Assembly: GCF_000019905.1 (NCBI RefSeq)
Contig: NC_010556.1
Coordinates: forward strand, 150,001-214,000
Reading direction: 5' to 3'
DNA length: 64,000 bases
Source: Exiguobacterium artemiae 255-15
GTDB lineage: Bacteria > Bacillota > Bacilli > Exiguobacteriales > Exiguobacteriaceae
Shown: positions 1-64,000 of the stretch, in pieces
Layout of the letters: every line of letters begins with the position of its first letter
Position numbering within the stretch: the first letter of the stretch is position 1
Program-made: the position numbers and the translations under genes
The notes under the pieces: model-generated
Seen by the model: the letters and a program-made list of their open reading frames with translations, nothing else
Databases searched by the model: none
What the model was told of the DNA's origin: nothing

Positions 1-2050
<2,050 letters not shown>

Positions 2051-2101
2051 TTCTAGCAGATGCATTGTTGATGACTTCAGTTTTGAGGGCGCGAGCCCGT
2101 C

Positions 2102-2218
<117 letters not shown>

Positions 2219-2235
2219 AATTTATTTTTATTTAT

Positions 2236-2310
2236 TCCGCAATAGCTCAGTGGTAGAGCAACCGGCTGTTAACCGGTAGGTCGTAGGTTCAAATCCTACT
2301 TGCGGAGCCA
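2236..2310 (+). tRNA. tRNA-Asn (GTT)
   Basis: Cloverleaf with acceptor stem TCCGCAA pairing TTGCGGA, anticodon GTT, T-loop GGTTCAAATCC and an encoded CCA. It is the first tRNA after the 5S gene and belongs to the rRNA transcript. Confidence 0.96.
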
Positions 2311-2312
2311 AT

Positions 2313-2387
2313 GGCCCGTTGGTCAAGCGGTTAAGACACCGCCCTTTCACGGCGGTATCACGGGTTCGATTCCCGTACGGGTCACCA
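2313..2387 (+). tRNA. tRNA-Glu (TTC)
   Basis: Acceptor stem GGCCCGT pairs with ACGGGTC. The anticodon is TTC in loop CTTTCAC, and CCA is encoded. It starts two bases after tRNA-Asn. Confidence 0.96.
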
Positions 2388-2399
2388 TTTTTATTTTTT

Positions 2400-2472
<73 letters not shown>

Positions 2473-2506
2473 CTGTTTTTTCAATTGTATAGTTCCTAGA
2501 CAAACT

Positions 2507-2590
2507 GGGGGGGTAGCGAAGTGGCTAAACGCGGCGGACTGTAAATCCGCTCCCTCGGGTTCGGCGGTTCGAATCCGCCCCCCCCCACCA
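2507..2590 (+). tRNA. tRNA-Tyr (GTA)
   Basis: Class II tRNA with a long variable arm and an acceptor stem of seven G pairing seven C. Anticodon GTA; CCA encoded. Confidence 0.95.
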
Positions 2591-2594
2591 TGTC

Positions 2595-2667
2595 GAGCCA
2601 TTAGCTCAGTTGGTAGAGCATCTGACTTTTAATCAGAGGGTCGCAGGTTCGAATCCTGCATGGCTCA
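2595..2667 (+). tRNA. tRNA-Lys (TTT)
   Basis: Acceptor GAGCCAT pairs with ATGGCTC. Anticodon TTT; no encoded CCA. Confidence 0.96.
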
Positions 2668-2673
2668 TATTTT

Positions 2674-2745
2674 GCGGAAGTAGTTCAGTGGTAGAATACG
2701 ACCTTGCCAAGGTCGGGGTCGCGGGTTCGAATCCCGTCTTCCGCT
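2674..2745 (+). tRNA. tRNA-Gly (GCC)
   Basis: Acceptor GCGGAAG pairs with CTTCCGC. Anticodon GCC in loop TTGCCAA; no encoded CCA. Confidence 0.96.
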
Positions 2746-2758
2746 TTTTTTTATATCT

Positions 2759-2834
2759 GGGGCCTTAGCTCAGCTGGGAGAGCGCCTGCCTTGCACGCAG
2801 GAGGTCAGCGGTTCGATCCCGCTAGGCTCCACCA
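2759..2834 (+). tRNA. tRNA-Ala (TGC)
   Basis: Acceptor GGGGCCT pairs with AGGCTCC. Anticodon TGC; CCA encoded. Last tRNA of the rRNA-linked cluster. Confidence 0.96.
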
Positions 2835-2850
2835 AATATTGCTTAAAGAT

Positions 2851-2883
2851 CTTAAGCGAGTTTCGTTCGTCTTAAGTTTTTTT
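2851..2883 (+). terminator. Rho-independent terminator of the rRNA/tRNA operon
   Basis: A CTTAAG...CTTAAG stem, extended by CGA/TCG, is followed by a run of seven T. It sits 17 bases after tRNA-Ala. Confidence 0.7.
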
Positions 2884-2920
2884 ATACTTGAAATGCCTGG
2901 AATTAATGTACGTACGCGAA

Positions 2921-2952
2921 AGCACTGTGAGTAACTCTCACAGTGCTTTTTT
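2921..2952 (+). terminator. second Rho-independent terminator after the tRNA cluster
   Basis: A perfect 11-bp stem (AGCACTGTGAG with CTCACAGTGCT) has a 5-nt loop and is followed by T6. It backs up the weaker terminator 40 bases upstream. Confidence 0.85.
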
Positions 2953-2991
2953 GTCGTTAGATTCTGTATAATCATGCGTCATCGTGTCGAG

Positions 2992-3021
2992 TTGAACCAC
3001 CGTCTTGTTACCGCTTACAAT
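2992..3021 (+). promoter_or_regulatory. probable SigA promoter of the arginase gene
   Basis: TTGAAC and TACAAT are separated by 18 nt, about 35 nt before the arginase start. Assigned from consensus match only. Confidence 0.45.
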
Positions 3022-3055
3022 TAAGATAACTTACTGAGTAAAGGGGAACAGGTCG

Positions 3056-3964
3056 ATGAACATTGCATATATCAGCGTACCGTATCGTTATGGTCAAGGA
3101 AAACCGGGGACGGAGCAAGGACCAGCTGCCGTTGAACAGGCAGGATTACTCGAAACACTGGCAGCAAACGGACAGGAAGCAGTTCGCTACGGGGAAGCGG
3201 CTGTTTTGTCTGAAGATGCTGTTCGTGAAGAAGATCCGCAATTAAAACGGCTCGAAGGTGTTGTCCACACGACAAACGATTTACACTTGCTTGTACGTGA
3301 GGCGCTGACAGAGCAACGTTTTCCGTTACTCGTCGGAGGCGATCACAGCATGGCGATCGGAACGATTGCCGGTATGCGGCAAGTCGTACCACGTCTCGGA
3401 GTCATCTGGTTTGATGCACACGGCGATTTAAATACACCGGAGACTTCTCCATCGGGGAACATTCACGGAATGCCGCTGGCCGTTGCCTTAGGCGAAGGAC
3501 ACCAGCGTCTGACGGAAATCGGAGGGGACGGGGTTAAACTGCAACCGGAACACCTCGTCTTCATCGGATTACGTGATGTCGATGCAGGAGAACAGGAATT
3601 GATTGATCGTCTCGGTATCCGTGTCTATGATATGGAAGCGATTCGGACACGCGGGATGGATGCCATCATGAAAGAAGCCGTTGCCTATCTCAAAGAGACG
3701 ACAGATGCGTTTTATCTCAGCTTTGATATGGACGGGCTCGATCCAAGTCTGGTTGAAGGAACTGGGACACGTGTGGCGGACGGTATCATGCTTGATGATG
3801 CGAAGACCGTTTTACGTCACTGTGCCGAGCAGGATGAATTCATCGCAGCAGAATTCGTAGAGGTCAATCCTTTACTCGAAGAAGGAAACGGTACAGCGAT
3901 TCTTGCGAATGACTTGATTGGAAACTTGCTCCAGTATATGCGGACCCATCGTTTAGTAAAATAA
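3056..3964 (+). CDS. rocF: arginase (RocF-like)
   Basis: Hydrolyses L-arginine to ornithine and urea in the cytoplasm, the first step of arginine catabolism. The 302-residue length is typical. All three arginase signatures are present: GGDH (His97), WFDAHGDLNT (Asp120, His122, Asp124) and SFDMDGLDPS (Asp224, Asp226). Together these supply the binuclear manganese ligands. The ATG follows AGGGGAACAG at normal spacing. The gene is flanked by terminators on both sides, so it is probably monocistronic. An agmatinase or formiminoglutamase is less likely, given the close fit to arginase spacing and the short N-terminus. In Bacillales, an arginase gene commonly precedes the sigW-cdaA block, as here. 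Confidence 0.93.
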   Translation: MNIAYISVPYRYGQGKPGTEQGPAAVEQAGLLETLAANGQEAVRYGEAAVLSEDAVREEDPQLKRLEGVVHTTNDLHLLVREALTEQRFPLLVGGDHSMAIGTIAGMRQVVPRLGVIWFDAHGDLNTPETSPSGNIHGMPLAVALGEGHQRLTEIGGDGVKLQPEHLVFIGLRDVDAGEQELIDRLGIRVYDMEAIRTRGMDAIMKEAVAYLKETTDAFYLSFDMDGLDPSLVEGTGTRVADGIMLDDAKTVLRHCAEQDEFIAAEFVEVNPLLEEGNGTAILANDLIGNLLQYMRTHRLVK

Positions 3965-3971
3965 TGGATAG

Positions 3972-4008
3972 AACTTGAACTCTTTTCGTCAGAGTTCAAG
4001 TTTTTTTT
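3972..4008 (+). terminator. Rho-independent terminator after rocF
   Basis: A 12-bp stem, AACTTGAACTCT with AGAGTTCAAGTT, has a 7-nt loop and continues into a T run. Confidence 0.9.
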
Positions 4009-4027
4009 GTTACAATTCAAATTGAGA

Positions 4028-4054
4028 TGAAACATTATGTAGGTCGACTCCGTA
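4028..4054 (+). promoter_or_regulatory. SigW-type autoregulatory promoter
   Basis: TGAAAC (4028-4033) and CGTA (4051-4054) are separated by 17 nt, matching the known Bacillus SigW consensus (TGAAAC, 16-17 nt, CGTA). The element lies 37 bases before the sigW start codon, so autoregulation is the straightforward reading. Confidence 0.85.
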
Positions 4055-4090
4055 TAAGAGATTGACCGCATAGAGCGGGGGGTATTTAAA

Positions 4091-4654
4091 GTGGAAGAAA
4101 CAACACTACGCTTGATTGAGCGGGTGAAGCAGGGAGACCGTGATGCATTCGCGGCACTTGTTGATCTATATAAAGAAGGAGCCTTTTTGGTCGCCTTCCG
4201 TGTTTTACGGGATCGAATGGAAGCCGAAGATGCCACACAAGAAGCCTTTATCCGCGTATTCACCAAAATTGAATCGTATAATGCCCAGTGGAAGTTCCGG
4301 ACTTGGTTGTATCGGATCGTGACGAATGTTTCGATTGACCGACTCCGCAAAAAACGTCCGGATTATTCCCTTGATGCCGAGATGTCGGGGACTGAAGGAC
4401 TGACGTTGTATTCCCAGCTTGAAAGCAAGGACCAGTTGCCGGAAGATCAAGTCATTGATTCGGAACAACGACAAGATGTAGGGGAAGCCATCGCCGGTCT
4501 GCCGGAAAAATACCGGATTCCGCTTGTCTTGAAATATGTTGAAGATCTTTCGCTCAAGGAAATCAGTGAGATGATCGATTTACCCGTCGCTACAGTTAAA
4601 ACGAGAATTCATCGGGGACGCGAAGCGCTGAAAAAGCATTTCGGCAAACGATGA
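4091..4654 (+). CDS. sigW: ECF RNA polymerase sigma factor SigW
   Basis: Extracytoplasmic-function sigma factor directing the envelope and antimicrobial-peptide stress regulon. The 187 residues equal the length of B. subtilis SigW. Region 2 (about residues 20-90, with DATQEAFIRVFTKI and FRTWLYRIVTN) binds the -10 element and core enzyme. Region 4 (about 130-187, with LPEKYRIPLVLKYVEDLSLKEIS and VKTRIHRGREALKK) binds the -35. The start is GTG, eight bases after a GGGGGG ribosome site. The anti-sigma gene follows after 21 bases, so the two are co-transcribed. A SigW-type promoter directly upstream gives positive autoregulation. Confidence 0.95.
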   Translation: MEETTLRLIERVKQGDRDAFAALVDLYKEGAFLVAFRVLRDRMEAEDATQEAFIRVFTKIESYNAQWKFRTWLYRIVTNVSIDRLRKKRPDYSLDAEMSGTEGLTLYSQLESKDQLPEDQVIDSEQRQDVGEAIAGLPEKYRIPLVLKYVEDLSLKEISEMIDLPVATVKTRIHRGREALKKHFGKR

Positions 4655-4675
4655 GATGAGAAGGAGGCACTCACC

Positions 4676-5290
4676 ATGACACGAGAAAAAGTGTATGAAC
4701 GGATACAGGATTATTTAGATCAAAACCAACCTCCAGAAGACTTCAAACGACTTGAAGCGGAGTTGCGGGAAGCGAATGCGATGGACGAGTTCGAAGAGTA
4801 TCGGCTCCTCGATGCAGAGTTACGCGCGCTTTCAGCACCCAAGCTTTCGGCGGATTTTACATCCCGCGTGCTGGCACAACTGCCCGAACAGGTGGAACAA
4901 CCGAATGTGACTCCGCTCAGGAAGACATCCCGTTTCGGTGGGAAGATGAAGCAGTATCCGTTGCTTGCGGCAGCCTCGATTTTTATGTTGTTGTCGGTCG
5001 GTAGTCTCGGCGGCTATCTGACACAGGAAGAACATGATTTATCGTATACGAATGTACCGGGAATCGTCGCCGAGAACGGTGAAGTTGTCGTACCGGAAGG
5101 CGTCACCGTCAACCAGGACCTGTATGTCGAAGGCGGCAATGTCCGGATTGAAGGCAAGGTCAACGGAGACGTAATGACTGTCGACGGCAAAGCGTATACC
5201 GCCAGTGCCGGGAATGTCACAGGCGAAATTAAACAAATTGACCAACTCTTTGAGCGGGTCTGGTATGGAATTAAACGAATCTTCGAATGA
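4676..5290 (+). CDS. rsiW: anti-sigma-W factor RsiW, zinc-site-less
   Basis: Membrane-anchored inhibitor of SigW. It is expected to be released by successive site-1, site-2 (RasP) and Clp cleavage, as in B. subtilis. The layout matches: a cytoplasmic helical N-terminus (about 1-90), one transmembrane helix (about 94-115), and an extracytoplasmic domain (about 120-204) whose end (ASAGNVTGEIKQIDQLFERVWYGIK) resembles B. subtilis RsiW closely. The usual HxxxCxxC zinc motif of the anti-sigma domain is missing. There is no cysteine anywhere and no histidine in the N-terminal domain; the equivalent positions read E-L-R-E-A-N-A-M. Binding to SigW must therefore rely on the helical fold alone. Start ATG follows GAAGGAGG. 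Confidence 0.9.
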   Translation: MTREKVYERIQDYLDQNQPPEDFKRLEAELREANAMDEFEEYRLLDAELRALSAPKLSADFTSRVLAQLPEQVEQPNVTPLRKTSRFGGKMKQYPLLAAASIFMLLSVGSLGGYLTQEEHDLSYTNVPGIVAENGEVVVPEGVTVNQDLYVEGGNVRIEGKVNGDVMTVDGKAYTASAGNVTGEIKQIDQLFERVWYGIKRIFE

Positions 5291-5297
5291 GTCAGGT

Positions 5298-5322
5298 GGG
5301 ACGAGTCTAACTCGTCCCTTTG
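5298..5322 (+). terminator. weak terminator-like hairpin after rsiW
   Basis: GGGACGAG pairs with CTCGTCCC over a 5-nt loop, followed by only three T. It may reduce rather than block read-through from sigW-rsiW into cdaA. A TATAAT at 5326-5331 just downstream may belong to a separate cdaA promoter. Confidence 0.5.
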
Positions 5323-5370
5323 TGCTATAATGAAAGCTGTTTAAATCAGATGAGATAGGGGGCACGGTTG

Positions 5371-6231
5371 GTGAATTACTTCAACTGGCAACCACTTCAA
5401 TTTCAATTGTTGAAACTGGGAGAAAACGTACATTGGTACGATTATATTAACGATGTGATTGATATCGCGGTCGTAACATTCGTCATTTACCGTCTGATGA
5501 TCATTGTCAAAGGTACAAAAGCAGTCCAATTGATCAAAGGGATTTCGGTCATTTTGATCAGCTGGTTCTTAAGCGGATTCTTCGGACTGAAGACGTTACA
5601 ATTTCTGCTGAACCAAATCATTACGTACGGTCTGCTCGGGATTATCATCATTTTCCAGCCGGAATTACGACGGGGACTGGAACACCTAGGACGGACAAGT
5701 AAATTTTTCTCACGGAGCGCGATCAGTGACGAGGACGAACAAGTCCGGATTGTCGACGCGTTGGTCACGTCTGCACAGTACATGTCCAAACGCCGGATCG
5801 GGGCACTGGTCACGATTGAGCGGGAAACGGGACTTAGCGAATATGTCGAAACCGGCATTCCGCTTGGTTCTCAAATCACGAGTCAGTTATTGATCAACCT
5901 GTTTATTCCGAACACGCCCCTCCATGATGGGGCCGTCATCGTCCAACAAGGTAAACTTGCGGCAGCCGCTTGTTACTTACCGCTTTCTGAGAGTGCACAT
6001 ATCTCAAAAGATCTTGGAACACGTCACCGGGCAGCCATCGGTGTCAGCGAAGTGACAGATAGCGTGACGTTGGTCGTATCAGAAGAAACCGGTGGTGTTT
6101 CCCTTGCCATCAATGGTCGTCTGTACCGGGAGCTGGATGAAGAATCGCTCCGGACGAAGTTACTTGAAACGATTGTCAAAGCTGAACCGACGAATACTTC
6201 CTTCTTGAACTGGATGGGGGCGAAAAAATAA
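5371..6231 (+). CDS. cdaA: diadenylate cyclase CdaA
   Basis: Makes cyclic di-AMP from two ATP. This second messenger controls potassium and osmolyte balance and cell-wall homeostasis. About 286 residues: three N-terminal transmembrane helices (about 25-95) followed by the DisA_N/DAC domain with the catalytic DGA motif (LHDGAVIV) and the RHR motif (GTRHRAAIG). GTG at 5371 is preferred because GGGGG lies eight bases upstream; an in-frame TTG three bases earlier is also possible. The stop overlaps the cdaR start (TAATG). The order cdaA-cdaR-glmM is conserved in Firmicutes, where CdaR and GlmM are direct partners that modulate CdaA. Confidence 0.95.
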   Translation: MNYFNWQPLQFQLLKLGENVHWYDYINDVIDIAVVTFVIYRLMIIVKGTKAVQLIKGISVILISWFLSGFFGLKTLQFLLNQIITYGLLGIIIIFQPELRRGLEHLGRTSKFFSRSAISDEDEQVRIVDALVTSAQYMSKRRIGALVTIERETGLSEYVETGIPLGSQITSQLLINLFIPNTPLHDGAVIVQQGKLAAAACYLPLSESAHISKDLGTRHRAAIGVSEVTDSVTLVVSEETGGVSLAINGRLYRELDEESLRTKLLETIVKAEPTNTSFLNWMGAKK

Positions 6232-7517
6232 TGTTCGAAAAATGGTTCAATGAACGCTGGTTTCTTCGCATCGTTGCCGTCTTGCTTGCCGTCATGCTGT
6301 ATCTGATGGTGGCAGGAACCAATTCGACCGTCAAAAGTGATGCGGCGAGCCTGTTGCCGATCGCCGGTCAAGGCTCAGCAAAGTTTGACGTACCGGTATC
6401 CGTCAATTATGATGAAACGCAGTGGGTCGCCTATAATATTCCAGAAACCATCGAAACGACGGTTAAAGGACCATCCAGCAGTTTGACGATGCTCCGGCTC
6501 GTTAAAGACTTTGGTCTGTCGATTGACTTGACGGGTCTGGATCCCGGGTATCACCGGGTGCGACTGTCTGCCGACGGGTTTGGCAAAGATGTTGAAGTGA
6601 CACCAAAACAAGAAACAATTGAAGTATTCCTGGATAAAAAGGTCACAAAAGAAGTGCCTGTTCAAGTGGCACTGTTGAATAAAAACAAAATCGCCGAAGG
6701 GTATGTCGTCGGTGAAGCACAGCCGACCCAACAAACGGTCTCTGTGACCGGCGGGGCCGAAAAACTGCAGGCCATCACGGCGATTCAAGTTCCAATTGAT
6801 GTCACAGGCCGGGCGGAGACGTTTACGGAGTCCTTCAACGTCAAAGCAACGGATGCGAACGGAAATGCAATCAGTGCCACATATGATCCGGAACAGCTGG
6901 AAGTGACGGTTCCGGTCTATAAGGAAAGCAAAACGGTTCCGATTAACGTCGAAACAAAAGATGCGGTCAAAAAAGGGTATAAAGTCGTCAAGATTGTTCC
7001 GGTCACGACGGAAGCCCGCTTATATGGAACAAAAGAAGAACTGTCACGGATCGGTTCCGTGTCGACGGAAGCCGTTTCCTTAAAAGGATTAACGAAGACG
7101 GTCGATCGGACGATCAAACTGATTGAGCCGAACAACGTGACAGCGATGGAACCGACTTCGGTTACGGTCAGCATCGTCGTCGAGAAGGAAAATGCGAAAG
7201 CGACGACGGAAACCGTCGAGGATCGGGCTGAGAAAACAATTTCCGGTGTCACGGTAACGCTAAACGGATTTGATGAGTCGAAGTATACGATTGATTATGA
7301 ACAGACGATTGATCTCGTCGTCCGTGGAAGCGAAGCGGATCTTGCATCGATTGATGCGACAGATATTAAAGCCGTCATTGACGTGACCGGCTTAAAAGAA
7401 GGTACACACGGCTTGCCGATTTCGTATCAGACGTCAAAAGCGTTTGACGTACTTCGTCCGGATAATATGGATATCACGCTTAAAGCGGTTCCCCGGACAT
7501 CGGTCCAAGCCAATTAA
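6231..7517 (+). CDS. cdaR: CdaA regulatory protein CdaR (YbbR domain)
   Basis: Membrane-anchored extracytoplasmic protein that binds and regulates CdaA. An N-terminal hydrophobic helix (about residues 12-30) is followed by about 390 residues of all-beta YbbR-type repeats, recognisable from recurring patterns such as VPVQVALLNKNKIAEGYVV and VPINVETKDAVKKGYKV. Four repeats are the family norm and the length of 428 fits. The start overlaps the cdaA stop by one base, indicating translational coupling. The glmM gene follows after 29 bases. Confidence 0.92.
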   Translation: MFEKWFNERWFLRIVAVLLAVMLYLMVAGTNSTVKSDAASLLPIAGQGSAKFDVPVSVNYDETQWVAYNIPETIETTVKGPSSSLTMLRLVKDFGLSIDLTGLDPGYHRVRLSADGFGKDVEVTPKQETIEVFLDKKVTKEVPVQVALLNKNKIAEGYVVGEAQPTQQTVSVTGGAEKLQAITAIQVPIDVTGRAETFTESFNVKATDANGNAISATYDPEQLEVTVPVYKESKTVPINVETKDAVKKGYKVVKIVPVTTEARLYGTKEELSRIGSVSTEAVSLKGLTKTVDRTIKLIEPNNVTAMEPTSVTVSIVVEKENAKATTETVEDRAEKTISGVTVTLNGFDESKYTIDYEQTIDLVVRGSEADLASIDATDIKAVIDVTGLKEGTHGLPISYQTSKAFDVLRPDNMDITLKAVPRTSVQAN

Positions 7518-7546
7518 ATCAACTTTGTGAAATGAGGAAATAGAAC

Positions 7547-8902
7547 ATGGGTAAGTATTTTGGAACTGACGGCGTCCGCGGCGTCGCAAACGTAGAATTG
7601 ACACCTGAACTGGCATATCGTCTCGGTCGGACAGGCGGGTATGTCTTAACGAAACACGAAAGCACACGTCCGAAAGTCTTGATCGGCCGCGATACACGTG
7701 TCTCTGGACAAATGCTTGAAAATGCCTTGATTGCCGGACTCCTGTCAATCGGAGCGGAAGTCATGCGTCTTGGTGTCATCTCGACACCGGGTGTCGCATA
7801 CTTGACGAAGACGATGGATGCGACAGCAGGCGTCATGATTTCGGCGTCACATAATCCGGTCGAAGACAACGGAATCAAATTCTTCGGATCAGACGGCTTC
7901 AAGCTCGATGATGCAACAGAACTTGAAATCGAAGGTTTGCTTGACGAAGCCGAAGATACGTTGCCACGTCCGTCCGGTAAAGAGCTTGGATTCGTCCACG
8001 ATTACTATGAAGGCGCACAAAAGTACCTTCACATGTTACGTCAGACATCAGATGAAGATTTCTCTGGTATCCATGTCGCCATCGACGGCGCGCACGGTGC
8101 AACATCAAGCCTCGCACCACGTCTGTTCGGTGATCTCGAAGCGGAAGTCTCGACAATCGGAACGACACCAAACGGTTTGAACATCAACGAAGGTGTCGGC
8201 TCGACGCACCCTGAACATTTAGCTGACTTCGTCCTTGAAAAAGGCGCAGACGTCGGTCTGTCATTTGACGGCGACGGCGACCGTTTGATTGCAATCGATG
8301 AGAACGGTAAAATCGTCGACGGCGATAAAATCATGTTCATCTGCGGAAAATACCTCAATGAAATCGGCCGCTTAAAAGACAATACGATCGTTGCAACAGT
8401 CATGAGTAACCTCGGCTTCCACAAGACGGTCGCAGAACACGGCATGACAGCATTACAGACAGCAGTCGGTGACCGCTATGTCGTTGAAGAAATGCGTAAA
8501 AACAACTATACACTCGGCGGGGAACAGTCGGGTCATATCATCTTCATGGATTACTCCACAACAGGAGACGGAATGCTGTCAGGCGTTCAACTTCTGCAAA
8601 TCATGAAGGCGACAGGCAAAAAGTTGTCGGAACTTGCAGCCGAAATGCCGGTCTTCCCACAACGTCTCGTCAATATCCGCGTGTCGGATAAAAACGGCGC
8701 GATGAACGGTCCGGCCGTTCAAGCCATCATTGCCGAAGTGGAAGCGGAAATGGCCGGCAACGGTCGGATCCTCGTCCGCGCGTCAGGGACAGAACCACTT
8801 GTCCGTGTCATGGCAGAAGCACCGACGCAAGAAGCATGTGACATGTATGTCGAGCGGATTGCAAACGTCGTCCGTGAAAACTACGCGTTACAAGAAAATT
8901 GA
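7547..8902 (+). CDS. glmM: phosphoglucosamine mutase GlmM
   Basis: Interconverts glucosamine-6-phosphate and glucosamine-1-phosphate on the route to UDP-GlcNAc and peptidoglycan; it also binds and inhibits CdaA in Bacillus. The 451 residues include the N-terminal [12 protein letters not shown], the phosphoserine loop ISASHNP (Ser101), the metal-binding loop DGDGDR and the C-terminal phosphate-binding [12 protein letters not shown]. All family signatures are intact. It is the last gene of the cdaA-cdaR-glmM operon and a terminator follows. Confidence 0.97.
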
Positions 8903-8910
8903 GTAAACGG

Positions 8911-8942
8911 AAGGCGCGGATGAATAATCCGCTCCTTTTTTT
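8911..8942 (+). terminator. Rho-independent terminator after glmM
   Basis: GCGGAT pairs with ATCCGC over a 5-nt loop, extended by AAGG/CCTT across single-base mismatches. It ends in a T7 run. Confidence 0.85.
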
Positions 8943-9217
8943 GTTGGGACGATTTTCAGGGGAACGGTGACGAAATGCTGTTTTCACACGCTTTTCTCAG
9001 GCGGAACGCAAGCTGGCTGTCACCGGGTCTTGCCTGTTCCTGACGGAAGCAGAGCTTCCTTTTCCTATAGAAGTCGCGTGATACAGCACTTCTGTTGTGA
9101 CAGAATCATCGATAAGCCAAAAAGCAAAGTAAAAAAACGAACGTTTTTTACAGAATCTAGGTATTAGAGGTATCGTTTAGAAAAATATCAGGAATAGTTA
9201 CAAATACGTTACCTTTC
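8943..9217. other. intergenic region between glmM and the glmS promoter
   Basis: About 275 bases with no convincing gene. Small inverted repeats are visible: TTCTGT/ACAGAA at 9090-9105 and AAAAAACG/CGTTTTTT at 9132-9149. A 66-codon GTG-start frame (8967-9167) has a weak ribosome site and an atypical composition rich in Cys, Arg and Ser, so it is not called as a gene. Confidence 0.4.
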
Positions 9218-9246
9218 TTGCTTTTTCTAAATAAAGTTCGTATGAT
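9218..9246 (+). promoter_or_regulatory. SigA promoter of glmS
   Basis: TTGCTT (9218-9223) and TATGAT (9241-9246) are separated by 17 nt. The predicted start is about 30 nt before the ribozyme cleavage site, the correct place for a glmS leader. Confidence 0.75.
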
Positions 9247-9269
9247 TGTAAAGTCGGACAGAAACGGGG

Positions 9270-9425
9270 TCGGACAGAAGTGAAAGCGCCAGGGCTGACT
9301 ATGTGATAGGCAGCTGACGAGGTGGGGGTTTATCGAATCATTCGGCGGATGCCTCCCGGTACCATGTCAGTACCGTAAACTCATCTGAAATCGTTTAAGT
9401 GATTAGACGGACAGGCAGATGCGTG
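9270..9425 (+). promoter_or_regulatory. glmS ribozyme riboswitch
   Basis: Glucosamine-6-phosphate-dependent self-cleaving leader of glmS. The conserved cleavage-site region AAGCGCCAGGGCTG is at 9284-9297, with cleavage expected between A9285 and G9286. The conserved core GACGAGGTGGGGGTTTATCG and CGGCGGATGCCTCCCGG follows, and the 3' element GACGGACAGG lies near 9407-9416. When GlcN6P is plentiful the RNA cuts itself and the downstream mRNA is degraded, lowering GlmS. The outer boundaries are approximate. Confidence 0.95.
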
Positions 9426-9491
9426 ATGACAACTCTCGACAAGAGCCGTTTCCTCTTCAGGGAAATACTTGTAAATGGGAGAGAATGTATT

Positions 9492-11288
9492 ATGTGCGGT
9501 ATCGTAGGTATGATCGGACAGGTTAACACAAAAGAAATTTTATTAAAGGGACTCGAAAAGCTCGAGTACCGCGGTTATGATTCGGCTGGTCTTGCGTTCG
9601 TCAACGACGGCGTTCAAGTCCATAAAGAAGTCGGCCGGATTGCTGCGCTACGCGAAGTCGTTCCTGCAGAAGCAGACGGTCTTGTCGGAATCGGTCACAC
9701 ACGTTGGGCGACACACGGTGTCCCGAGTGTACCGAATGCTCACCCGCACCAAAGCGCTTCATCACGTTTCACACTCGTGCATAACGGTGTCATCGAAAAC
9801 GATGAGCAGTTAAAAGCAGAACTCAATGTTGATTTACTCAGCGACACAGATACAGAAGTCATCGTTCAGATGATCGAAAAGAACTTTGCTGAAACAAATG
9901 ACGTCGTCGAAGCATTCCGTCAAACACTTCGTGTGCTTCACGGTTCATACGCACTTGCGTTGATTGATGCTGAAAACCCGGATGTCTTGTACGTCGCTAA
10001 AAACAAATCACCGCTTCTCGTTGGTCTCGGTGACGGTACGTTCAACGTCGTCGCATCTGACGCAATGGCAATGCTTCAAGTCACGGATCAGTTCGTTGAG
10101 TTGCATGACGGCGAAATGATTATCTTGACGCGCGACAGTGTCACAATCCAGGACTTAGACGGAAACGTCAAAGAGCGTGAGGCGTATACAGCAGAAATCG
10201 ATGCATCAGACATCGAAAAAGGCACGTACGCGCACTACATGCTCAAAGAAATGGACGAGCAGCCGGCTGTTATCCGGAACATCGTTCAGAAATACCAAAA
10301 CGAGTCAGGCGAAATCACACTTGATCAATCGGTCCGTGATTTAGTCCTCGGACGTGACCGTGTCTACATCATCGGTTGCGGAACGAGCTACCATGCAGGA
10401 TTGATCGGAAAACAATTGATCGAACAAATCGCGGGTATCCCGACAGAAGTTCATATCTCGTCTGAATTCGGCTACAACATGCCGCTTTTGACTGAGAAAC
10501 CACTCTTCCTCTTCCTTTCACAATCAGGTGAAACAGCGGACAGCCGTGCGGTTCTCGTCGAAGCGAAAAAACTCGGTCACCCGGCACTGACAATCACGAA
10601 CGTTGCAGGATCAACGTTATCACGTGAAGCAAACGCAACACTCTTGTTGCATGCGGGTCCTGAAATCGCCGTGGCGTCAACAAAAGCATACACAGCGCAA
10701 ATCGCTGTTCTTGCTGTCCTTGCGTTTGACCTCGCTCAAGCAAAAGGTGTCGACGTTAACTTCGATCTCATGAAAGAACTCGGAAAAATCTCAAGCGCGA
10801 TGGAATCCGTCATGTCACAAAAAGAACGGTTCCAGGAAATCGCTTCAGAATACTTGTCTGAATCACGCAATGCCTTCTTCATCGGCCGTGGTCAAGATGC
10901 ATATGTCGGAATGGAAGGGGCGCTTAAGCTCAAAGAAATTTCATACATCCAAGCAGAAGGTTACGCCGGCGGCGAATTGAAGCACGGTCCAATCGCTTTG
11001 ATCGAAGACAACACACCGGTCATCGCCCTCGTGACACAACCTCACGTTCACCTCAACAACCGAGGCAACGTCAAGGAAGTCGTCGCGCGTGGTGCGAACG
11101 CGTGTGTCATCGCAGCAGAAGGTCTTGAGTTGCCGACGGATGCGTTCGTCATCCCGGCAGTCGAGCCGCTCCTGTCACCACTCTTGTCTGTTTTACCGCT
11201 TCAGTTGATCTCGTACTACGCGGCACTCGGCCGTGATTGCGACGTTGACAAGCCACGTAACTTGGCGAAGTCAGTAACAGTTGAGTAA
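9492..11288 (+). CDS. glmS: glutamine--fructose-6-phosphate aminotransferase GlmS
   Basis: Makes glucosamine-6-phosphate from fructose-6-phosphate and glutamine, the committing step of amino-sugar synthesis for peptidoglycan. The start at 9492 gives MCGIVG, so that Cys2 becomes the N-terminal nucleophile once Met is removed; an upstream in-frame ATG runs through the ribozyme and is rejected. GGGAGA lies nine bases before this start. About 598 residues: an Ntn-type glutaminase domain (about 1-220, with HTRWATHG) and two SIS isomerase domains (about 285-590, with [18 protein letters not shown] and the C-terminal [12 protein letters not shown]). Confidence 0.97.
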
Positions 11289-11326
11289 AAACAGTTCATC
11301 CGCGTGAAAAAATCAAAATAATTTTC

Positions 11327-11365
11327 AAAGACCCTTTGGACGATTTTCGTCCAAAGGGTCTTTTT
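11327..11365 (+). terminator. Rho-independent terminator after glmS
   Basis: A near-perfect stem of about 17 bp (AAAGACCCTTTGGACGA pairing back) has a TTTT loop and a T5 tail. Confidence 0.93.
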
Positions 11366-11422
11366 AGCATAAAATTAAAATCTATCTAATCACGAGAATA
11401 GAATGCCTCTCATCAGATAGGC

Positions 11423-12685
11423 TTATTTTAATCGATGAATCGTATGAATATCGCCGGTCTCATCAAAATCTACGCTCAAATCCACGGGTTCGGGAATCGA
11501 GTCGTAATCCTGTCCTTTCAGTTGAATGATGTGATCGGTAATGATTGATTTACTAGAGCGTATTTTTTCCTGATGATAGGTTAGCTGTTTATCGATATCT
11601 TCTTTTTTGCTGGTAATTGTTTTATTTCTTCTGAAGGTCGCATCGATACTGACGTGTTTATCACTGAGTATTTTTTCGAATTTGTGATGGTACTCGGTGA
11701 TTTGCTGATGATATTTTTCGATATCTGATAACCTCGTTGCATTTGTTTGTGAATCCTGATTCCAATCATTCATGATTTTTAAGCAAATCGACATGACTTC
11801 TAAATTTCCGTATCCAATCAATATAGTCTGTTCAAATGATGCGGCGAGTTCTTTTATCTCATCAACCGTTTTATCCAATTTGAATGTTGTTTTTTCTTCA
11901 ATGTCGTTAGCACTTCTGATTAAAAAATCCAACTCCGGTAAAATTGATTCTAGCTCTTGATAAGAAATGACTGCCATATCTTCTAATTTTACCGAATATC
12001 GTTCTTCTTCATCAGGGATACTTGGCAGAATCGAAAGCAGATATTTGATATGGCCTTTGATGATGCCAGCTTTATCATTTTTGGATTGACGAATTAATAT
12101 ATCGATCTTTCGATTCAAAGATGTAAGTTGCTGATTAATCCGGTCCAAATGTTCTTGAGCAGTGACCATGGTCGCGACTCCAAGAGCTAAATTCGCCAGT
12201 TGAGCGGGGTTGATTTTTTTAATATCTTGAATTTCGAACTTTGCGTGATGTCTGATTTTATGTTGATGATCAACGGCAAGTGCTCTAAATTGATCCACTG
12301 ATCCCTTGGCCTTCATAATTCGTAATTCACCGGATGCTAGCTTGGCAAGAGCTTCTTCACTGAATTTGATGATGACTCTCTGTTCTTTTTGAATGAGATT
12401 TTTAGCATGTGGCGAAAGTTTAATAATATTACCGACCTGATCTTTTAGACGTTGTGTGACAGTTAATGATTCGGAATGGCGATACGATGTCATATCAGTT
12501 AAAAAATATGATTCAATTTCCCAGGGTAGTTCATCGGCATGAAGTTCCGGAACGTCTGTTTTTGCAGGAATCGGTGGAAGCACCGAATCCGTTACAGCAT
12601 CATGACGACTGAATTTACGGAAAAGTAAATAACTAAAGAGAAGTAAAATGATAATTACAGCTATGATTCCTAAAGCGTTGTCCAT
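11423..12685 (-). CDS. membrane-anchored coiled-coil protein, function unknown
   Basis: About 420 residues. The start at 12685 (MDNALGII) is chosen because AGGCGG lies eight bases upstream on the coding strand; the longer in-frame extension would put about 60 non-hydrophobic residues before the membrane helix. Residues about 3-22 form one transmembrane helix, followed by a short linker, a mixed region ending in KKINPAQLANLALGVATMVTAQEHL, and long heptad-rich helices (about 205-260, 320-390) predicted to coil. No catalytic motif is recognised. The gene is visibly more AT-rich than glmS or the genes after it, suggesting acquisition. It is divergent from the gene at 12805. The coding status is solid; the function is unknown. 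Confidence 0.85.
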   Translation of the reverse strand: MDNALGIIAVIIILLLFSYLLFRKFSRHDAVTDSVLPPIPAKTDVPELHADELPWEIESYFLTDMTSYRHSESLTVTQRLKDQVGNIIKLSPHAKNLIQKEQRVIIKFSEEALAKLASGELRIMKAKGSVDQFRALAVDHQHKIRHHAKFEIQDIKKINPAQLANLALGVATMVTAQEHLDRINQQLTSLNRKIDILIRQSKNDKAGIIKGHIKYLLSILPSIPDEEERYSVKLEDMAVISYQELESILPELDFLIRSANDIEEKTTFKLDKTVDEIKELAASFEQTILIGYGNLEVMSICLKIMNDWNQDSQTNATRLSDIEKYHQQITEYHHKFEKILSDKHVSIDATFRRNKTITSKKEDIDKQLTYHQEKIRSSKSIITDHIIQLKGQDYDSIPEPVDLSVDFDETGDIHTIHRLK

Positions 12686-12804
12686 GCTAAGCCGCCTCTC
12701 ATCAATAGTTTGAATGTAACCTGTAAATATATAGTAACTCATTCTGTCGTTAAAATGATAAGTTGATAAAAGACAGAAACGATGTATGGAGGAGGAAACA
12801 ATAC

Positions 12805-13377
12805 GTGAACAGAAAATGGAACTGGGCAGCCGCGTTTCCGCAATCTTGTACGGATGATGTTCGAGTCGTGGCACGCCTTTTACCGCGCCGGCTCTTTGGA
12901 ACAGTGACCTGGGGAACGATTGAGGTCACGTTTTACGGAGAACCGTTGATTCTCCCGTACCGCCTGTACTTAAATGAAGTAAAGGAAGAAAAAATTCAAA
13001 CCCTGACGGATCGCCAACGGTGGATATTGTACTGCATGTACACCCGTCATCATGATGGATATATCCGCGAAAAACATGTCCGCCGGCTGGAACAGGAACA
13101 GGCAAAAACAGATTGGGTACTGCTGTATTTAATTGAACTGACCGGAGAATATGTTCGCGAGATTCTCGAACGCATCGAACCGATGTTACAGATTTGGTCC
13201 GAAGAACAGCTGAGAACTTTTGCCGCAGCAAACAAGCGTTATCTGCAACGGATTGAACGACGCATCATCAGCTATTGGGACCTGCATCAACGGAGAGATT
13301 ATCCCGTGTTATGGAATTCCGATTATGTCGGCTTCCGGATTGCCCAGTATTATTGGTCATCCCGTGCTCATTCTTGA
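12805..13377 (+). CDS. conserved-looking hypothetical protein (190 aa)
   Basis: The GTG start is preceded by GGAGGA at good spacing. The soluble protein is rich in Arg, Trp and Tyr, with no signal peptide and no motif I recognise. The first half looks beta-rich (FGTVTWGTIEVTFYGEPLILPYRLYL); the second half is helical (about 70-175) and ends IISYWDLHQRRDYPVLWNSDYVGFRIAQYYW. It is divergent from the coiled-coil gene across 119 bases, and the next gene starts 61 bases downstream in the same direction. I cannot assign a function. Confidence 0.75.
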   Translation: MNRKWNWAAAFPQSCTDDVRVVARLLPRRLFGTVTWGTIEVTFYGEPLILPYRLYLNEVKEEKIQTLTDRQRWILYCMYTRHHDGYIREKHVRRLEQEQAKTDWVLLYLIELTGEYVREILERIEPMLQIWSEEQLRTFAAANKRYLQRIERRIISYWDLHQRRDYPVLWNSDYVGFRIAQYYWSSRAHS

Positions 13378-13438
13378 AAAAAACTGCCGGGTTACGGTAG
13401 GCTGAACACGTAGTTCAGATCAGAAGGGGGATAAACAG

Positions 13439-14038
13439 ATGAGAATTTTAGTAGTCGGAGCGAGCGGCACAGTCGGGCAAGCCGTCGTCGCGCAATTAAG
13501 CGAGCGGCACGAGATCATCCGGGCCGGACGGACAGGGATGGATGTCCAGGTCGACATCATGTCGGAAGACAGTATCCGTTCAATGTATGAAACGGTCGGT
13601 CCGGTCGATGCCGTCATCAGTGCAACCGGCGGAGCACATTTCGGACCGTTGACGAATTTGACACCAGCGTTGAATCAGATCGGAATCGACAGCAAACTGA
13701 AAGGGCAGGTTAATCTGGTGTTGCTTGGACTGGACGCCGTCCGCGACGGCGGCAGTTTCACATTGACGACCGGCATCATGATGGACGATCCGATTCGGCA
13801 AGGCGCGTCGGCGGCCCTTGCAAACGGCGGGGTTAAAGCATTCGTCCATGCGGCAGCGATTGAAATGCCGCGGGGGATCCGGATCAACAGTGTCAGTCCG
13901 AATGTCCTGATTGAGTCGCTCGACAAGTACGGACCGTTTTTCCGCGGGTTCGAAGCCGTTCCCGCATCGCGTGTCGCAACAGCGTTCGAGAAAAGTGTCG
14001 AAGGAGCACAGACCGGGCAAAATTATGAAGTTTATTGA
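13439..14038 (+). CDS. short-chain dehydrogenase/reductase family protein
   Basis: About 199 residues, Rossmann fold. The N-terminal VGASGTVGQAV matches the nucleotide-binding loop and has an Arg (AGR) suited to NADP(H). A second strand ends in VISATGG. The classical YxxxK pair is not visible; the equivalent helix reads SAALANGGVKAFVHAAAIEM, where Lys is kept but Tyr is replaced, and RGIRINSVSPNVL follows as in SDRs. This places it among small atypical SDRs of unknown substrate. The start follows GAAGGGGG. It is isolated between the hypothetical gene and a bidirectional terminator. Confidence 0.85.
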   Translation: MRILVVGASGTVGQAVVAQLSERHEIIRAGRTGMDVQVDIMSEDSIRSMYETVGPVDAVISATGGAHFGPLTNLTPALNQIGIDSKLKGQVNLVLLGLDAVRDGGSFTLTTGIMMDDPIRQGASAALANGGVKAFVHAAAIEMPRGIRINSVSPNVLIESLDKYGPFFRGFEAVPASRVATAFEKSVEGAQTGQNYEVY

Positions 14039-14042
14039 ATGA

Positions 14043-14081
14043 AATAAGGCCGTCCACTTGAATCAAGTGGACGGCCTTATT
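14043..14081. terminator. bidirectional terminator
   Basis: A 16-bp perfect stem (AATAAGGCCGTCCACT with its complement) sits between two converging genes. There are A and T runs on both flanks, so it can act for both strands. Confidence 0.88.
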
Positions 14082-14083
14082 GT

Positions 14084-14266
14084 TCAGCTCATCAAAGATT
14101 GTAAGTAAAAGACGTTTAACAGAACCAGCGAAATCAAGAAGCAAATCAGCAGATTTTTCAAAAAAACAGGTCGTGTCATTTCGCGGTTCATGATCATCTT
14201 GTCGAGAAACAGATTTACAGCCAAGACGATGATAAACGTTACAAAAAAGAGCGGGACTAATTCCAT
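14084..14266 (-). CDS. small membrane protein (60 aa)
   Basis: The start at 14266 (MELVPLFFVTF) is chosen because AAAGGA lies eight bases upstream; longer in-frame versions run into the leader of the divergent gene. Two hydrophobic helices (about 3-22 and 36-55) are separated by a short basic loop (KMIMNREMTRPVFLKN), giving a hairpin in the membrane. No family is recognised. Short two-helix proteins of this type are common and mostly uncharacterised. Confidence 0.65.
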   Translation of the reverse strand: MELVPLFFVTFIIVLAVNLFLDKMIMNREMTRPVFLKNLLICFLISLVLLNVFYLQSLMS

Positions 14267-14411
14267 ACATAACATCCTTTCCGTCGCCTTATTCAACGCA
14301 TCCGGCAGACAAAAAGTTTCATTAAGACTTGAAATTGCTGATGAAAAACAGGATTTTCCGACCGGAAAGGGAAAAGAGGGAAGTAAAGAACTTAAAAGGA
14401 GGGATAGGCAA

Positions 14412-14972
14412 ATGCGACAAGCGGTGCTAGTCATTGATTTTCAACAGGATCTCGTCGAAGGAACGGCGGAAGAGGCCGGCGTCCACGCGAAAGAAAACAT
14501 GATTCAAGTGATCAATCAGGTCGTACAGGAAGCAGAAAATGAGGGACATGTCATGATCTTCATCCGGGATCTCGATGTCGCGAACGGACAAGGGGAAGGG
14601 TTTGCAGTGCATTCGTCGATTCAGATTCCGGATCAGGCGGTCACGTTTGATAAAGCGGCCACGAACTCGTTCCATGGAACACCGCTTTTGGACTATTTAA
14701 AACAGCACCGGGTCGAACATATTGTCATCCTCGGTTGTAAGACGGAACATTGTATCGATACGGCAGTCCGCAGTGCAACCGTCAACGGATTTGATGTGAC
14801 ACTCGTTGCTGACGGACATACGACGAACGGTTCCGATGTCTTATCAGCAGAGCAGATGATTGCCCATCACAATCAAGTCTTGCATGGTCACTATAATGTC
14901 GAACATTTTGCGATTGTCCGTCCTTCAACGGAAACGGTGTTTGAACCGATTCATCATCAATACCGGAAATAA
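14412..14972 (+). CDS. isochorismatase-family cysteine hydrolase
   Basis: About 186 residues. The Asp-Lys-Cys triad of the family is visible: Asp9 in AVLVIDFQQDLV, a Lys in the TFDKAATNSF segment, and Cys in GCKTEHCIDTAVRSA. The FDKAATNSF stretch resembles nicotinamidase-like members, but metal-binding residues of true nicotinamidases are not evident, so the substrate is open. The start at 14412 follows AAAGGAGGGAT; the in-frame region before it is non-coding. Monocistronic, with a terminator downstream. Confidence 0.88.
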   Translation: MRQAVLVIDFQQDLVEGTAEEAGVHAKENMIQVINQVVQEAENEGHVMIFIRDLDVANGQGEGFAVHSSIQIPDQAVTFDKAATNSFHGTPLLDYLKQHRVEHIVILGCKTEHCIDTAVRSATVNGFDVTLVADGHTTNGSDVLSAEQMIAHHNQVLHGHYNVEHFAIVRPSTETVFEPIHHQYRK

Positions 14973-15033
14973 AATGGATATCATCTTGATGAAATGGACG
15001 CATTTCACACTAATCTTAAGAGCGTAAATCATG

Positions 15034-15081
15034 AATAGCCTCGTTCACTCGGTATATCGGGAAAGAATGAGACTATTTTTT
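15034..15081 (+). terminator. Rho-independent terminator after the isochorismatase gene
   Basis: An imperfect 13-bp stem, AATAGCCTCGTTC with GAATGAGACTATT, is followed by T6. It isolates the cas operon from upstream transcription. The remaining 180 bases to cas3 are AT-rich and must hold the cas promoter, but I see no convincing -35/-10 pair. Confidence 0.7.
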
Positions 15082-15260
15082 ATTTCAGTAGAGATTAATA
15101 TCCATGATGTAAATTAAATGTCAATGAGTAGTTTAAAAAAGCCATAACAAAAAAGTGACAGGATACAAAAGAAGAAGATGGTAAAATAATTAAATAAAAG
15201 GATTTTTTTAGATGAATAAAATCAGATTGAAATGGGATTTGATGAAAAAGGAGGATATTC

Positions 15261-17582
15261 ATGCGCTACATCGCACATGTACATTCAACGGACGGGAAGA
15301 TTCAAGAAGTTAAAACCCATCTACTTGAAGCACGTGGACTTGCAGAAAATTGGGGGAAAGATATTGGATTGATGCATGTCTGCGGGGTGGCAGGGCTTTT
15401 ACACGATATAGGAAAGCTGAGTGATGAATTTCAGACATATATTCGAAAGGCGACATCAGGTGAGCACGTCCGACGTGGGGAAGTCGATCATGCAACTGCA
15501 GGTGGAAGACTGTTATTCGAACAACTCAAAGGAAATCGTGGACAACTCCTTGCGGAAATGGTCGCAAATGCGATTCTTTCACACCACGGTAACCTTCAGG
15601 ACTACTATCTAGAAGAGGAATCACCCTTTTTACAACGCGTCGAACGAAAAGAACTTCCTTCCTATAAAATGTGCCGTGAGCGATTTTTCCAGGTGGTCAT
15701 CGATGAGCAAGAATTCAATCGCTATGTCGAACGGGCCGTTGACGAATTATATAGCTGGATTTTACGAGATGGCGGTTCGACCGCGCGAGTGTCACTCGCT
15801 ACGAAATATATATTTAGTATCTTACTAGATGCCGATCGGACGAACACAAGAGAATTTGAACAAGGAATAACAACCATGACGACACAAGTTGACTTTGAAG
15901 AACTGAAGAGACGACTCGAAACACACTTGTCTACATTTTCACAGCAGACAGAAATTACGCCAATTAATCGTTTGCGTCAAGAAATGTCTGACGCATGTCG
16001 AGTATTTGCCAATCAACCAAGTGGAGTCTATACACTGTCAATCCCGACAGGTGGAGGGAAAACGCTTGCTAGTTTACGTTATGCACTTCATCATGCAACA
16101 ACATATCAAAAGAAACGTATCATTTATGTTGTACCGTTTACGACGATCATCGAACAGAATGCACGTGTTGCAAGAGACGTACTAGGAACAGATATGATTT
16201 TAGAGCACCATTCGAACGTCGTCGAGATAGAAGATGCCTCAGATGATGTAATGGACATTCAAGCGAAATTGCATCTAGCGAAGGACAATTGGGATGCACC
16301 GATTATCTTCACGACGATGGTTCAATATCTCAATACGTTTTACGCGAAAGGAAACCGTAATACGAGGCGTTTACATCATTTAAGTGAAGCTATCATTATT
16401 TTTGACGAGGTTCAGAAAGTTCCACTCAAATGTATTTCACTTTTCAACGAGTCGGTGAAGTTTTTAAAGGATTCGTTGGAGTCGAGTGTGGTCTTGTGTA
16501 CAGCAACACAACCTGCACTTGAATTTGTAAAGTACCAACTTCACCAAGATGGAGAGATGATTGATGCGTTACCGCAAGTGATGGAAGCTTTTAGACGAAC
16601 GGACTTAGAAGTTGTTGAAGGAGAGATGGATACAGCACGTCTTGCTGAGGTTGTGACGAGACAAGTAGAGGAAAAGAATAGTGTTTTAGTAATTCTTAAT
16701 ACAAAAAGTGTCGTCAAAAAACTTTATGAAACATTACGACAGCAACATCCCGATGAAGAAGTCATTCATCTCAGTACAGCGATGTGTGCAGCACATCGGA
16801 TGGATATCCTTCGAACAATCAATCAGCGACTAGAACAAGGAGAACGTATCATATGTATTAGTACCCAGTTAATCGAGGCAGGAGTCGATGTTAGCTTTGC
16901 TTGTGTCATTCGTTCACTAGCGGGACTCGATTCAATTGCACAAGCAGCAGGACGGTGTAATCGGCATGGTGAAGTTGCACGACAAACAGTGTATCTCGTC
17001 GATCATATAGAGGAAAATCTAAAACATCTTCCGGAAATTGCCCGTGGTAAGGAAATTGTTCGTGCGATTCTTATTGATTTTCTCCGTGATGAACAGTCGT
17101 ACGAGGGAAATTTGTTGGGAACAGTAGCCATGACCCGATATTTTCAAGAACTTTATGATGCTTCTGAAGTAGAACTCGATTTCCCAATTCGGGGAACGAC
17201 ATTGACACTCGCTCCGATGTTGTTTAAACCAAGAAAAGTGCCTGAACTGATTTTGTCGAGCCGTCACCGAACGGTCGCGAATCATTTTAAGGTTATTGAG
17301 GATATGACCGAGACGGTACTCGTTCCTTATGGTGAAGAAGGAAAACGCTTGATTGCTTCTCTCAATGGACAAGCAGATTGGGAAGACTTGCGTAAATGGT
17401 TAAAACAAGCGCAGCAATACAGTATCAACTTGCATGCTCACGAACGAAAAAAATTAGAAGCAACGCAGGGACTGAATGTCATTTTGGATGGCACAGTTCT
17501 TGTCTTGAGTGAACGTGCGTACGATGATCATTACGGACTGAACTTAGAGCAGGACTCGTTACTAGAAGACCTTATGATGTAA
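15261..17582 (+). CDS. cas3: CRISPR-associated helicase/nuclease Cas3 (type I-C)
   Basis: Degrades target DNA recruited by Cascade. The 773-residue protein has an N-terminal HD nuclease (His48-Asp49 in GLLHDIGK, His77, His108-His109 in AILSHHG) and a superfamily 2 helicase: Walker A PTGGGKT at 262-268, DEVQ box at 382-385, CTATQ at about 413-417, and motif VI near QAAGRCNRHGE. The nuclease and helicase are fused in the usual order. ATG follows AAAGGAGGAT. It is the first gene of a compact operon; cas5c follows after 15 bases. Confidence 0.97.
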   Translation: MRYIAHVHSTDGKIQEVKTHLLEARGLAENWGKDIGLMHVCGVAGLLHDIGKLSDEFQTYIRKATSGEHVRRGEVDHATAGGRLLFEQLKGNRGQLLAEMVANAILSHHGNLQDYYLEEESPFLQRVERKELPSYKMCRERFFQVVIDEQEFNRYVERAVDELYSWILRDGGSTARVSLATKYIFSILLDADRTNTREFEQGITTMTTQVDFEELKRRLETHLSTFSQQTEITPINRLRQEMSDACRVFANQPSGVYTLSIPTGGGKTLASLRYALHHATTYQKKRIIYVVPFTTIIEQNARVARDVLGTDMILEHHSNVVEIEDASDDVMDIQAKLHLAKDNWDAPIIFTTMVQYLNTFYAKGNRNTRRLHHLSEAIIIFDEVQKVPLKCISLFNESVKFLKDSLESSVVLCTATQPALEFVKYQLHQDGEMIDALPQVMEAFRRTDLEVVEGEMDTARLAEVVTRQVEEKNSVLVILNTKSVVKKLYETLRQQHPDEEVIHLSTAMCAAHRMDILRTINQRLEQGERIICISTQLIEAGVDVSFACVIRSLAGLDSIAQAAGRCNRHGEVARQTVYLVDHIEENLKHLPEIARGKEIVRAILIDFLRDEQSYEGNLLGTVAMTRYFQELYDASEVELDFPIRGTTLTLAPMLFKPRKVPELILSSRHRTVANHFKVIEDMTETVLVPYGEEGKRLIASLNGQADWEDLRKWLKQAQQYSINLHAHERKKLEATQGLNVILDGTVLVLSERAYDDHYGLNLEQDSLLEDLMM

Positions 17583-17597
17583 AGGAAGTGTTGAGAC

Positions 17598-18296
17598 ATG
17601 CGGAATACGATCGAGTTTAAAGTATACGGTGAGTATGCGTTGTTTACTGATCCACTTACGAAGCTTGGTGGCGAAAAGATGTCGTATCAAGTTCCAACGT
17701 ATCAAGCAATAAAAGGCATCGTTGAATCGATTTACTGGAAACCGACGATTTTGATTGTGGTAGACGCAATCCGAATTATGCATCCAATCAAAATGGAAGC
17801 AAAAGGTATGCGACCGATTGAATATGGAGGGGGGAACTCACTTGCGCATTACACTTATTTGCGTGACGTCTGTTATCACGTACGCGCCCATTTTGAGTTC
17901 AATGAGAACCGCCCTGACTTAGTTTTCGATCGAAATGAAGGGAAACATTATTCAATCATGAAACGATCACTCGAAGCAGGGGGACGACGCGACATTTTTC
18001 TTGGAGCTCGGGAATGTCAGGCCTATGTAGAACCCATTGATTTCGATTCAGATGACAGCTTCTATGACGGTGCTGATTTGCATTTTGGGACAATGGTTCA
18101 TGGATTTGATTATCCCGATGAGACCGGAAGGGACGAACTCGCCGTTCGACTGTGGAATCCCGTAATGAAAGATGGCGTAATTGCATTTCCGAGACCGGAA
18201 ACGTGTTCGCTCGTCAAGACGGTAAAATCGATGTCTGCTAAGCCGTTTGATGCGTCGAACATGACGGGGGTCGTAGAACTGTATGAACAACTCTAG
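17598..18296 (+). CDS. cas5c: Cas5c (Cas5d) crRNA-processing endoribonuclease
   Basis: In type I-C systems Cas5 replaces Cas6: it cuts the pre-crRNA and stays on the 5' handle within Cascade. The 232 residues carry Tyr46 (ESIYW) and Lys116-His117 ([11 protein letters not shown]), the same positions as the residues reported for the Bacillus halodurans enzyme, so catalysis is likely intact. [17 protein letters not shown] is typical of the family. It lies between cas3 and cas8c with 15- and 14-base gaps. Confidence 0.95.
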
Positions 18297-18310
18297 AGGA
18301 GGTGAGGTCA

Positions 18311-20176
18311 ATGAGTGTTTGGAAACAGTTATACGATACGTACGAAATGAACTTGAAGCATGTCGGTCAGTTTGAAAGCCGTTGGGAAGGACAGGACTTC
18401 ACACTGCTTCCACTTTCGCATACGACGCAAACTGCACATGTGACGGTAACAGTAACGCTGGACGGAGATTTTCATTCGGCGACAGTCATCGAAAAAGGGC
18501 ATGGAAATACGTTGATTCCGTGTACGGAAGACTCTGCGAATCGTGCAGGGAGTGTCGTTGCCCCGTATCCGTTGCACGACAAATTGGCATATGTCGCAGG
18601 CGATTTCTTGAAGTATGGTGGTGTTTATAAAGGTGAGAACGCACACCATGCTTATCTTAGCCAACTCAAAGCCTGGGTTGAAACAGCTCCATATGATCCA
18701 CTCGAGAGCATTTATTGTTATGTTCAGAAAGGTCAGTTGATCGAGGATTTGATTCAAGAGGGTATTTTTTCTGCTACTGGGAGTGGTGAACTCCGCTGGA
18801 CATGGAAGGAGGCAGGGGACAAGCCGCCGATTTATGGACTTGTCACTGGTGGACTCGAAGGGACATTTGTCCGTTTTCAGGTACGTTCAACGGAAGGCGT
18901 GCAGCGACAACCTTGGCGGGATAAGGCATTCTTTGATTCATTCATTACGTTTTATGGAACACGTCCAGGAAAGGAGGGCCTTTGTTTTGTAACTGGTAAA
19001 CAAGAACGGTTATCTTCGAAACACACAAATAAGATTCGAAATTCAGGGGATAAAGCAAAGCTCATTTCTGCGAACGATAGCTCTGGATTTACATTTCGAG
19101 GGCGGTTTGATAAACCGGACGAAGCTGCAAGTATTAGCTATCAAGCCTCGCAAAAAGCACATAACGCATTAAAATGGCTCATCCAGCGACAAGGTCGTAG
19201 TATCGACCAGCGTGTGTTCTTGATTTGGGGAAATCAACAACCGAGTCTACCGAATCCACTCGAGAATACGTTATCACTTGCACAACTCTTTGGCGAAAAA
19301 GAGGAACTCATCTCACATACGGTTCAAGAAGGAGCTCTTGCCTTTTCGGATGCATTACTCGGATTTAAGCGGCGGTTACCGAAACAAGAGGTGAATATTT
19401 TGACACTCGATGCAGCGACGACAGGACGAATGGCAATTCTGTATTACCGGACGTTTGATCAAGAGACGTACTTCAAACGATTAGAACAATGGCACACGAA
19501 GTATCCGTGGGAATATATCTACCAAGATGCAGATAAAAAGCGTCAAGTGTACATCGGTGCTCCTTCTTTAAAAGATATCGCACTGATGACCTATGGTACG
19601 CGAGGAAATGAAAAATTAATCAAAGCGACCGTCGAGCGTTTGTTATCTTGTGTCATCGATGAACGGCGTGTCCCGATGGATATTATCCGTTGTCTCACAC
19701 AACGCGCATCGAATCCTGTGGGGATGGATCACTGGGAGTGGGAGAAGACGCTTAGTATTGCTTGCGGCATGGTCAATAAAAAGGAGGAGATGACAGTGTC
19801 ATTGGATCAAGAAATAAACGATCGAGATTATTTATTTGGTAGATTGCTTGCGCTTGCTGACTATTTGGAACGTCGAGCGTTAGGACAGGACAACCGGGCG
19901 ACAAATGCGATTCGTTATATGAACGCCTTTTCTCAAAATCCAGCAAGAACGTGGATGACTATTCAAAGCGCTCTGCAACCCTACCAAGCGAAGCTCGGCG
20001 GAAAAGTGTTGTTCATTAACCGTCAAATCGATGAGATAGGTTCACGCCTGACAATCGAACAATTTACTAACAAGCCGCTATCTGGTAAGTACCTGCTAGG
20101 TTTTTATAGCCAACGGCACGAACTGTATCAAAAACGTGAAGAGACATTTGACAAAGAGGAGCGTGGCGAAGCATGA
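18311..20176 (+). CDS. cas8c: Cas8c (Csd1), type I-C Cascade large subunit
   Basis: Large Cascade subunit, which in type I-C recognises the PAM and also yields an internally translated Cas11c small subunit in studied systems. The start at 18311 (MSVWKQLYDTYE) is chosen because GAGGAGGTGA lies seven bases upstream; an in-frame GTG nine bases earlier overlaps that ribosome site. About 621 residues. The stop overlaps the cas7 start (ATGA), showing translational coupling. A candidate internal start for Cas11c is the GTG at 19797, which gives a frame of about 126 residues preceded by AAAAAGGAGGAGATGACA. Confidence 0.93.
   Translation: MSVWKQLYDTYEMNLKHVGQFESRWEGQDFTLLPLSHTTQTAHVTVTVTLDGDFHSATVIEKGHGNTLIPCTEDSANRAGSVVAPYPLHDKLAYVAGDFLKYGGVYKGENAHHAYLSQLKAWVETAPYDPLESIYCYVQKGQLIEDLIQEGIFSATGSGELRWTWKEAGDKPPIYGLVTGGLEGTFVRFQVRSTEGVQRQPWRDKAFFDSFITFYGTRPGKEGLCFVTGKQERLSSKHTNKIRNSGDKAKLISANDSSGFTFRGRFDKPDEAASISYQASQKAHNALKWLIQRQGRSIDQRVFLIWGNQQPSLPNPLENTLSLAQLFGEKEELISHTVQEGALAFSDALLGFKRRLPKQEVNILTLDAATTGRMAILYYRTFDQETYFKRLEQWHTKYPWEYIYQDADKKRQVYIGAPSLKDIALMTYGTRGNEKLIKATVERLLSCVIDERRVPMDIIRCLTQRASNPVGMDHWEWEKTLSIACGMVNKKEEMTVSLDQEINDRDYLFGRLLALADYLERRALGQDNRATNAIRYMNAFSQNPARTWMTIQSALQPYQAKLGGKVLFINRQIDEIGSRLTIEQFTNKPLSGKYLLGFYSQRHELYQKREETFDKEERGEA
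19797..20176 (+). other. possible internal start for Cas11c inside cas8c
   Basis: Within cas8c, AAGGAGGAG at about 19782-19790 is followed after six bases by an in-frame GTG (19797), giving MSLDQEINDRDYLFGRLLA and the rest of the C-terminal domain. Type I-C Cascade in other bacteria is known to contain a small subunit made from exactly this part of cas8c. The strong internal ribosome site is seen directly; its use is inferred. Confidence 0.6.
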
Positions 20177-21030
20177 CAACATTAGACCGGAAAATTGATT
20201 TTACTGTAATTTTATCTGTTACAAAGGCCAACCCGAACGGAGATCCATTGAATGGAAATCGCCCTCGCCAAAATTATGATGGTTATGGTGAGATTTCAGA
20301 CGTCGCAATCAAGCGGAAGATTCGCAATCGTTTACAAGACATGGGCGAATCCATTTTTGTACAATCCAATGATCGGAATCTTGATGGATATGCGAGTTTG
20401 CGTGATCGTGCTGAAGCGAACGATACAATCAAAAAATTGATGAAAACGAAGAATGCAAGCGACCAGGTTGCGGCAGAAGCATGTGCGACATGGATGGATG
20501 TTCGTGCATTTGGTCAAGTCTTTGCGTTCAAAGGCGATAAAGCAGGTGGTGTTTCAGTCGGTGTACGTGGTCCTGTCTCGATTCATACAGCGACAAGTGT
20601 CGCACCGATTGACGTGACGAGCATGCAGATTACGAAAAGTGTTAATTCTGAGAGTGGGAAGGAACGAGGATCAGATACGATGGGGATGAAGCATCGTGTT
20701 GACCATGGCGTTTATGTTTTCAATGGAAGCATCAATACACAGTTGGCTGAAAAAACGAATTTCACGCAAGAGGATGCTGAAAAATTTAAGCTGGCTCTCG
20801 TATCATTGTTTGAAAACGATGCGTCATCGGCACGTCCAGAAGGTAGTATGGAAGTGCACAAAGTCTATTGGTGGGAACATGACTCGAAATTAGGTCGTTT
20901 TTCTTCAGCAAAAGTGCACCGAGCGGTTAGTGTTCAGGCGTTGACGGATGAACCGAAAAGTTTTTTGGACTATGAGATTAAAGTGGACGCACTTGAAGGA
21001 TTTACTCCGGAAATATTAGATGGACTATAA
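20173..21030 (+). CDS. cas7c: Cas7c (Csd2), Cascade backbone subunit
   Basis: RRM-fold protein that polymerises along the crRNA spacer. The 285 residues begin with the typical DFTVILSVTKANPNGDPLNGNRPR (the family's N-P-N-G-D-P signature) and contain KIRNRLQD and DVRAFGQVFAF. The ATG overlaps the cas8c stop by four bases, and the end overlaps cas4 by 11 bases. Confidence 0.96.
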   Translation: MTTLDRKIDFTVILSVTKANPNGDPLNGNRPRQNYDGYGEISDVAIKRKIRNRLQDMGESIFVQSNDRNLDGYASLRDRAEANDTIKKLMKTKNASDQVAAEACATWMDVRAFGQVFAFKGDKAGGVSVGVRGPVSIHTATSVAPIDVTSMQITKSVNSESGKERGSDTMGMKHRVDHGVYVFNGSINTQLAEKTNFTQEDAEKFKLALVSLFENDASSARPEGSMEVHKVYWWEHDSKLGRFSSAKVHRAVSVQALTDEPKSFLDYEIKVDALEGFTPEILDGL

Positions 21031-21682
21031 GCGATACGACGATACGTATCTTTTACTATCGGGTATTCAACACTTTCAATTTTGTCCGAGACAGTGGACA
21101 TTGATTCATATCGAACAGCAATGGGTCGAAAATGTAAGGACAATCGAGGGACAGGCACTTCACCAAAAGGCAGATGATCCATTTCAACGAGAAAAACGGA
21201 AAGAAAAATTGATTGTCCGAGGGATGGCGATTAAATCCGAACAACTGAACATTAGTGGACAGTGTGATGTCGTTGAATTTATCGAGGATGCGTCAGGTGT
21301 TCCGATTCACGGGACACCTGGAACATTTATTCCTGTACCTGTTGAATATAAAAGAGGAAAACCGAAAGTAAATCCAGCAGACGAATTACAGCTTGCTGCC
21401 CAAGCGATGTGTTTAGAAGAAATGTTACTTTGCGCTGTACCGATCGGTTACTTATATTATCACGAGACCAAGCATCGACATCCTATTCCGATTACAAAAG
21501 AATTAAGAGATTTGGTTTTAGCGACGGTTACGAAGATGAATGATTATTATAGTCGCCGTCATACACCACGAGCAAAAATTGGACCACATTGTAAGAGTTG
21601 TTCACTACAAGAGATTTGTCTCCCACGCCTAACAGAACGAGAGAGCGTCGCAGATTATATGAACAGGAGGTTGTGGGAGTGA
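21020..21682 (+). CDS. cas4: Cas4 adaptation exonuclease
   Basis: RecB-type nuclease that trims prespacers and sets PAM-dependent orientation together with Cas1-Cas2. The 220 residues contain the four iron-sulfur cysteines (Cys22, Cys191, Cys194, Cys200). They also contain the nuclease residues His48, Asp83, Glu109 and Lys111 (in VEYKRG) and Gln124 (DELQLAAQA). It overlaps cas7 by 11 bases and cas1 by four bases. Standalone cas4 next to cas1 is standard for type I-C. Confidence 0.96.
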   Translation: MDYKRYDDTYLLLSGIQHFQFCPRQWTLIHIEQQWVENVRTIEGQALHQKADDPFQREKRKEKLIVRGMAIKSEQLNISGQCDVVEFIEDASGVPIHGTPGTFIPVPVEYKRGKPKVNPADELQLAAQAMCLEEMLLCAVPIGYLYYHETKHRHPIPITKELRDLVLATVTKMNDYYSRRHTPRAKIGPHCKSCSLQEICLPRLTERESVADYMNRRLWE

Positions 21683-22710
21683 AAAAGCTTCTGAACACAT
21701 TGTTTATCAATCAGTCTGACTCTTACCTAGCACTTGATGGAGGAAATGTCCTCGTTAAAGCGGACGGCCAAGTTCTGGGTAGAGTTCCTTTGCATAATCT
21801 AGAAGGAATCGTCGCATTTGGTTATACAGGAGCAAGTCCTGCTTTGATGGGGCATTGTGCAGAAAACGGCATAGCGCTGACGTTTATGACGAAAAATGGT
21901 CGGTTTTTAGCGCGTGTCATTGGAGAAAGTAGAGGAAACGTTGTTTTGCGAAAAACACAATACCGACGCTCGGATGATGAAGTTGCATCGGCACGGCTCG
22001 CGAAAAACTTCATCCTAGGGAAACTCTATAATCAAAAGTGGATGCTAGAACGAATGACGCGTGATTATCCGTTGCGTCTTGATGTCGAACGGTTCAAAAC
22101 AACTTCTCAAGATATGACGGAAACGATGCGTGAAATCCAAGTCTGCGAAAATCTCGAACGTTTAAGGGGATTAGAAGGAACGATTGCTGTTCGGTACAAC
22201 CGATTGTTTGATTCGATGATCCTACAACAGAAAGAAGATTTTCACTTCAAAGGAAGAACCCGTCGTCCACCGCTAGATCGAGTTAACGCGATGTTATCAT
22301 TCGCGTATAGCTTACTCGCGCGTGATGTAAGTGCAGCACTAGAAGCAGTCGGACTTGACGCGTATGTTGGGTTTTTACATCGTGAACGTCCAGGACGGGC
22401 ATCACTTGCTCTCGATGTGATGGAAGAACTGCGTGGTATCTATGCGGATCGTTTTGTTCTCTCTTTGATCAATAAAAAAGTCATTCAAGGAAAAGACTTT
22501 TTACAAAAAGAGAACGGAGCAGTTATCATGACAGAGGAGGGAAGAAAAACCTTTTTAACAGCATGGCAAAAAAAGAAACAAGAAACGATTCAGCATCCTT
22601 ACTTAAAGGAAAAAATGATGTGGGGTTTGGTTCCATATGAACAAGCGTTACTTCTCGCCCGACATCTCAGAGACGATTTGGAAGCATATCCACCGTTCCT
22701 CTATAAATGA
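21679..22710 (+). CDS. cas1: Cas1 integrase
   Basis: Spacer-integration endonuclease. Starting at GTG 21679 gives 343 residues, the usual type I-C length. AGGAGG lies eight bases upstream and the start overlaps the cas4 stop (GTGA). The longer in-frame extension upstream lies inside cas4 and is rejected. Metal ligands Glu166 (GLEG), His234 (GFLHRERPG) and Asp246 (LALDVMEE) are present, so the enzyme appears functional. Confidence 0.96.
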   Translation: MKKLLNTLFINQSDSYLALDGGNVLVKADGQVLGRVPLHNLEGIVAFGYTGASPALMGHCAENGIALTFMTKNGRFLARVIGESRGNVVLRKTQYRRSDDEVASARLAKNFILGKLYNQKWMLERMTRDYPLRLDVERFKTTSQDMTETMREIQVCENLERLRGLEGTIAVRYNRLFDSMILQQKEDFHFKGRTRRPPLDRVNAMLSFAYSLLARDVSAALEAVGLDAYVGFLHRERPGRASLALDVMEELRGIYADRFVLSLINKKVIQGKDFLQKENGAVIMTEEGRKTFLTAWQKKKQETIQHPYLKEKMMWGLVPYEQALLLARHLRDDLEAYPPFLYK

Positions 22711-22723
22711 AGGAGGGAATATC

Positions 22724-23014
22724 GTGTTGGTTCTTATTACGTATGATGTCAATACCGTCTCCCCGGGTGGTAAAAAACGACTACGGCACGTAGCTAAACT
22801 ATGCCAACGTTATGGGCAACGTGTTCAAAATAGTGTCTTTGAGTGTATCGTCGATCAAACAGAATTTATGTTGTTGAAACTTCGTTTGAAGGAAATCATC
22901 AATCACGAACGTGACAGCTTACGCTTCTATAAACTAGGGAATCAATATATATCGAAAGTCGAGCATTATGGAATAAAATCTTCTTTAGATGTAGAAGGAC
23001 CTCTGATTTTTTAA
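22724..23014 (+). CDS. cas2: Cas2
   Basis: Structural partner of Cas1 in spacer acquisition. GTG 22724 follows GGAGGG and gives 96 residues with the ferredoxin-like start MLVLITYDVNTV (Asp8) and NSVFECIVD. It is the last cas gene; the array begins 180 bases downstream. Confidence 0.95.
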   Translation: MLVLITYDVNTVSPGGKKRLRHVAKLCQRYGQRVQNSVFECIVDQTEFMLLKLRLKEIINHERDSLRFYKLGNQYISKVEHYGIKSSLDVEGPLIF

Positions 23015-23024
23015 AAAAGTCGAT

Positions 23025-23077
23025 AGGTGCGAATGTGAAGTACACATGAATTCGTAGTTCGATTCGCACCTGTTTTT
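23025..23077 (+). terminator. hairpin with T run after cas2
   Basis: AGGTGCGAAT (23025-23034) pairs with ATTCGCACCT (23062-23071) over a 27-nt loop and is followed by GTTTTTC. It probably ends the cas mRNA before the leader. Confidence 0.7.
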
Positions 23078-23194
23078 CTATTTAAGAATAAAAAAATTAG
23101 ATGATTAAAGTCGAAAAAACACTATTTTTCGACTTTAGAAGAACGTATATTCGCTAAAAATGAATTCATAGCTGTTTTTATGACCATTTTAGCT
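23078..23194 (+). promoter_or_regulatory. CRISPR leader
   Basis: AT-rich stretch directly before the first repeat, on the cas2 side. It contains a perfect 12-bp hairpin: AAAGTCGAAAAA at 23107-23118 and its complement at 23125-23136. The assignment as leader rests on the degenerate repeat lying at the opposite end of the array. Confidence 0.75.
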
Positions 23195-24213
23195 GTCGCA
23201 CTCCTCGTGAGTGCGTGGATTGAAATTTTTTGGCATAGACGCCATCTAGCGTGAGTTTAGTCGCACTCCTCGTGAGTGCGTGGATTGAAATTATTCGGCG
23301 TTGCATAAAGGCGCGATGGAGACGAGTCGCACTCCTCGTGAGTGCGTGGATTGAAATTCCGTTGCTTTTTCCACCCTTTGAGGTGTCATAGTCGCACTCC
23401 TCGTGAGTGCGTGGATTGAAATACCGACGCATCTTCTATGATGTCCGAGGAAATCGTCGCACTCCTCGTGAGTGCGTGGATTGAAATTGCATACCAATGA
23501 CCGCCGTCAATTTCGATATTTGTCGCACTCCTCGTGAGTGCGTGGATTGAAATAAGAATCGCAAGAAGACGCGCAAGGAAAAAGTACACGTCGCACTCCT
23601 CGTGAGTGCGTGGATTGAAATACATATATGATGTGTTTGATACAACCGGCGTGAGTCGCACTCCTCGTGAGTGCGTGGATTGAAATACGTTTGAAGGATT
23701 TAAAATCACACGTACAGTAGAGTCGCACTCCTCGTGAGTGCGTGGATTGAAATTTCTGTAAATAAGGGTAATCCATCTTGACTAAAAGTCGCACTCCTCG
23801 TGAGTGCGTGGATTGAAATATTGTCTGCCAAGCAACGGATCAACTGCCATTGCAGTCGCACTCCTCGTGAGTGCGTGGATTGAAATAACTGGGAAACATC
23901 TCAAAAGAACGGGCGCAAAAGTCGCACTCCTCGTGAGTGCGTGGATTGAAATCCAACGCTCCTGCTGCAACTCACCCGTGATACCGGTCGCACTCCTCGT
24001 GAGTGCGTGGATTGAAATTTCCATCAACCGCAGGCGACGTTCTGGATCAAGGTCGCACTCCTCGTGAGTGCGTGGATTGAAATGCGCACGACGGGACAAA
24101 AGGAAATGTCATGGTCGTCGCACTCCTCGTGAGTGCGTGGATTGAAATCGCTTCAAACGGTTGCCGTGTATCGCGTGTGATGTCGCACTCCTTATGAGTG
24201 CGTGGATTGAAAT
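23195..24213 (+). CRISPR. type I-C CRISPR array, 16 repeats and 15 spacers
   Basis: The 32-nt repeats begin GTCGCACTCC and end GCGTGGATTGAAAT, a type I-C consensus. They start at 23195, 23260, 23326, 23391, 23456, 23522, 23590, 23655, 23722, 23788, 23855, 23921, 23987, 24052, 24117 and 24182. Spacers are 33-36 nt and all differ. Each repeat can form a 7-bp stem (CGCACTC with GAGTGCG) over loop CTCGT. Repeats 1-15 are identical. Repeat 16 has two changes (CG to TA), both in the loop, so its stem is preserved. Because the first 15 repeats are identical and the cas genes complete, the array is likely active. Targets cannot be named from the sequence alone. Confidence 0.98.
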
Positions 24214-24417
24214 CTCAAATACTAAGAGGAATCCATACTGGTTCTGAAGTTGTATTCCACGTGATGAATAGAGTAAAATCATCGTATTTTGTCCAGTGAT
24301 CAAAGTGATTTGGTTTGCATTTTTTACTAAAGCATATTCGAAGAACGTTAAAAGACGTTGTTTGACGTGCGAACCGCTATACTTGTGGAAATGCAGCAAG
24401 TAGAGGGGGAAGTTCGG

Positions 24418-25410
24418 ATGGAACAACAAAAACGGATTGGGATTATCGGCGGCGGACTCGCGGGCGTATTTGCAGCCCGGCAATTGATGACGGAAGGTTA
24501 TGCGGTCGAGATCATCGAAAAAAGCCAGAGTGTCGGGGGACGGATGGCAACGAGACGGATTGACGAGGGGACAGCGGATCATGGAGCCGTCTTCTTTACG
24601 GTCCGGACGGACGAGTTGGCGCAGGAAGTCGACGAATGGCTAGAGCAAGGTTTGGTCCGAAAATGGTTCGGGGATGATTTTCCGCGGTATGTCGCGGTCA
24701 ACGGGATGAATCAGCTCGTCCAGTCAATTGCCCGCGGGATTCCTGTTCATTTAAATGAACAGGTCGAACGGATTTTGGCAGAAGGACCGGCTCTTCAGAC
24801 TACGGCAGCGGCAGAAACACGGACGTATGATGCGATTCTGCTGACGGCCCCGGTTCCGCAAGCCTATGACCTGCTCTCAGCTTCACCGTTAATGCTGGTG
24901 GAATCCGATCACGCCCATCTCGGGAAAGTGACGTTTGAGCCGACGTTCGTCGGATTGTTTGAACTGGAAAAATCGCCCGACCTCGGGGAAATCGGTCTGC
25001 TCGACGACGGTCTTGTATCCGGAATGCTGAAAATCGTTAACAATGCGCAAAAAGAAGTGTCGGCGACACCGCTCCTGAGTGTCTACATGACCGGCGACTG
25101 GAGCGAGGTGTGGTACGACAAAGGAGAAGACGAGACACTGGCGGAAATCGAACGGCTGTTGCAGGAACAACTCGGACCGGTCCAATTAGTTTCCAAGCAA
25201 CTGAAGCGTTGGCGATATGCGCAGGCACGTGACGTCTTCCGCACGCCTTATCTGAAACTTGAGCAGCATCCGCTCTGGCTGGCCGGTGATGCGTTCCTTG
25301 ATCCGAAAGACACGTCCGGTCGGACACGGGTCGAAAGTGCCGTCATTTCCGGGTTGCGTGTTGCGTCAGCCATGGATACACACTTTAAAGCAGTCCTGAC
25401 AGAACAGTGA
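24418..25410 (+). CDS. FAD-dependent amine oxidase-like oxidoreductase (renalase-like)
   Basis: About 330 residues. The N-terminal dinucleotide fold RIGIIGGGLAGVFAARQL and the GGRMATRR segment (about residues 6-50) are typical of the flavin-containing amine oxidase/renalase family. The C-terminal LWLAGDAFLDPKDTSGRTRVESAVISGLRVA is the second flavin-binding motif. The substrate is unknown. The start at 24418 follows GAGGGGGAAG; the in-frame region before it belongs to the array trailer. It lies 204 bases after the array and ends in a strong terminator, so it is unrelated to CRISPR. Confidence 0.88.
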   Translation: MEQQKRIGIIGGGLAGVFAARQLMTEGYAVEIIEKSQSVGGRMATRRIDEGTADHGAVFFTVRTDELAQEVDEWLEQGLVRKWFGDDFPRYVAVNGMNQLVQSIARGIPVHLNEQVERILAEGPALQTTAAAETRTYDAILLTAPVPQAYDLLSASPLMLVESDHAHLGKVTFEPTFVGLFELEKSPDLGEIGLLDDGLVSGMLKIVNNAQKEVSATPLLSVYMTGDWSEVWYDKGEDETLAEIERLLQEQLGPVQLVSKQLKRWRYAQARDVFRTPYLKLEQHPLWLAGDAFLDPKDTSGRTRVESAVISGLRVASAMDTHFKAVLTEQ

Positions 25411-25413
25411 GTG

Positions 25414-25451
25414 AAAAAGAGCGATTTCCGTTAGTGGAAGTCGCTCTTTTT
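25414..25451. terminator. bidirectional terminator
   Basis: AAAAAGAGCGA pairs with TCGCTCTTTTT, extended by TTCC/GGAA. It lies between the converging oxidoreductase and HxlR genes. Confidence 0.9.
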
Positions 25452-25456
25452 GATGA

Positions 25457-25804
25457 TTACGATTCAGGTGGAAAATGCTGATTACTCCAAGCCGCCATCT
25501 GATCGAGGATCGGCAGAAAACTGTGTCCGATTTCTGTTAAGGAATATTCAACTTTCGGCGGGATTTCCCGGTAGACTCTCCGGTTGATCATGCTGTCGGC
25601 CTCAAGTTCACGCAACTGTCGGGTTAAGATGCCTTTTGAAATCCCGGGCAAGAGCTGTTCGAGTTCATGAAATCGTTTTGTTCCGGTACTGAGATGCCAA
25701 AGTAAGACGATTTTCCACTTACCGGCCATGATGGTCTGGGCTCGGGTTACAGGGCACGCCGTTCGCTGGGAAAGAGGGGAGTCAGTTGTCGAAGCTGGAT
25801 TCAT
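25457..25804 (-). CDS. HxlR-family transcriptional regulator
   Basis: 115-residue winged-helix protein. The family hallmarks are CPVTRAQTIMAGKWKIVLLWHLSTGTKRFHELEQ and GISKGILTRQLRELEADSMINR, followed by the wing VPPKVEYSLTEIGHSF-like segment (here IPPKVEYSLTEIG). Cys17 sits at the conserved N-terminal position that senses electrophiles or quinones in studied HxlR proteins. It is divergent from a QOR2-like reductase gene with a 21-29 bp dyad between them, so it probably represses both itself and the reductase. Confidence 0.93.
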   Translation of the reverse strand: MNPASTTDSPLSQRTACPVTRAQTIMAGKWKIVLLWHLSTGTKRFHELEQLLPGISKGILTRQLRELEADSMINRRVYREIPPKVEYSLTEIGHSFLPILDQMAAWSNQHFPPES

Positions 25805-25872
25805 CGGGAATTCCTCCTATAGTTCGGTTTGTATGACTTGGTATCGAAAAAGTGCCTACTTTTAACAGTGTA

Positions 25873-25901
25873 CCACCTGTAATACAATTGGATACAGGTG
25901 G
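25873..25901. promoter_or_regulatory. probable HxlR operator over the reductase promoter
   Basis: Perfect inverted repeat CCACCTGTA (25873-25881) and TACAGGTGG (25893-25901), with an 11-nt spacer containing TACAAT (25884-25889), a good -10 box for the reductase gene. A repressor bound here would cover the -10. Confidence 0.7.
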
Positions 25902-25929
25902 AAACTTATTAAAAAAGGAGCTTACGTCC

Positions 25930-26787
25930 ATGAAATTACTTGTAACCGGTGCAACCGGAAAATTAGGAACAAAGATTGTCGAGCACCTCTTAACGAAAAT
26001 CGAAGCGGAGAATGTAATCGTCAGTGTTCGTGACCCTAAAAAAGCAAACGAGCTGGCTTCACGCGGTATTGAAGTCCGTCACGGCGATTTTGATGAGCCG
26101 GATACGTTACAACAGGCTTTCGCAGGCGTCGACCGGCTTTTGATTATTTCGACTGACGGCGAAGAAGCGACACGAATCCGTCAACATACGGCAGCTGTCG
26201 AGGCAGCTAAAGCAGCGGGAGTCGGCTTGATTGCTTACACGAGTATCGCCAACGCGGAAGCCAGTCAAAACTTCTTGGCCCGCACCCATCAGGTGACAGA
26301 ACAGTTGATTCGCGAAACGGGAATTCCGTTCCTGTTCTTCCGTAATAACTGGTATTTGGAAAACGAACAGTCGACGATCGATGCCGTCCGTGCCGGACAA
26401 GACTGGTTGACGAGCGCCGGAAACGGCACAGTTGGTTGGGCGCTCCAGGAAGATTATGCGGAAGCCATCGCGACTGTCTTAGTCGATCCGAAACCGACGA
26501 AATCAATTTATGAACTGTCGGGACCTCTGCACACACAACAAGATATCGCAGAAGCACTCGGACAGGTTCTCGGGCGCCCGGTACAGGTGAAGCAAGTCGA
26601 CAGCGCGACTTATACGGCGATCATGCAACAAGCGGGAGTTCCGGAATTTTTGCTGCCGATGTTACAGGCGATTCAAGAAGGTATTGCGGCCGGAACGCTG
26701 GCAGTTGAGAGTCAGGATTTTGAACATATCCTGGACCGGCCACCGGTTTCACTCGAAGACGGCTTGCGGCAACTTGTCCAAAGATAA
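25930..26787 (+). CDS. NAD(P)H-binding SDR, quinone reductase QOR2/NmrA-like
   Basis: About 285 residues of the atypical SDR group related to E. coli QorB (YtfG). Evidence is the N-terminal LVTGATGKLGTKIVEHLL, the VRDPKKANELASRGIEVRHGDFDEPDTLQQAF segment, IAYTSIANAE, and FFRNNWYLEN. Such enzymes reduce quinones with NADPH. The pairing with a divergent HxlR regulator matches a quinone/electrophile detoxification pair. The start at 25930 follows AAAAAGGAGC; the longer frame runs through the operator and is rejected. Confidence 0.9.
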   Translation: MKLLVTGATGKLGTKIVEHLLTKIEAENVIVSVRDPKKANELASRGIEVRHGDFDEPDTLQQAFAGVDRLLIISTDGEEATRIRQHTAAVEAAKAAGVGLIAYTSIANAEASQNFLARTHQVTEQLIRETGIPFLFFRNNWYLENEQSTIDAVRAGQDWLTSAGNGTVGWALQEDYAEAIATVLVDPKPTKSIYELSGPLHTQQDIAEALGQVLGRPVQVKQVDSATYTAIMQQAGVPEFLLPMLQAIQEGIAAGTLAVESQDFEHILDRPPVSLEDGLRQLVQR

Positions 26788-26799
26788 GTTCATCTGAAC

Positions 26800-26825
26800 G
26801 TTTCTTCTTGAGGTACTTTGGGTAA
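26800..26825 (+). promoter_or_regulatory. possible SigB-type promoter of the PPK2 gene
   Basis: GTTTCT and GGGTAA are separated by 14 nt, close to the Bacillus SigB consensus (GTTTAA, 12-15 nt, GGGTAT). It lies 36 bases before the start codon. Confidence 0.45.
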
Positions 26826-26860
26826 ATATTCCTTAAGTACTTAAAACGAGGGGGATTACT

Positions 26861-27712
26861 ATGGACATAAAAAAATACCGTGTAACACCGGGCGAATCGA
26901 TTCATTTGTCGGATTATCCGACGTCAGATGAAAACCGTATTGCAGAGGATGAGTTACTGGATCAGCACATCCCGAAAAGTGTCGAGGAACTAAAGGAACT
27001 CCACTGGCGTCTGCATGCCGAAGAGAAAAACGGCGTTCTTGTCATCCTGCAAGCGATTGATGCCGGCGGAAAAGATGAAGCCATCAGCTATATCTTCTCG
27101 AATCTCAACGCCCAAGGCCTGCGGACACTGTCCGTCAAAAAACCGTCAGATACGGAGAAAAAGCATGATTATCTCTGGCGGATTCACGAAGGCTTGCCGG
27201 AAAAAGGCGAAGTCGGCATTTTGAACCGGTCGTATTACGAAGAAGTTATCGCACCACGGATTCATGACCTGCTCGAAGAAGAGGAAGTACCGGACGATCA
27301 AGACGTTTGGAAGATGCGTTACCGCCAAATCAATGACTTTGAACGTTATCTCGTCGAGAACGGTTTCCGCGTCGTCAAGTTTCTGTTTAACGTCTCAAAA
27401 GACGAGCAGAAAAAACGATTGCTTGAACGGATCAAAGATCCGAAGAAAAACTTTGAGTTTTCGTTCAGTGACGTCGAAGAGCGGGAGCACTGGGACGAAT
27501 ACCAGGACATCTTTGCCGAGCTTGTCTCGCACACGTCAACGGAACACGCGCCGTGGCATGTCCTGCCGGCCGATGACGAATGGTTCACCCGTTACATCGT
27601 GACAGAGGTCATGAATGACGTCCTGCGTGAAATCGATCCGCAGTATCCGAAGCTGACGGACGAGGATCAGGAAAAACTCGATGAAGCGATTAAAAAGCTG
27701 GAAAACGAATAA
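26861..27712 (+). CDS. polyphosphate kinase 2 family protein
   Basis: Transfers phosphate between polyphosphate and nucleotides; the direction and nucleotide preference cannot be read from sequence. The 283 residues have the PPK2 Walker A loop QAIDAGGKDEAI (Asp67, Gly69, Lys71), the basic lid-region KKPSDTEKKHDYLWRIHEGLPEKGEVGILNRSYYEEV (about 93-129), and the nucleoside-kinase-like helix KFLFNVSKDEQKKRLLERIKDPKKNF. ATG follows GAGGGGG. Monocistronic, with a terminator downstream. Confidence 0.93.
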   Translation: MDIKKYRVTPGESIHLSDYPTSDENRIAEDELLDQHIPKSVEELKELHWRLHAEEKNGVLVILQAIDAGGKDEAISYIFSNLNAQGLRTLSVKKPSDTEKKHDYLWRIHEGLPEKGEVGILNRSYYEEVIAPRIHDLLEEEEVPDDQDVWKMRYRQINDFERYLVENGFRVVKFLFNVSKDEQKKRLLERIKDPKKNFEFSFSDVEEREHWDEYQDIFAELVSHTSTEHAPWHVLPADDEWFTRYIVTEVMNDVLREIDPQYPKLTDEDQEKLDEAIKKLENE

Positions 27713-27748
27713 GAATAAGCGGCTGACAGAACTGTCAGTTCTCAAATG

Positions 27749-27780
27749 AAGGGGACAGATTTTACGATCTGTCTCCTTTA
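27749..27780 (+). terminator. Rho-independent terminator after the PPK2 gene
   Basis: AAGGGGACAGAT pairs with ATCTGTCTCCTT over TTTACG. A smaller perfect dyad, CTGACAG-AA-CTGTCAG, precedes it at 27723-27738. Confidence 0.8.
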
Positions 27781-27861
27781 TTGTGCTGAAAAATGGATTC
27801 CTTTTTAAAGATCGCTGTTATAATCAAGTGGAAGAATCGATCAAGTACTGGAGGAATCAGC

Positions 27862-28200
27862 ATGAATGAATACCCGAATTGTCCGAAATGTGGCTCAGCG
27901 TATACATATGAAGACGGGAATGTATTCGTGTGTCCGGAATGTGCCCATGAATGGACGGCAGCCGATGCAGAAGTGGCGGAAGAAGCCACTGTCATCCGGG
28001 ATGCGAACGGGAACGTATTAAACGATGGTGATACAATTACGGTCATTAAAGACTTAAAAGTGAAGGGCACGTCGCTTGTCGTCAAACAAGGGACCCGTGT
28101 CAAAGGAATCCGTCTCGTCGACGGGGATCATGACATCGATTGCAAGATTGATGGACTCGGTGCGATGAAGTTGAAGTCGGAGTTCGTTAAGAAAATCTAA
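27862..28200 (+). CDS. YjdM/PhnA-family zinc ribbon protein
   Basis: 112 residues. The N-terminal zinc ribbon carries CPKC and CPEC (Cys7, Cys10, Cys24, Cys27), followed by the PhnA C-terminal domain with [27 protein letters not shown] and [20 protein letters not shown]. Despite the historical name, the family is not known to hydrolyse phosphonates and its function is unsettled. The start follows TGGAGGAATC; an in-frame extension upstream is rejected. TATAAT lies at 27819-27824. Single gene with a hairpin terminator after it. Confidence 0.92.
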
Positions 28201-28207
28201 GCCTACA

Positions 28208-28235
28208 CCGCCCGTCTGACGACGAGGCGGTTTTT
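28208..28235 (+). terminator. Rho-independent terminator after yjdM
   Basis: CCGCC pairs with GGCGG, with a GTC/GAC inner pair, followed by T5. Confidence 0.75.
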
Positions 28236-28262
28236 CATGGATAAAGGGATGGGTTTTCATTC

Positions 28263-28276
28263 AGGACAAATGTCCT
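28263..28276. promoter_or_regulatory. candidate operator upstream of the YdcZ-Crp module
   Basis: The perfect dyad AGGACA-AA-TGTCCT lies 63 bases before the first gene. Its size and symmetry suit a Crp/Fnr-type dimer, and such a regulator is encoded in the operon. The link is inferred. Confidence 0.4.
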
Positions 28277-28338
28277 TTATCATTCAGGAAGACTTCGTTT
28301 AAATGAAGAGAGGAAAATAGAAGAGAGGAGGAACCAGT

Positions 28339-28764
28339 ATGCGTGGAATTTTATTTGCAATCAGCGGCGGTTTTTTTCTGACCCTGCAAAGCGTCGCGAA
28401 CGCCCGGATCAGTAATGGTATCGGCACTTGGCAAGCAGCGACACTGACACAGATGACCGGTTTTGTCGTTGCTTTATTAATCACTTTGATTTTGCGCGAT
28501 CGGACGTTCCGGCAGATGAAGGACGTGAAGGTATTGTATCTATCCGGTGGGGCTCTGGCCGCTGCCGTCCTGTTCAGTAACATGACAGCCGTCCATCTAA
28601 TGGGTGTGACGCTGACGATTTCGTTATTCCTGATTGCCCAGCTCGGACTGGCACTGGTGATTGATTGGAACGGTTGGTTCGGGATGATTAAACGGCGCCT
28701 GCAGTTGCCGCAAGTAATCGGGATTTTAATGATGATCGGCGGCGTGCTGATCTTAAAGTGGTAA
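28339..28764 (+). CDS. YdcZ-family (DMT superfamily) membrane protein, first copy
   Basis: 141 residues with four to five hydrophobic helices, starting GILFAISGGFFLTLQSVANARIS and ending QVIGILMMIGGVLILKW, as in the DUF606/YdcZ half-size transporter family. These five-helix proteins are thought to work as pairs. A second member lies two genes downstream, so the two may form a heterodimeric transporter. The ligand is unknown. ATG follows GAGGAGGAA. Confidence 0.85.
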   Translation: MRGILFAISGGFFLTLQSVANARISNGIGTWQAATLTQMTGFVVALLITLILRDRTFRQMKDVKVLYLSGGALAAAVLFSNMTAVHLMGVTLTISLFLIAQLGLALVIDWNGWFGMIKRRLQLPQVIGILMMIGGVLILKW

Positions 28765-28776
28765 GGGGGAAAGAAC

Positions 28777-29445
28777 GTGGAACAAGCACAACTGGATGAA
28801 TATTTGGACCGGTTTCAGTTGACGGACGTCTTTGCCGGCGGATTACGGGAGCATTTACAACCGGTCGCTTTTCAAGCCGGAGACTGGCTGTGCCGTCAAG
28901 GCGACGCGGCGGACCGGATGTACTTGTTGCTCGAAGGGAAGCTGAAGATTACCCATATGTCAGCGACCGGAAAACGGCTTGTCTTATCCTTTAAGCATCC
29001 GTTTGATCTGGTCGGCGATATCGAATACGTCCGCCGGACCCCGTTGATGAATACGGTCGAAGCGGTCACGCCGGTCAAAGCCGTCAGCATCTCCTATGCG
29101 GCACTCGAGCAAAAGGGTGCTGACAATCCGGCATTGCTCCGGTTTTTACTTGAGACGATTACGATGAAATTTGAGCTGAAATCACACTCGATGAGCTTTA
29201 ATCTGCTGTATCCGGTTGAGGTCCGGCTCGCCAGTTATCTCTTATCGATGACACCGGAAACACCGACGTTACCGGTCAGCGATCTGGTTGATGCGGCGGA
29301 TCTGATCGGAACAAGTTACCGTCACCTGAATCGTGTCCTGCGTCAGTTCAGTCAGGATAATCTGATTGAACGGACGAACCGGACGATTACGATTATCGAC
29401 CGGGAGGGTTTGACGGAACGGGTCGGCGAAAGTATCTATGAGTAA
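28777..29445 (+). CDS. Crp/Fnr-family transcriptional regulator
   Basis: 222 residues: a cyclic-nucleotide-binding-type beta barrel (about 20-120, with LCRQGDAADRMYLLLEGKLKITHMSATGKRLVLSF), a dimer helix, and a C-terminal winged helix whose recognition helix lies in LIGTSYRHLNRVLRQFSQDN (about 178-197). It resembles the YeiL type. No cysteine cluster of Fnr kind is present. The start is GTG after AAGGGGGAAAG. It sits between two ydcZ genes with 12-base gaps, so it most likely regulates them. Confidence 0.9.
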   Translation: MEQAQLDEYLDRFQLTDVFAGGLREHLQPVAFQAGDWLCRQGDAADRMYLLLEGKLKITHMSATGKRLVLSFKHPFDLVGDIEYVRRTPLMNTVEAVTPVKAVSISYAALEQKGADNPALLRFLLETITMKFELKSHSMSFNLLYPVEVRLASYLLSMTPETPTLPVSDLVDAADLIGTSYRHLNRVLRQFSQDNLIERTNRTITIIDREGLTERVGESIYE

Positions 29446-29457
29446 GGAGGAAACAAG

Positions 29458-29928
29458 ATGACACTTGGAATAGTTCTGGCCTTATTCGGCGGGATGATGG
29501 TCTGTATTCAAAATACGTTTAATGCCAAGGTCAAGGAACAGGTCGGGGCATGGGCGACAACGACGCTTGTCCTCGGACTCGGATTCCTGGCGTCGCTGAC
29601 AATCGGACTGCTTGTTGAAGGTGGCGGTCTTTTTTCGACGAGTGGGATGCAACCGTGGTTTTGGTTCAGCGGCATCATCGGAGTCGGCGTCGTTTTGTGC
29701 GTAACGCAAGGGGTGCAACAGCTCGGACCAAGTTACGCAATCTCGATCGTCATGGTCTCGCAAATCCTGTTTGCCTTGCTGTGGGATACACTCGGTTGGT
29801 TCGGACTCGATCAAGTCGCGTTCACCTGGACGAAAGCTGTCGGCGTCGTCCTGATTGGCGGCGGTGTTTTATTGTTCCAACTCGGCGGCAAATTGACCGA
29901 ACGACGGATGTTACGAAAAGGAGCCTGA
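29458..29928 (+). CDS. YdcZ-family (DMT superfamily) membrane protein, second copy
   Basis: 156 residues with five hydrophobic helices; the N-terminus LGIVLALFGGMMVCIQNTFNAKVKEQVGAW aligns with the first copy (GGFFLTLQSVANARISNGIGTW), showing that they are paralogs. It is co-transcribed with the regulator (12-base gap) and with the HAD gene that starts three bases after its stop. The two copies differ enough to suggest specialised partners rather than a recent duplication. Confidence 0.85.
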   Translation: MTLGIVLALFGGMMVCIQNTFNAKVKEQVGAWATTTLVLGLGFLASLTIGLLVEGGGLFSTSGMQPWFWFSGIIGVGVVLCVTQGVQQLGPSYAISIVMVSQILFALLWDTLGWFGLDQVAFTWTKAVGVVLIGGGVLLFQLGGKLTERRMLRKGA

Positions 29929-29931
29929 CAG

Positions 29932-30645
29932 ATGAACTACACGACATTGTTATTTGATATCGATCATACATTACTTGATTTTGATGCGACGGAACGCGCG
30001 GCCTTGCGGCAACTGTTTGAAGACGAGCAGCTCGAATGGACAGAAGAGCGGGAAGCCCGTTACCGGACAATCAACCGCTCCTTGTGGCAGGCACTTGAAC
30101 GGGGCGAGATAACACGGCAGGAAGTGATCACATCACGGTTCGTGACGTTTTTTGCCGAGCAGGGCCGGACGGTCGACGGCAGTCGAATGGATACGCGTTA
30201 CCGCGCGTACTTGAGTCAAGGGACGGAATTGATTGCAGGGGCAATCGAGTTGCTCGACTCACTCAAAGAGAAGTATCAGCTGTATGTCGTGACGAACGGT
30301 GTCGCAGCAACGCAACGGGCTCGGCTCAAAGGATCCGGTTTGGCTCCTTATTTTGACGGAATTTTTGTCTCGGAAGAAACCGGCTATCAAAAACCGATGC
30401 CAGCCTTTTTTGATTACGTGTTTGACCGAATCCCGAACGTGAGACGTGACCAGACGATAATTATCGGCGACTCGTTGACGGCAGATATTCAGGGCGGCAT
30501 CTTGGCAGGCATTGCGACATGCTGGTTTAATCCTACTCATGCCGCGGCGCCGGCGGAACTGATGCCGACCTATACGATCAATCAGCTTAATCAGCTTGTG
30601 ACGCTGCTTGGGACGAAAGAGGTAGTTTGGACAACCTCGAAATAA
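29932..30645 (+). CDS. YjjG-family noncanonical pyrimidine nucleotidase (HAD)
   Basis: 237-residue HAD hydrolase. Motif I is DIDHTLLDFD (nucleophile Asp9, acid Asp11), motif II TNG near 120, motif III the Lys of QKP, and motif IV IIGDSLTADIQGG. This matches the YjjG/YfnB group that dephosphorylates nucleoside monophosphates, including damaged pyrimidines. It begins three bases after the upstream ydcZ stop, so the four-gene operon is ydcZ-crp-ydcZ-yjjG. Whether the nucleotidase shares their role is unknown. Confidence 0.9.
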   Translation: MNYTTLLFDIDHTLLDFDATERAALRQLFEDEQLEWTEEREARYRTINRSLWQALERGEITRQEVITSRFVTFFAEQGRTVDGSRMDTRYRAYLSQGTELIAGAIELLDSLKEKYQLYVVTNGVAATQRARLKGSGLAPYFDGIFVSEETGYQKPMPAFFDYVFDRIPNVRRDQTIIIGDSLTADIQGGILAGIATCWFNPTHAAAPAELMPTYTINQLNQLVTLLGTKEVVWTTSK

Positions 30646-30666
30646 AATCTAAGTCATGAGATGGAT

Positions 30667-30695
30667 TTAACATATCCTGGATACCATCCGATAAT
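30667..30695 (+). promoter_or_regulatory. SigA promoter of the attenuated GNAT gene
   Basis: TTAACA (30667-30672) and GATAAT (30690-30695) are separated by 17 nt. Transcription would start near 30702, some 10 nt before the leader ORF ribosome site. Confidence 0.55.
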
Positions 30696-30723
30696 AATGA
30701 AAAGATTACGAAAGGAGGCGATC

Positions 30724-30771
30724 ATGGTGAACATGACGCAAACAAAACAGGAAACGGGGCACGACGTGTAA
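30724..30771 (+). CDS. 15-residue leader peptide
   Basis: Short ORF encoding MVNMTQTKQETGHDV, preceded by a consensus AGGAGG at 30713-30718. An in-frame GTG follows as the second codon. Its last codons form the 5' arm of a terminator-like hairpin (see the next entry), and its TAA stop lies inside that hairpin. This is the layout of leader peptides that sense ribosome stalling ahead of resistance genes. The peptide sequence matches no leader I know. Its translation is inferred from the ribosome site. Confidence 0.5.
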   Translation: MVNMTQTKQETGHDV

Positions 30772-30797
30772 CCCGTTTTTCTTAAAAAAACGGGGGG
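30752..30797 (+). promoter_or_regulatory. attenuator: mutually exclusive hairpins before a GNAT gene
   Basis: Segment 1, AAACGGG (30752-30758), pairs with segment 2, CCCGTTT (30772-30778), to form a terminator with CAC/GTG inside and a T5CTT tail. Segment 2 as CCCGTTTTT (30772-30780) can instead pair with segment 3, AAAAACGGG (30786-30794). This second hairpin covers the GGGGGG (30792-30797) that is the ribosome site of the acetyltransferase. Which state gives expression cannot be decided from sequence. Confidence 0.55.
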
Positions 30798-30803
30798 ATG
30801 GAT

Positions 30804-31244
30804 ATGCAGATTGAATTACGCCCAGTCACGAACGAGAACTGGGAAGCCTGCTGTGCGCTTGAATTGACGGCGGAACAACAGGGATTTATAGAACCGAACG
30901 TCTACTCGATTGCCCAGGCTGGTTTTGAGCCGGCGCTCGTCATGCGGGCGATTTATGCAGCGGATGAGTTAACCGGATTTTTGATGTACAATTCGGAACG
31001 GGAAGAACTGGACGGCTACTGGATTTACCGCTTGATGGTTGATCACCGCCATCAAGGGGCAGGAATCGGCCGGGAAGCAGTGCGGTTATTGCTTGCGGAA
31101 ATGCAACAGCTTCCGCAAGCGGCGTGTATCGTCGTCGGTTACCATCCGGATAATCACGTGGCGCATCAGCTGTATGGACGACTCGGCTTTATCGATTACG
31201 GGGACCGGTTCGGCAAAGAGATGGCGGTCCGGTATACGTTTTAA
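30804..31244 (+). CDS. GNAT-family N-acetyltransferase
   Basis: 146 residues. The acetyl-CoA loop is HQGAGIGREAVRLLL (about 75-89), followed by VGYHPDNHVAHQLYGRLGF and IDYGDRFGKEMAVRY at the C-terminus. The overall pattern resembles the BltD spermine/spermidine acetyltransferase type, though the substrate is not determined. The start at 30804 is preferred because GGGGGG ends six bases before it; the in-frame ATG at 30798 abuts that site. A leader peptide and alternative hairpins precede it. Confidence 0.87.
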   Translation: MQIELRPVTNENWEACCALELTAEQQGFIEPNVYSIAQAGFEPALVMRAIYAADELTGFLMYNSEREELDGYWIYRLMVDHRHQGAGIGREAVRLLLAEMQQLPQAACIVVGYHPDNHVAHQLYGRLGFIDYGDRFGKEMAVRYTF

Positions 31245-31247
31245 GCC

Positions 31248-31278
31248 AAAAGATCTTAGCCCCGCTAAGGTCTTTTTT
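31248..31278 (+). terminator. Rho-independent terminator after the GNAT gene
   Basis: AAAAGATCTTAGC pairs with GCTAAGGTCTTTT over CCC, ending in T6. Confidence 0.9.
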
Positions 31279-31296
31279 AGTGGAATGGATATTTTT

Positions 31297-31322
31297 TGAA
31301 ACCTTTTCATACATTCGACGCT
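31297..31322 (+). promoter_or_regulatory. ECF-type promoter of the second sigma factor
   Basis: TGAAAC (31297-31302) and CGCT (31319-31322) are separated by 16 nt, the usual ECF layout. It sits 27 bases before the sigma gene, suggesting autoregulation. Confidence 0.6.
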
Positions 31323-31348
31323 CTAATCAGTAAAAGGAGGGGAAGGAA

Positions 31349-31894
31349 TTGGACTTACGAACAAAGCACACGGAGCTTGTCCGGCGCGCCATCAAGCAGG
31401 ACGAGGCAGCATTTGAACAATTGATTCTCCTACATAATGAACAGCTCTACCGGACGGCCTACGTCTATGTTAAAAACGAGCAGGATGCGCTCGACGTCGT
31501 CCAGGAAACGGTCTACAAAGCCTTCATTTCCATTGGACAAGTCAAAGAACCCAAATACTTCGTGACCTGGCTGACGAAAATTCTGATTCGGAACTGTTAC
31601 CGTGTTCTGAACCAACAGACAGCGGTAGCGGATCTCATTGAACAGATTCCGGTGAAGGAATCTTCACGGGAAGAACATCTCGACTTGATTGATGCGTTGT
31701 CGCACCTGCGAAAAGAATACCGGGATGTTTTGGTGCTCTTTTATTTTCACGATGTCCCGATGAAGGAGATTGCTTCGTTTATCGGCATCACCTTGAATAC
31801 GGTCAAGACATACCTGAGACGTGGACGAGAAGAATTAAAAAAACAGTTGGGGGGACTCGATTATGTCGAAGCACGATCTTCAAAAGGAGTATGA
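31349..31894 (+). CDS. ECF sigma factor
   Basis: 181 residues with sigma region 2 (about 12-80: AAFEQLILLHNEQLYRTAYVYVKNEQDALDVVQETVYKAF, YFVTWLTKILIRNCYR) and region 4 (about 112-170: LRKEYRDVLVLFYFHDVPMKEIASFIGITLNTVKTYLRRGREELKK). The start is TTG after AAAGGAGGGGAAGG. The stop lies 32 bases inside the next gene, so sigma and anti-sigma are coupled. The DUF4179-type partner suggests the SigV/SigI-like envelope-stress group; the signal is unknown. Confidence 0.92.
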   Translation: MDLRTKHTELVRRAIKQDEAAFEQLILLHNEQLYRTAYVYVKNEQDALDVVQETVYKAFISIGQVKEPKYFVTWLTKILIRNCYRVLNQQTAVADLIEQIPVKESSREEHLDLIDALSHLRKEYRDVLVLFYFHDVPMKEIASFIGITLNTVKTYLRRGREELKKQLGGLDYVEARSSKGV

Positions 31895-33224
31895 CCAGAT
31901 TCCGGTACCGCAGGCCGCCTTACAGGAGCGGATTCGGCAGGGAATAAAGCAGGGGAAGCGCGAGCAACAAATCAAACGGCCGAAACGTCTGCGACGTCTG
32001 GTTGTTTCGACGGGACTGGCGGCATCACTGTTGATCACATCGACATTCGTCATCCCGTCCTTTGCGACGGCGATGGCAAAAGTACCGTTACTCGGTCAGA
32101 TGTACCGACCGTTCCTTGAACAGGAAAATACCGGTACTGCGATTGGTCAAAAACAACTCGCGACCACCATCCACCAAGTCGCAAGTGATCAGGGAATTGA
32201 TATCCAGGTCATCGATGCCTATTACGACGGGGCAACGATCGGGATGAACCTGATAGCAACCGTGGTCCCGGATGTGAAGCCAGAAATTCGGTCAGGGCTA
32301 TATGAACTGTTTAAAGGAGATCAACGTTTTGCCGGGACGGAGACGAAAGAAGTGGTTCAGTTCAAGCAGGTCAAAGGGATATGGCAAGCACGAATTGAAT
32401 ATACACTCGGTGAAATTAAACTGCAGGATAAAATCCAGATTCCGGTCGTGTTGACAGACGTATTCGGCGTCCATGGAAACTGGACGTTCAACGTTCCGGT
32501 CAAGCGGCTTCCTGTCACTGAACAAGTTTACGGGACAACGGTCAAAAATCCGATATACCGGACAGATATCACGCTGAATCGGTTGATTCAGGGCAAAGGC
32601 AGCACCTCGTTCGACTACACGACTCGCTCGCCGAAAAAAGAACGCGCCCGTGTTGAGATGACGTTGCTCGATCAGTTCGGTAAGGAAATCATCCGTAACT
32701 GGACATGGTCGACTCAATCTGTCAAACGGACAAAAACGGCAACGGAAGCCGTCGAACAGTCACGGTTAATTCTCGGGAACTATGTGATTCCAAAAGGGAG
32801 CTATCTGTTGCAGCCTTCTTTGCGAATTGATTTAAAGACACAACCAATTCCGCTAACTAAGCCGTTACCATACCGCGAGCAGTCGGAAACGCATCCGCTC
32901 AAGATGGAAATCACATCGATTGAGACAACATCCGAGCAAGTCGTCGTTGAATTTTCAACGAATTCCCGCTCGTCTCAATTTGATACGAAGCTTGATATCC
33001 GTAACTCGATGTATTTACTGAAGGGAACAGAACCACCGGACGGTCGGGAAATCAAAGCAAAAGTCACGGTTCTCGATGCGGACAAACAGACGTTCCGGGC
33101 GACGTTCCAACTGCCGGAACCATCTGAACACACGCGGGAAGAATATTATCTCGAAACGGGTTACAGCAATACCCTCGTCAATACACCACTTGAATTACAA
33201 CCGATTCCGTTTACGGTCGACTAA
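31863..33224 (+). CDS. DUF4179-type anti-sigma factor
   Basis: 453 residues. A short basic cytoplasmic N-terminus (1-45) is followed by one transmembrane helix (about 46-66) and a large extracytoplasmic beta-rich region. The segment SFATAMAKVPLLGQMYRPFLEQ just after the helix is typical of DUF4179 anti-sigma proteins, followed by IHQVASDQGIDIQVIDAYYDGATIGMNLI. It probably holds the adjacent sigma factor at the membrane until a surface stress is sensed. The gene overlaps the sigma gene by 32 bases. No zinc motif is expected in this family. Confidence 0.88.
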   Translation: MSKHDLQKEYDQIPVPQAALQERIRQGIKQGKREQQIKRPKRLRRLVVSTGLAASLLITSTFVIPSFATAMAKVPLLGQMYRPFLEQENTGTAIGQKQLATTIHQVASDQGIDIQVIDAYYDGATIGMNLIATVVPDVKPEIRSGLYELFKGDQRFAGTETKEVVQFKQVKGIWQARIEYTLGEIKLQDKIQIPVVLTDVFGVHGNWTFNVPVKRLPVTEQVYGTTVKNPIYRTDITLNRLIQGKGSTSFDYTTRSPKKERARVEMTLLDQFGKEIIRNWTWSTQSVKRTKTATEAVEQSRLILGNYVIPKGSYLLQPSLRIDLKTQPIPLTKPLPYREQSETHPLKMEITSIETTSEQVVVEFSTNSRSSQFDTKLDIRNSMYLLKGTEPPDGREIKAKVTVLDADKQTFRATFQLPEPSEHTREEYYLETGYSNTLVNTPLELQPIPFTVD

Positions 33225-33287
33225 CAGGAAAACCGGACCCGATGTCGAACTCCAAACGAATAGCAATTGAATAAGGAGTGGGAGAGT

Positions 33288-33767
33288 ATGAACGTACGGG
33301 CAATGACCGCAACCGATTATCCGGAAGTCGGACGGATTTACCAACAGGGAATCGAAACCCAAAATGCGACATTTCGGACGGAAGTACCGCCGTTTGATTA
33401 CTGGGATGCCCATCACCACAAGCACAGTCGGCTGGTAGCGGAAGAAGACGGAAAGTTGCTCGGATGGGTCGCAATCAGTCCGTTTTCGTCGATTCCCGCT
33501 TATCGAGGAGTCGCGGAAGTCAGTTTATACATTGACGAAAAGCTCCGCGGAAAAGGCGTCGGTACTGCATTGATGCAAGCTGTCATTGAAGCGAGTGAAG
33601 CAGCCGGCATCTGGACGCTGCATTCGCAAATCTTTCCGGAAAACACGGCCAGTCTGAAACTCCATCAACGGTTTGGTTTCCGGGAAGTCGGCCGGCGGGA
33701 ACGGATCGGACAATTGGCCGGCGTCTGGCGGGATACGATTTTACTGGAGCGCAGAAGTCGGATCTAA
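33288..33767 (+). CDS. GNAT acetyltransferase, phosphinothricin-acetyltransferase-like
   Basis: About 159 residues. The fold is recognisable from VRAMTATDYPEVGRIYQQGIETQNATFRTEVP, SRLVAEEDGKLLGWVAISPFSS, the acetyl-CoA loop EKLRGKGVGTALMQAVI, and the end QIFPENTASLKLHQRFGFREVGRRERIGQ. This matches the Pat/YwnH/MddA group that acetylates phosphinothricin or methionine sulfoximine; the natural substrate is not known. ATG 33288 follows AAGGAGTGGGAG. An in-frame TTG upstream overlaps that ribosome site. Confidence 0.9.
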   Translation: MNVRAMTATDYPEVGRIYQQGIETQNATFRTEVPPFDYWDAHHHKHSRLVAEEDGKLLGWVAISPFSSIPAYRGVAEVSLYIDEKLRGKGVGTALMQAVIEASEAAGIWTLHSQIFPENTASLKLHQRFGFREVGRRERIGQLAGVWRDTILLERRSRI

Positions 33768-33780
33768 CAGCAGTTGTAAA

Positions 33781-33815
33781 AAGGGAAGGCGGATGTCAAA
33801 TCCGTCTTCCTTTTT
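33781..33815. terminator. bidirectional terminator
   Basis: AAGGGAAGGCGGAT pairs with ATCCGTCTTCCTTTTT between converging genes. Confidence 0.85.
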
Positions 33816-33821
33816 CGTTCA

Positions 33822-34379
33822 TCAGTTTTGTTTTGTCAGAACGAAAGCAAAAACCTGTTCACCTTTTTTTACGGTAACGTTTTCGGGCCCCTGAATGTCA
33901 TTAAACGGATTCGACGAGAGTTTTCCGTCTGCTGATAGTTGGCGGAGAAAAAGGACATTATAATCCGTGAGTGTGAACTCACTTGACGGATTTTGTGTGT
34001 TGACGGCATCCGGTTTAATCTTTAAGTCTTCATGCGCCCGGAAACTGCCTCCGTCCAAATTGGCACCGAAGCGGACGGATTTGCTTGAGGAAGATTGGAC
34101 GATCCGCAACGTCGAGTCATAGGTTTTCGCGGGAATTTCCATATAAAAGAGCGTCCGTTCTTTATGATTGGGTAAGTACTCGATGCCTTTCAAAAGATAT
34201 GGTTTCTTGAGTTTACCTTTCAAGTGAAAGGCCGCAATCTCCTGATCATTGATAGCAGCAAAAGCTTGTTCACCAGCTTTTAGTTTGAGCGGTGTCACCG
34301 TCACCGTTTCTTTTTGAGGTGCCAGGCAACCGCTGAGGGAGAAAGCAGTCAGTAAGCAGATCATCCAAAATTTTCTCAT
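33822..34379 (-). CDS. lipoprotein, paralog A
   Basis: About 185 residues. The start at 34379 gives a lipoprotein signal peptide MRKFWMICLLTAFSLSGC, with lipobox LSGC and the lipidated Cys18. The mature part shares clear similarity with the next gene upstream, for example HLKGKLKKPYLLKGIEYLPNHKERTLF against KLKGTLKTTHWLKGVEYLPNKKERTLF, and VTVKKGEQVFAFVLTKQN against the partner's end. No known domain is recognised. It is anchored on the outer face of the membrane. Confidence 0.82.
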   Translation of the reverse strand: MRKFWMICLLTAFSLSGCLAPQKETVTVTPLKLKAGEQAFAAINDQEIAAFHLKGKLKKPYLLKGIEYLPNHKERTLFYMEIPAKTYDSTLRIVQSSSSKSVRFGANLDGGSFRAHEDLKIKPDAVNTQNPSSEFTLTDYNVLFLRQLSADGKLSSNPFNDIQGPENVTVKKGEQVFAFVLTKQN

Positions 34380-34456
34380 GGAAAAAACATCCTTTCTTAA
34401 AAGAATTACGGTAACAAACAAAAAACGTCTTGTCGAGAGACAAAACGCCAAACGCC

Positions 34457-35059
34457 TTACTTCTGATTTGATAGGACGATGCCGAAAATCCGTTCACCTT
34501 TTTTGAGCGGTACATCAGCCGGACGGGTCACTTCGTTTAAGTTAAAGCCACGGATTCCGTTCTTTGTTGTCATATGATACACCATCAGCAGGTTGTAAGG
34601 TGTAGCGGCAGAAGCACGCGAGCGGAAATCGGCTCCCCGGATCATGTAGTCATCCAGATGCTTGAAGGAATCGTCTCCTTGCACCGTTGTATCATCCACG
34701 TCCAAACCAAGATGAATTTTATCGTCCGAGAACGATTGACTGAAGCGGACTTGTGTATCGTATTTTTTAGGTTCGAGTTCGAGCGTAAAAAGGGTGCGTT
34801 CTTTTTTGTTCGGCAGATATTCGACTCCCTTAAGCCAGTGTGTAGTCTTTAACGTGCCCTTTAATTTAACGCTGCCGATTTGCTGATTACCGAGCGCCGC
34901 AAATTTTTCTTCGCCTTCCGTAATCTTTACGGGAGAAATGTTCAGGTTCGATGTATAGGCGGTTGATGCTGCTTTTTTCGTAGCCGGTTCCTGTGCCTGT
35001 TCTTGGTTACAGCCGGTCAAGACAAGAGCAGCAAATGATATGTAGAGCCATTTTTTCAT
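34457..35059 (-). CDS. lipoprotein, paralog B
   Basis: About 200 residues. The start at 35059 (MKKWLYIS) gives signal peptide and lipobox LTGC (Cys17). GAGGTG lies about seven bases upstream, which rules out the in-frame GTG inside that site. A Gln/Glu/Lys-rich linker precedes a domain homologous to paralog A across its length. The two genes are 77 bases apart in the same direction, so they look like a tandem duplication. Function unknown. Confidence 0.82.
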   Translation of the reverse strand: MKKWLYISFAALVLTGCNQEQAQEPATKKAASTAYTSNLNISPVKITEGEEKFAALGNQQIGSVKLKGTLKTTHWLKGVEYLPNKKERTLFTLELEPKKYDTQVRFSQSFSDDKIHLGLDVDDTTVQGDDSFKHLDDYMIRGADFRSRASAATPYNLLMVYHMTTKNGIRGFNLNEVTRPADVPLKKGERIFGIVLSNQK

Positions 35060-35180
35060 AAAAAGCACCTCGTTTCAATTTTTGGTAACATTATCCATAA
35101 TTAATCGTATCGCTTTTGTTGGATGATTTCAATGGAGAACGGGAAAAGACCGGGAGCAGGTATATTCAGGAGGGATAATC

Positions 35181-36233
35181 ATGGACGATTTTTTTGGAGA
35201 AGGTCTTGAGACCAACGAACAGAAACGGAAACGAAAACTCGAAGAAGTATTTGACCAGTCGTTTGAGTCGGAACGGCGCGACTTTAATCAATCACTCGAA
35301 CAGGAAGTAACCGTCGCCTTGATCGGAGACGTCAACGCGGGTAAATCTTCTACATTAAATGCGATTCTCGGTCGGGAAGTAGCGACCGTCGGGGCAAAGC
35401 CGGGGGAAACGACACGGATCGATCAAATCCGGCAACATCCGGAAGACAAGGTCGTTTTCGTTGATACACCGGGATTAAATGATGCAAACAGCCTGAACTC
35501 GGATACGACGTGGAAGTTTTATCAAAGTGCCGATGTTATTCTTTATTTCTTAAACGCCGCCGGGACCGTCTTATCGGAAACGGAGACCAAAAACTTCAAG
35601 AAGATTTATGCCCATAATAAAAACATCGTCATCGTCGTCACGAAAATCGATGCGACGAATGACCTCGCGACGATTCTGTCCCATATCGAGTTGCAGCTGC
35701 CGGGTCCGAAAGTCGTACCGGTCTCAGCACTGGACGGAACGAATATTGACCGCTTGCGGCGTGAGGTGCTCGACATCTTAAAAAAGTTCAACAAGGATAA
35801 TCTGTTTGTTCGCGAGATCGATCCGGCGTTGCGGGGGAAAATTGCGAACAACTGGATTGTCGGAGCCGGTACGGCCGCCGGGGCAATCGGAGCTGTACCG
35901 TTTCCGGGAGCGGACATCATTCCGTTGACGTCGATTCAAATCGGACTGATGCTGAAACTGTCGAATCTGTATGAACGGAATCTCTCGAAAGAAAGTGCAA
36001 AAGAGTTACTGGTCGTGACGATTGTCGGCAACTCCGGAAAAACGGCATTCCGCCAACTGGCGAAGATGGTTCCGGGATATGGTGCCGTCATCGGAGCCGG
36101 CGTCGCCTCGACGGCAACACTCGCCCTCGGATACGGGACGAAATATGCTTATGAGAACAAACTGGAACTGACACCGGAAAGTCTGATGGGTTTCATTAAA
36201 AAATTCCGTAAGAAATCAGATGGAGCAAAATGA
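35181..36233 (+). CDS. Era-like GTPase with a C-terminal membrane-associated domain
   Basis: 350 residues. G1 is GDVNAGKS (49-56), G3 DTPG (95-98), G4 TKID (154-157) and G5 near VSAL (about 179-182). The C-terminal part (about 225-330) is rich in Gly and Ala with amphipathic/hydrophobic stretches (GAGTAAGAIGAVPFPGADIIPLTSIQIGLMLKL), as in YcjF/DUF697 GTPases. These are thought to act at membranes, perhaps in stress, but no precise role is known. The ATG follows AGGAGGGAT. It is divergent from the lipoprotein pair. Confidence 0.87.
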   Translation: MDDFFGEGLETNEQKRKRKLEEVFDQSFESERRDFNQSLEQEVTVALIGDVNAGKSSTLNAILGREVATVGAKPGETTRIDQIRQHPEDKVVFVDTPGLNDANSLNSDTTWKFYQSADVILYFLNAAGTVLSETETKNFKKIYAHNKNIVIVVTKIDATNDLATILSHIELQLPGPKVVPVSALDGTNIDRLRREVLDILKKFNKDNLFVREIDPALRGKIANNWIVGAGTAAGAIGAVPFPGADIIPLTSIQIGLMLKLSNLYERNLSKESAKELLVVTIVGNSGKTAFRQLAKMVPGYGAVIGAGVASTATLALGYGTKYAYENKLELTPESLMGFIKKFRKKSDGAK

Positions 36234-36290
36234 CAGACGGATTTTCGAGTCCCTGTTATGCTGTAAGACAAACATAAAGGGGGATAGATC

Positions 36291-36925
36291 ATGTCTACAT
36301 TGTTAGAAGAAATTCAAGCCTATCAGAAACAATTCCGTCAAAAAGCACCGGAAGAAAAACAACGGTTGATGGCACAAGCGACAGCGGAGCTTGCCGCATC
36401 AGACGGAGCAAAAGGATTAACCGTCGGAGACGAGGCACCGCGTTTCACATTACCGAACGCATCCGGTCAATCTGTGTCTCTTGAAGACCTGTTGCAGAAC
36501 GGTCCCGTCATCGTGACATTTTACCGGGGCGGCTGGTGCCCGTACTGTAATTTGGAACTTCGGGCTTACCAACGGGAGTTGGGGAAAATCGAGGCAAACG
36601 GAGCGACGCTTGTCGCCATCAGTCCGGAAACACCGGATCATTCTCTGTCGACGCAGGAAAAAATGATCTGGCATTTCAAGTGCTGAGTGACGTTGAGAAC
36701 GTCGTTGCCCGCCAGTTTGATTTGGTGTTCGACATGCCCGACTATTTAATCGATGTGTACAAAGCATCGGGGCTCGACGTGGCCGGACACAACGGGAATG
36801 AAGACTGGCAATTGCCGAAACCGGCGACATTCATCATTCAGCCGTCTGGAAAAATTTCATTTGCCGACGTCCCGGATGATTATACGAAACGGACGGATCC
36901 GACAGCAGTGATTAAGTTGCTCTGA
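36291..36925 (+). pseudogene. peroxiredoxin-like (AhpC/TSA) gene with a frameshift
   Basis: The first frame gives 131 residues of a thioredoxin-fold peroxidase, including FTLPNASGQSVSLEDLL and the active-site region FYRGGWCPYCNLELRAYQREL. It then stops soon after a run of six A (36658-36663). Reading on in the -1 frame restores the expected continuation NDLAFQVLSDVENVVARQFDLVFD and a normal C-terminus to 36925. One A is missing relative to an intact gene. This is a slippery run, so a recent mutation, an assembly error, or slippage that restores some product are all possible. Intact length would be about 211 residues. Confidence 0.8.
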
Positions 36926-36927
36926 TG

Positions 36928-37941
36928 TCAGAGTTGTGTGCGTAACCATTCGCGAAAGTGTGGTTCCAGATCGTGATGATGTTTCGTTGTCGAGAATTGA
37001 TGAGCAGCATAACGTAACATCTGATACGTTGTCTGGTCGAGCAGACAAGAACGCATTTCTGCAGCTAAACCGCCGGGGTGATTGATTTTAGCCAGATAAC
37101 CGGTCATGCCGTACTGAACGGCGTCACAGAGACCCGGTGTCTCATAGACGATTGCCGGTGTGCCGACACGAGCCGCTTCATAGATGATCATTCCCCAGTT
37201 ATCTTCGCGGGACGGAACGAGCAGGGCGGTTGCCCGGCTGATATACCGGTTGCGCGCGGCCGGTTCCATATCACCGAGATAATGGAGATACGCCCGCATC
37301 GTTTCAGGAATCGATGAGTCGAACCGGGTCGGGCAATGTCCGATGATCCAGAGTTGAACCTCCGGGAACTCCTGGTAAACGGCAATGAAAGCTTGGCAGG
37401 CATCAAATAATTCTTTTGGTTGAGAAGGACGGCTGACGTAAACAAACGTCGGCCGTTTTTCTTTTTCGAGCCGTGCCGACTCAGGGGACAGTAAATCCAG
37501 TCCTTCCGGAAGAAGGACGAACGGTTGGTCTGTTTGTGCGCTCTCTGCCGTCAGAACGGAGGGGTGGAATACAAAGCTGGTCTGAGAAGGGGATGCCATC
37601 GGATATTTTGATGAACGGGTCAGAAATCGCGCATGTGGAACGGTACCCCATTGAAACAGGTATTCAAGAAACGGAAGATTGGCTAAAAAAACAAATGCCT
37701 CAGGACGAGACCGGATCTGACAGAAGACATGCCACAAAAAACTGCCAGACGTTCCACGTCGAATATATGTCACGCCGCCGATTGACTCGACGTCACGCCC
37801 GCCAAAAAATGCCGGGGTCAGACAGGTAACGTCATATTCATCCGTCATCCGCTTAAAAAGTTCATGTAAGAGGTAATCTGAAAAATCAGCATCCGGATTC
37901 TGAACATCAGAGGAAGTTAGAAACAGTAAAGATTTACGCAT
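36928..37941 (-). CDS. glycosyltransferase family 4-like protein
   Basis: 337 residues. The GT-B C-terminal half is recognisable: RPTFVYVSRPSQPKELFDACQAFI, ALLVPSREDNWGMIIYEAARVGTPAIVYETPGLCDAVQYGMTGYLA (the E-x7-E-type donor site), near residues 165-310. The N-terminal acceptor half starts KSLLFLTSSDVQNPDADFSDYLLHELFKRM. The acceptor is unknown. It converges with the broken peroxiredoxin gene with only two bases between stops and no room for a terminator. Confidence 0.87.
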   Translation of the reverse strand: MRKSLLFLTSSDVQNPDADFSDYLLHELFKRMTDEYDVTCLTPAFFGGRDVESIGGVTYIRRGTSGSFLWHVFCQIRSRPEAFVFLANLPFLEYLFQWGTVPHARFLTRSSKYPMASPSQTSFVFHPSVLTAESAQTDQPFVLLPEGLDLLSPESARLEKEKRPTFVYVSRPSQPKELFDACQAFIAVYQEFPEVQLWIIGHCPTRFDSSIPETMRAYLHYLGDMEPAARNRYISRATALLVPSREDNWGMIIYEAARVGTPAIVYETPGLCDAVQYGMTGYLAKINHPGGLAAEMRSCLLDQTTYQMLRYAAHQFSTTKHHHDLEPHFREWLRTQL

Positions 37942-38014
37942 TTGACTCGTCCCCTTTACTGAATTTCTTTTGTATGTCTATTCGAGACAGGTAGAAGAAC
38001 TCCTCGAAAGAATC

Positions 38015-38043
38015 AAAAAAAATTCCTCCTGATGGGGAGGAAC
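38015..38043 (-). terminator. terminator of the chemoreceptor gene
   Basis: On the minus strand, TTCCTCCCC pairs with GGAGGAA over a short loop and is followed by T8. Confidence 0.75.
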
Positions 38044-38049
38044 GTTATT

Positions 38050-39576
38050 TCAACGGGTCATATGTTGTGTTAATTCATCGACGAGGTATTCGAGCGACGC
38101 CGTCATCGTACTGAGAGATTCTGTCATGGACTCAAATTCGTGTTGAACGGTTGTTTGTTGTTCAAGTGAGACGGCCGTCGATTCAATGCCGTGACGGACT
38201 TCGAGCGAAGCCGTTCGGGTCGTTTCCATCCGTTGTTCGATGTTGAGCATTTGAACACCGACTCCTTGACGGGCTGTTTGAATCGAGCTGATACTCTGTT
38301 CGACCTCTTGAACGAGATGTGTGATATCGGAAAAAGTCTGACGGACGCGGCTGGTCATCTTCTGATTTTCAGCCAGCGTTTTCGTGTAACCGGCAGCCGT
38401 CGTCTTAATTTGGTCAGTATCGGCAATCAGGGCCTGCAGGACTTCCGTCACTTCATTCGCGTAACTCCGGGACTGGACGGCGAGGTGCCCGACTTCCGTT
38501 GCGACGACGGCAAACCCCCGTCCGGCATCACCGGCACGCGCTGCTTCAATCGCCGCATTCAGCGCCAACAGATTGGTCTGTCCGGCGATTGCTTCCAGAC
38601 TGGCGAGGATTTTCTGGATTTTATCGGATCGGCTGGCCATAGCCGTGACCGAAGTATGCAGACCGTTCGTCGACTTGACCATTTCCTCGACCCGGCGATC
38701 CATCAGGTTCATCTCCTCGTTGCCGGTCAACGCGCGTTTCGTCATATGTTCCGTCGTCATGACGGTCTGCGCCATTTTCGCCTGGATCGATGCGATGGAT
38801 GCATTGACCTGATGCAACTGATCCGTTCCGTGTTGCATCGATTGATGCTGACCATCAGCGGACTGGACGATTGGGGCGATTGCCGTCGCGATTTGATTCG
38901 TTGCTTCGACGGACTGGACAGCTGCTTGTTGTAAGTGTTTCGTATTCGTTTTTAAATTACCGACCAGAGCTTCGATTTGGTGACTGGCATTTGTCATCAG
39001 CGCCGTGGCTTCCGTTTCTCGTTTCAAGGAGACGGATCGTTCCTGATTTTGTACGGCAATCTGGATAATCAGAGCCACACTCGTCAAAATCAAGAAGACG
39101 GCATGAATCATCAGAATGCTGAACGGATAACCGGTCGTTCCGCAAATCAGGGACGGTGCAAAAAAGAAGCCGGCGAAATGTTGCAAGGCGAAAAGGATGG
39201 TGCTGACGAGAATCAAGTTAATCCGGCGGAAATAAGCAATCAACGCCAGGACCATGAAAATTGAAAAATGATACTCGACCAGTCCATTGCCGCCGGCGAC
39301 AATCGACATACTGGAAAACGTCAGTGTCAACGTCAAGAGAAGCGCAACGATTATACTGTCTGGTCGAATCCGGTAGAGAACGGCAGAAGCAATCCAACAG
39401 ACAAACGGTAACAAAGCAATCCAGGCAAGTGTCGTGGGTGAAGCGGCTGTTACGTTTCCCCGGATGAGTTGATAACCTTCCGCAAAGTCGGTGAACCGCT
39501 GTAAACCATGGACAATGAACGATAAAGTGACGACAAGAAAACTGATCCAAAACATAAGTTGATTCCGACGTTTCAT
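38050..39576 (-). CDS. methyl-accepting chemotaxis protein with integral membrane sensor
   Basis: About 508 residues. Roughly six N-terminal hydrophobic helices (about 8-175) take the place of the usual periplasmic ligand domain. They are followed by a long coiled-coil signalling domain whose tip [37 protein letters not shown] (about 335-375) contacts CheA and CheW. It likely senses something within or across the membrane, such as energy state. The start at 39576 follows GGGGGAATT; the in-frame ATG at 39594 has no ribosome site. A SigD-like promoter lies upstream. Confidence 0.93.
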
Positions 39577-39647
39577 AAAATAAAATTCCCCCATTTTCTA
39601 ATAGAAAGTGAAACAAATCACGAGTAAACATGTTAAACGTATACGAC

Positions 39648-39674
39648 TATCGGTCGAGAAAATAAGATTGTTTA
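39648..39674 (-). promoter_or_regulatory. SigD-like motility promoter
   Basis: On the minus strand, TAAA (39674-39671) and CCGATA (39653-39648) are separated by 17 nt. The SigD consensus is TAAA, about 15-16 nt, (G)CCGATAT. It lies about 70 nt before the chemoreceptor start. Confidence 0.55.
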
Positions 39675-39781
39675 GCTTCAAGATACTTAAAACAAAATTA
39701 AATTTTAAAATAGAAATTCATGCCTAAACAGACAAGATATGGGGTATAGAAGGGCATTGAGACTTGTAGGAGGAACCGTGT

Positions 39782-40627
39782 ATGAAATGGAAGGGCAGAG
39801 AAAGAAGTTCGAACGTCGAAGATCGACGGGGCATGGGTGGAAAAGGAGTCGCCGGGATCGGAGGTGGACTCGGGATCATCATTTTAATCGTCGTCACGTT
39901 GATGGGCGGGAATCCGGCCGACATCCTCGGAGGATTGTCCGATTCACAAGGCGACAGTCAAGGCGAGTACCAGGAAACGGCCAAAGAAAAAGAAGCGGCT
40001 GATTTTGTATCCGTTGTCTTAGCGGATACGGAAAAAGTCTGGACAAAGGAATTTAAACAGGACGGTATGACCTATAAAGAACCGACGCTCGTTTTATATA
40101 CCGATCAGGTCAGTTCAGCGTGTGGACAAGCCGGAAAGTCAGTCGGACCGTTTTATTGTCCGGGGGATCAGAAATTATACATTGATCTAAGTTTTTATGA
40201 TGAGTTACAAAATAAATACGGGGCACCGGGAGACTTCGCGATGGCGTATGTCATTGCCCACGAAGTTGGGCACCATGTTCAGACGTTGCTTGGGACATCA
40301 GACGAAATCATGCCGCTTCGTCAAAAGATGAGCGAAGAGAAGTTCAACAAATACCTGGTCCGCTTTGAATTGCAGGCGGATTACTATGCGGGTGTCTGGG
40401 CCAACCATGCACAAGGACAAAATCTGCTTGAAGAAGGCGATTTGGAAGAGGCACTTGGAGCGGCGAATGCTGTCGGAGATGATACATTGCAGAAAAAAGG
40501 GCAAGGATATGTCGTACCGGAAAGCTTTACACACGGTACATCGGCTCAACGCGAACGATGGTTCCAAAAAGGATTTGATAACGGAACGATTGAAGGCGGC
40601 GATACCTTCAAAGCGAAGAATTTATAA
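39782..40627 (+). CDS. YpfJ-family zinc metallopeptidase
   Basis: 281 residues. A short cytoplasmic N-terminus is followed by one membrane helix (about 26-43) and the extracytoplasmic peptidase domain. The zinc motif HEVGHH has His160, Glu161 and His164; the third ligand is probably the Glu of RFELQADYYAGVW (about 197). SACGQAGKSVGPFYCPGDQKLYIDLSF precedes it as in the family. The substrate is unknown. ATG follows TAGGAGGAACC; it is monocistronic. Confidence 0.92.
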   Translation: MKWKGRERSSNVEDRRGMGGKGVAGIGGGLGIIILIVVTLMGGNPADILGGLSDSQGDSQGEYQETAKEKEAADFVSVVLADTEKVWTKEFKQDGMTYKEPTLVLYTDQVSSACGQAGKSVGPFYCPGDQKLYIDLSFYDELQNKYGAPGDFAMAYVIAHEVGHHVQTLLGTSDEIMPLRQKMSEEKFNKYLVRFELQADYYAGVWANHAQGQNLLEEGDLEEALGAANAVGDDTLQKKGQGYVVPESFTHGTSAQRERWFQKGFDNGTIEGGDTFKAKNL

Positions 40628-40635
40628 GCATAATC

Positions 40636-40675
40636 AACAGGCACCACTTCATAATGAAGTGATGCCTGTTTTCGA
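40636..40675. terminator. bidirectional terminator
   Basis: AACAGGCACCACTTCA pairs with TGAAGTGATGCCTGTT with one mismatch, between converging genes. Confidence 0.85.
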
Positions 40676-41068
40676 TTAATCGTTGTATTGGTTAAACATC
40701 GCCGTATCATCGGGAACGTTGGCGAGATAGACAATCTTTCCATCCGCATTGAGCCGGGCGATGTCGGTTCCATCCTGGGTGAAGACAGAGCCGTCCGCGC
40801 TTTTCCCGCAAACAGCCCAGCGTGTTTCCATCGTATCTCCTGTTTCTGATGGAACCCATCCGGCATACATGTGTTTAATATCCTGATTCGCCGTAAAGAC
40901 CATCCGGACGAACTGTTTCCAGGCATCGATACCGTGCTGTTCCTGTCCGTTCAGGACGAATGTGATTTCGTCCGAGAACAGGGAAATCAAGTCATCAAAA
41001 GCTTTTTCATCGGTCCGGGAAGCATCAAATAAATCAAAATAGCGGTCAAGTGTAGTGGTGTTCATCAT
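40676..41068 (-). CDS. NTF2/SnoaL-like protein
   Basis: 130 residues with the alpha-plus-beta cone pattern of the family: a helical N-terminus RYFDLFDASRTDEKAFDDLISLFSDEITFVLNG, then FVRMVFTANQDIKHMYAG and beta strands METRWAVCGKSADGSVFTQDGTDIARLNADGKIVYL. Such proteins may be isomerases, hydrolases or ligand binders, so no reaction can be named. It follows an Rrf2 regulator gene by 11 bases in the same operon. Two adjacent ATG codons are possible starts. Confidence 0.8.
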   Translation of the reverse strand: MMNTTTLDRYFDLFDASRTDEKAFDDLISLFSDEITFVLNGQEQHGIDAWKQFVRMVFTANQDIKHMYAGWVPSETGDTMETRWAVCGKSADGSVFTQDGTDIARLNADGKIVYLANVPDDTAMFNQYND

Positions 41069-41079
41069 ATATTCTCCTT

Positions 41080-41562
41080 TTAGTTACGAATCATTTTTTC
41101 TTCAATTAAACTCTGCAGTTTTGTCAGATGATCGGGCGGACAGTTCAAATAAATTTCACGGCGGATCGAGTCGATCGTCTCGCGTTTGAGTATCGATTGC
41201 CACGACTGTTCCGCTTCTGCCATCAGGTCGGACAATAAGCAGATGTTCTGATCCTGGATACCCATCAAGTCTTCGAAAACACCGCTTGAGGCATATAAGG
41301 ATTGTTTGCCCTCGATTGCTTCATAGATATCAAACACACGAATCGTCTCCGGTGACGCTTTGAGCCGGAAGCCGCCTTTTGCACCGGGAACAGAAATCAG
41401 CAGATCCGCACTCACGAGCTTCCGGAGCAACTTTTGAAAGTAGGTTGGCGAAGCGCCAAGTTGCTGACTGATGAATTCTCCAGGCAACACACCCTTCTCC
41501 GGTAAAAACGTCAATAAGAGCATCGCGTACACCGATTGTTCGACGCCTGTTTTCATTTGCAT
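41080..41562 (-). CDS. Rrf2-family transcriptional regulator
   Basis: 160 residues. The N-terminal winged helix is visible in EQSVYAMLLLTFLPEKGVLPGEFISQQLGASPTYFQKLLRKLVSADLLISVPGAKGGFRLK (about 8-70). The cluster of three cysteines seen in iron-sulfur Rrf2 proteins such as NsrR and IscR is absent (single Cys in QNICLLSD), so this is a non-cluster Rrf2 member. It is transcribed ahead of the NTF2-like gene and is divergent from cydDC. The target is probably its own operon. Confidence 0.88.
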   Translation of the reverse strand: MQMKTGVEQSVYAMLLLTFLPEKGVLPGEFISQQLGASPTYFQKLLRKLVSADLLISVPGAKGGFRLKASPETIRVFDIYEAIEGKQSLYASSGVFEDLMGIQDQNICLLSDLMAEAEQSWQSILKRETIDSIRREIYLNCPPDHLTKLQSLIEEKMIRN

Positions 41563-41720
41563 GAAACATTCTCCTTTCTGTATATCGTGGATAACTATTG
41601 TCTACAATACATCCGAATAAATGAATTGTCCAACAAAAGGTTCCTCACAAAACCGTCACACCTTTTCGACTGCATACCCGTGGCATCAACAGAATGGATT
41701 CGGTATACTGAATGTACGAT

Positions 41721-41760
41721 ATGTGAAAATATTCACTAAAAGTCGTTCACACTTAGTGAA
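41721..41760. promoter_or_regulatory. Rex-type operator upstream of cydDC
   Basis: TGTGAAAATATTCACT at 41722-41737 closely matches the Bacillus Rex site (TTGTGAA-4 nt-TTCACAA). The second half also forms TTCACTAA (41732-41739) with TTAGTGAA (41753-41760), 13 nt apart, so a second dimer could bind. A TATACT box lies just upstream at 41704-41709. Rex, the NADH/NAD sensor, is known to control cyd genes. Confidence 0.65.
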
Positions 41761-41773
41761 AGGACGTTTTCTT

Positions 41774-43504
41774 ATGAATCCACTCAAAGGAATCATCACG
41801 ATTCCACGTACGATTTTTATACAACTGATGTTGGCCGCCGTCCTGATGGGCGTCGCCGTCATCGGTCAATCTTATCTGATCGTCATCATCGTCGACCGGA
41901 TTTTCCTGCAGGGTGATCCGTTCGCGGCCGTCATGCCGTTGCTCGGTTTTCTGTTGTTAATGCTGATGCTACGCGTCGGCGTCACCTACTGGAACGGCCG
42001 CCTCGGAACGAGTCTTGCGGCACGGGTTAAACAGGACTTGCACCAGGCGCTTGTCGCGAAATATACACGAAACTCCGTCGAATCGATGCTTGAAGGACAA
42101 TCGGGTCAAAAGGTCAGCATTCTGCTCGATTCCGTTGATGAGATGGACAGCTATTACAGCCAGTACCTGCCGAAAGTCATTCAGACGTCGATCGTTCCGT
42201 TGATGGTCTTGATTGCCGCCTTCAGCTACGACTGGGTAACAGGACTCGTCATGATGATTACGGCGCCGTTCATTCCGCTGTTTTACATCGTCATCGGAAT
42301 TATGACGCAAAAGCGGGCCGATACGCAGCTTGAGAAGATGAATGCCTTTTCCGGTACATTCCTTGACACATTACAGGGACTGACGACGCTGAAGTTATTC
42401 GGTCGGGCGAAGGCGCAACAGGACGTGATCGAACGAAGCAGTCTCGATTTTCGGGACGCGACCTTGACCGTTTTAAAACTGGCCTTCCTGTCGTCGTTGA
42501 TGCTTGAGTTTATTTCGATGCTCAGTATGGGGATGATTGCCCTGGAAGTCAGTCTCCGGTTGATTTTATTCCAAAGCCTCACCTTTGTACCGGCCTTCTT
42601 GATGTTGGTCCTGGCACCGGAATACTATCTGGCGTTAAAAGAGATGGGAGCCGCTTTCCATACCGGTCGGGGCAGTGTCGCCGCCGCAAAACAGATTGCG
42701 GCCGAACTGACGGACGATGACCGGAATGTCGCTTTCGGACGAACGGATCTGCCGGCGGCCCGTCCGCCGCGGATTGAGCTGAAAGACGTCGCTTTTTCGT
42801 ACCGTGATGCCCGCTTTGCGATGGAACAGTTGAATTTGACGATTGAACCGTATCAAAAGGTGGCCTTGATCGGGCGCAGCGGTGCTGGAAAATCGACGGT
42901 CCTCCAATTGCTGGCGGGTCTTGCCGATCCGCAGGACGGACAGCTGTTGCTTGACGGTCAAAACCGTCAGACGGTTACGGAAACAAGTTGGTTCAGCCAG
43001 CTCAGCTACATCTCGCAACATCCGTATCTTTATGCCGGGACGCTGGCGGATAATATTGCCATTGGTGAATTGCGCGAAGCGTCGCGCGCTGCGATTGAAC
43101 AGGCGGCATCGGACGCCGGTCTGACTGAATTGATCGCACAGTTGCCGAACGGACTCGACACGGTAATCGGAGAGGGCGGACGCGGCTTATCCGGTGGGGA
43201 AAAGCAGCGCGTGGCGCTGGCACGTGCCTTTCTAAAACGGCCGAACGTCATCTTGTTTGATGAACCGACGACCGGTCTTGACGTGAAGACGGAACGGGTG
43301 TTGCAGGAAGCGATGACTGTTCTCGGACGTGAAGCGACCGTCATCACGGTTGCCCACCGTCTGCATACGATTGAACGGTCGGATCAAATCGTCGTGCTGG
43401 AAGCCGGACGGATCGTCGACCGCGGGACACACGAAGAATTACTCGGACGTGAATCGGAATATGCGATGATGCGCGCCGTTCAACGGGGGGAGGAGACACG
43501 ATGA
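41774..43504 (+). CDS. cydD: CydD subunit of the CydDC ABC exporter
   Basis: Half-transporter that with CydC exports reduced thiols (cysteine/glutathione in E. coli) and is needed to assemble cytochrome bd oxidase. The 576 residues comprise a six-helix membrane domain (about 10-300) and an ATPase domain: Walker A GRSGAGKST (about 367-375), signature LSGGEKQRV, Walker B VILFDEPTTGLD, and H-loop TVAHRLHT. The start at 41774 lies after AAAGGACG; the upstream in-frame extension crosses the operator. It overlaps cydC by four bases (ATGA). cydAB are not in this window. Confidence 0.92.
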   Translation: MNPLKGIITIPRTIFIQLMLAAVLMGVAVIGQSYLIVIIVDRIFLQGDPFAAVMPLLGFLLLMLMLRVGVTYWNGRLGTSLAARVKQDLHQALVAKYTRNSVESMLEGQSGQKVSILLDSVDEMDSYYSQYLPKVIQTSIVPLMVLIAAFSYDWVTGLVMMITAPFIPLFYIVIGIMTQKRADTQLEKMNAFSGTFLDTLQGLTTLKLFGRAKAQQDVIERSSLDFRDATLTVLKLAFLSSLMLEFISMLSMGMIALEVSLRLILFQSLTFVPAFLMLVLAPEYYLALKEMGAAFHTGRGSVAAAKQIAAELTDDDRNVAFGRTDLPAARPPRIELKDVAFSYRDARFAMEQLNLTIEPYQKVALIGRSGAGKSTVLQLLAGLADPQDGQLLLDGQNRQTVTETSWFSQLSYISQHPYLYAGTLADNIAIGELREASRAAIEQAASDAGLTELIAQLPNGLDTVIGEGGRGLSGGEKQRVALARAFLKRPNVILFDEPTTGLDVKTERVLQEAMTVLGREATVITVAHRLHTIERSDQIVVLEAGRIVDRGTHEELLGRESEYAMMRAVQRGEETR

Positions 43505-45219
43505 AAGAGTTGATGGGAATTTTTCGTTTGATGCTGCACCAGAAACGGGACATCGTGCTCTCGATTATCTTTGGTGTGTTGGCCGGCATCACGGCGGTCG
43601 GAATGTTCGCAGCGAGCGGCTTCCTGATTTCGAAAGCCGCCCTGTTGCCACCGATTCAGACACTTGCCGTTTTGATTGCCTTACAGAAAATCTCCAGTCT
43701 GACACGGGCTGTCAGCCGGTACGCCGAACGGTATTACTCACACCGGGCGACGTTTACGATCCTCAGTGACTTGCGGACGACGTTTTATAAACGGCTTGAA
43801 CCACTCGCACCGGGTATCTTTGCCAAGTATCGGAGTGGAGATTTGCTCGCCCGGATCGTCGGGGACGTCGAAAGTCTGCAAAATACGTTTTTACGCGTCG
43901 TCTATCCGCCGATTATCCTGGTGCTCGTTTTCCTATGTACAATCTTTTTCGTCAGTTTCTTTTCACTCAGTGTCGCGCTTGTCCTCGTGTTTGGTCTGAT
44001 CTTGACGGGATTCATCATTCCCGGCTGGTTTGCCTATCGGGAACAGCGGTTTGCCCGGTCCGTCCGGGCCCGACGCGGGGAACTGTCGACGGAAGTGACA
44101 GAACTGTTCCAAGGGTACCGCGACTTAAAGATCTATCAACAACTCGGCAATAAGGAAGCGGAACTGAATGCCGTCGCCGCACGCTACGTGGCGGAAGAAA
44201 AACGCAACGGACTGCATGCGGTCTCGAACCTTGCCTTGAATACACTGGCGACGTTGGTTATTTCCTGGATCGTCCTCGGTCTCGGTGCTTATCTGGTCGC
44301 TGACGGACAACTCGATGGCGTTTTCCTCGCATTGCTCGTCATGACCTCGTTGACGGTGTTTGAAAATGCCGCACCGATGGCGATTTTACCCGGATTTTTT
44401 GAAGACAGCCGTCATGCGGCACGCCGGCTGGATGATGTCGTCGAAGCGACGGCGGAACCGGAATATCGTCCGTTTGCATTGACGCAGGCTCCGGAACTCC
44501 GTGCGGAACATGTCAGCTTTACGTTTCCCGGACAGGACCGTCCCGTCTTACGCGATGTCAGCGTGACGTTCCCTGCCGGCAGTAAAACGGCGATTGTCGG
44601 AGCAAGTGGTTCCGGAAAATCGACGCTGTTGCAACTGTTGTTGCGGATGTATCCGGCAGACGGAATCCGGATTGAAGGAACTCCAGGTCTAGAAATTAAT
44701 CCGGAAGCGTTATGGCAACAGTCGAACGTCGTCCTGCAACAAAATCATTTCTTTTACGGGACGATTCGTGACAATCTGAAGCTCGCCAGCAGCAAAGCAA
44801 CGGATGAACAAATGATCGAAGCACTGGAACACGTCGGTCTTTCGTTACTTGAACTCGACGACCGGGTGCTCGAAAAAGGGGAGAACCTGTCCGGTGGTGA
44901 AAAGCAACGGCTGGCGATTGCCCGGATATTCTTACGTCAGACACCGCTTTATCTGCTCGATGAGCCGACCTCATCGGTCGATGCGTTGACGGAACAGATG
45001 ATTTTACGCCATCTGTTTTCCCGCGCGGTGGACGCAACGCTGTTGCTGGTCAGCCACCGGTTGGCGGGACTTGAGACGATGGATCAAATCGTTGTCATGG
45101 AGCAAGGGCAAGTCGTCGAAGTCGGGACATACGCGGACTTAATGACCAAGCAAGGTGCCTTTTATGCCTTGAAACAGGTCGAACAATCCGTCTTTACACC
45201 GGATCAACTGGTCCGCTGA
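43501..45219 (+). CDS. cydC: CydC subunit of the CydDC ABC exporter
   Basis: 572 residues, arranged as CydD: membrane domain about 15-310 and ATPase domain with Walker A GASGSGKST, signature LSGGEKQRL, Walker B LYLLDEPTSSVD and H-loop LVSHRLAG. The two subunits have diverged, as is usual for the heterodimer. Its ATG overlaps the cydD stop. A strong terminator follows, so the operon is cydDC alone, with the oxidase genes presumably elsewhere. Confidence 0.92.
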   Translation: MKELMGIFRLMLHQKRDIVLSIIFGVLAGITAVGMFAASGFLISKAALLPPIQTLAVLIALQKISSLTRAVSRYAERYYSHRATFTILSDLRTTFYKRLEPLAPGIFAKYRSGDLLARIVGDVESLQNTFLRVVYPPIILVLVFLCTIFFVSFFSLSVALVLVFGLILTGFIIPGWFAYREQRFARSVRARRGELSTEVTELFQGYRDLKIYQQLGNKEAELNAVAARYVAEEKRNGLHAVSNLALNTLATLVISWIVLGLGAYLVADGQLDGVFLALLVMTSLTVFENAAPMAILPGFFEDSRHAARRLDDVVEATAEPEYRPFALTQAPELRAEHVSFTFPGQDRPVLRDVSVTFPAGSKTAIVGASGSGKSTLLQLLLRMYPADGIRIEGTPGLEINPEALWQQSNVVLQQNHFFYGTIRDNLKLASSKATDEQMIEALEHVGLSLLELDDRVLEKGENLSGGEKQRLAIARIFLRQTPLYLLDEPTSSVDALTEQMILRHLFSRAVDATLLLVSHRLAGLETMDQIVVMEQGQVVEVGTYADLMTKQGAFYALKQVEQSVFTPDQLVR

Positions 45220-45224
45220 ATTGA

Positions 45225-45272
45225 AAACAGCCACATCCAACGCTCTGTCGGCGAAGGATGTGGCTGTTTTGA
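45225..45272 (+). terminator. Rho-independent terminator after cydC
   Basis: AAAACAGCCACATCC pairs with GGATGTGGCTGTTTT over a 17-nt loop. Confidence 0.9.
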
Positions 45273-45340
45273 TTGAACAGAATTCAAATGGACGGTTGAT
45301 TGCAGGAATGGTAAAGTAAGGAAAAAATAAGAGGTGAGCC

Positions 45341-45994
45341 ATGATGGAAATTCTCCGTTGCGAGACGCAACTGGAAGATCAAACGATTGCCTATAATCAT
45401 TACTACTCCGATTCAGACGAAATCTGTTTTATGTTGTCCGGAGCCGGTTACGCCTATGATCATCCGTATTTTTACTTCAGCCGGATGATGTTGTTGAAGC
45501 GAAAAGTGAACGTCATTGAAATTCAATATGTCTCAGATGATTTATTTAGTATGCCGGACGAGCAAGGGGACGCCGAGATGAGCCGGCGGATCGAAGCGGT
45601 CATCGGGGACGTGTTACGGGCGCGGTCGTATCAGACGATTCACTTCATTGCCAAATCGCTTGGGACGGTGCCGCTGGTTTCAATGATGCACCGTGGGATG
45701 TTTCCGGAAGCGCGTGTCGTCCTCCTGACGCCACTCTTAAAAGATCCGGCTATCGTCGAAAAGATTGCGAACAGCCGGCATCACGGATTACTCATCATCG
45801 GGGATCAGGACCGCCAGTACAGTCCGGAAGCGTTGGAACGGTTCAGTAACTCGAATCTTGTACTGGAACTCGTAACAGGAGCCAACCATTCACTCGATAT
45901 CGATTTTGATGTCAAGCCGTCCCTGCAAGTACTCGGACAGATCATGCAACGCATTGAAGACGTATTGTTCACCGTAACGGTCAAGGAAAACTGA
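45341..45994 (+). CDS. alpha/beta-hydrolase-fold protein
   Basis: 217 residues. The nucleophile elbow is TIHFIAKSLGTVPLV (Ser in AKSLG), the acid probably Asp in LLIIGDQDRQYS, and the histidine in TGANHSLDIDFD, in the right order and spacing for a small hydrolase. GAGYAYDHPYFYFSRMMLLKRKVNVIEIQY gives the oxyanion region. The substrate is unknown. GAGGTGA lies before two adjacent ATG codons. Monocistronic. Confidence 0.85.
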   Translation: MMEILRCETQLEDQTIAYNHYYSDSDEICFMLSGAGYAYDHPYFYFSRMMLLKRKVNVIEIQYVSDDLFSMPDEQGDAEMSRRIEAVIGDVLRARSYQTIHFIAKSLGTVPLVSMMHRGMFPEARVVLLTPLLKDPAIVEKIANSRHHGLLIIGDQDRQYSPEALERFSNSNLVLELVTGANHSLDIDFDVKPSLQVLGQIMQRIEDVLFTVTVKEN

Positions 45995-46039
45995 AAACCG
46001 ACAGAACATTCTCGGAAGAGCGTTCTGTCGGTTTTTTTT
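45994..46039. terminator. bidirectional terminator
   Basis: AAAACCGACAGAAC and its complement flank an 18-nt loop between the hydrolase gene and kynB, with T8 on the plus strand. Confidence 0.88.
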
Positions 46040-46661
46040 AATACGGTCGCATCAATGCACGAACGGGACTGCCGTCACCGTCGACAAGCGGAAGCGGAAC
46101 GGCATTGAGATGATAATCACCCGGCGTGATCGTATCGAGGACCAACCCTTCGAGTATGTGAACGCCATGGGCGGCGAGCGCATGGTGGGCCGCCATCTCT
46201 TTACTGTCGATCGCATCAACGGACGGTAAATCAAGTCCGATCAATTCAATACCGAGTTCGCCGAGCCGTTCGGCAAGGCTTGGTGTCAGTACCGGGATGG
46301 TTTCCGGAAATACGGACTTATCGACCCATCCGTCCGTTTTAATGATCAACCGGCGGACATCGGTTAAATCAAATGCATCGAGGTCGCTTGCGACGAGTTC
46401 GGTCCGACCGGGCAGATAGATGACGCGGACATGACCGATATAAAGATCCGGGTCCAAATCAATGACTTTTTGACCGACGTCGTCAAAGTGGAACGGTGCA
46501 TCAATATGGGTACCGGTATGCAGGCTCATCGTGACCTGCCCGACATTGACGGAGCCGGTATCGGCTTTACTCCAGTTGATCGTATAGTCAAATTTCGTAT
46601 CGCCGGGCCAGGTCGTAATCGACGAGGTTAACGGCTGTGAGACATCCATCCAACGGTTCAT
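46038..46661 (-). CDS. kynB: kynurenine formamidase (arylformamidase) KynB
   Basis: Hydrolyses N-formylkynurenine to kynurenine and formate. About 207 residues of the metal-dependent cyclase-like family, with the signature HTGTHIDAPFHF (metal ligands His and Asp) and GLDLPSVDAIDSKEMAAHHALAAHGVHILEGL. The start at 46661 follows GAGGGGGAATC; the longer in-frame extension enters kynA and is rejected. It is the last gene of the kyn operon, 13 bases after kynA. Confidence 0.95.
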   Translation of the reverse strand: MNRWMDVSQPLTSSITTWPGDTKFDYTINWSKADTGSVNVGQVTMSLHTGTHIDAPFHFDDVGQKVIDLDPDLYIGHVRVIYLPGRTELVASDLDAFDLTDVRRLIIKTDGWVDKSVFPETIPVLTPSLAERLGELGIELIGLDLPSVDAIDSKEMAAHHALAAHGVHILEGLVLDTITPGDYHLNAVPLPLVDGDGSPVRALMRPY

Positions 46662-46674
46662 GCAAGATTCCCCC

Positions 46675-47514
46675 TCAAAGTTTTGTCCGGACCGACCACA
46701 GTTCCGGGAAGAACCGGTGATCGAGCACACGGCGCAGATAACTGACGCCGGACGAACCACCCGTTCCCGGTTTTTGACCGATGATCCGTTCGACGGTACT
46801 CATATGGTTAAAGCGCCACATCTGTTGCTGGCTGCCGATGTCGAGCAGCTTTTCCCCGAGTTCATATAAATCCCAGTACTGTTCGACATCCTGATAGACG
46901 ATGGCCCAGGCCGCTTCAACACTCGCGTCGGCTTCCCAGTCTTGCGTGACATCCCGGTTGAGAACCGCCTCGTCAATCGGTAAGCCGCGCCGGTGCATCG
47001 CCCGGACGGTCTCATCATAGATGCTCGGTGTCTGTAAGTCATCGTTCAATTGAGCAAACAGCGCCGTTTCATGTTCATAGACCCGTAACATCTGAGCATT
47101 TTTAAAGCCAAGCGAAAATTCGATTTGCCGGTTCTGATAAGACTGGAACCCGGAGGAATGTCCGAGTGAGTCCCGGAATTCGAGATATTCGGCCGGTGTC
47201 AGTGTCGAGAGGACGCTCCACGACTGGATCAGCTGTTGTTGAATTTTTGAGACACGGGCGAGCATCTTAAACGACCGTTCGAGTTGATCATCGGCGATTG
47301 CCTGAATGGCAGCCGTCATCTCATGCAAAATCAGTTTCATCCAGAGTTCACTTGTTTGATGAATGACGATAAACAACATCTCGTCATGGTGATCCGATAA
47401 CCGTTGTTGGCTCGTCAAAAGCGAGTCCAGCTGTAAATAATCCCCGTAAGACATGTCTTTTTTAAAGTCGGTTTGAATCGACTCCTCAATGTTCGTCGCA
47501 TCCGTCTGTTTCAT
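46675..47514 (-). CDS. kynA: tryptophan 2,3-dioxygenase KynA
   Basis: Haem enzyme that opens the indole ring of tryptophan to N-formylkynurenine. The 279 residues contain [39 protein letters not shown] (substrate-site region, about 42-66), [19 protein letters not shown] and [28 protein letters not shown] (proximal-haem His and C-terminal signature). Third gene of the operon, between the permease and kynB. Confidence 0.96.
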
Positions 47515-47534
47515 GCCGATCGATCCCCTTTACG

Positions 47535-48917
47535 TCAAAGTGATTGTGAACGGTTTGTCTGATCCGCTTGCGGCGGATGATTTCGTTTCCAAAAAACATA
47601 GGCGATTGTCAGGAAAATCAACCACGGGATACCGAACTTCAAGACAATTTGGAAATCGGTAAACCAGGTCGTGATGACAAGCGCAAACAACAAGAGCGCA
47701 CCAAGTGCGGTCAAATACGGATATCCCATCATCCGGACCGGCAGTTTTCGTCCGCCGTCCCGTTCCCAGGCTTTGCGGAAGTAGAGATGGGAGATGAAAA
47801 TCATGAACCAGGTGAAGATGGCACCGAACATCGAAATCCCCATCATAAATGGATAAGAGACACTCGATTGGCTGCTGATGACGGCAGCGAGGAAAATCCC
47901 AAGCGTCGAAACAGCCAGGGCAAACAGCGGTACGCCTTTCGCATTCAGGCGGCTGAACATCCGCGGGGCATAGGTGGCTTTCGATAGCGAATACATCATC
48001 CGCGTCGAAGCATAGAGCTGACTGTTCATCGCCGATAAGGCGGCTGTCAGGACGATGAAGTTCATAATGCCGGCTGCACCGGGAATCGACAACATCTCCA
48101 TGACTTTCACGAACGGACTTTCATCGACACCACCGGCCTGTTGCCACGGAACGATCATCAGCATCAAGGCAATCGTGATGACATAAAACGTCGACAGACG
48201 GAAGACGGTGGCCTTCAGTGCTTTCGGCACTGCGACATCCGGATCTTTTGCTTCACCGGCTGTCACGGCAATCAATTCGGTCCCGAGGAAACTGAACAGC
48301 GAGATGAAGACGGCAATCCAGAGACCGGAGAATCCGAACGGCATGAAGCCGCCGTCATTCGTAAAGTTTTGCGGACCAATCTCCGGTGAGCTGCTGCCGA
48401 AGACTAAGTACGCGCCGAGAATCATGAACATCAGGATGGCACTGATTTTAATGACGGAGAACCAGTATTCGAATGTCGCAAACGTATTGACGGTCGTGGC
48501 ATTGATATAAATCAACGCCGCTGCGAAAACGAAAATCCAGATGTACCCGGGCACATCCGGGAACCAGTATTTCATGTAGATGGCGATGGCGCTGACTTCG
48601 ACGCCGATCGCGAGGACATTCGCGACCCAGTAGGAATAACGCACGAGGAAGCCGGCATAAGGACCGATGTACTTCTCCGCAATCGTTCCGAATGAGCCGG
48701 ACGTCGGATGGGCGACGGTCATTTCCGCGAGACATCCCATCAACAGCAGGACGATAAATGCTCCGATGGCGTAACTGACAAGAACACTTGGTCCGGCCAG
48801 ACTGATGGCGAGACCGCTTCCGAGGAAAAGTCCCGTTCCGATCGCACAGCCCATCGCAATCATCGTCAGTTGGCGTGTTTTTAAATCACGCCGTAATTCA
48901 GTAGGATGTTCTTTCAT
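47535..48917 (-). CDS. amino acid permease (APC superfamily)
   Basis: 460 residues with 12 hydrophobic helices. The N-terminal consensus TMIAMGCAIGTGLFLGSGLAISLAGPSVLVSYAI and SFLGTELIAVTAGEAKDP place it in the amino acid transporter (AAT) family with AroP, LysP and ProY. Position inside a tryptophan-degradation operon (10 bases after kynU, 20 before kynA) suggests it imports tryptophan or kynurenine. The substrate is inferred from context only. Confidence 0.9.
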   Translation of the reverse strand: MKEHPTELRRDLKTRQLTMIAMGCAIGTGLFLGSGLAISLAGPSVLVSYAIGAFIVLLLMGCLAEMTVAHPTSGSFGTIAEKYIGPYAGFLVRYSYWVANVLAIGVEVSAIAIYMKYWFPDVPGYIWIFVFAAALIYINATTVNTFATFEYWFSVIKISAILMFMILGAYLVFGSSSPEIGPQNFTNDGGFMPFGFSGLWIAVFISLFSFLGTELIAVTAGEAKDPDVAVPKALKATVFRLSTFYVITIALMLMIVPWQQAGGVDESPFVKVMEMLSIPGAAGIMNFIVLTAALSAMNSQLYASTRMMYSLSKATYAPRMFSRLNAKGVPLFALAVSTLGIFLAAVISSQSSVSYPFMMGISMFGAIFTWFMIFISHLYFRKAWERDGGRKLPVRMMGYPYLTALGALLLFALVITTWFTDFQIVLKFGIPWLIFLTIAYVFWKRNHPPQADQTNRSQSL

Positions 48918-48926
48918 AATGCCTCC

Positions 48927-50204
48927 TTACGCGACGACTTCGCGTTCGTTCTTGAATTGTTCGTACTGTTTTTCATCCATGATCGTTTTCAAAATCGAAA
49001 CGACTTCATAAACGTCTTCAAAACTATTATACAAGGCAACGGGTGCCAGGCGGACAATATTTGGTGCCCGGAAATCAGGAATGACCTGATGGGCTTTCAG
49101 CGCTTTACAGATCCGCGCCGCTTCCGGATGTTCAAGACTCAGGTGGGCACCGCGTCGTTTCGCGTCACGCGGATTGCCGATGACGAAACCGTATGCTGTC
49201 AGTTCCTGATCGACAAGCGTCATCATGTAGTCGGTCAAGGCGAGGGATTTCGCCCGGACGGCATCGATGCCGACTTCCGCAAACAGTTCGAGTGCCCCGA
49301 TTTGCGGCGCGAGGCTTAAGACGTGGGGTGTTCCGATTTGGAAGGCCGCAGCGTTTTCAGCCGGTGTCATCGTATGATTCATGTCAAACTGCTTGTCTTT
49401 GCGGGAACCGAACCAACCGGTCAGACCGGGTAATGTACCGAAATGCCGTTCGTGGACGAACAGACCGCCAACCGTTCCCGGACCGCCGTTTAAGTGTTTG
49501 TAGTTGCACCAGTAAGCAAAGTCGACGCCCCAGTCGTGAAACGCATGGGGAATCGCGCCGACGGAATGACAGCCGTCAAAGCCGATCAGGATCCCGCGGG
49601 CATGGGCTTCGCGGGTCAGCCGTTCCATATCTAAAATTTGTCCGCTCCGGTAAAGAACGGTCGGCAGAACGATCAAGGCAATGTCATCCGTCATTGCGGC
49701 GATGATGTCCGCTTCATCAAGAAACCGTCCGTCGCGGCTTTCGACCTGAACGAGGTGTTCCGCCGGATCGAGTCCGCGCAACCGGAGCTGGCTTTGCAGC
49801 GCATAAATATCAGATGGGAACGTCAAACTGTCGGCTAAAATTTTCGTCCGTCGTCCGGACGGAGCAAAGAAGGTCGCGACCAGCTGGTGCAGATTGACCG
49901 TCGTCGAACCGGTCACCATGACTTCATCCGCACGGCCGCCGACGAGCGGGGCGTTTAAGGCAGCCAGTTTTTCCGACAGATCGAACCACGGATGCCGGCC
50001 TTTCATCCAACCGTCAATTCCGAGTTCCCGCCAATCGGCGAGCGATTCGAGTAACGTCGCTTCCGCCCGTTTCGACAACAGACCAAGTGAGTTGCCGTCC
50101 ATATAAATCGAACCTTCCTGCAGATAAAATTCGTTCCGGTACGGAGCGAGTGCATCCTGTTGATCCTGTTCGATGGCGTGCTTGCGTGGTGCGGTCAATG
50201 TCAT
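48927..50204 (-). CDS. kynU: kynureninase KynU
   Basis: PLP enzyme cleaving kynurenine to anthranilate and alanine. The 425 residues include the N-terminal [23 protein letters not shown], the cofactor Asp in [27 protein letters not shown], and the Schiff-base Lys of [11 protein letters not shown] (about 235). First gene of the operon kynU-permease-kynA-kynB. Transcription starts in the intergenic region shared with the divergent TetR regulator. Confidence 0.96.
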
Positions 50205-50260
50205 GTCCGTTCCTCCTTAAATGAATCAGTAATCAATTTTGAGAAAAGCGTAGCAAACAA

Positions 50261-50290
50261 ATTGACACTGTGTCAATATTATCGGATAGA
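50261..50290. promoter_or_regulatory. TetR operator with divergent promoters (kyn operon and regulator)
   Basis: Perfect 17-bp palindrome ATTGACAC-T-GTGTCAAT (50261-50277). It contains TTGACA on both strands. On the plus strand TTGACA is followed after 17 nt by GATAGA (50285-50290), a promoter for the TetR gene. On the minus strand a weak TACGCT lies 18 nt beyond for kynU. One bound dimer would block both -35 boxes. Confidence 0.75.
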
Positions 50291-50309
50291 GAATCAGGAG
50301 AGGTGGTCG

Positions 50310-50939
50310 ATGACGATGAAATCAGATAAATTTAAAGTGGACAAACGGCATTTGCGGACAGTCCGGACGCGGGAAAAATTATTGGTCGCAGCCCGGCACG
50401 TCTTTCTTGAAAATGACTTCCAGACGACGACGATTTCGCAAATCATCAAACGGGCGGGCGTCGGATACGGAACGGCGTACGTTCACTTTGAAGGGAAAGA
50501 TGAACTGTTAATTGTGTTGATGGAAGACGTAATGGATCGTTTCCACCAAGTGGCGGAACAGCCATTTGAGCCGGGAACGGCTGAAGAAGCTCAAAAACAA
50601 ATCGAGCAACAGGCAATGGCCTTTTTACAGCTGGCTGAGCAGGAGCGGGAGATGCTGCGGGTCGTCGAGCAGGCGATTGGCATCTCTTACGTCATCCGGA
50701 CGAAGTGGAAACAGATTCGTGAGCGGTTTATTGAACGGATCAGCTGCGATATCCGCTATGCGCAAAGAACCGGATTGGCTCGTCCGGACCTAAATCCGGC
50801 ACTCGTTGCCCGCGGCTGGTTTTTTGCCAATGAAATGTATCTGTTCGAAGTCGTTCGCGAAGAGACGACCGCGTCAATCGAAGAAATCGCCAAAACCTTA
50901 ACTGCTGTGTATACGACCGGACTGTACGAACACGGTTAA
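50310..50939 (+). CDS. TetR/AcrR-family regulator, probable kyn repressor
   Basis: About 209 residues. The helix-turn-helix lies in TREKLLVAARHVFLENDFQTTTISQIIKRAGVGYGTAYVHFEGKDELLIVLMEDVM (about 20-75). The ligand domain follows (about 80-209). The start at 50310 follows AGGAGAGGTGG; the longer frame begins inside kynU. It is divergent from kynU with a shared palindromic operator, so repression of tryptophan degradation, relieved by tryptophan or kynurenine, is a reasonable inference. Confidence 0.9.
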   Translation: MTMKSDKFKVDKRHLRTVRTREKLLVAARHVFLENDFQTTTISQIIKRAGVGYGTAYVHFEGKDELLIVLMEDVMDRFHQVAEQPFEPGTAEEAQKQIEQQAMAFLQLAEQEREMLRVVEQAIGISYVIRTKWKQIRERFIERISCDIRYAQRTGLARPDLNPALVARGWFFANEMYLFEVVREETTASIEEIAKTLTAVYTTGLYEHG

Positions 50940-50984
50940 AGAAGCTCGTTCCCGGGAAACCTGTAGGAGAAGGGGGCGTTGCAC

Positions 50985-51437
50985 ATGGCATTTGATTATG
51001 ATCTTGATTTTAAGACAACCGATTTTCGGAAGGAACCGGAAAAATACCGGGTCGGACGGGGCGAACAGGGTGTGTTGCTCGTCGAACCGTATAAAGGGGA
51101 AATCTTGCCGCATTGGCGGTTCAAGACACCGGAAATTGCCAAAGAATCTTCCGAAAAAATCTATCAGATGTATCTCGACTATAAAGAGGCCGGAGACTTC
51201 GTCGGAATGGACATGGCGCGGAAGTTCATCCAGATGGGACATACACGGGCACGTCGGTATACGAATTATAAAGGCGGACGTAAGTATAAAAACAAAGAGA
51301 CGGGTGAATTAAACGAGCGGAAAATTGATCCGGAAAAAGCGAAATCGGCAGAAATTTTTCAGGAAAAATGGGATTTGATCCGGGCGGATGAAGAGTACTT
51401 GAAGTTAAAGAAAGCTCATCAAAAACAGTACGGATGA
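50985..51437 (+). CDS. DUF4385-like conserved protein
   Basis: About 150 residues, highly charged and soluble, starting MAFDYDLDFKTTDFRKEPEKYRVGRGEQGVLLVEPYKGEILPHWRFKTPEIA. It contains FVGMDMARKFIQMGHTRARRYTNYKGGRKY, typical of the DUF4385 family, for which I know no function. The start at 50985 follows GGAGAAGGGGG. It lies just after the TetR gene and may be co-transcribed with it. Confidence 0.82.
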   Translation: MAFDYDLDFKTTDFRKEPEKYRVGRGEQGVLLVEPYKGEILPHWRFKTPEIAKESSEKIYQMYLDYKEAGDFVGMDMARKFIQMGHTRARRYTNYKGGRKYKNKETGELNERKIDPEKAKSAEIFQEKWDLIRADEEYLKLKKAHQKQYG

Positions 51438-51529
51438 ACGGATTTTTAGTTTTCCATTTGCCTGTTTCTTGGCACTGAAAATGAAGGATTCAAAATTTGC
51501 TATGATGGGATTAAAAGGGAGGAGAATAT

Positions 51530-51862
51530 ATGCGTTATACGTACTGGGCGGCGTTGATCGGATTGATTATAAGTATGTATCTGTTAGTGGACTATACAGT
51601 GGAAACCGTTCCTGTCAGCATTTTGATCGGTTTACTGATATACAGTATCGGACTCAGCATCGTCGCGACGTTCGAAGTGTCTTCGTTTGAGCTTACTAGG
51701 CGTGCCTTTGTGACGACCCTTTTATTTGGACTGGTTCTGAATCATGTACTGGATTTGCGGATGACAGCTTTTTTACTCGTCCTGTTGGTCGTCGAAACGC
51801 TTGTCAAAACGCTCCGCTTCCTGCAAGTGCTTTGGTGGGACCGGGCGACGTTGCACGGCTGA
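51530..51862 (+). CDS. small integral membrane protein (110 aa)
   Basis: Four hydrophobic helices (about 5-22, 28-48, 58-75, 78-98), with few charged residues outside the ends. No recognised family. ATG follows AAGGGAGGAGAA. Followed by a long bidirectional terminator. Confidence 0.72.
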   Translation: MRYTYWAALIGLIISMYLLVDYTVETVPVSILIGLLIYSIGLSIVATFEVSSFELTRRAFVTTLLFGLVLNHVLDLRMTAFLLVLLVVETLVKTLRFLQVLWWDRATLHG

Positions 51863-51879
51863 TATTTCTCTACCAGATG

Positions 51880-51932
51880 AAAAAAGCAGGAGGCCATCCG
51901 ATTATTTAATCGGGCGACCTACTGCTTTTTTT
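51880..51932. terminator. bidirectional terminator
   Basis: AAAAAGCAG...CTGCTTTTTT with an inner CCGATT/AATCGG stem, between converging genes. Confidence 0.85.
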
Positions 51933-51943
51933 AGACATCTGAA

Positions 51944-53140
51944 TCAAGATGTCTGTTCAATCTTTTTAATTAAACGGGACTGACGGCGTTGCCAAATGAC
52001 GGATCCGACCAATGTCACGGCAAGGAAAACGAGTCCGAGCATGAACGGATACAGAATGTTGACATCATATAACAGACCGGCCAGGGTCGGACCGAGGACG
52101 TTCCCGATGCTCATGTAGGCATTGTTCATCCCCATCGCGAATCCCTGCTCGTTACCGGCCAGTTTTGAAATCATCGTATTCAGGACCGGACGTAAGATTG
52201 AAGTCGCGAGGAAAATGACCAGCGTGACAGCGAAGAATCCGCCGTAGCTCGCCGTCAAAAGAGACAACAAGAATCCGAGTGTCGCAATCAACAGGAAGAT
52301 ATTCAGGACTTTTCCTTCGCCGAGACTGCGTGATAACTTATCAACGACAAAAATCTGGGCAATGACACTGATGATACCGGTCGACGTTACCATAATGGCA
52401 ATATCTTTTGGTGAAGCACCAAACTGGTTGTCGACGAACAGACCGAGGACAGACTCGTATGCCATCAAGCCGAAACTCATGACAAGAGTGATGACGAGCG
52501 GAACGAAATACGGCTTATGGAACGATGCTCCAAGCTTTTTCCACATCGAGCCTTCATCCGGTGCCATCGCCGTCGCATCATGGACATCACTCTCCTGCAA
52601 CAGTAAAACGCTGAATAAGACGGCAAGGAGTGAGACAAGTGCCGAGACGAGCAACGGTAATTTTAAATCAAACTCGGCAAGGAAACCGCCGATTCCGGGA
52701 CCGATGACGATACCGAGTGACATGGCAGCAGAGACGAAGCTGTTACCTTTTGCACGCTGATCCATCGTCGTGATATCTGCGACGTAGGCAAAAATCGCAG
52801 GGATCAACAGCGCGGCACCGAAACCGCCGATCGCCCGGGAGATGTAGAGGATCGTAACAGAGTTCGAGAAATAAAAGACGAACATCGATAACGTCAATCC
52901 GATCAATCCGTAAATGATCATCTTCCGTCGACCGTATTGATCGGCCCATTTCCCGGCGACCGGTGACATGACGAGCTGGGCACCGGCAAAAATCGCAATC
53001 ATCAGACCGGCTGCCGTACCACCTTGACCGATGGAAGCTAAGTAAGCGGGCAGAATCGGAATGATGATCCCGAAGCTCCCGACGGCAATGAACATGTTAA
53101 TCATCAGAACCGTTAATTTTTTTCGTTGATCCGCTTGCAA
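51944..53140 (-). CDS. MFS multidrug-efflux-type transporter
   Basis: 398 residues, 12 hydrophobic helices. Motif A is GKWADQYGRRKMIIYG and the antiporter motif C is SLGIVIGPGIGGFLAE, which place it in the DHA1 drug:proton antiporters with NorA, Bmr and Blt. The start is TTG after AAGGGATC. An inverted repeat TACAC-GCTG-GTGTA (53157-53170) just upstream could be an operator. Substrate unknown. No regulator gene is adjacent. Confidence 0.88.
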   Translation of the reverse strand: MQADQRKKLTVLMINMFIAVGSFGIIIPILPAYLASIGQGGTAAGLMIAIFAGAQLVMSPVAGKWADQYGRRKMIIYGLIGLTLSMFVFYFSNSVTILYISRAIGGFGAALLIPAIFAYVADITTMDQRAKGNSFVSAAMSLGIVIGPGIGGFLAEFDLKLPLLVSALVSLLAVLFSVLLLQESDVHDATAMAPDEGSMWKKLGASFHKPYFVPLVITLVMSFGLMAYESVLGLFVDNQFGASPKDIAIMVTSTGIISVIAQIFVVDKLSRSLGEGKVLNIFLLIATLGFLLSLLTASYGGFFAVTLVIFLATSILRPVLNTMISKLAGNEQGFAMGMNNAYMSIGNVLGPTLAGLLYDVNILYPFMLGLVFLAVTLVGSVIWQRRQSRLIKKIEQTS

Positions 53141-53242
53141 GGGGATCCCTTCTTTCTACACGCTGGTGTAAGCGTTTATTTAATCTACCTTTACTATCTT
53201 AGTTTCAAGAGAAAGATCCTGTCAATTTTACCGCCCGTTACA

Positions 53243-53310
53243 AAAAAAGAATCACTCGCTTCACGCCACTCCTGCAGGATAGAGCGTGAAAAAACGAGTG
53301 ATTCTTTTTG
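53243..53310 (-). terminator. terminator of the acyltransferase/teichoic acid transcript
   Basis: AAAAAGAATCACTCG and CGAGTGATTCTTTTT form a 15-bp stem around a nested CACGC/GCGTG pairing. On the minus strand it follows the acyltransferase gene. Confidence 0.85.
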
Positions 53311-53344
53311 GAGTCGGTCTTTGTATCAACTATTAAGTGAACGG

Positions 53345-54403
53345 TTACGGTGTTTTCTTGAAAAGCCAGTTGACGTTTGGAGATAACAACGGTCGGAACA
53401 ATCGAACGATCGGACGACTGGATAAAATCCACACGAAGAACAGCGCAAGCAAGAAGGATGAACCGATTAATAGCACCGGTGATTCGGCAATCCACGGCGG
53501 AACAAAATCACGGAACAGCCGGACGATAAACGAATGTAATAGATAAATCGCCAACGTCTGAATTCCGATTTGATCAAACCGTTCGCCGAAGGAGCGATGC
53601 GGGACCATCATCAGCACAGAGAAGATCATCACGGTACTGACCGCATATAAAAAGAGCTGGATCAAGGCACCTTTGAGAACCGGTACATCGAATTCACCGT
53701 ACGTATCCCGGTAGAACAACCAGACTGTATCAAATCCATTTTTAGTCCAAACGGCCATAGCGACAGCGATGGCAACGGAAATGATCAATCCGGTCAAACG
53801 ACCGAGGGGTGACGTCAGCCGGTCACGAATCTGCCCGTCCGCGAGCCATCCCCGCTCTTTGATGAGATAGCCCATCAAAAAGAACGGATAAAAACTGACG
53901 ACCTTCTGTAAGGAAAGGAAGTTCGTGATGGAAACCGGATTGGCATTGATCAGCAGGGCAAACGCAATACTGATTAACAACGGATAACGTAAGGCCAGGA
54001 ATCCAGGCGTCACGATTTGCCAAATGATGATCCCGAGCAGATACCAGAGCGTCCAGCTCGGAACAAGCGGATGAAGCAACCCGTCAATCAAGCCGTCGAC
54101 CGTCTTTTCATTGACGTAAGCGAGATAGACTTCATGAATCGACTGCCAGATGAAGTAGAGGACGACAAACGAAATGATTCGTTTGGGTCTGACTTCCTTA
54201 AAAAAGTACCCGCTCATGAAGATGAACGCCGGCATATGCAGTAAATAAATGATGTTGTAGACCATCTGCACCGGATCATTTTGCTCAAGATTACGGAACG
54301 TTTCAATCAGATGGCCGAACACGACCATGAAAATCAATAATACTTTGTAGTTCCCGAGCCAATGATCATAAGAAAAGGTCATTGGTTTTGGTGTTGGATT
54401 CAT
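53345..54403 (-). CDS. acyltransferase family 3 membrane protein
   Basis: 352 residues with about ten hydrophobic helices. The N-terminus YDHWLGNYKVLLIFMVVFGHLIETF carries the H of the family (GHLIE), and YLLHMPAFIFMSGYFFKE resembles fucose 4-O-acetylase-like enzymes that transfer acetyl groups to sugars or polymers. The gene overlaps the upstream CDP-glycerophosphotransferase gene by four bases (ATGA). A role in O-acetylating a teichoic-acid-type polymer is therefore likely but unproven. Confidence 0.87.
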   Translation of the reverse strand: MNPTPKPMTFSYDHWLGNYKVLLIFMVVFGHLIETFRNLEQNDPVQMVYNIIYLLHMPAFIFMSGYFFKEVRPKRIISFVVLYFIWQSIHEVYLAYVNEKTVDGLIDGLLHPLVPSWTLWYLLGIIIWQIVTPGFLALRYPLLISIAFALLINANPVSITNFLSLQKVVSFYPFFLMGYLIKERGWLADGQIRDRLTSPLGRLTGLIISVAIAVAMAVWTKNGFDTVWLFYRDTYGEFDVPVLKGALIQLFLYAVSTVMIFSVLMMVPHRSFGERFDQIGIQTLAIYLLHSFIVRLFRDFVPPWIAESPVLLIGSSFLLALFFVWILSSRPIVRLFRPLLSPNVNWLFKKTP

Positions 54404-56166
54404 TTGTCTTCTCCAAGAATGATTTGATCGACGAAACGCTGGCTCGATTTTCCGTCCTGGTGTTCGAAGAAATATTCCGCAAAGGCTTTGACGTTCTGCA
54501 TCTCGAAATCTTCGTTTTTGATCCGTTCAATCAACTCTTCCGACGTACGGACGATCGGTCCCGGGACGAATTCTTCAAAGTCATAGTAGAAGTCGCGTTT
54601 TGAGATGTAATCTTCCAAATCGTAAGCGAAGAATAACATCGGACGGTCGAGCAGTGAAAATTCAAAACAAGTCGAAGAATAATCGGTAATCAAAATATCA
54701 GAGACGAACAGCAATTCGTTGATTTCCCGGTAGTCCGTCAAATCGAGGAAGAAGTCCGCATATACTTCCGGAATCTCCATCCGGCGGCGGACGAACGGAT
54801 GCATCTTCAAGACGAAGACATAATCTTCATGGAACGCTTCGTATAAAGCATCCAAATCAAGTTGACTGAAGTCATAATGGGCACTTTTGGCGCCGTTCCC
54901 ACGGAAAGTCGGGGCGAACATGATGACTTTTTTTGTTTTGAAGACAGGGTATTCTTCATAAATCCGTTCTTTGGCTTCGGCGATATACGTTTGATCAAAG
55001 AACATGTCTGTCCGGGGAATCCCGGTTGCGATGACTTGATCTTCCCTTAGGCCGAATCCTTCCGCGTAATGACGGGCGACGTTATGCGAGCTGACGATGG
55101 CTTTCGTGTAATTCCGGTGGCTGAGCGAGTTGGCGCTTGGACCACCCGGTTTGCCAAGACGGCTGTATCCGAATGTCTTGAAAGCTCCGACAGCATGCCA
55201 GACCTGGACCAGGTCGCTTCCTTTTCGGATGTTGAGCGGATAAATCATCGGATAAAAATCGTCGACCAAAATCGTTTTCGCCGTCGCGAGGTGGTAAGGC
55301 AATGTAAATTTGTCGCGCCAATCACGGCGGGACTGTAAGTTCGGTTTGAAGAACGTCTTCACGTCCAGGTTTAAATCCCGGCGCTCGATTTCGTTTAAGA
55401 TATAGGCGAAGTTTCCGCTGACGTCACTTCGCGAGTCGGAAGCAAAAACAACTTTATTGTCTTGAATCGGTTGTGTCCACTTCGTGACATTGTAAATGCT
55501 CTTGAATGTAAAACGACGGAATTTGAACGCACGCTTCCGCCAATTCTTCTTGGATTTATTGAATTTTTCAATCAAGCGGATAAACCGTTTCGTCTCTCCC
55601 TGCTTAAGGGAATGGAAACCTAGGGTATTGCTGTATTCTGAATACTGGACGACCAGTTCATATTCAAGTTTGAGCAGGACGTTACTATGTTTTGTGTCAA
55701 CACGATAAATGACCGGAATCAAGGAACGTGTGTCTCCAAATGGTGCTTCATGTAAAATGGACTTTCCTTGGACGATTGCGAAGAAAGCATCGAAGTAACC
55801 CATTGGGAGCGGGCGTCCGGTCGGAGTCAGGTGATTGAGATCAAGCTCACCGCTGAATGTTTCTTCTGTCCAGTCACCTTCGAACGGGAAACGAAGAATG
55901 AATGTCCGCTTGTTCCGTTTGTTGCGGAAAATGACGGCCCGTTCTAAAGGAATCGGTTCCGCTGGTGCCTCGGACTGGATGTATCCATCGTCCGGTTGTG
56001 TTTCTTCTGTGTCTTCAGGAGCGGCAGGATTCTCAAAAAGTAGCTGTTCGGCCTGAATGAAATCAGTTAATCCGAAAAGACGTGCCTCGAAGCGGAATTT
56101 GGTTCCCGCCAGTTCTAGATAGTTAACGTGTGCCTGTAACGTCGGCATCTGTGTTTCTTCTGTCAA
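54400..56166 (-). CDS. CDP-glycerol/ribitol glycerophosphotransferase (TagF/TarF-like)
   Basis: 588 residues. The C-terminal half (about 235-585) is the Glyphos_transf domain: KVVFASDSRSDVSGNFAYI, LVQVWHAVGAFKTFGYS (catalytic His), KVIMFAPTFRGNG, FVLKMHPFV, LITDYSSTCFEFSLLDRPMLFF. The N-terminal 230 residues are a beta-rich accessory region seen in larger Tag/Tar polymerases. It adds alditol-phosphate units to a membrane-bound teichoic acid. The start is TTG after GAGGAGAG. It is co-transcribed with the acyltransferase. Confidence 0.9.
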   Translation of the reverse strand: MTEETQMPTLQAHVNYLELAGTKFRFEARLFGLTDFIQAEQLLFENPAAPEDTEETQPDDGYIQSEAPAEPIPLERAVIFRNKRNKRTFILRFPFEGDWTEETFSGELDLNHLTPTGRPLPMGYFDAFFAIVQGKSILHEAPFGDTRSLIPVIYRVDTKHSNVLLKLEYELVVQYSEYSNTLGFHSLKQGETKRFIRLIEKFNKSKKNWRKRAFKFRRFTFKSIYNVTKWTQPIQDNKVVFASDSRSDVSGNFAYILNEIERRDLNLDVKTFFKPNLQSRRDWRDKFTLPYHLATAKTILVDDFYPMIYPLNIRKGSDLVQVWHAVGAFKTFGYSRLGKPGGPSANSLSHRNYTKAIVSSHNVARHYAEGFGLREDQVIATGIPRTDMFFDQTYIAEAKERIYEEYPVFKTKKVIMFAPTFRGNGAKSAHYDFSQLDLDALYEAFHEDYVFVLKMHPFVRRRMEIPEVYADFFLDLTDYREINELLFVSDILITDYSSTCFEFSLLDRPMLFFAYDLEDYISKRDFYYDFEEFVPGPIVRTSEELIERIKNEDFEMQNVKAFAEYFFEHQDGKSSQRFVDQIILGEDK

Positions 56167-56283
56167 AACAATCTCTCCTCGCTTAAATGATTACAATGCA
56201 TTTACACAACAATGACAGATTTTTAAAATCATCATGAACATAGTATAGTGATATTAGAAATCATCCATCATTATATCGTGACG

Positions 56284-56322
56284 AAGCAAAAAAAATAGAA
56301 CTTCGTCTATTTTTTTTGCTTT
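56284..56322. terminator. bidirectional-looking hairpin between divergent tar-type genes
   Basis: GCAAAAAAAATAGA pairs with TCTATTTTTTTTGC over a short loop. It sits in a divergent intergenic region, where it may insulate or attenuate rather than end a gene. Confidence 0.5.
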
Positions 56323-56423
56323 TGGCGGATAGAGTCATTAGAAAAAGATCATATTTTTTAAACATAGCCACATCGCTGGTAAGTGGAAACAAAAAACTTT
56401 TTTTATTAAGGGAGGGAAGCAGA

Positions 56424-56477
56424 GTGACCCATGACAGCGCCATTGTCTATGGATGGGTCCTTTGCGATACAAGATGA
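56424..56477 (+). CDS. 17-residue upstream ORF coupled to tarI
   Basis: GTG-start ORF ([17 protein letters not shown]) with GGAGG eight bases upstream. Its TGA overlaps the tarI start (ATGA). tarI itself has no visible ribosome site, so it is probably translated by re-initiation from this ORF. The ORF also spans a hairpin: GACCCAT (56426-56432) pairs with ATGGGTC (56453-56459), with GACA/TGTC inside. The features are seen directly; translation is inferred. Confidence 0.5.
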
Positions 56478-57187
56478 TTTATGCAGCAATCTTAGCAGGC
56501 GGAAAAGGAACGAGAATGGGGAATGTCGATCGTCCTAAACAATTCCTGTCAATCGGAGAACGTCCGATTATCGTGCATACCGTTGAAAAGTTTCTTTTAC
56601 ACGAAGATTTTGATCAAATCATTATTGTGACCCCAACGGCTTGGATTAACTATACACGTGATATTCTTGAGAAATATATCGGAACCGATGAGCGGATCGT
56701 CATCACGGCAGGCGGAAGCGACCGCAACGAGTCCATCATGGCGGCGATCAACTGGATTGAAAATAAAAACGGTTTGACAGACGAAGACGTCATCGTTACA
56801 CACGATGCAGTCCGTCCGTTCTTGACGCACCGGATCATCAAAGAAAACATTTCAACGGCACTCGAGTACGGAGCATGTGATACCGTCATCTCGGCGATTG
56901 ATACGATCGTCGCTTCGACGGACGGAAAAACGATTTCCGATATTCCGGTCCGCGATCAGATGTATCAAGGACAGACGCCGCAAAGTTTCCAAATCACAAA
57001 ACTCAAAAATCATTACGAAGCATTATCAAGCGATGAGCGGGCAATTTTGACGGATGCCTGTAAGATTCTCTTGCTTAAAGGGGAAGCGGTGGCTCTCGTC
57101 ACAGGTGAGTTGTTTAATATTAAAGTAACGACACCTTACGATCTCCGCATCGCCAATGCTATTTTGAAGGAGCAGATTCACCAATGA
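56474..57187 (+). CDS. tarI: D-ribitol-5-phosphate cytidylyltransferase TarI
   Basis: Makes CDP-ribitol from ribitol-5-phosphate for wall teichoic acid. About 237 residues of the IspD/TarI fold: the N-terminal [11 protein letters not shown] nucleotide loop, [20 protein letters not shown] and TPQSFQ. It resembles IspD, but the neighbours tarJ and a Tar polymerase indicate TarI. The start at 56474 ([10 protein letters not shown]) fits the family N-terminus; an in-frame ATG at 56453 would add seven residues and has no ribosome site. The stop overlaps tarJ by four bases. Confidence 0.93.
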
Positions 57188-58209
57188 TTAACCAAGTCTA
57201 TCAACTCGTGGCGCCACGCCAAATCGAGGTGACGTACGACGAACGGTCACTCAATTCAGACCGGGTCGTCGTTCGTCCGACGTATTTATCGATTTGTCAC
57301 GCGGATCAACGTTACTTTACGGGCAGCCGCAGTGCGGAAGTATTGGCAAAGAAGTTACCGATGGCGATGATTCATGAAGGCATCGGGAAAGTAGTGCATG
57401 ACCCGTCTGGAACGTTTAAGATCGGTACGTTGGTCGCAATGGTTCCGAACACACCGTCGGAAACAGATGACATCATCGGAGAAAACTACTTGCGGACAAG
57501 CCGTTTCCGCTCGAGCGGTTATGACGGCTATATGCAGGATTATGTCTTCATTCAGCCCGATCGTCTTGTCGAAGTACCGGCTGATCTTGACCCGGAAGTC
57601 GCAGCCTTCACGGAACTGGTCAGTGTATCCGTTCATGCCATGACACGTTTTGATCAGATTGCCCACAGCCGTCGGGAAACATTCGGTGTCTGGGGAGACG
57701 GGAACCTCGGATTCATTACAGCATTGATGTTACGCAAACTGTATCCGGAAGCAAAATTGCTTGTCTTCGGAAAAACGCAATCGAAGCTCGATTACTTCTC
57801 GTTTGCTGATGAAACATATTATATTGATCAAATTCCGGACGACGTATCATTTAATCACGGATTTGAATGTGTTGGTGGAATCGGAAGTCAGTATGCGATT
57901 AATCAAATGATTGATTACATCATTCCAGAAGGAACGATGGCACTGCTCGGCGTTTCCGAAGACCCGGTTTCCGTCAATACGCGGATGATTCTTGAAAAAG
58001 GATTACGTGTCTACGGATCAAGCCGGAGTACACCGGCTGATTTTGCACGGACGATGGAATTGTATCAAATGTATCCGGATATTCCGGCCTATTTGTCGAA
58101 TCTCGTGTCCGGTGTTTTCCAGATTCGACAAATCGAAGATATTCATCAAGCATTTGAAAGTGATTTGACGAATCGTTTCGGTAAAACCGTCATGGAATGG
58201 TGCATGTAA
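57184..58209 (+). CDS. tarJ: ribulose-5-phosphate reductase TarJ
   Basis: Zinc-type alcohol dehydrogenase homologue that reduces ribulose-5-phosphate to ribitol-5-phosphate with NADPH, feeding TarI. The 341 residues include [10 protein letters not shown] (zinc-site Cys), a degenerate GHE region MIHEGIGKV, and the nucleotide-binding [17 protein letters not shown] (about 160-176). tarI-tarJ pairs are translationally coupled in Bacillales, as here. The polymerase gene follows after 31 bases. Confidence 0.94.
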
Positions 58210-58240
58210 GAATGAAAGCGGAAAGAGAAGGGATCACGTT

Positions 58241-59449
58241 ATGAAACAGAAATTACGTTTGATTCAGCGGCGAACAGTCCACTATTTGCTTGTCGTGACG
58301 TATTGGATCTCGAAGTTCTTTCCGGTACAGACAAAAAAAGTCGTCTTTGCGACCTATCGTTCGGATAAGCTCGTCGATAACTTTCGCGCCGTTTATGATG
58401 AACTTGAAAGTCGTGAACTCGGTTTTCAATATGTCTTTTTATTGAAACGTTTTCCACAAAATCTGATCGGACAAATCAAATACGTCTTTCATATGATGCG
58501 GGCGACATACGAACTGGCGACGGCCCGGTACTTCATCATTGATGACTATTACTATCCGGTCTATGTCTCGAAGTTGCGCAAGGGGACGGAAGTCATTCAG
58601 TTGTGGCATGCCTGCGGCGCCTTCAAGAAGTTCGGCTACAGCGTCCTCGATAAGTCCTATTCACCGGATGACGATTACTTGAAGATGGTGGCGATCCACC
58701 GGAACTATTCGAAAGTGTATGTTTCCGGAGAAGCCTGCATTGGACCGTTTGCTGAAGCATTTGGGATGGATTCCACCCGGATCCATCCGCTGGGTGTTCC
58801 GCGGACCGATCAGTTACTGAACCGGGAGCGGCAAGTTCAGATTGAGCATAAACTCTATGACCGGTATCCGGAGTGGCGGTCGAAAAAGCTGATTTTACTG
58901 GCACCGACATTCCGAGGAAATGGACAAACGACAGCGCATTACGATCAGGAACTGGATTTCCAGCAGTTTCGTGAACAGTTGGGACCGGATCATATCCTGC
59001 TGTTACGGATGCATCCGTTTGTCTTGAACCGTCCGGTCGTACCGGCAGAATTTTCAAACCAAATCATTGATATGACGGATTATCCGGATATCAATGACTT
59101 GATGCAGGTAGCGGATATTTTAGTGACCGATTATTCTTCCGTTATTTTTGAATTTGCTTTACTGAAAAAACCAATCATCTTGCTCGTGAACGATTTGAAC
59201 GCGTATAGGGAAGAACGTGATTTTTACTTCCCATACGAATCCTTTGTACCGGGACCAATTGTTTCGTCATTCAATGACGTCATTTCCTGGATCAAGGCAG
59301 GTCAGTTCGAACCGGAACAGATTGAAGATTTCGCGGCACGGTTCTTTACGTATCAAGACGGACTGGCGACAAAACGGATCGTCAATCATATATTGACGGG
59401 AGCGCTCCCGGATGCACCGATGCGTCCAGAAGAACGGAAGACCGTTTGA
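58241..59449 (+). CDS. CDP-ribitol/glycerol phosphotransferase (TarL/TarF-like)
   Basis: 402 residues consisting almost only of the Glyphos_transf domain: KKVVFATYRSDKLVDNF, VIQLWHACGAFKKFGYS (catalytic His), LGVPRTD, KLILLAPTFRGNG, LLLRMHPFV, ILVTDYSSVIFEFALLKKPIILL. With tarI and tarJ directly upstream, CDP-ribitol is the likely donor. It lacks the long N-terminal extension of the divergent homologue at 54400, so the two may act at different steps. ATG follows AGAGAAGGGATC. Confidence 0.9.
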   Translation: MKQKLRLIQRRTVHYLLVVTYWISKFFPVQTKKVVFATYRSDKLVDNFRAVYDELESRELGFQYVFLLKRFPQNLIGQIKYVFHMMRATYELATARYFIIDDYYYPVYVSKLRKGTEVIQLWHACGAFKKFGYSVLDKSYSPDDDYLKMVAIHRNYSKVYVSGEACIGPFAEAFGMDSTRIHPLGVPRTDQLLNRERQVQIEHKLYDRYPEWRSKKLILLAPTFRGNGQTTAHYDQELDFQQFREQLGPDHILLLRMHPFVLNRPVVPAEFSNQIIDMTDYPDINDLMQVADILVTDYSSVIFEFALLKKPIILLVNDLNAYREERDFYFPYESFVPGPIVSSFNDVISWIKAGQFEPEQIEDFAARFFTYQDGLATKRIVNHILTGALPDAPMRPEERKTV

Positions 59450-59472
59450 TTTAATCGAAGCGGATGAAACGA

Positions 59473-59510
59473 AACAAAGGTGGTGGATACTAAATCCGCC
59501 ACCTTTGTTT
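59473..59510 (+). terminator. terminator of the tarI-tarJ-tarL-like operon
   Basis: ACAAAGGTGG-GGAT pairs with ATCC-CCACCTTTGT with small mismatches. Confidence 0.85.
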
Positions 59511-59530
59511 GTCGTTCGGAATCAAACATC

Positions 59531-59590
59531 AAAAAAAGCGTCCGTCTTTTACGATTCCGTTTGGGGAGGGAATGAAAAGAAGGACGCTTT
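59531..59590 (-). terminator. long hairpin terminator of the nitroreductase gene
   Basis: AAAGCGTCC and GGACGCTTT frame inner TCTTTT/AAAAGA and ATTCC/GGAAT stems, about 20 pairs in all. On the minus strand the hairpin ends in T7, so it serves the nitroreductase gene. Confidence 0.75.
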
Positions 59591-59650
59591 AACTATTATG
59601 ATGGGGCTTGATTGGCGCGGACAGGGGTAGTCCGCAGAATGCGCACCGGT

Positions 59651-60208
59651 TTAGAAGTGCGTTAACTTGTCACGTGCTGCCGTTCGTTTTTTCAGCGGAG
59701 GAATTAAGGCGGGCCATCCGAATTGGATGATTCCTGCGACACGTTCATTTTCGGAAGCGCCGATCATTTCGGCATATTCCTCCGTGAACCAATGTTTTCC
59801 GCTTTTCCAGCAACAGCCGAGACCCAGTTCAGTCGCGAGAAGCTGAACGTTTTGAATCATGGCAGCAGTCGCGAGCAGATCTTCCATCTGCTGATCCTCT
59901 GTTCCTTTTACTTCATATAAAACGGTCAAATAAACAGGAACATCTGCAAATTTTTGACGCATCATCTGGCGTTGTTCGTCTGTTTTTTGATCCAGCTGTC
60001 CCCGCTTGGCAAGCAGCGTCATCAATTGGTCGACATACCGCTCTTGGCTTTCTTCGTTAACGAGGACAAATCGCCAAGGTTCACGCAATTTATGAGTCGG
60101 AGCATAGATGGCGGCTTCGAGAATTTCTTCAATCATTTCATTTGGAACCGGCTGATCGGTGTAAGCACGGACGGATCGTCGTTCTAAAATCAGTTGTCGG
60201 GTGTTCAT
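59651..60208 (-). CDS. nitroreductase-family FMN protein, Fur-controlled
   Basis: About 185 residues of the FMN-dependent nitroreductase fold: RRSVRAYTDQPVPNEMIEEILEAAIYAPTHKLREPWRF (FMN-binding Arg and Ser residues), an ATAAMIQNVQLLATELGLGCCWKSG helix and a C-terminal IIQFGWPALIPPLKKR. The substrate is unknown. The start at 60208 (MNTRQLI) follows AGGAGATGATCACC; the in-frame ATG at 60217 abuts the ribosome site. A Fur box inside its promoter links expression to iron limitation. Confidence 0.9.
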   Translation of the reverse strand: MNTRQLILERRSVRAYTDQPVPNEMIEEILEAAIYAPTHKLREPWRFVLVNEESQERYVDQLMTLLAKRGQLDQKTDEQRQMMRQKFADVPVYLTVLYEVKGTEDQQMEDLLATAAMIQNVQLLATELGLGCCWKSGKHWFTEEYAEMIGASENERVAGIIQFGWPALIPPLKKRTAARDKLTHF

Positions 60209-60239
60209 GGTGATCATCTCCTGACGTAAGTACTCTTAG

Positions 60240-60269
60240 AATATAATTGATAACGATTATCATTGTCAA
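60240..60269 (-). promoter_or_regulatory. promoter with an embedded Fur box
   Basis: On the minus strand, TTGACA (60269-60264) and TATATT (60245-60240) are 18 nt apart. Between them lies TGATAACGATTATCA (60248-60262), matching the 7-1-7 Fur box. Fur bound with iron would cover the promoter spacer. Confidence 0.85.
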
Positions 60270-60280
60270 CGGTTAATTAA

Positions 60281-60307
60281 AAAAACGCTGGTTCGAATCA
60301 GCGTTTG
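60281..60307 (-). terminator. terminator overlapping the end of the membrane protein gene
   Basis: On the minus strand AAACGCTG pairs with CAGCGTTT and runs into T7. The stem includes the stop codon of the gene at 60298. Confidence 0.8.
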
Positions 60308-60834
60308 TCGGGTGAAGCAGCAATTTTTTTCTTGAGTTGCCGAATTCGGAATAAGGCGAACAAGTAATGTGCGAAATAGAGCGTGAAGCCAAAGAATACA
60401 GCTATCATGATATTAATCTGGACCCCGGGCACGACAGTTAAGTTCGCAAAAAGAAGCACGCCCATCGAGAAAGTATAAAGGACAGCTTCCAGTAATTGCG
60501 GCATCATCCGGTTTTTCTTCAGGAAAAACGACCGGATAATCGGCAAAATCACGAAGCTGACGAGACGATCCAGCAGACCGATCACTAATATGCTGATGAT
60601 GATGGACAAAGGTCCTGCGAAGTATAATAAGTGTGGAAATAAGACATAAGAAACGAGCAGTAACGGTCCGATCAACAGGAAGATGGAGACGGACGCACGG
60701 AAAAAGATGAATAGACTGTTGATACTGATCAAAAAGGCACGTGTGACCTTTTGAGACCAGGATGAAGGGCGTCCGACTTGCCAGGCGAAACAGCAGGCAA
60801 AGATGAACGCATAAAATTGCAGAAAGGCAACCAT
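60298..60834 (-). CDS. integral membrane protein, function unknown
   Basis: About 178 residues with four to five hydrophobic helices (MVAFLQFYAFIFACCFAW, LISINSLFIFF, ASVSIFLLIGPLLLVSYVLFPHLLYF, LSIIISILVIGLLDRLVSFVILPIIRSFFL, and a C-terminal pair), ending in a basic tail RIRQLKKKIAASPDKR. The start at 60834 follows AAGGAGATGC; the longer frame is rejected because it reads through the upstream terminator. No family recognised. Single gene. Confidence 0.78.
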   Translation of the reverse strand: MVAFLQFYAFIFACCFAWQVGRPSSWSQKVTRAFLISINSLFIFFRASVSIFLLIGPLLLVSYVLFPHLLYFAGPLSIIISILVIGLLDRLVSFVILPIIRSFFLKKNRMMPQLLEAVLYTFSMGVLLFANLTVVPGVQINIMIAVFFGFTLYFAHYLFALFRIRQLKKKIAASPDKR

Positions 60835-60914
60835 AAAGCATCTCCTTTTAGATATGAAACTCAATGACCCTAGTGTAGCGATTTTAGGAAAGAAGTGCAA
60901 AGGCAAACAACTAA

Positions 60915-60944
60915 AAACCCGTTGACGATGTGCCGCCAACGGGT
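60915..60944 (-). terminator. terminator of the efflux operon
   Basis: AACCCGTTG pairs with CAACGGGTT around a 12-nt loop. On the minus strand it leads into T5, just after the MFS gene. Confidence 0.8.
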
Positions 60945-60956
60945 TCAGGAAAAGCC

Positions 60957-62660
60957 TTAATCGAGATTCGGTTCTTTTTTTCCGTGTAGGAAAAATGACA
61001 AGATCAGGGCGAGTGCAGACAAGACGGTCGCAACCCAAAACGCATCCGTGATTCCGCTGATCGTCGCTTGTTTCGTCAACTGCGTCATCCAGCTGACAGA
61101 AGCGGCTTGCGAACTGCCGAGCTGTTGTCCCAACTCATTTAAATGCTGTGAAAGGGTCGGATCAAGTGTCGTAAACTGATTGGCGTCATCTGCCAGGTGA
61201 GCTGTCGTTTGACGTGTCATGACCGTGACGAGAATCGCTGTTCCGATTGAACCGGCGACCTGACGCAACGTATTTTGTGTTGCATTCCCGTGTGGAATCA
61301 TTTTCATCGGCAAGGCATTCATTCCGGCTGTCATGATTGGCATCATGATGAAAGCCATTCCGAACGACCGGAGCATATAGATACTCATGATCGAATTATA
61401 TGAGGTATTCATATCGAGTTGTGTCAGTTCCCACGTACCGTAGGTCATTAACGTCAAACCGAAAATAGCGAGCGGCCGGATACCGAAGCGGTCAAACAGT
61501 CGACCGGCGATCGGACCCGTGATTCCCATAATCAGTGATCCGGGTAACAACAAGAGACCGGAATCAATCGGTGAGAAACCGCGAATACTCTGCAAGTAAA
61601 TCGGAAGCAGGAGCATCCCGCCGAACAAAGCCATCGTGACGATGATGTTGATGAATAAAGTGAACGAAAACTCCGGTACTTTCAAGACCCGGATATTTAA
61701 CATCGGATCATCCATGGAAAGCTCGCGGAGCGCAAACGTTGCGATCCCTAAAATACCAATCAGAATCGTGCTGATGACGAGCGGGCTGTCCCAACCGTCA
61801 TTACCGGCTTCACTGAATCCGTACAACAGGCTTCCGAAGCCGATCGTACTGAAAACAACACCGAGTGCGTCAAACTTCGGTTTTGATAAAGGCTGAACGA
61901 GTTTAAACCAGGCGACACCGAGTAAGAGTGTCAAAAGACCGAAAAAGGCCATTCCGTAAAACATGACATGCCAATCATAATTCTGAATGACATAGCCGGT
62001 AATCGTCGGACCGACTGCAGGAGCAAGAATCATCGCGATTCCGAGCATCCCCATCGCCGCGCCGCGTTTATGAGGCGGGAACAAAGTCATGAAGACATTT
62101 GAACCGAGCGGCATTAAAATACCGGCACCGGCTGCCTGAACGACACGGCCGATCATCATGACGGGGAAGTTCATCGCCATCGAACAAATGATTGATCCGA
62201 AGAAGAACAATGTCATGGAAACGAGGAACAATTGGCGGAACGTATAACTCCGCATCAAAAAGGCACTGATGGGAATCAGGATGCCGTTGACGAGCATGAA
62301 CCCGGTCGTCAACCATTGTGCCGTCGAAGTCGAGACGTTAAAATCATTGATTAGGACGGGTAACGCGACATTGATCAATGTCTGATTCAAAATCGCGATG
62401 AACATCCCGATCAAGAGTACCGTCAAGACTTTTGGAATACTGATATCTGCCGTCACGAGCGGCGCCCGCTCCTGCGTTTTTACTTGCGGTGCAGGCATCG
62501 GAGCGCTGTCCGGATTGTTGAGTTGCACCTCATCGAGAGGAGCAGGGGCATCAGCAGCACCCGCCAGACGGGCCGGACGTGAACGCCGTGCAATCAGGTT
62601 GACACCGATGATCGTGACAACCATAAAAGCGATGTATCCGAAGAGGAAGGTCGTAGACAT
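60957..62660 (-). CDS. DHA2-family MFS efflux pump (EmrB/QacA-like)
   Basis: 567 residues with 14 helices of the DHA2 group, preceded by one extra N-terminal helix (about 3-25) and a Pro/Ala-rich linker. Signatures are FIAILNQTLINVALPVLINDFNVSTSTAQWLTTGFMLVNG (motif D1) and GIAMILAPAVGPTITGYVIQNYDWHVMFY (motif C). It exports drugs or other small molecules together with the adjacent membrane-fusion protein, 12 bases upstream. The long loop near the C-terminus (about 480-530) is typical for such EmrB proteins. Confidence 0.92.
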   Translation of the reverse strand: MSTTFLFGYIAFMVVTIIGVNLIARRSRPARLAGAADAPAPLDEVQLNNPDSAPMPAPQVKTQERAPLVTADISIPKVLTVLLIGMFIAILNQTLINVALPVLINDFNVSTSTAQWLTTGFMLVNGILIPISAFLMRSYTFRQLFLVSMTLFFFGSIICSMAMNFPVMMIGRVVQAAGAGILMPLGSNVFMTLFPPHKRGAAMGMLGIAMILAPAVGPTITGYVIQNYDWHVMFYGMAFFGLLTLLLGVAWFKLVQPLSKPKFDALGVVFSTIGFGSLLYGFSEAGNDGWDSPLVISTILIGILGIATFALRELSMDDPMLNIRVLKVPEFSFTLFINIIVTMALFGGMLLLPIYLQSIRGFSPIDSGLLLLPGSLIMGITGPIAGRLFDRFGIRPLAIFGLTLMTYGTWELTQLDMNTSYNSIMSIYMLRSFGMAFIMMPIMTAGMNALPMKMIPHGNATQNTLRQVAGSIGTAILVTVMTRQTTAHLADDANQFTTLDPTLSQHLNELGQQLGSSQAASVSWMTQLTKQATISGITDAFWVATVLSALALILSFFLHGKKEPNLD

Positions 62661-62672
62661 AGACGTCCCTCC

Positions 62673-63329
62673 TTAATCCTTATGAATGCGGACGGTCACA
62701 TTCATACCAGGTCGAATGTCGAGTGATTTTTCTTGTGACAGTGAGACTTTGACCGGAATGACTTGCGCAACTTTCGTGTAGTTGGCAGTTCCGTTTGAAG
62801 ACGGCATCATCGAAAATGTTCCAGCTGTTGTCATACCGATTTGTTCGACTTCACCGGATAACGTCGTGTCCGGATAGCTGTCCACGTAAACATCGACAGT
62901 CTGTCCGACTTTGACTTCATCAATGTCGGTTTCTTCGACGTTCGCTGTTACCCAAAGCTCATTTAAGTTAAAACCGTAAGCGAGCGGTGTTCCTGCTCCG
63001 ACAACGCCGTTTTCTGTCGCCATCGACTGAACGACTGTTGCTTTTGTTGGCATAGAGATCGCTGTACTGACTGGTTTTTGACCGGCTTGCGCCATCATGA
63101 CGTGACCGAGTGTTGCGTCACTGTCGAGCGTTTGACCTGTTTTGGCTGTCCAGTCCGTCAGTTTACCGGCACCGGGACTTGCGATGGTAATCATTTTTCC
63201 GTCAATCTTGGCATTGTCTGTTTTCACGTAACTTGTCGCTTGATCGTAATAGTAGTAGCCGATCGCGCCTCCACCGATTAAAACAACCAGTGTCAAAATG
63301 TTAATCAATAATACTTTTTTCATGTTCAT
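62673..63329 (-). CDS. HlyD/EmrA-family efflux adaptor
   Basis: 218 residues. One N-terminal membrane helix (about 4-27) is followed by a lipoyl/beta-barrel domain: YVKTDNAKIDGKMITIASPGAGKLTDWTAKTGQTL, LNELWVTANVEETDIDEVKVGQTVDVYVDSYPDTTLSGEVEQIG. The long coiled-coil hairpin of Gram-negative EmrA is missing, as expected in a Gram-positive. It pairs with the MFS pump. First gene of the operon, divergent from the TetR gene. Confidence 0.92.
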   Translation of the reverse strand: MNMKKVLLINILTLVVLIGGGAIGYYYYDQATSYVKTDNAKIDGKMITIASPGAGKLTDWTAKTGQTLDSDATLGHVMMAQAGQKPVSTAISMPTKATVVQSMATENGVVGAGTPLAYGFNLNELWVTANVEETDIDEVKVGQTVDVYVDSYPDTTLSGEVEQIGMTTAGTFSMMPSSNGTANYTKVAQVIPVKVSLSQEKSLDIRPGMNVTVRIHKD

Positions 63330-63388
63330 GATATGAAATGCATCCTTTCTTCCGTATACTCTGAGTTCCCCAGTCGTAACATAAAAAA

Positions 63389-63409
63389 TACTCCTCTGGG
63401 GGAGGAGTA
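63389..63409. repeat. inverted repeat in the efflux leader
   Basis: TACTCCTC and GAGGAGTA are separated by TGGGG, giving an 8-bp hairpin in the 5' leader of the pump operon. On the minus strand it contains an anti-ribosome-site-like CTCC. Next to it, TAGTTAAT occurs twice in tandem (63408-63424). Its role is unknown. Confidence 0.45.
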
Positions 63410-63422
63410 GTTAATATAGTTA

Positions 63423-63450
63423 ATTATATGGAGAAGGAATCAACATACAA
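63423..63450 (-). promoter_or_regulatory. SigA promoter of the efflux operon
   Basis: On the minus strand TTGTAT (63450-63445) and TATAAT (63428-63423) are separated by 16 nt, about 95 nt before the adaptor start. Confidence 0.6.
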
Positions 63451-63457
63451 CCGACAA

Positions 63458-63500
63458 TTTCCGACAAAGTGTTGGAAAAGTCAATGATAGCGGATACAAT
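63458..63500 (+). promoter_or_regulatory. TetR operator and promoter of the TetR gene
   Basis: A near-perfect dyad, TTTCCGACA (63458-63466) and TGTTGGAAA (63470-63478), with 3 nt between. It overlaps TTGGAA (63472-63477), which forms a promoter with TACAAT (63495-63500) at 17 nt. The dyad also lies just upstream of the pump promoter on the other strand. Confidence 0.65.
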
Positions 63501-63524
63501 ATCAAAAAAAGGTGGTTCTAGAAA

Positions 63525-64000
63525 ATGAATTCAGGACAAGATCCACGACCAAAGCGGTCACGTGACCGTATTACAAAAGAATTATTTCGTTTGCTGGACA
63601 GTCATCCTTTTTCGACGATTACCGTCAAGATGTTAACGGACGGAGCGGCGGTCAATCGATCGACCTTCTATGCGCACTTTACGGATAAATATGATTTGAT
63701 GAATCAGATTGTAGACGATCATATGCGGCTTCTGATGGAAGCAATCCGGATTCAGGGAACCGGAGCACCGGCTGCTCCGTCGCTCGATCGAGTCAGCCGT
63801 TACTTCGAACGACTGTTCATCCATATTGAACAACATGAACAATTTTACCGGACGATGTTGCTGAACGGTCCGGTCAAAACGTTCATCTCGCGTTTTCTCG
63901 ATACGTTAAAGGAAAATTATCAGCGGGTGTTCGAAGCGCACACGGTAACGGAAACCCAACTGGTCGATCGTGATTTATTGTTGAATTACGTGATCGGCGG
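63525..64000 (+). CDS. TetR/AcrR-family regulator, 3' end outside the window
   Basis: The first 158 codons are present; the frame is open to the window end. The N-terminal helix-turn-helix reads RDRITKELFRLLDSHPFSTITVKMLTDGAAVNRSTFYAHFTDKYDLMNQIV (about 14-64), similar to the DhaS/YezE-type group with a short ligand domain. The ATG follows AGGTGG. Divergent from the EmrAB-type pump, with a dyad in between, so it very likely represses the pump until a substrate binds. Confidence 0.88.
   Translation, partial: MNSGQDPRPKRSRDRITKELFRLLDSHPFSTITVKMLTDGAAVNRSTFYAHFTDKYDLMNQIVDDHMRLLMEAIRIQGTGAPAAPSLDRVSRYFERLFIHIEQHEQFYRTMLLNGPVKTFISRFLDTLKENYQRVFEAHTVTETQLVDRDLLLNYVIG

Follow-up and report, generated by a model that had tools for sequence, protein, structure and literature searches.

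Can a membrane-bound anti-sigma factor whose relatives carry a zinc site still hold its sigma factor once every ligand of that site is gone, and does such a loss change how the sigma factor is controlled? The sigW locus of Exiguobacterium artemiae 255-15 raises this question. It lies in a stretch of 64,000 nucleotides (contig NC_010556.1, positions 150,001 to 214,000; hereafter the window), where an earlier note, made from the letters alone, had described an RsiW homologue without zinc ligands and proposed that neither redox nor zinc state would affect SigW control at this locus. Whether zinc in membrane-bound anti-sigma factors is a sensor, a structural element or a relic is debated. In the crystal structure of the Bacillus subtilis SigW/RsiW complex the zinc ligands are C3, H30, C34 and C37 (PMC5358783), and RsiW (group AS245) is named as an example of the zinc motif in the available part of a classification of these proteins (PMC7406223). 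The same source puts class I anti-sigma domains without the motif at about 44% and describes related domains with and without Hx3Cx2C, both within the mixed groups AS19-1 and AS27 and between the paired groups AS33-1 and AS33-2 (PMC7406223). Zinc-free class I anti-sigma domains are thus an already known kind, and what the locus offers is a case within RsiW itself. The main text of PMC7406223 does not contain the word Exiguobacterium, the available part of PMC3171730 does not mention RsiW, and among open-licence papers we saw none that describes loss of the zinc site from the RsiW of an entire family.

A true rsiW behind a true sigW

Judged by sequence, the ORF at 4676-5290 is an authentic rsiW, and the gene that it follows is an authentic sigW (Table 1). 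The upstream product matches SigW in NCBIfam also under TIGR02948 (254.9 bits against a cut-off of 243.1) and in the PDB as 5wuq_A (E 2.3e-62). Its stop codon is followed by 21 bases and then by the rsiW start, immediately 5' of which stands the Shine-Dalgarno-like gagaaggagg, so that sigW lies directly upstream of rsiW. The RsiW protein receives no NCBIfam name above cut-off (NF052375, 26.1 bits against 100), and a single-sequence phmmer comparison with B. subtilis RsiW reaches only E 0.25. With a profile built from 21 family sequences, 5wuq_C (B. subtilis RsiW) is matched at E 1.6e-5 over positions 3-70, and hhalign places the family profile with zinc-type RsiW at 98.1%, which establishes the homology of the cytoplasmic domain. 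Full-length matches to RsiW of other families in the class (for example E 4.0e-30 over residues 3-201) extend that homology through the membrane helix and the extracytoplasmic domain; a search with the full-length protein gave a match in 50 of the 61 genomes searched, with the alignment reaching almost to the C-terminal end. The earlier note's identification of an RsiW homologue behind sigW, complete with the membrane and surface parts, is upheld by these matches and by the structure model. The extracytoplasmic part also shows a weak Pfam match to Bactofilin (E 1.2e-4, 22.7 bits, below the cut-off of 27.9).

Table 1. Features of the sigW-rsiW locus, in coordinates of the window
Feature	Position	Strand	Basis
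SigW-type promoter-like site TGAAAC-N17-CGTA upstream of sigW	4028..4054	+	pattern scan
sigW, ECF sigma factor SigW	4091..4654	+	NF007223, 296.7 bits (cut-off 209)
rsiW, zinc-free membrane anti-sigma factor RsiW, 204 aa	4676..5290	+	ATG start
Cytoplasmic anti-sigma domain, residues 1-70, four predicted helices	4676..4885	+	profile match, fusion model
Arg3, place of the first zinc ligand (Cys3 in B. subtilis)	4682..4684	+	alignment
Asp15, kept SigW-contact residue (D16 in B. subtilis)	4718..4720	+	alignment
E-L-R-E-A-N-A-M in place of Hx3Cx2C, residues 29-36	4760..4783	+	sequence, alignment
Tyr42 in helix 3, fixed in the family; Tyr at the aligned place of E. coli RseA	4799..4801	+	alignment
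Transmembrane helix, residues 95-116	4958..5023	+	fusion-model helix 290-311; hydrophobic stretch
Extracytoplasmic beta domain and C-terminal helix, residues 121-204	5036..5287	+	model strands, last helix
Terminator-like hairpin in the rsiW/cdaA gap	5298..5318	+	9-bp stem

The model is of a read-through fusion of SigW and RsiW (mean pLDDT 81.7, pTM 0.43), which shows helices at the anti-sigma domain, the membrane helix and the extracytoplasmic beta domain but places these parts unreliably with respect to one another. One of its helices (166-209) runs across the artificial junction, and superposition of its SigW domains on chain A of 5WUQ and 5WUR, which covered the SigW part only, gave an rmsd of about 22 Å over 152-153 residues. 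We therefore dropped the model as evidence for the complex.

All four zinc ligands are absent

The earlier note had read E-L-R-E-A-N-A-M in place of HxxxCxxC and had seen neither a Cys in the protein nor a His ahead of the membrane helix, and on these points it was right: residues 29-36 carry the substituted motif, the 204 residues include no Cys, and the single His (in EEHD) lies C-terminal to the membrane helix. The loss goes further than it noted, as the fourth ligand, Cys3 of B. subtilis, had escaped it and is gone as well.

We mapped the ligands on an alignment of 193 distinct rows (14 from the same genus, 18 from its sister genus in the family and 161 zinc-type), on which the assignments depend. 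The first-ligand column holds Cys in 159 of the 161 zinc-type rows, Arg in 14/14 own-genus rows and Pro in 18/18 sister-genus rows; the H30 column holds Glu or Leu in the family; C34 falls in a one-residue gap common to both genera; and C37 corresponds to A35, with Leu in the sister genus. Because the two genera differ at the ligand positions, there is no conserved substitute at the zinc site itself. The zinc-type rows, apart from L099 and L139, were chosen by the motif, so the His and last two Cys columns are inflated, and only the first-Cys column and the count of 99/102 given below are free of motif selection; the column counts omit L107, L123, L166, L167 and L168, where the wrong ORF had been picked or the gene is frameshifted. 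Since the protein is without any Cys, no shift can restore the site, and the search for ligands at shifted positions or for a hidden Cys pair, in the sequence and in the alignment, yielded none.

The protein also falls outside the ZAS group as defined either by the zf-HC2 domain or by ligands. Pfam zf-HC2 (PF13490) is listed neither for RsiW of the window nor for the family rows searched (0/21, out of 23 distinct family sequences), as against 18/18 zinc-type rows, and the ligand set C/H-n-Hx3Cx2C is absent in 38/38 family genomes. Searches by Hx3Cx2C or zf-HC2 thus miss zinc-free RsiW proteins.

B. subtilis RsiW (5WUQ, 5WUR; AS245) and the family proteins share the position behind sigW, a four-helix cytoplasmic anti-sigma domain, one membrane helix, a homologous extracytoplasmic part and the acidic contact D16, kept here as D15; the family differs in lacking C3, H30, C34 and C37, in the deletion of one zinc-loop residue, in having Gln aligned with H12, and in its fixed Y42, D46, P55 and L57. 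As to the type of the B. subtilis site, PMC4960319 terms RsiW HHCC and the crystal structure of PMC5358783 has CHCC; the first ligand in our zinc-type rows is likewise a Cys.

The zinc-free state is fixed in the family and rare outside it

Each of the 38 family genomes, which span two genera, contains one rsiW match, and Cys is absent from the first 78 RsiW residues in 38/38; one genome (L019) has a Cys further on. A sequencing or assembly error in the N-terminal region, which the earlier note had raised as a way for its own reading to fail, is refuted by the recurrence of the same state in every genome of both genera, and we give it practically no credence.

For a view of the surroundings free of motif choice we used SigW as bait, which found SigW at E 1e-45 or better in 225 of 398 genomes of the class. 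Non-family genomes account for 187 of these, of which 102 were read and 85 were not, and Hx3Cx2C is kept at 99 of the 102 loci. The exceptions are L123, a frameshifted gene with CxxC visible downstream, and L099 and L139; at L107, L166, L167 and L168 the motif was found in another frame. Among named SigW-RsiW loci of Bacilli the motif is present in 68/68, a count from a set of 80 in which 12 (L238-L249, none from Bacilli by their titles) were set aside, in which the ORF picker favoured the motif-bearing ORF where several were open, and which may share some species with the SigW-bait set. In L099 (His to Asn) and L139 (His to Tyr) only the ligand His is replaced and the three Cys are kept, and these RsiW proteins are possible intermediate states.

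In a tree built from joined SigW and RsiW, whose 95 rows include 14 of the 38 family genomes, there is a single change of the label "no zinc"; it has support of 100/100 and recurs in 100% of 200 bootstrap trees. The stem of the family is long (0.66), and long branches meet at several places in the tree, one of which joins the family with L038. The sequences thus suggest that the zinc site was apparently lost once, in the family ancestor.

The gene is under selection and its partners are kept

With dN/dS of 0.02-0.19 over ten pairs, the anti-sigma domain is evidently under purifying selection and not decaying. Models for PrsW and for RseP/RasP are both matched above cut-off in the genome of the window. 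One other zf-HC2 protein is kept in 37/38 family genomes (here a protein with HLATCDDC), which makes the loss particular to RsiW; a zinc-sparing lifestyle, which we had considered, lost favour for the same reason.

A single match to TGAAAC-N17-CGTA, which we take to be the SigW-type promoter consensus, was found in a scan of the window, where 0.50 are expected by chance and at least one occurred in 40 of 100 shuffles, so that the match is not significant alone. Of 37 family loci scanned, 36 also have the pattern, with a spacing of 16 or 17 bases, in front of sigW; counted from a point 561 bases ahead of the sigW stop codon, it lies another 60-82 bases upstream. The genome holds 22 sites with 17-base spacing against 4 for the reversed control pattern. 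These promoter-like sites would allow sigW to regulate its own expression. Given purifying selection on the domain, the retained promoter-like site and the PrsW and RasP homologues in the genome, the family RsiW most likely works as an ordinary RsiW controlled by proteolysis.

Residues at the interface with SigW are kept in part. The column of Asp15 holds Asp in 161/161 zinc-type and 14/14 own-genus rows and Glu in 18/18 sister-genus rows, and K170 and R177 of SigW are kept in the family; the contact of D16 with SigW is described for B. subtilis (PMC5358783), and D15, K170 and R177 match the charged pair described for ECF245 and other groups (PMC7406223). H12, another RsiW contact in B. subtilis, is the residue that aligns with Gln. 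In SigW itself we observed 36 positions at which the family residues occur in fewer than 15% of 164 zinc-type rows, including 30, 33, 38, 40, 41 and 43 in region 2 and 143-145, 161, 162, 167, 184 and 187 in region 4; the departing residue is not always common to both genera. The sister genus has Phe at H174 of SigW, which contacts RsiW in B. subtilis.

Helix 3 resembles that of the zinc-free RseA

A family-specific feature of the domain is Tyr42, present in 32/32 family rows and 0/161 zinc-type rows (Leu 141, Met 9, Ile 6, Phe 4, Val 1), and D46, L52, P55 and L57 are further fixed residues of helix 3 and the loop that follows. Escherichia coli RseA, a zinc-free class I anti-sigma domain in a membrane protein that is removed by regulated proteolysis (PMC5358783), has W-x2-Y and a Leu at the places matching the family helix 3 and loop; the two share W/F-x2-Y in helix 3, Leu in the loop and a helix 4 of the SRVMA type. 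Pfam RseA_N is matched at E 0.05 or better by 17/21 family rows (best E 0.002) against 0/18 zinc-type rows, and hhalign to RseA gives 71% for the family profile against 1.4% for the zinc-type profile, confined to helices 3-4 (37 columns).

The likeness does not amount to membership in RseA_N (PF03872), for which our protein scores 16.1 bits whole and 17.1 bits over residues 1-70 against a cut-off of 24; the scores shown for family rows are 14.9-17.9 bits, and one of six had no match. RseA (1or7_C) comes eleventh in a PDB profile search, at E 0.92 and behind unrelated chains, and is not listed up to E 10 in a search with a single sister-genus sequence. The best whole-domain match of the family is RsiW. 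Helix 1 is three residues shorter in the sister genus than in the genus of the window.

We read these similarities as a change in place towards an RseA-like zinc-free domain, in which, on weak but consistent evidence, a helix 3 like that of RseA may have taken over from the zinc staple. Some of the family "replacements" may be drift, because the branch is long and the family SigW also departs at many positions. A more complete version is a tentative proposal that we hold to be somewhat less probable than its negation: one vertically kept sigma/anti-sigma pair would have passed entirely from a zinc-stapled to a zinc-free state, losing the four ligands on a single branch, with an aromatic, RseA-like helix 3 as the new staple; SigW would have changed to match, and the geometry of binding may have changed too. 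If true, it would show how zinc and zinc-free anti-sigma groups interconvert.

How the zinc-free RsiW may work

We consider it probable, with good though incomplete confidence, that the protein is an authentic and working RsiW, that its anti-sigma domain needs no zinc to fold and to bind SigW, and that SigW is released through proteolysis, not through zinc or thiol chemistry. The family ancestor would have lost all four ligands by substitutions and a one-residue deletion in the zinc loop. The zinc would have acted as a structural staple joining helices 1-3, a role that would since be filled by the packing of hydrophobic and aromatic residues around helix 3 and the next loop (Y42, L45, L49, L52 and L57), in the manner of RseA and other zinc-free anti-sigma domains. 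SigW would be held at the membrane by helix 1, through D15 to R177 in sigma region 4, and by helices 3-4, and would be released when envelope stress sets off proteolysis through the PrsW and RasP homologues. In this account the loss, its fixation in the family, the single change on the tree, the purifying selection, the retained promoter-like site and contact residues and the protease genes are observed; the fold, the binding of SigW, the proteolysis and the packing role are inferred.

Two other accounts of the same data concern the RseA-like segment. The binding geometry could have changed, with RsiW sandwiched between SigW domains 2 and 4 as RseA is and not wrapped as in B. subtilis; the RseA-like sequence from helix 3 through the loop to helix 4 points that way, as do the 36 departing SigW positions and the Phe at H174 in the sister genus, but SigW retains K170 and R177, RsiW retains D15 (as Glu in the sister genus), and the domain as a whole matches RsiW better than RseA, so we regard this as unlikely. 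That RseA_N is the best Pfam match of the domain could also mean that recombination put the zinc-free anti-sigma domain of some other protein in place of the N-terminal half. We think this very unlikely, since the alignment with zinc-type RsiW runs through the full domain, with helix 1 and the ADFTxxVMAxLP motif of helix 4 included, and since the likeness to RseA is limited to 37 columns of helices 3-4 at a score below cut-off.

Two further accounts turn on the ligands. Their loss, at positions otherwise almost invariant, might signal a degenerate domain, with SigW controlled otherwise or not at all; since dN/dS is low, the locus keeps its gene order, contact residues and promoter-like site, and the protease genes are still there, we rate this as even less probable than a domain swap. 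Least credible of the four is a metal still bound through other residues (His, Asp or Glu): the domain is rich in acidic residues, and in some own-genus proteins residues 5 and 7 are His, but there is no Cys in the domain in 38/38 genomes and no His column common to both genera, and in the window's protein no His precedes the membrane helix. The functional, zinc-free RsiW released by proteolysis is the reading that we carry forward.

For the proposal that SigW control here is insensitive to redox or zinc state, the outcome is divided. It is probably true of this protein, but it does not set it apart: B. subtilis RsiW keeps the zinc site and is nevertheless reported to be insensitive to oxidation and to the absence of zinc (Devkota et al., 2017; PMC5358783), so this insensitivity is no novelty of the present protein. 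B. subtilis RsiW also binds SigW without zinc (PMC5358783), and on the findings of that paper, as far as its available sections go, the loss removes a feature already reported as a non-sensor. The loss of the zinc site fits a structural and dispensable role of zinc in RsiW, and its extent across the whole family, in a gene under selection, supports that side of the debate. As a natural evolutionary experiment, the family further provides orthologous pairs for dissecting the zinc-free replacement.

Neighbouring genes and variation at the locus

Downstream of rsiW the order is cdaA, an ORF at the place of cdaR, glmM and glmS; the position of rsiW between sigW and cdaA counts in favour of its orthology. 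The ORF at the cdaR/ybbR place in the cdaA-glmM interval (6231-7517) has no NCBIfam match at E 1e-20, and a glmS ribozyme (9274-9433) lies upstream of glmS, behind glmM. Terminator-like sites number 6 in 3950-5450, against a shuffle mean of 1.8.

Nucleotide comparison within the genus (L001 against L002, L004-L008 and L010) revealed patchy identity. The first 150 bases of rsiW (4676-4825) are 0.95-0.99 identical between L001 and its five nearest loci (L002, L004-L007), and the stretch of 5276-5425, comprising the rsiW end, the hairpin and the cdaA start, is 0.99-1.0 identical among the same loci, with flanks often at 0.77-0.9; L005 matches the window genome at 0.95-1.0 from 5276 to the end of the compared stretch, over more than 1 kb. 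Either recombination or a conserved regulatory stretch would account for this pattern. In the sister-genus loci (L020-L037) rsiW apparently begins at a TTG one base ahead of the sigW stop, and the resulting TTGA overlap suggests translational coupling of the two genes.
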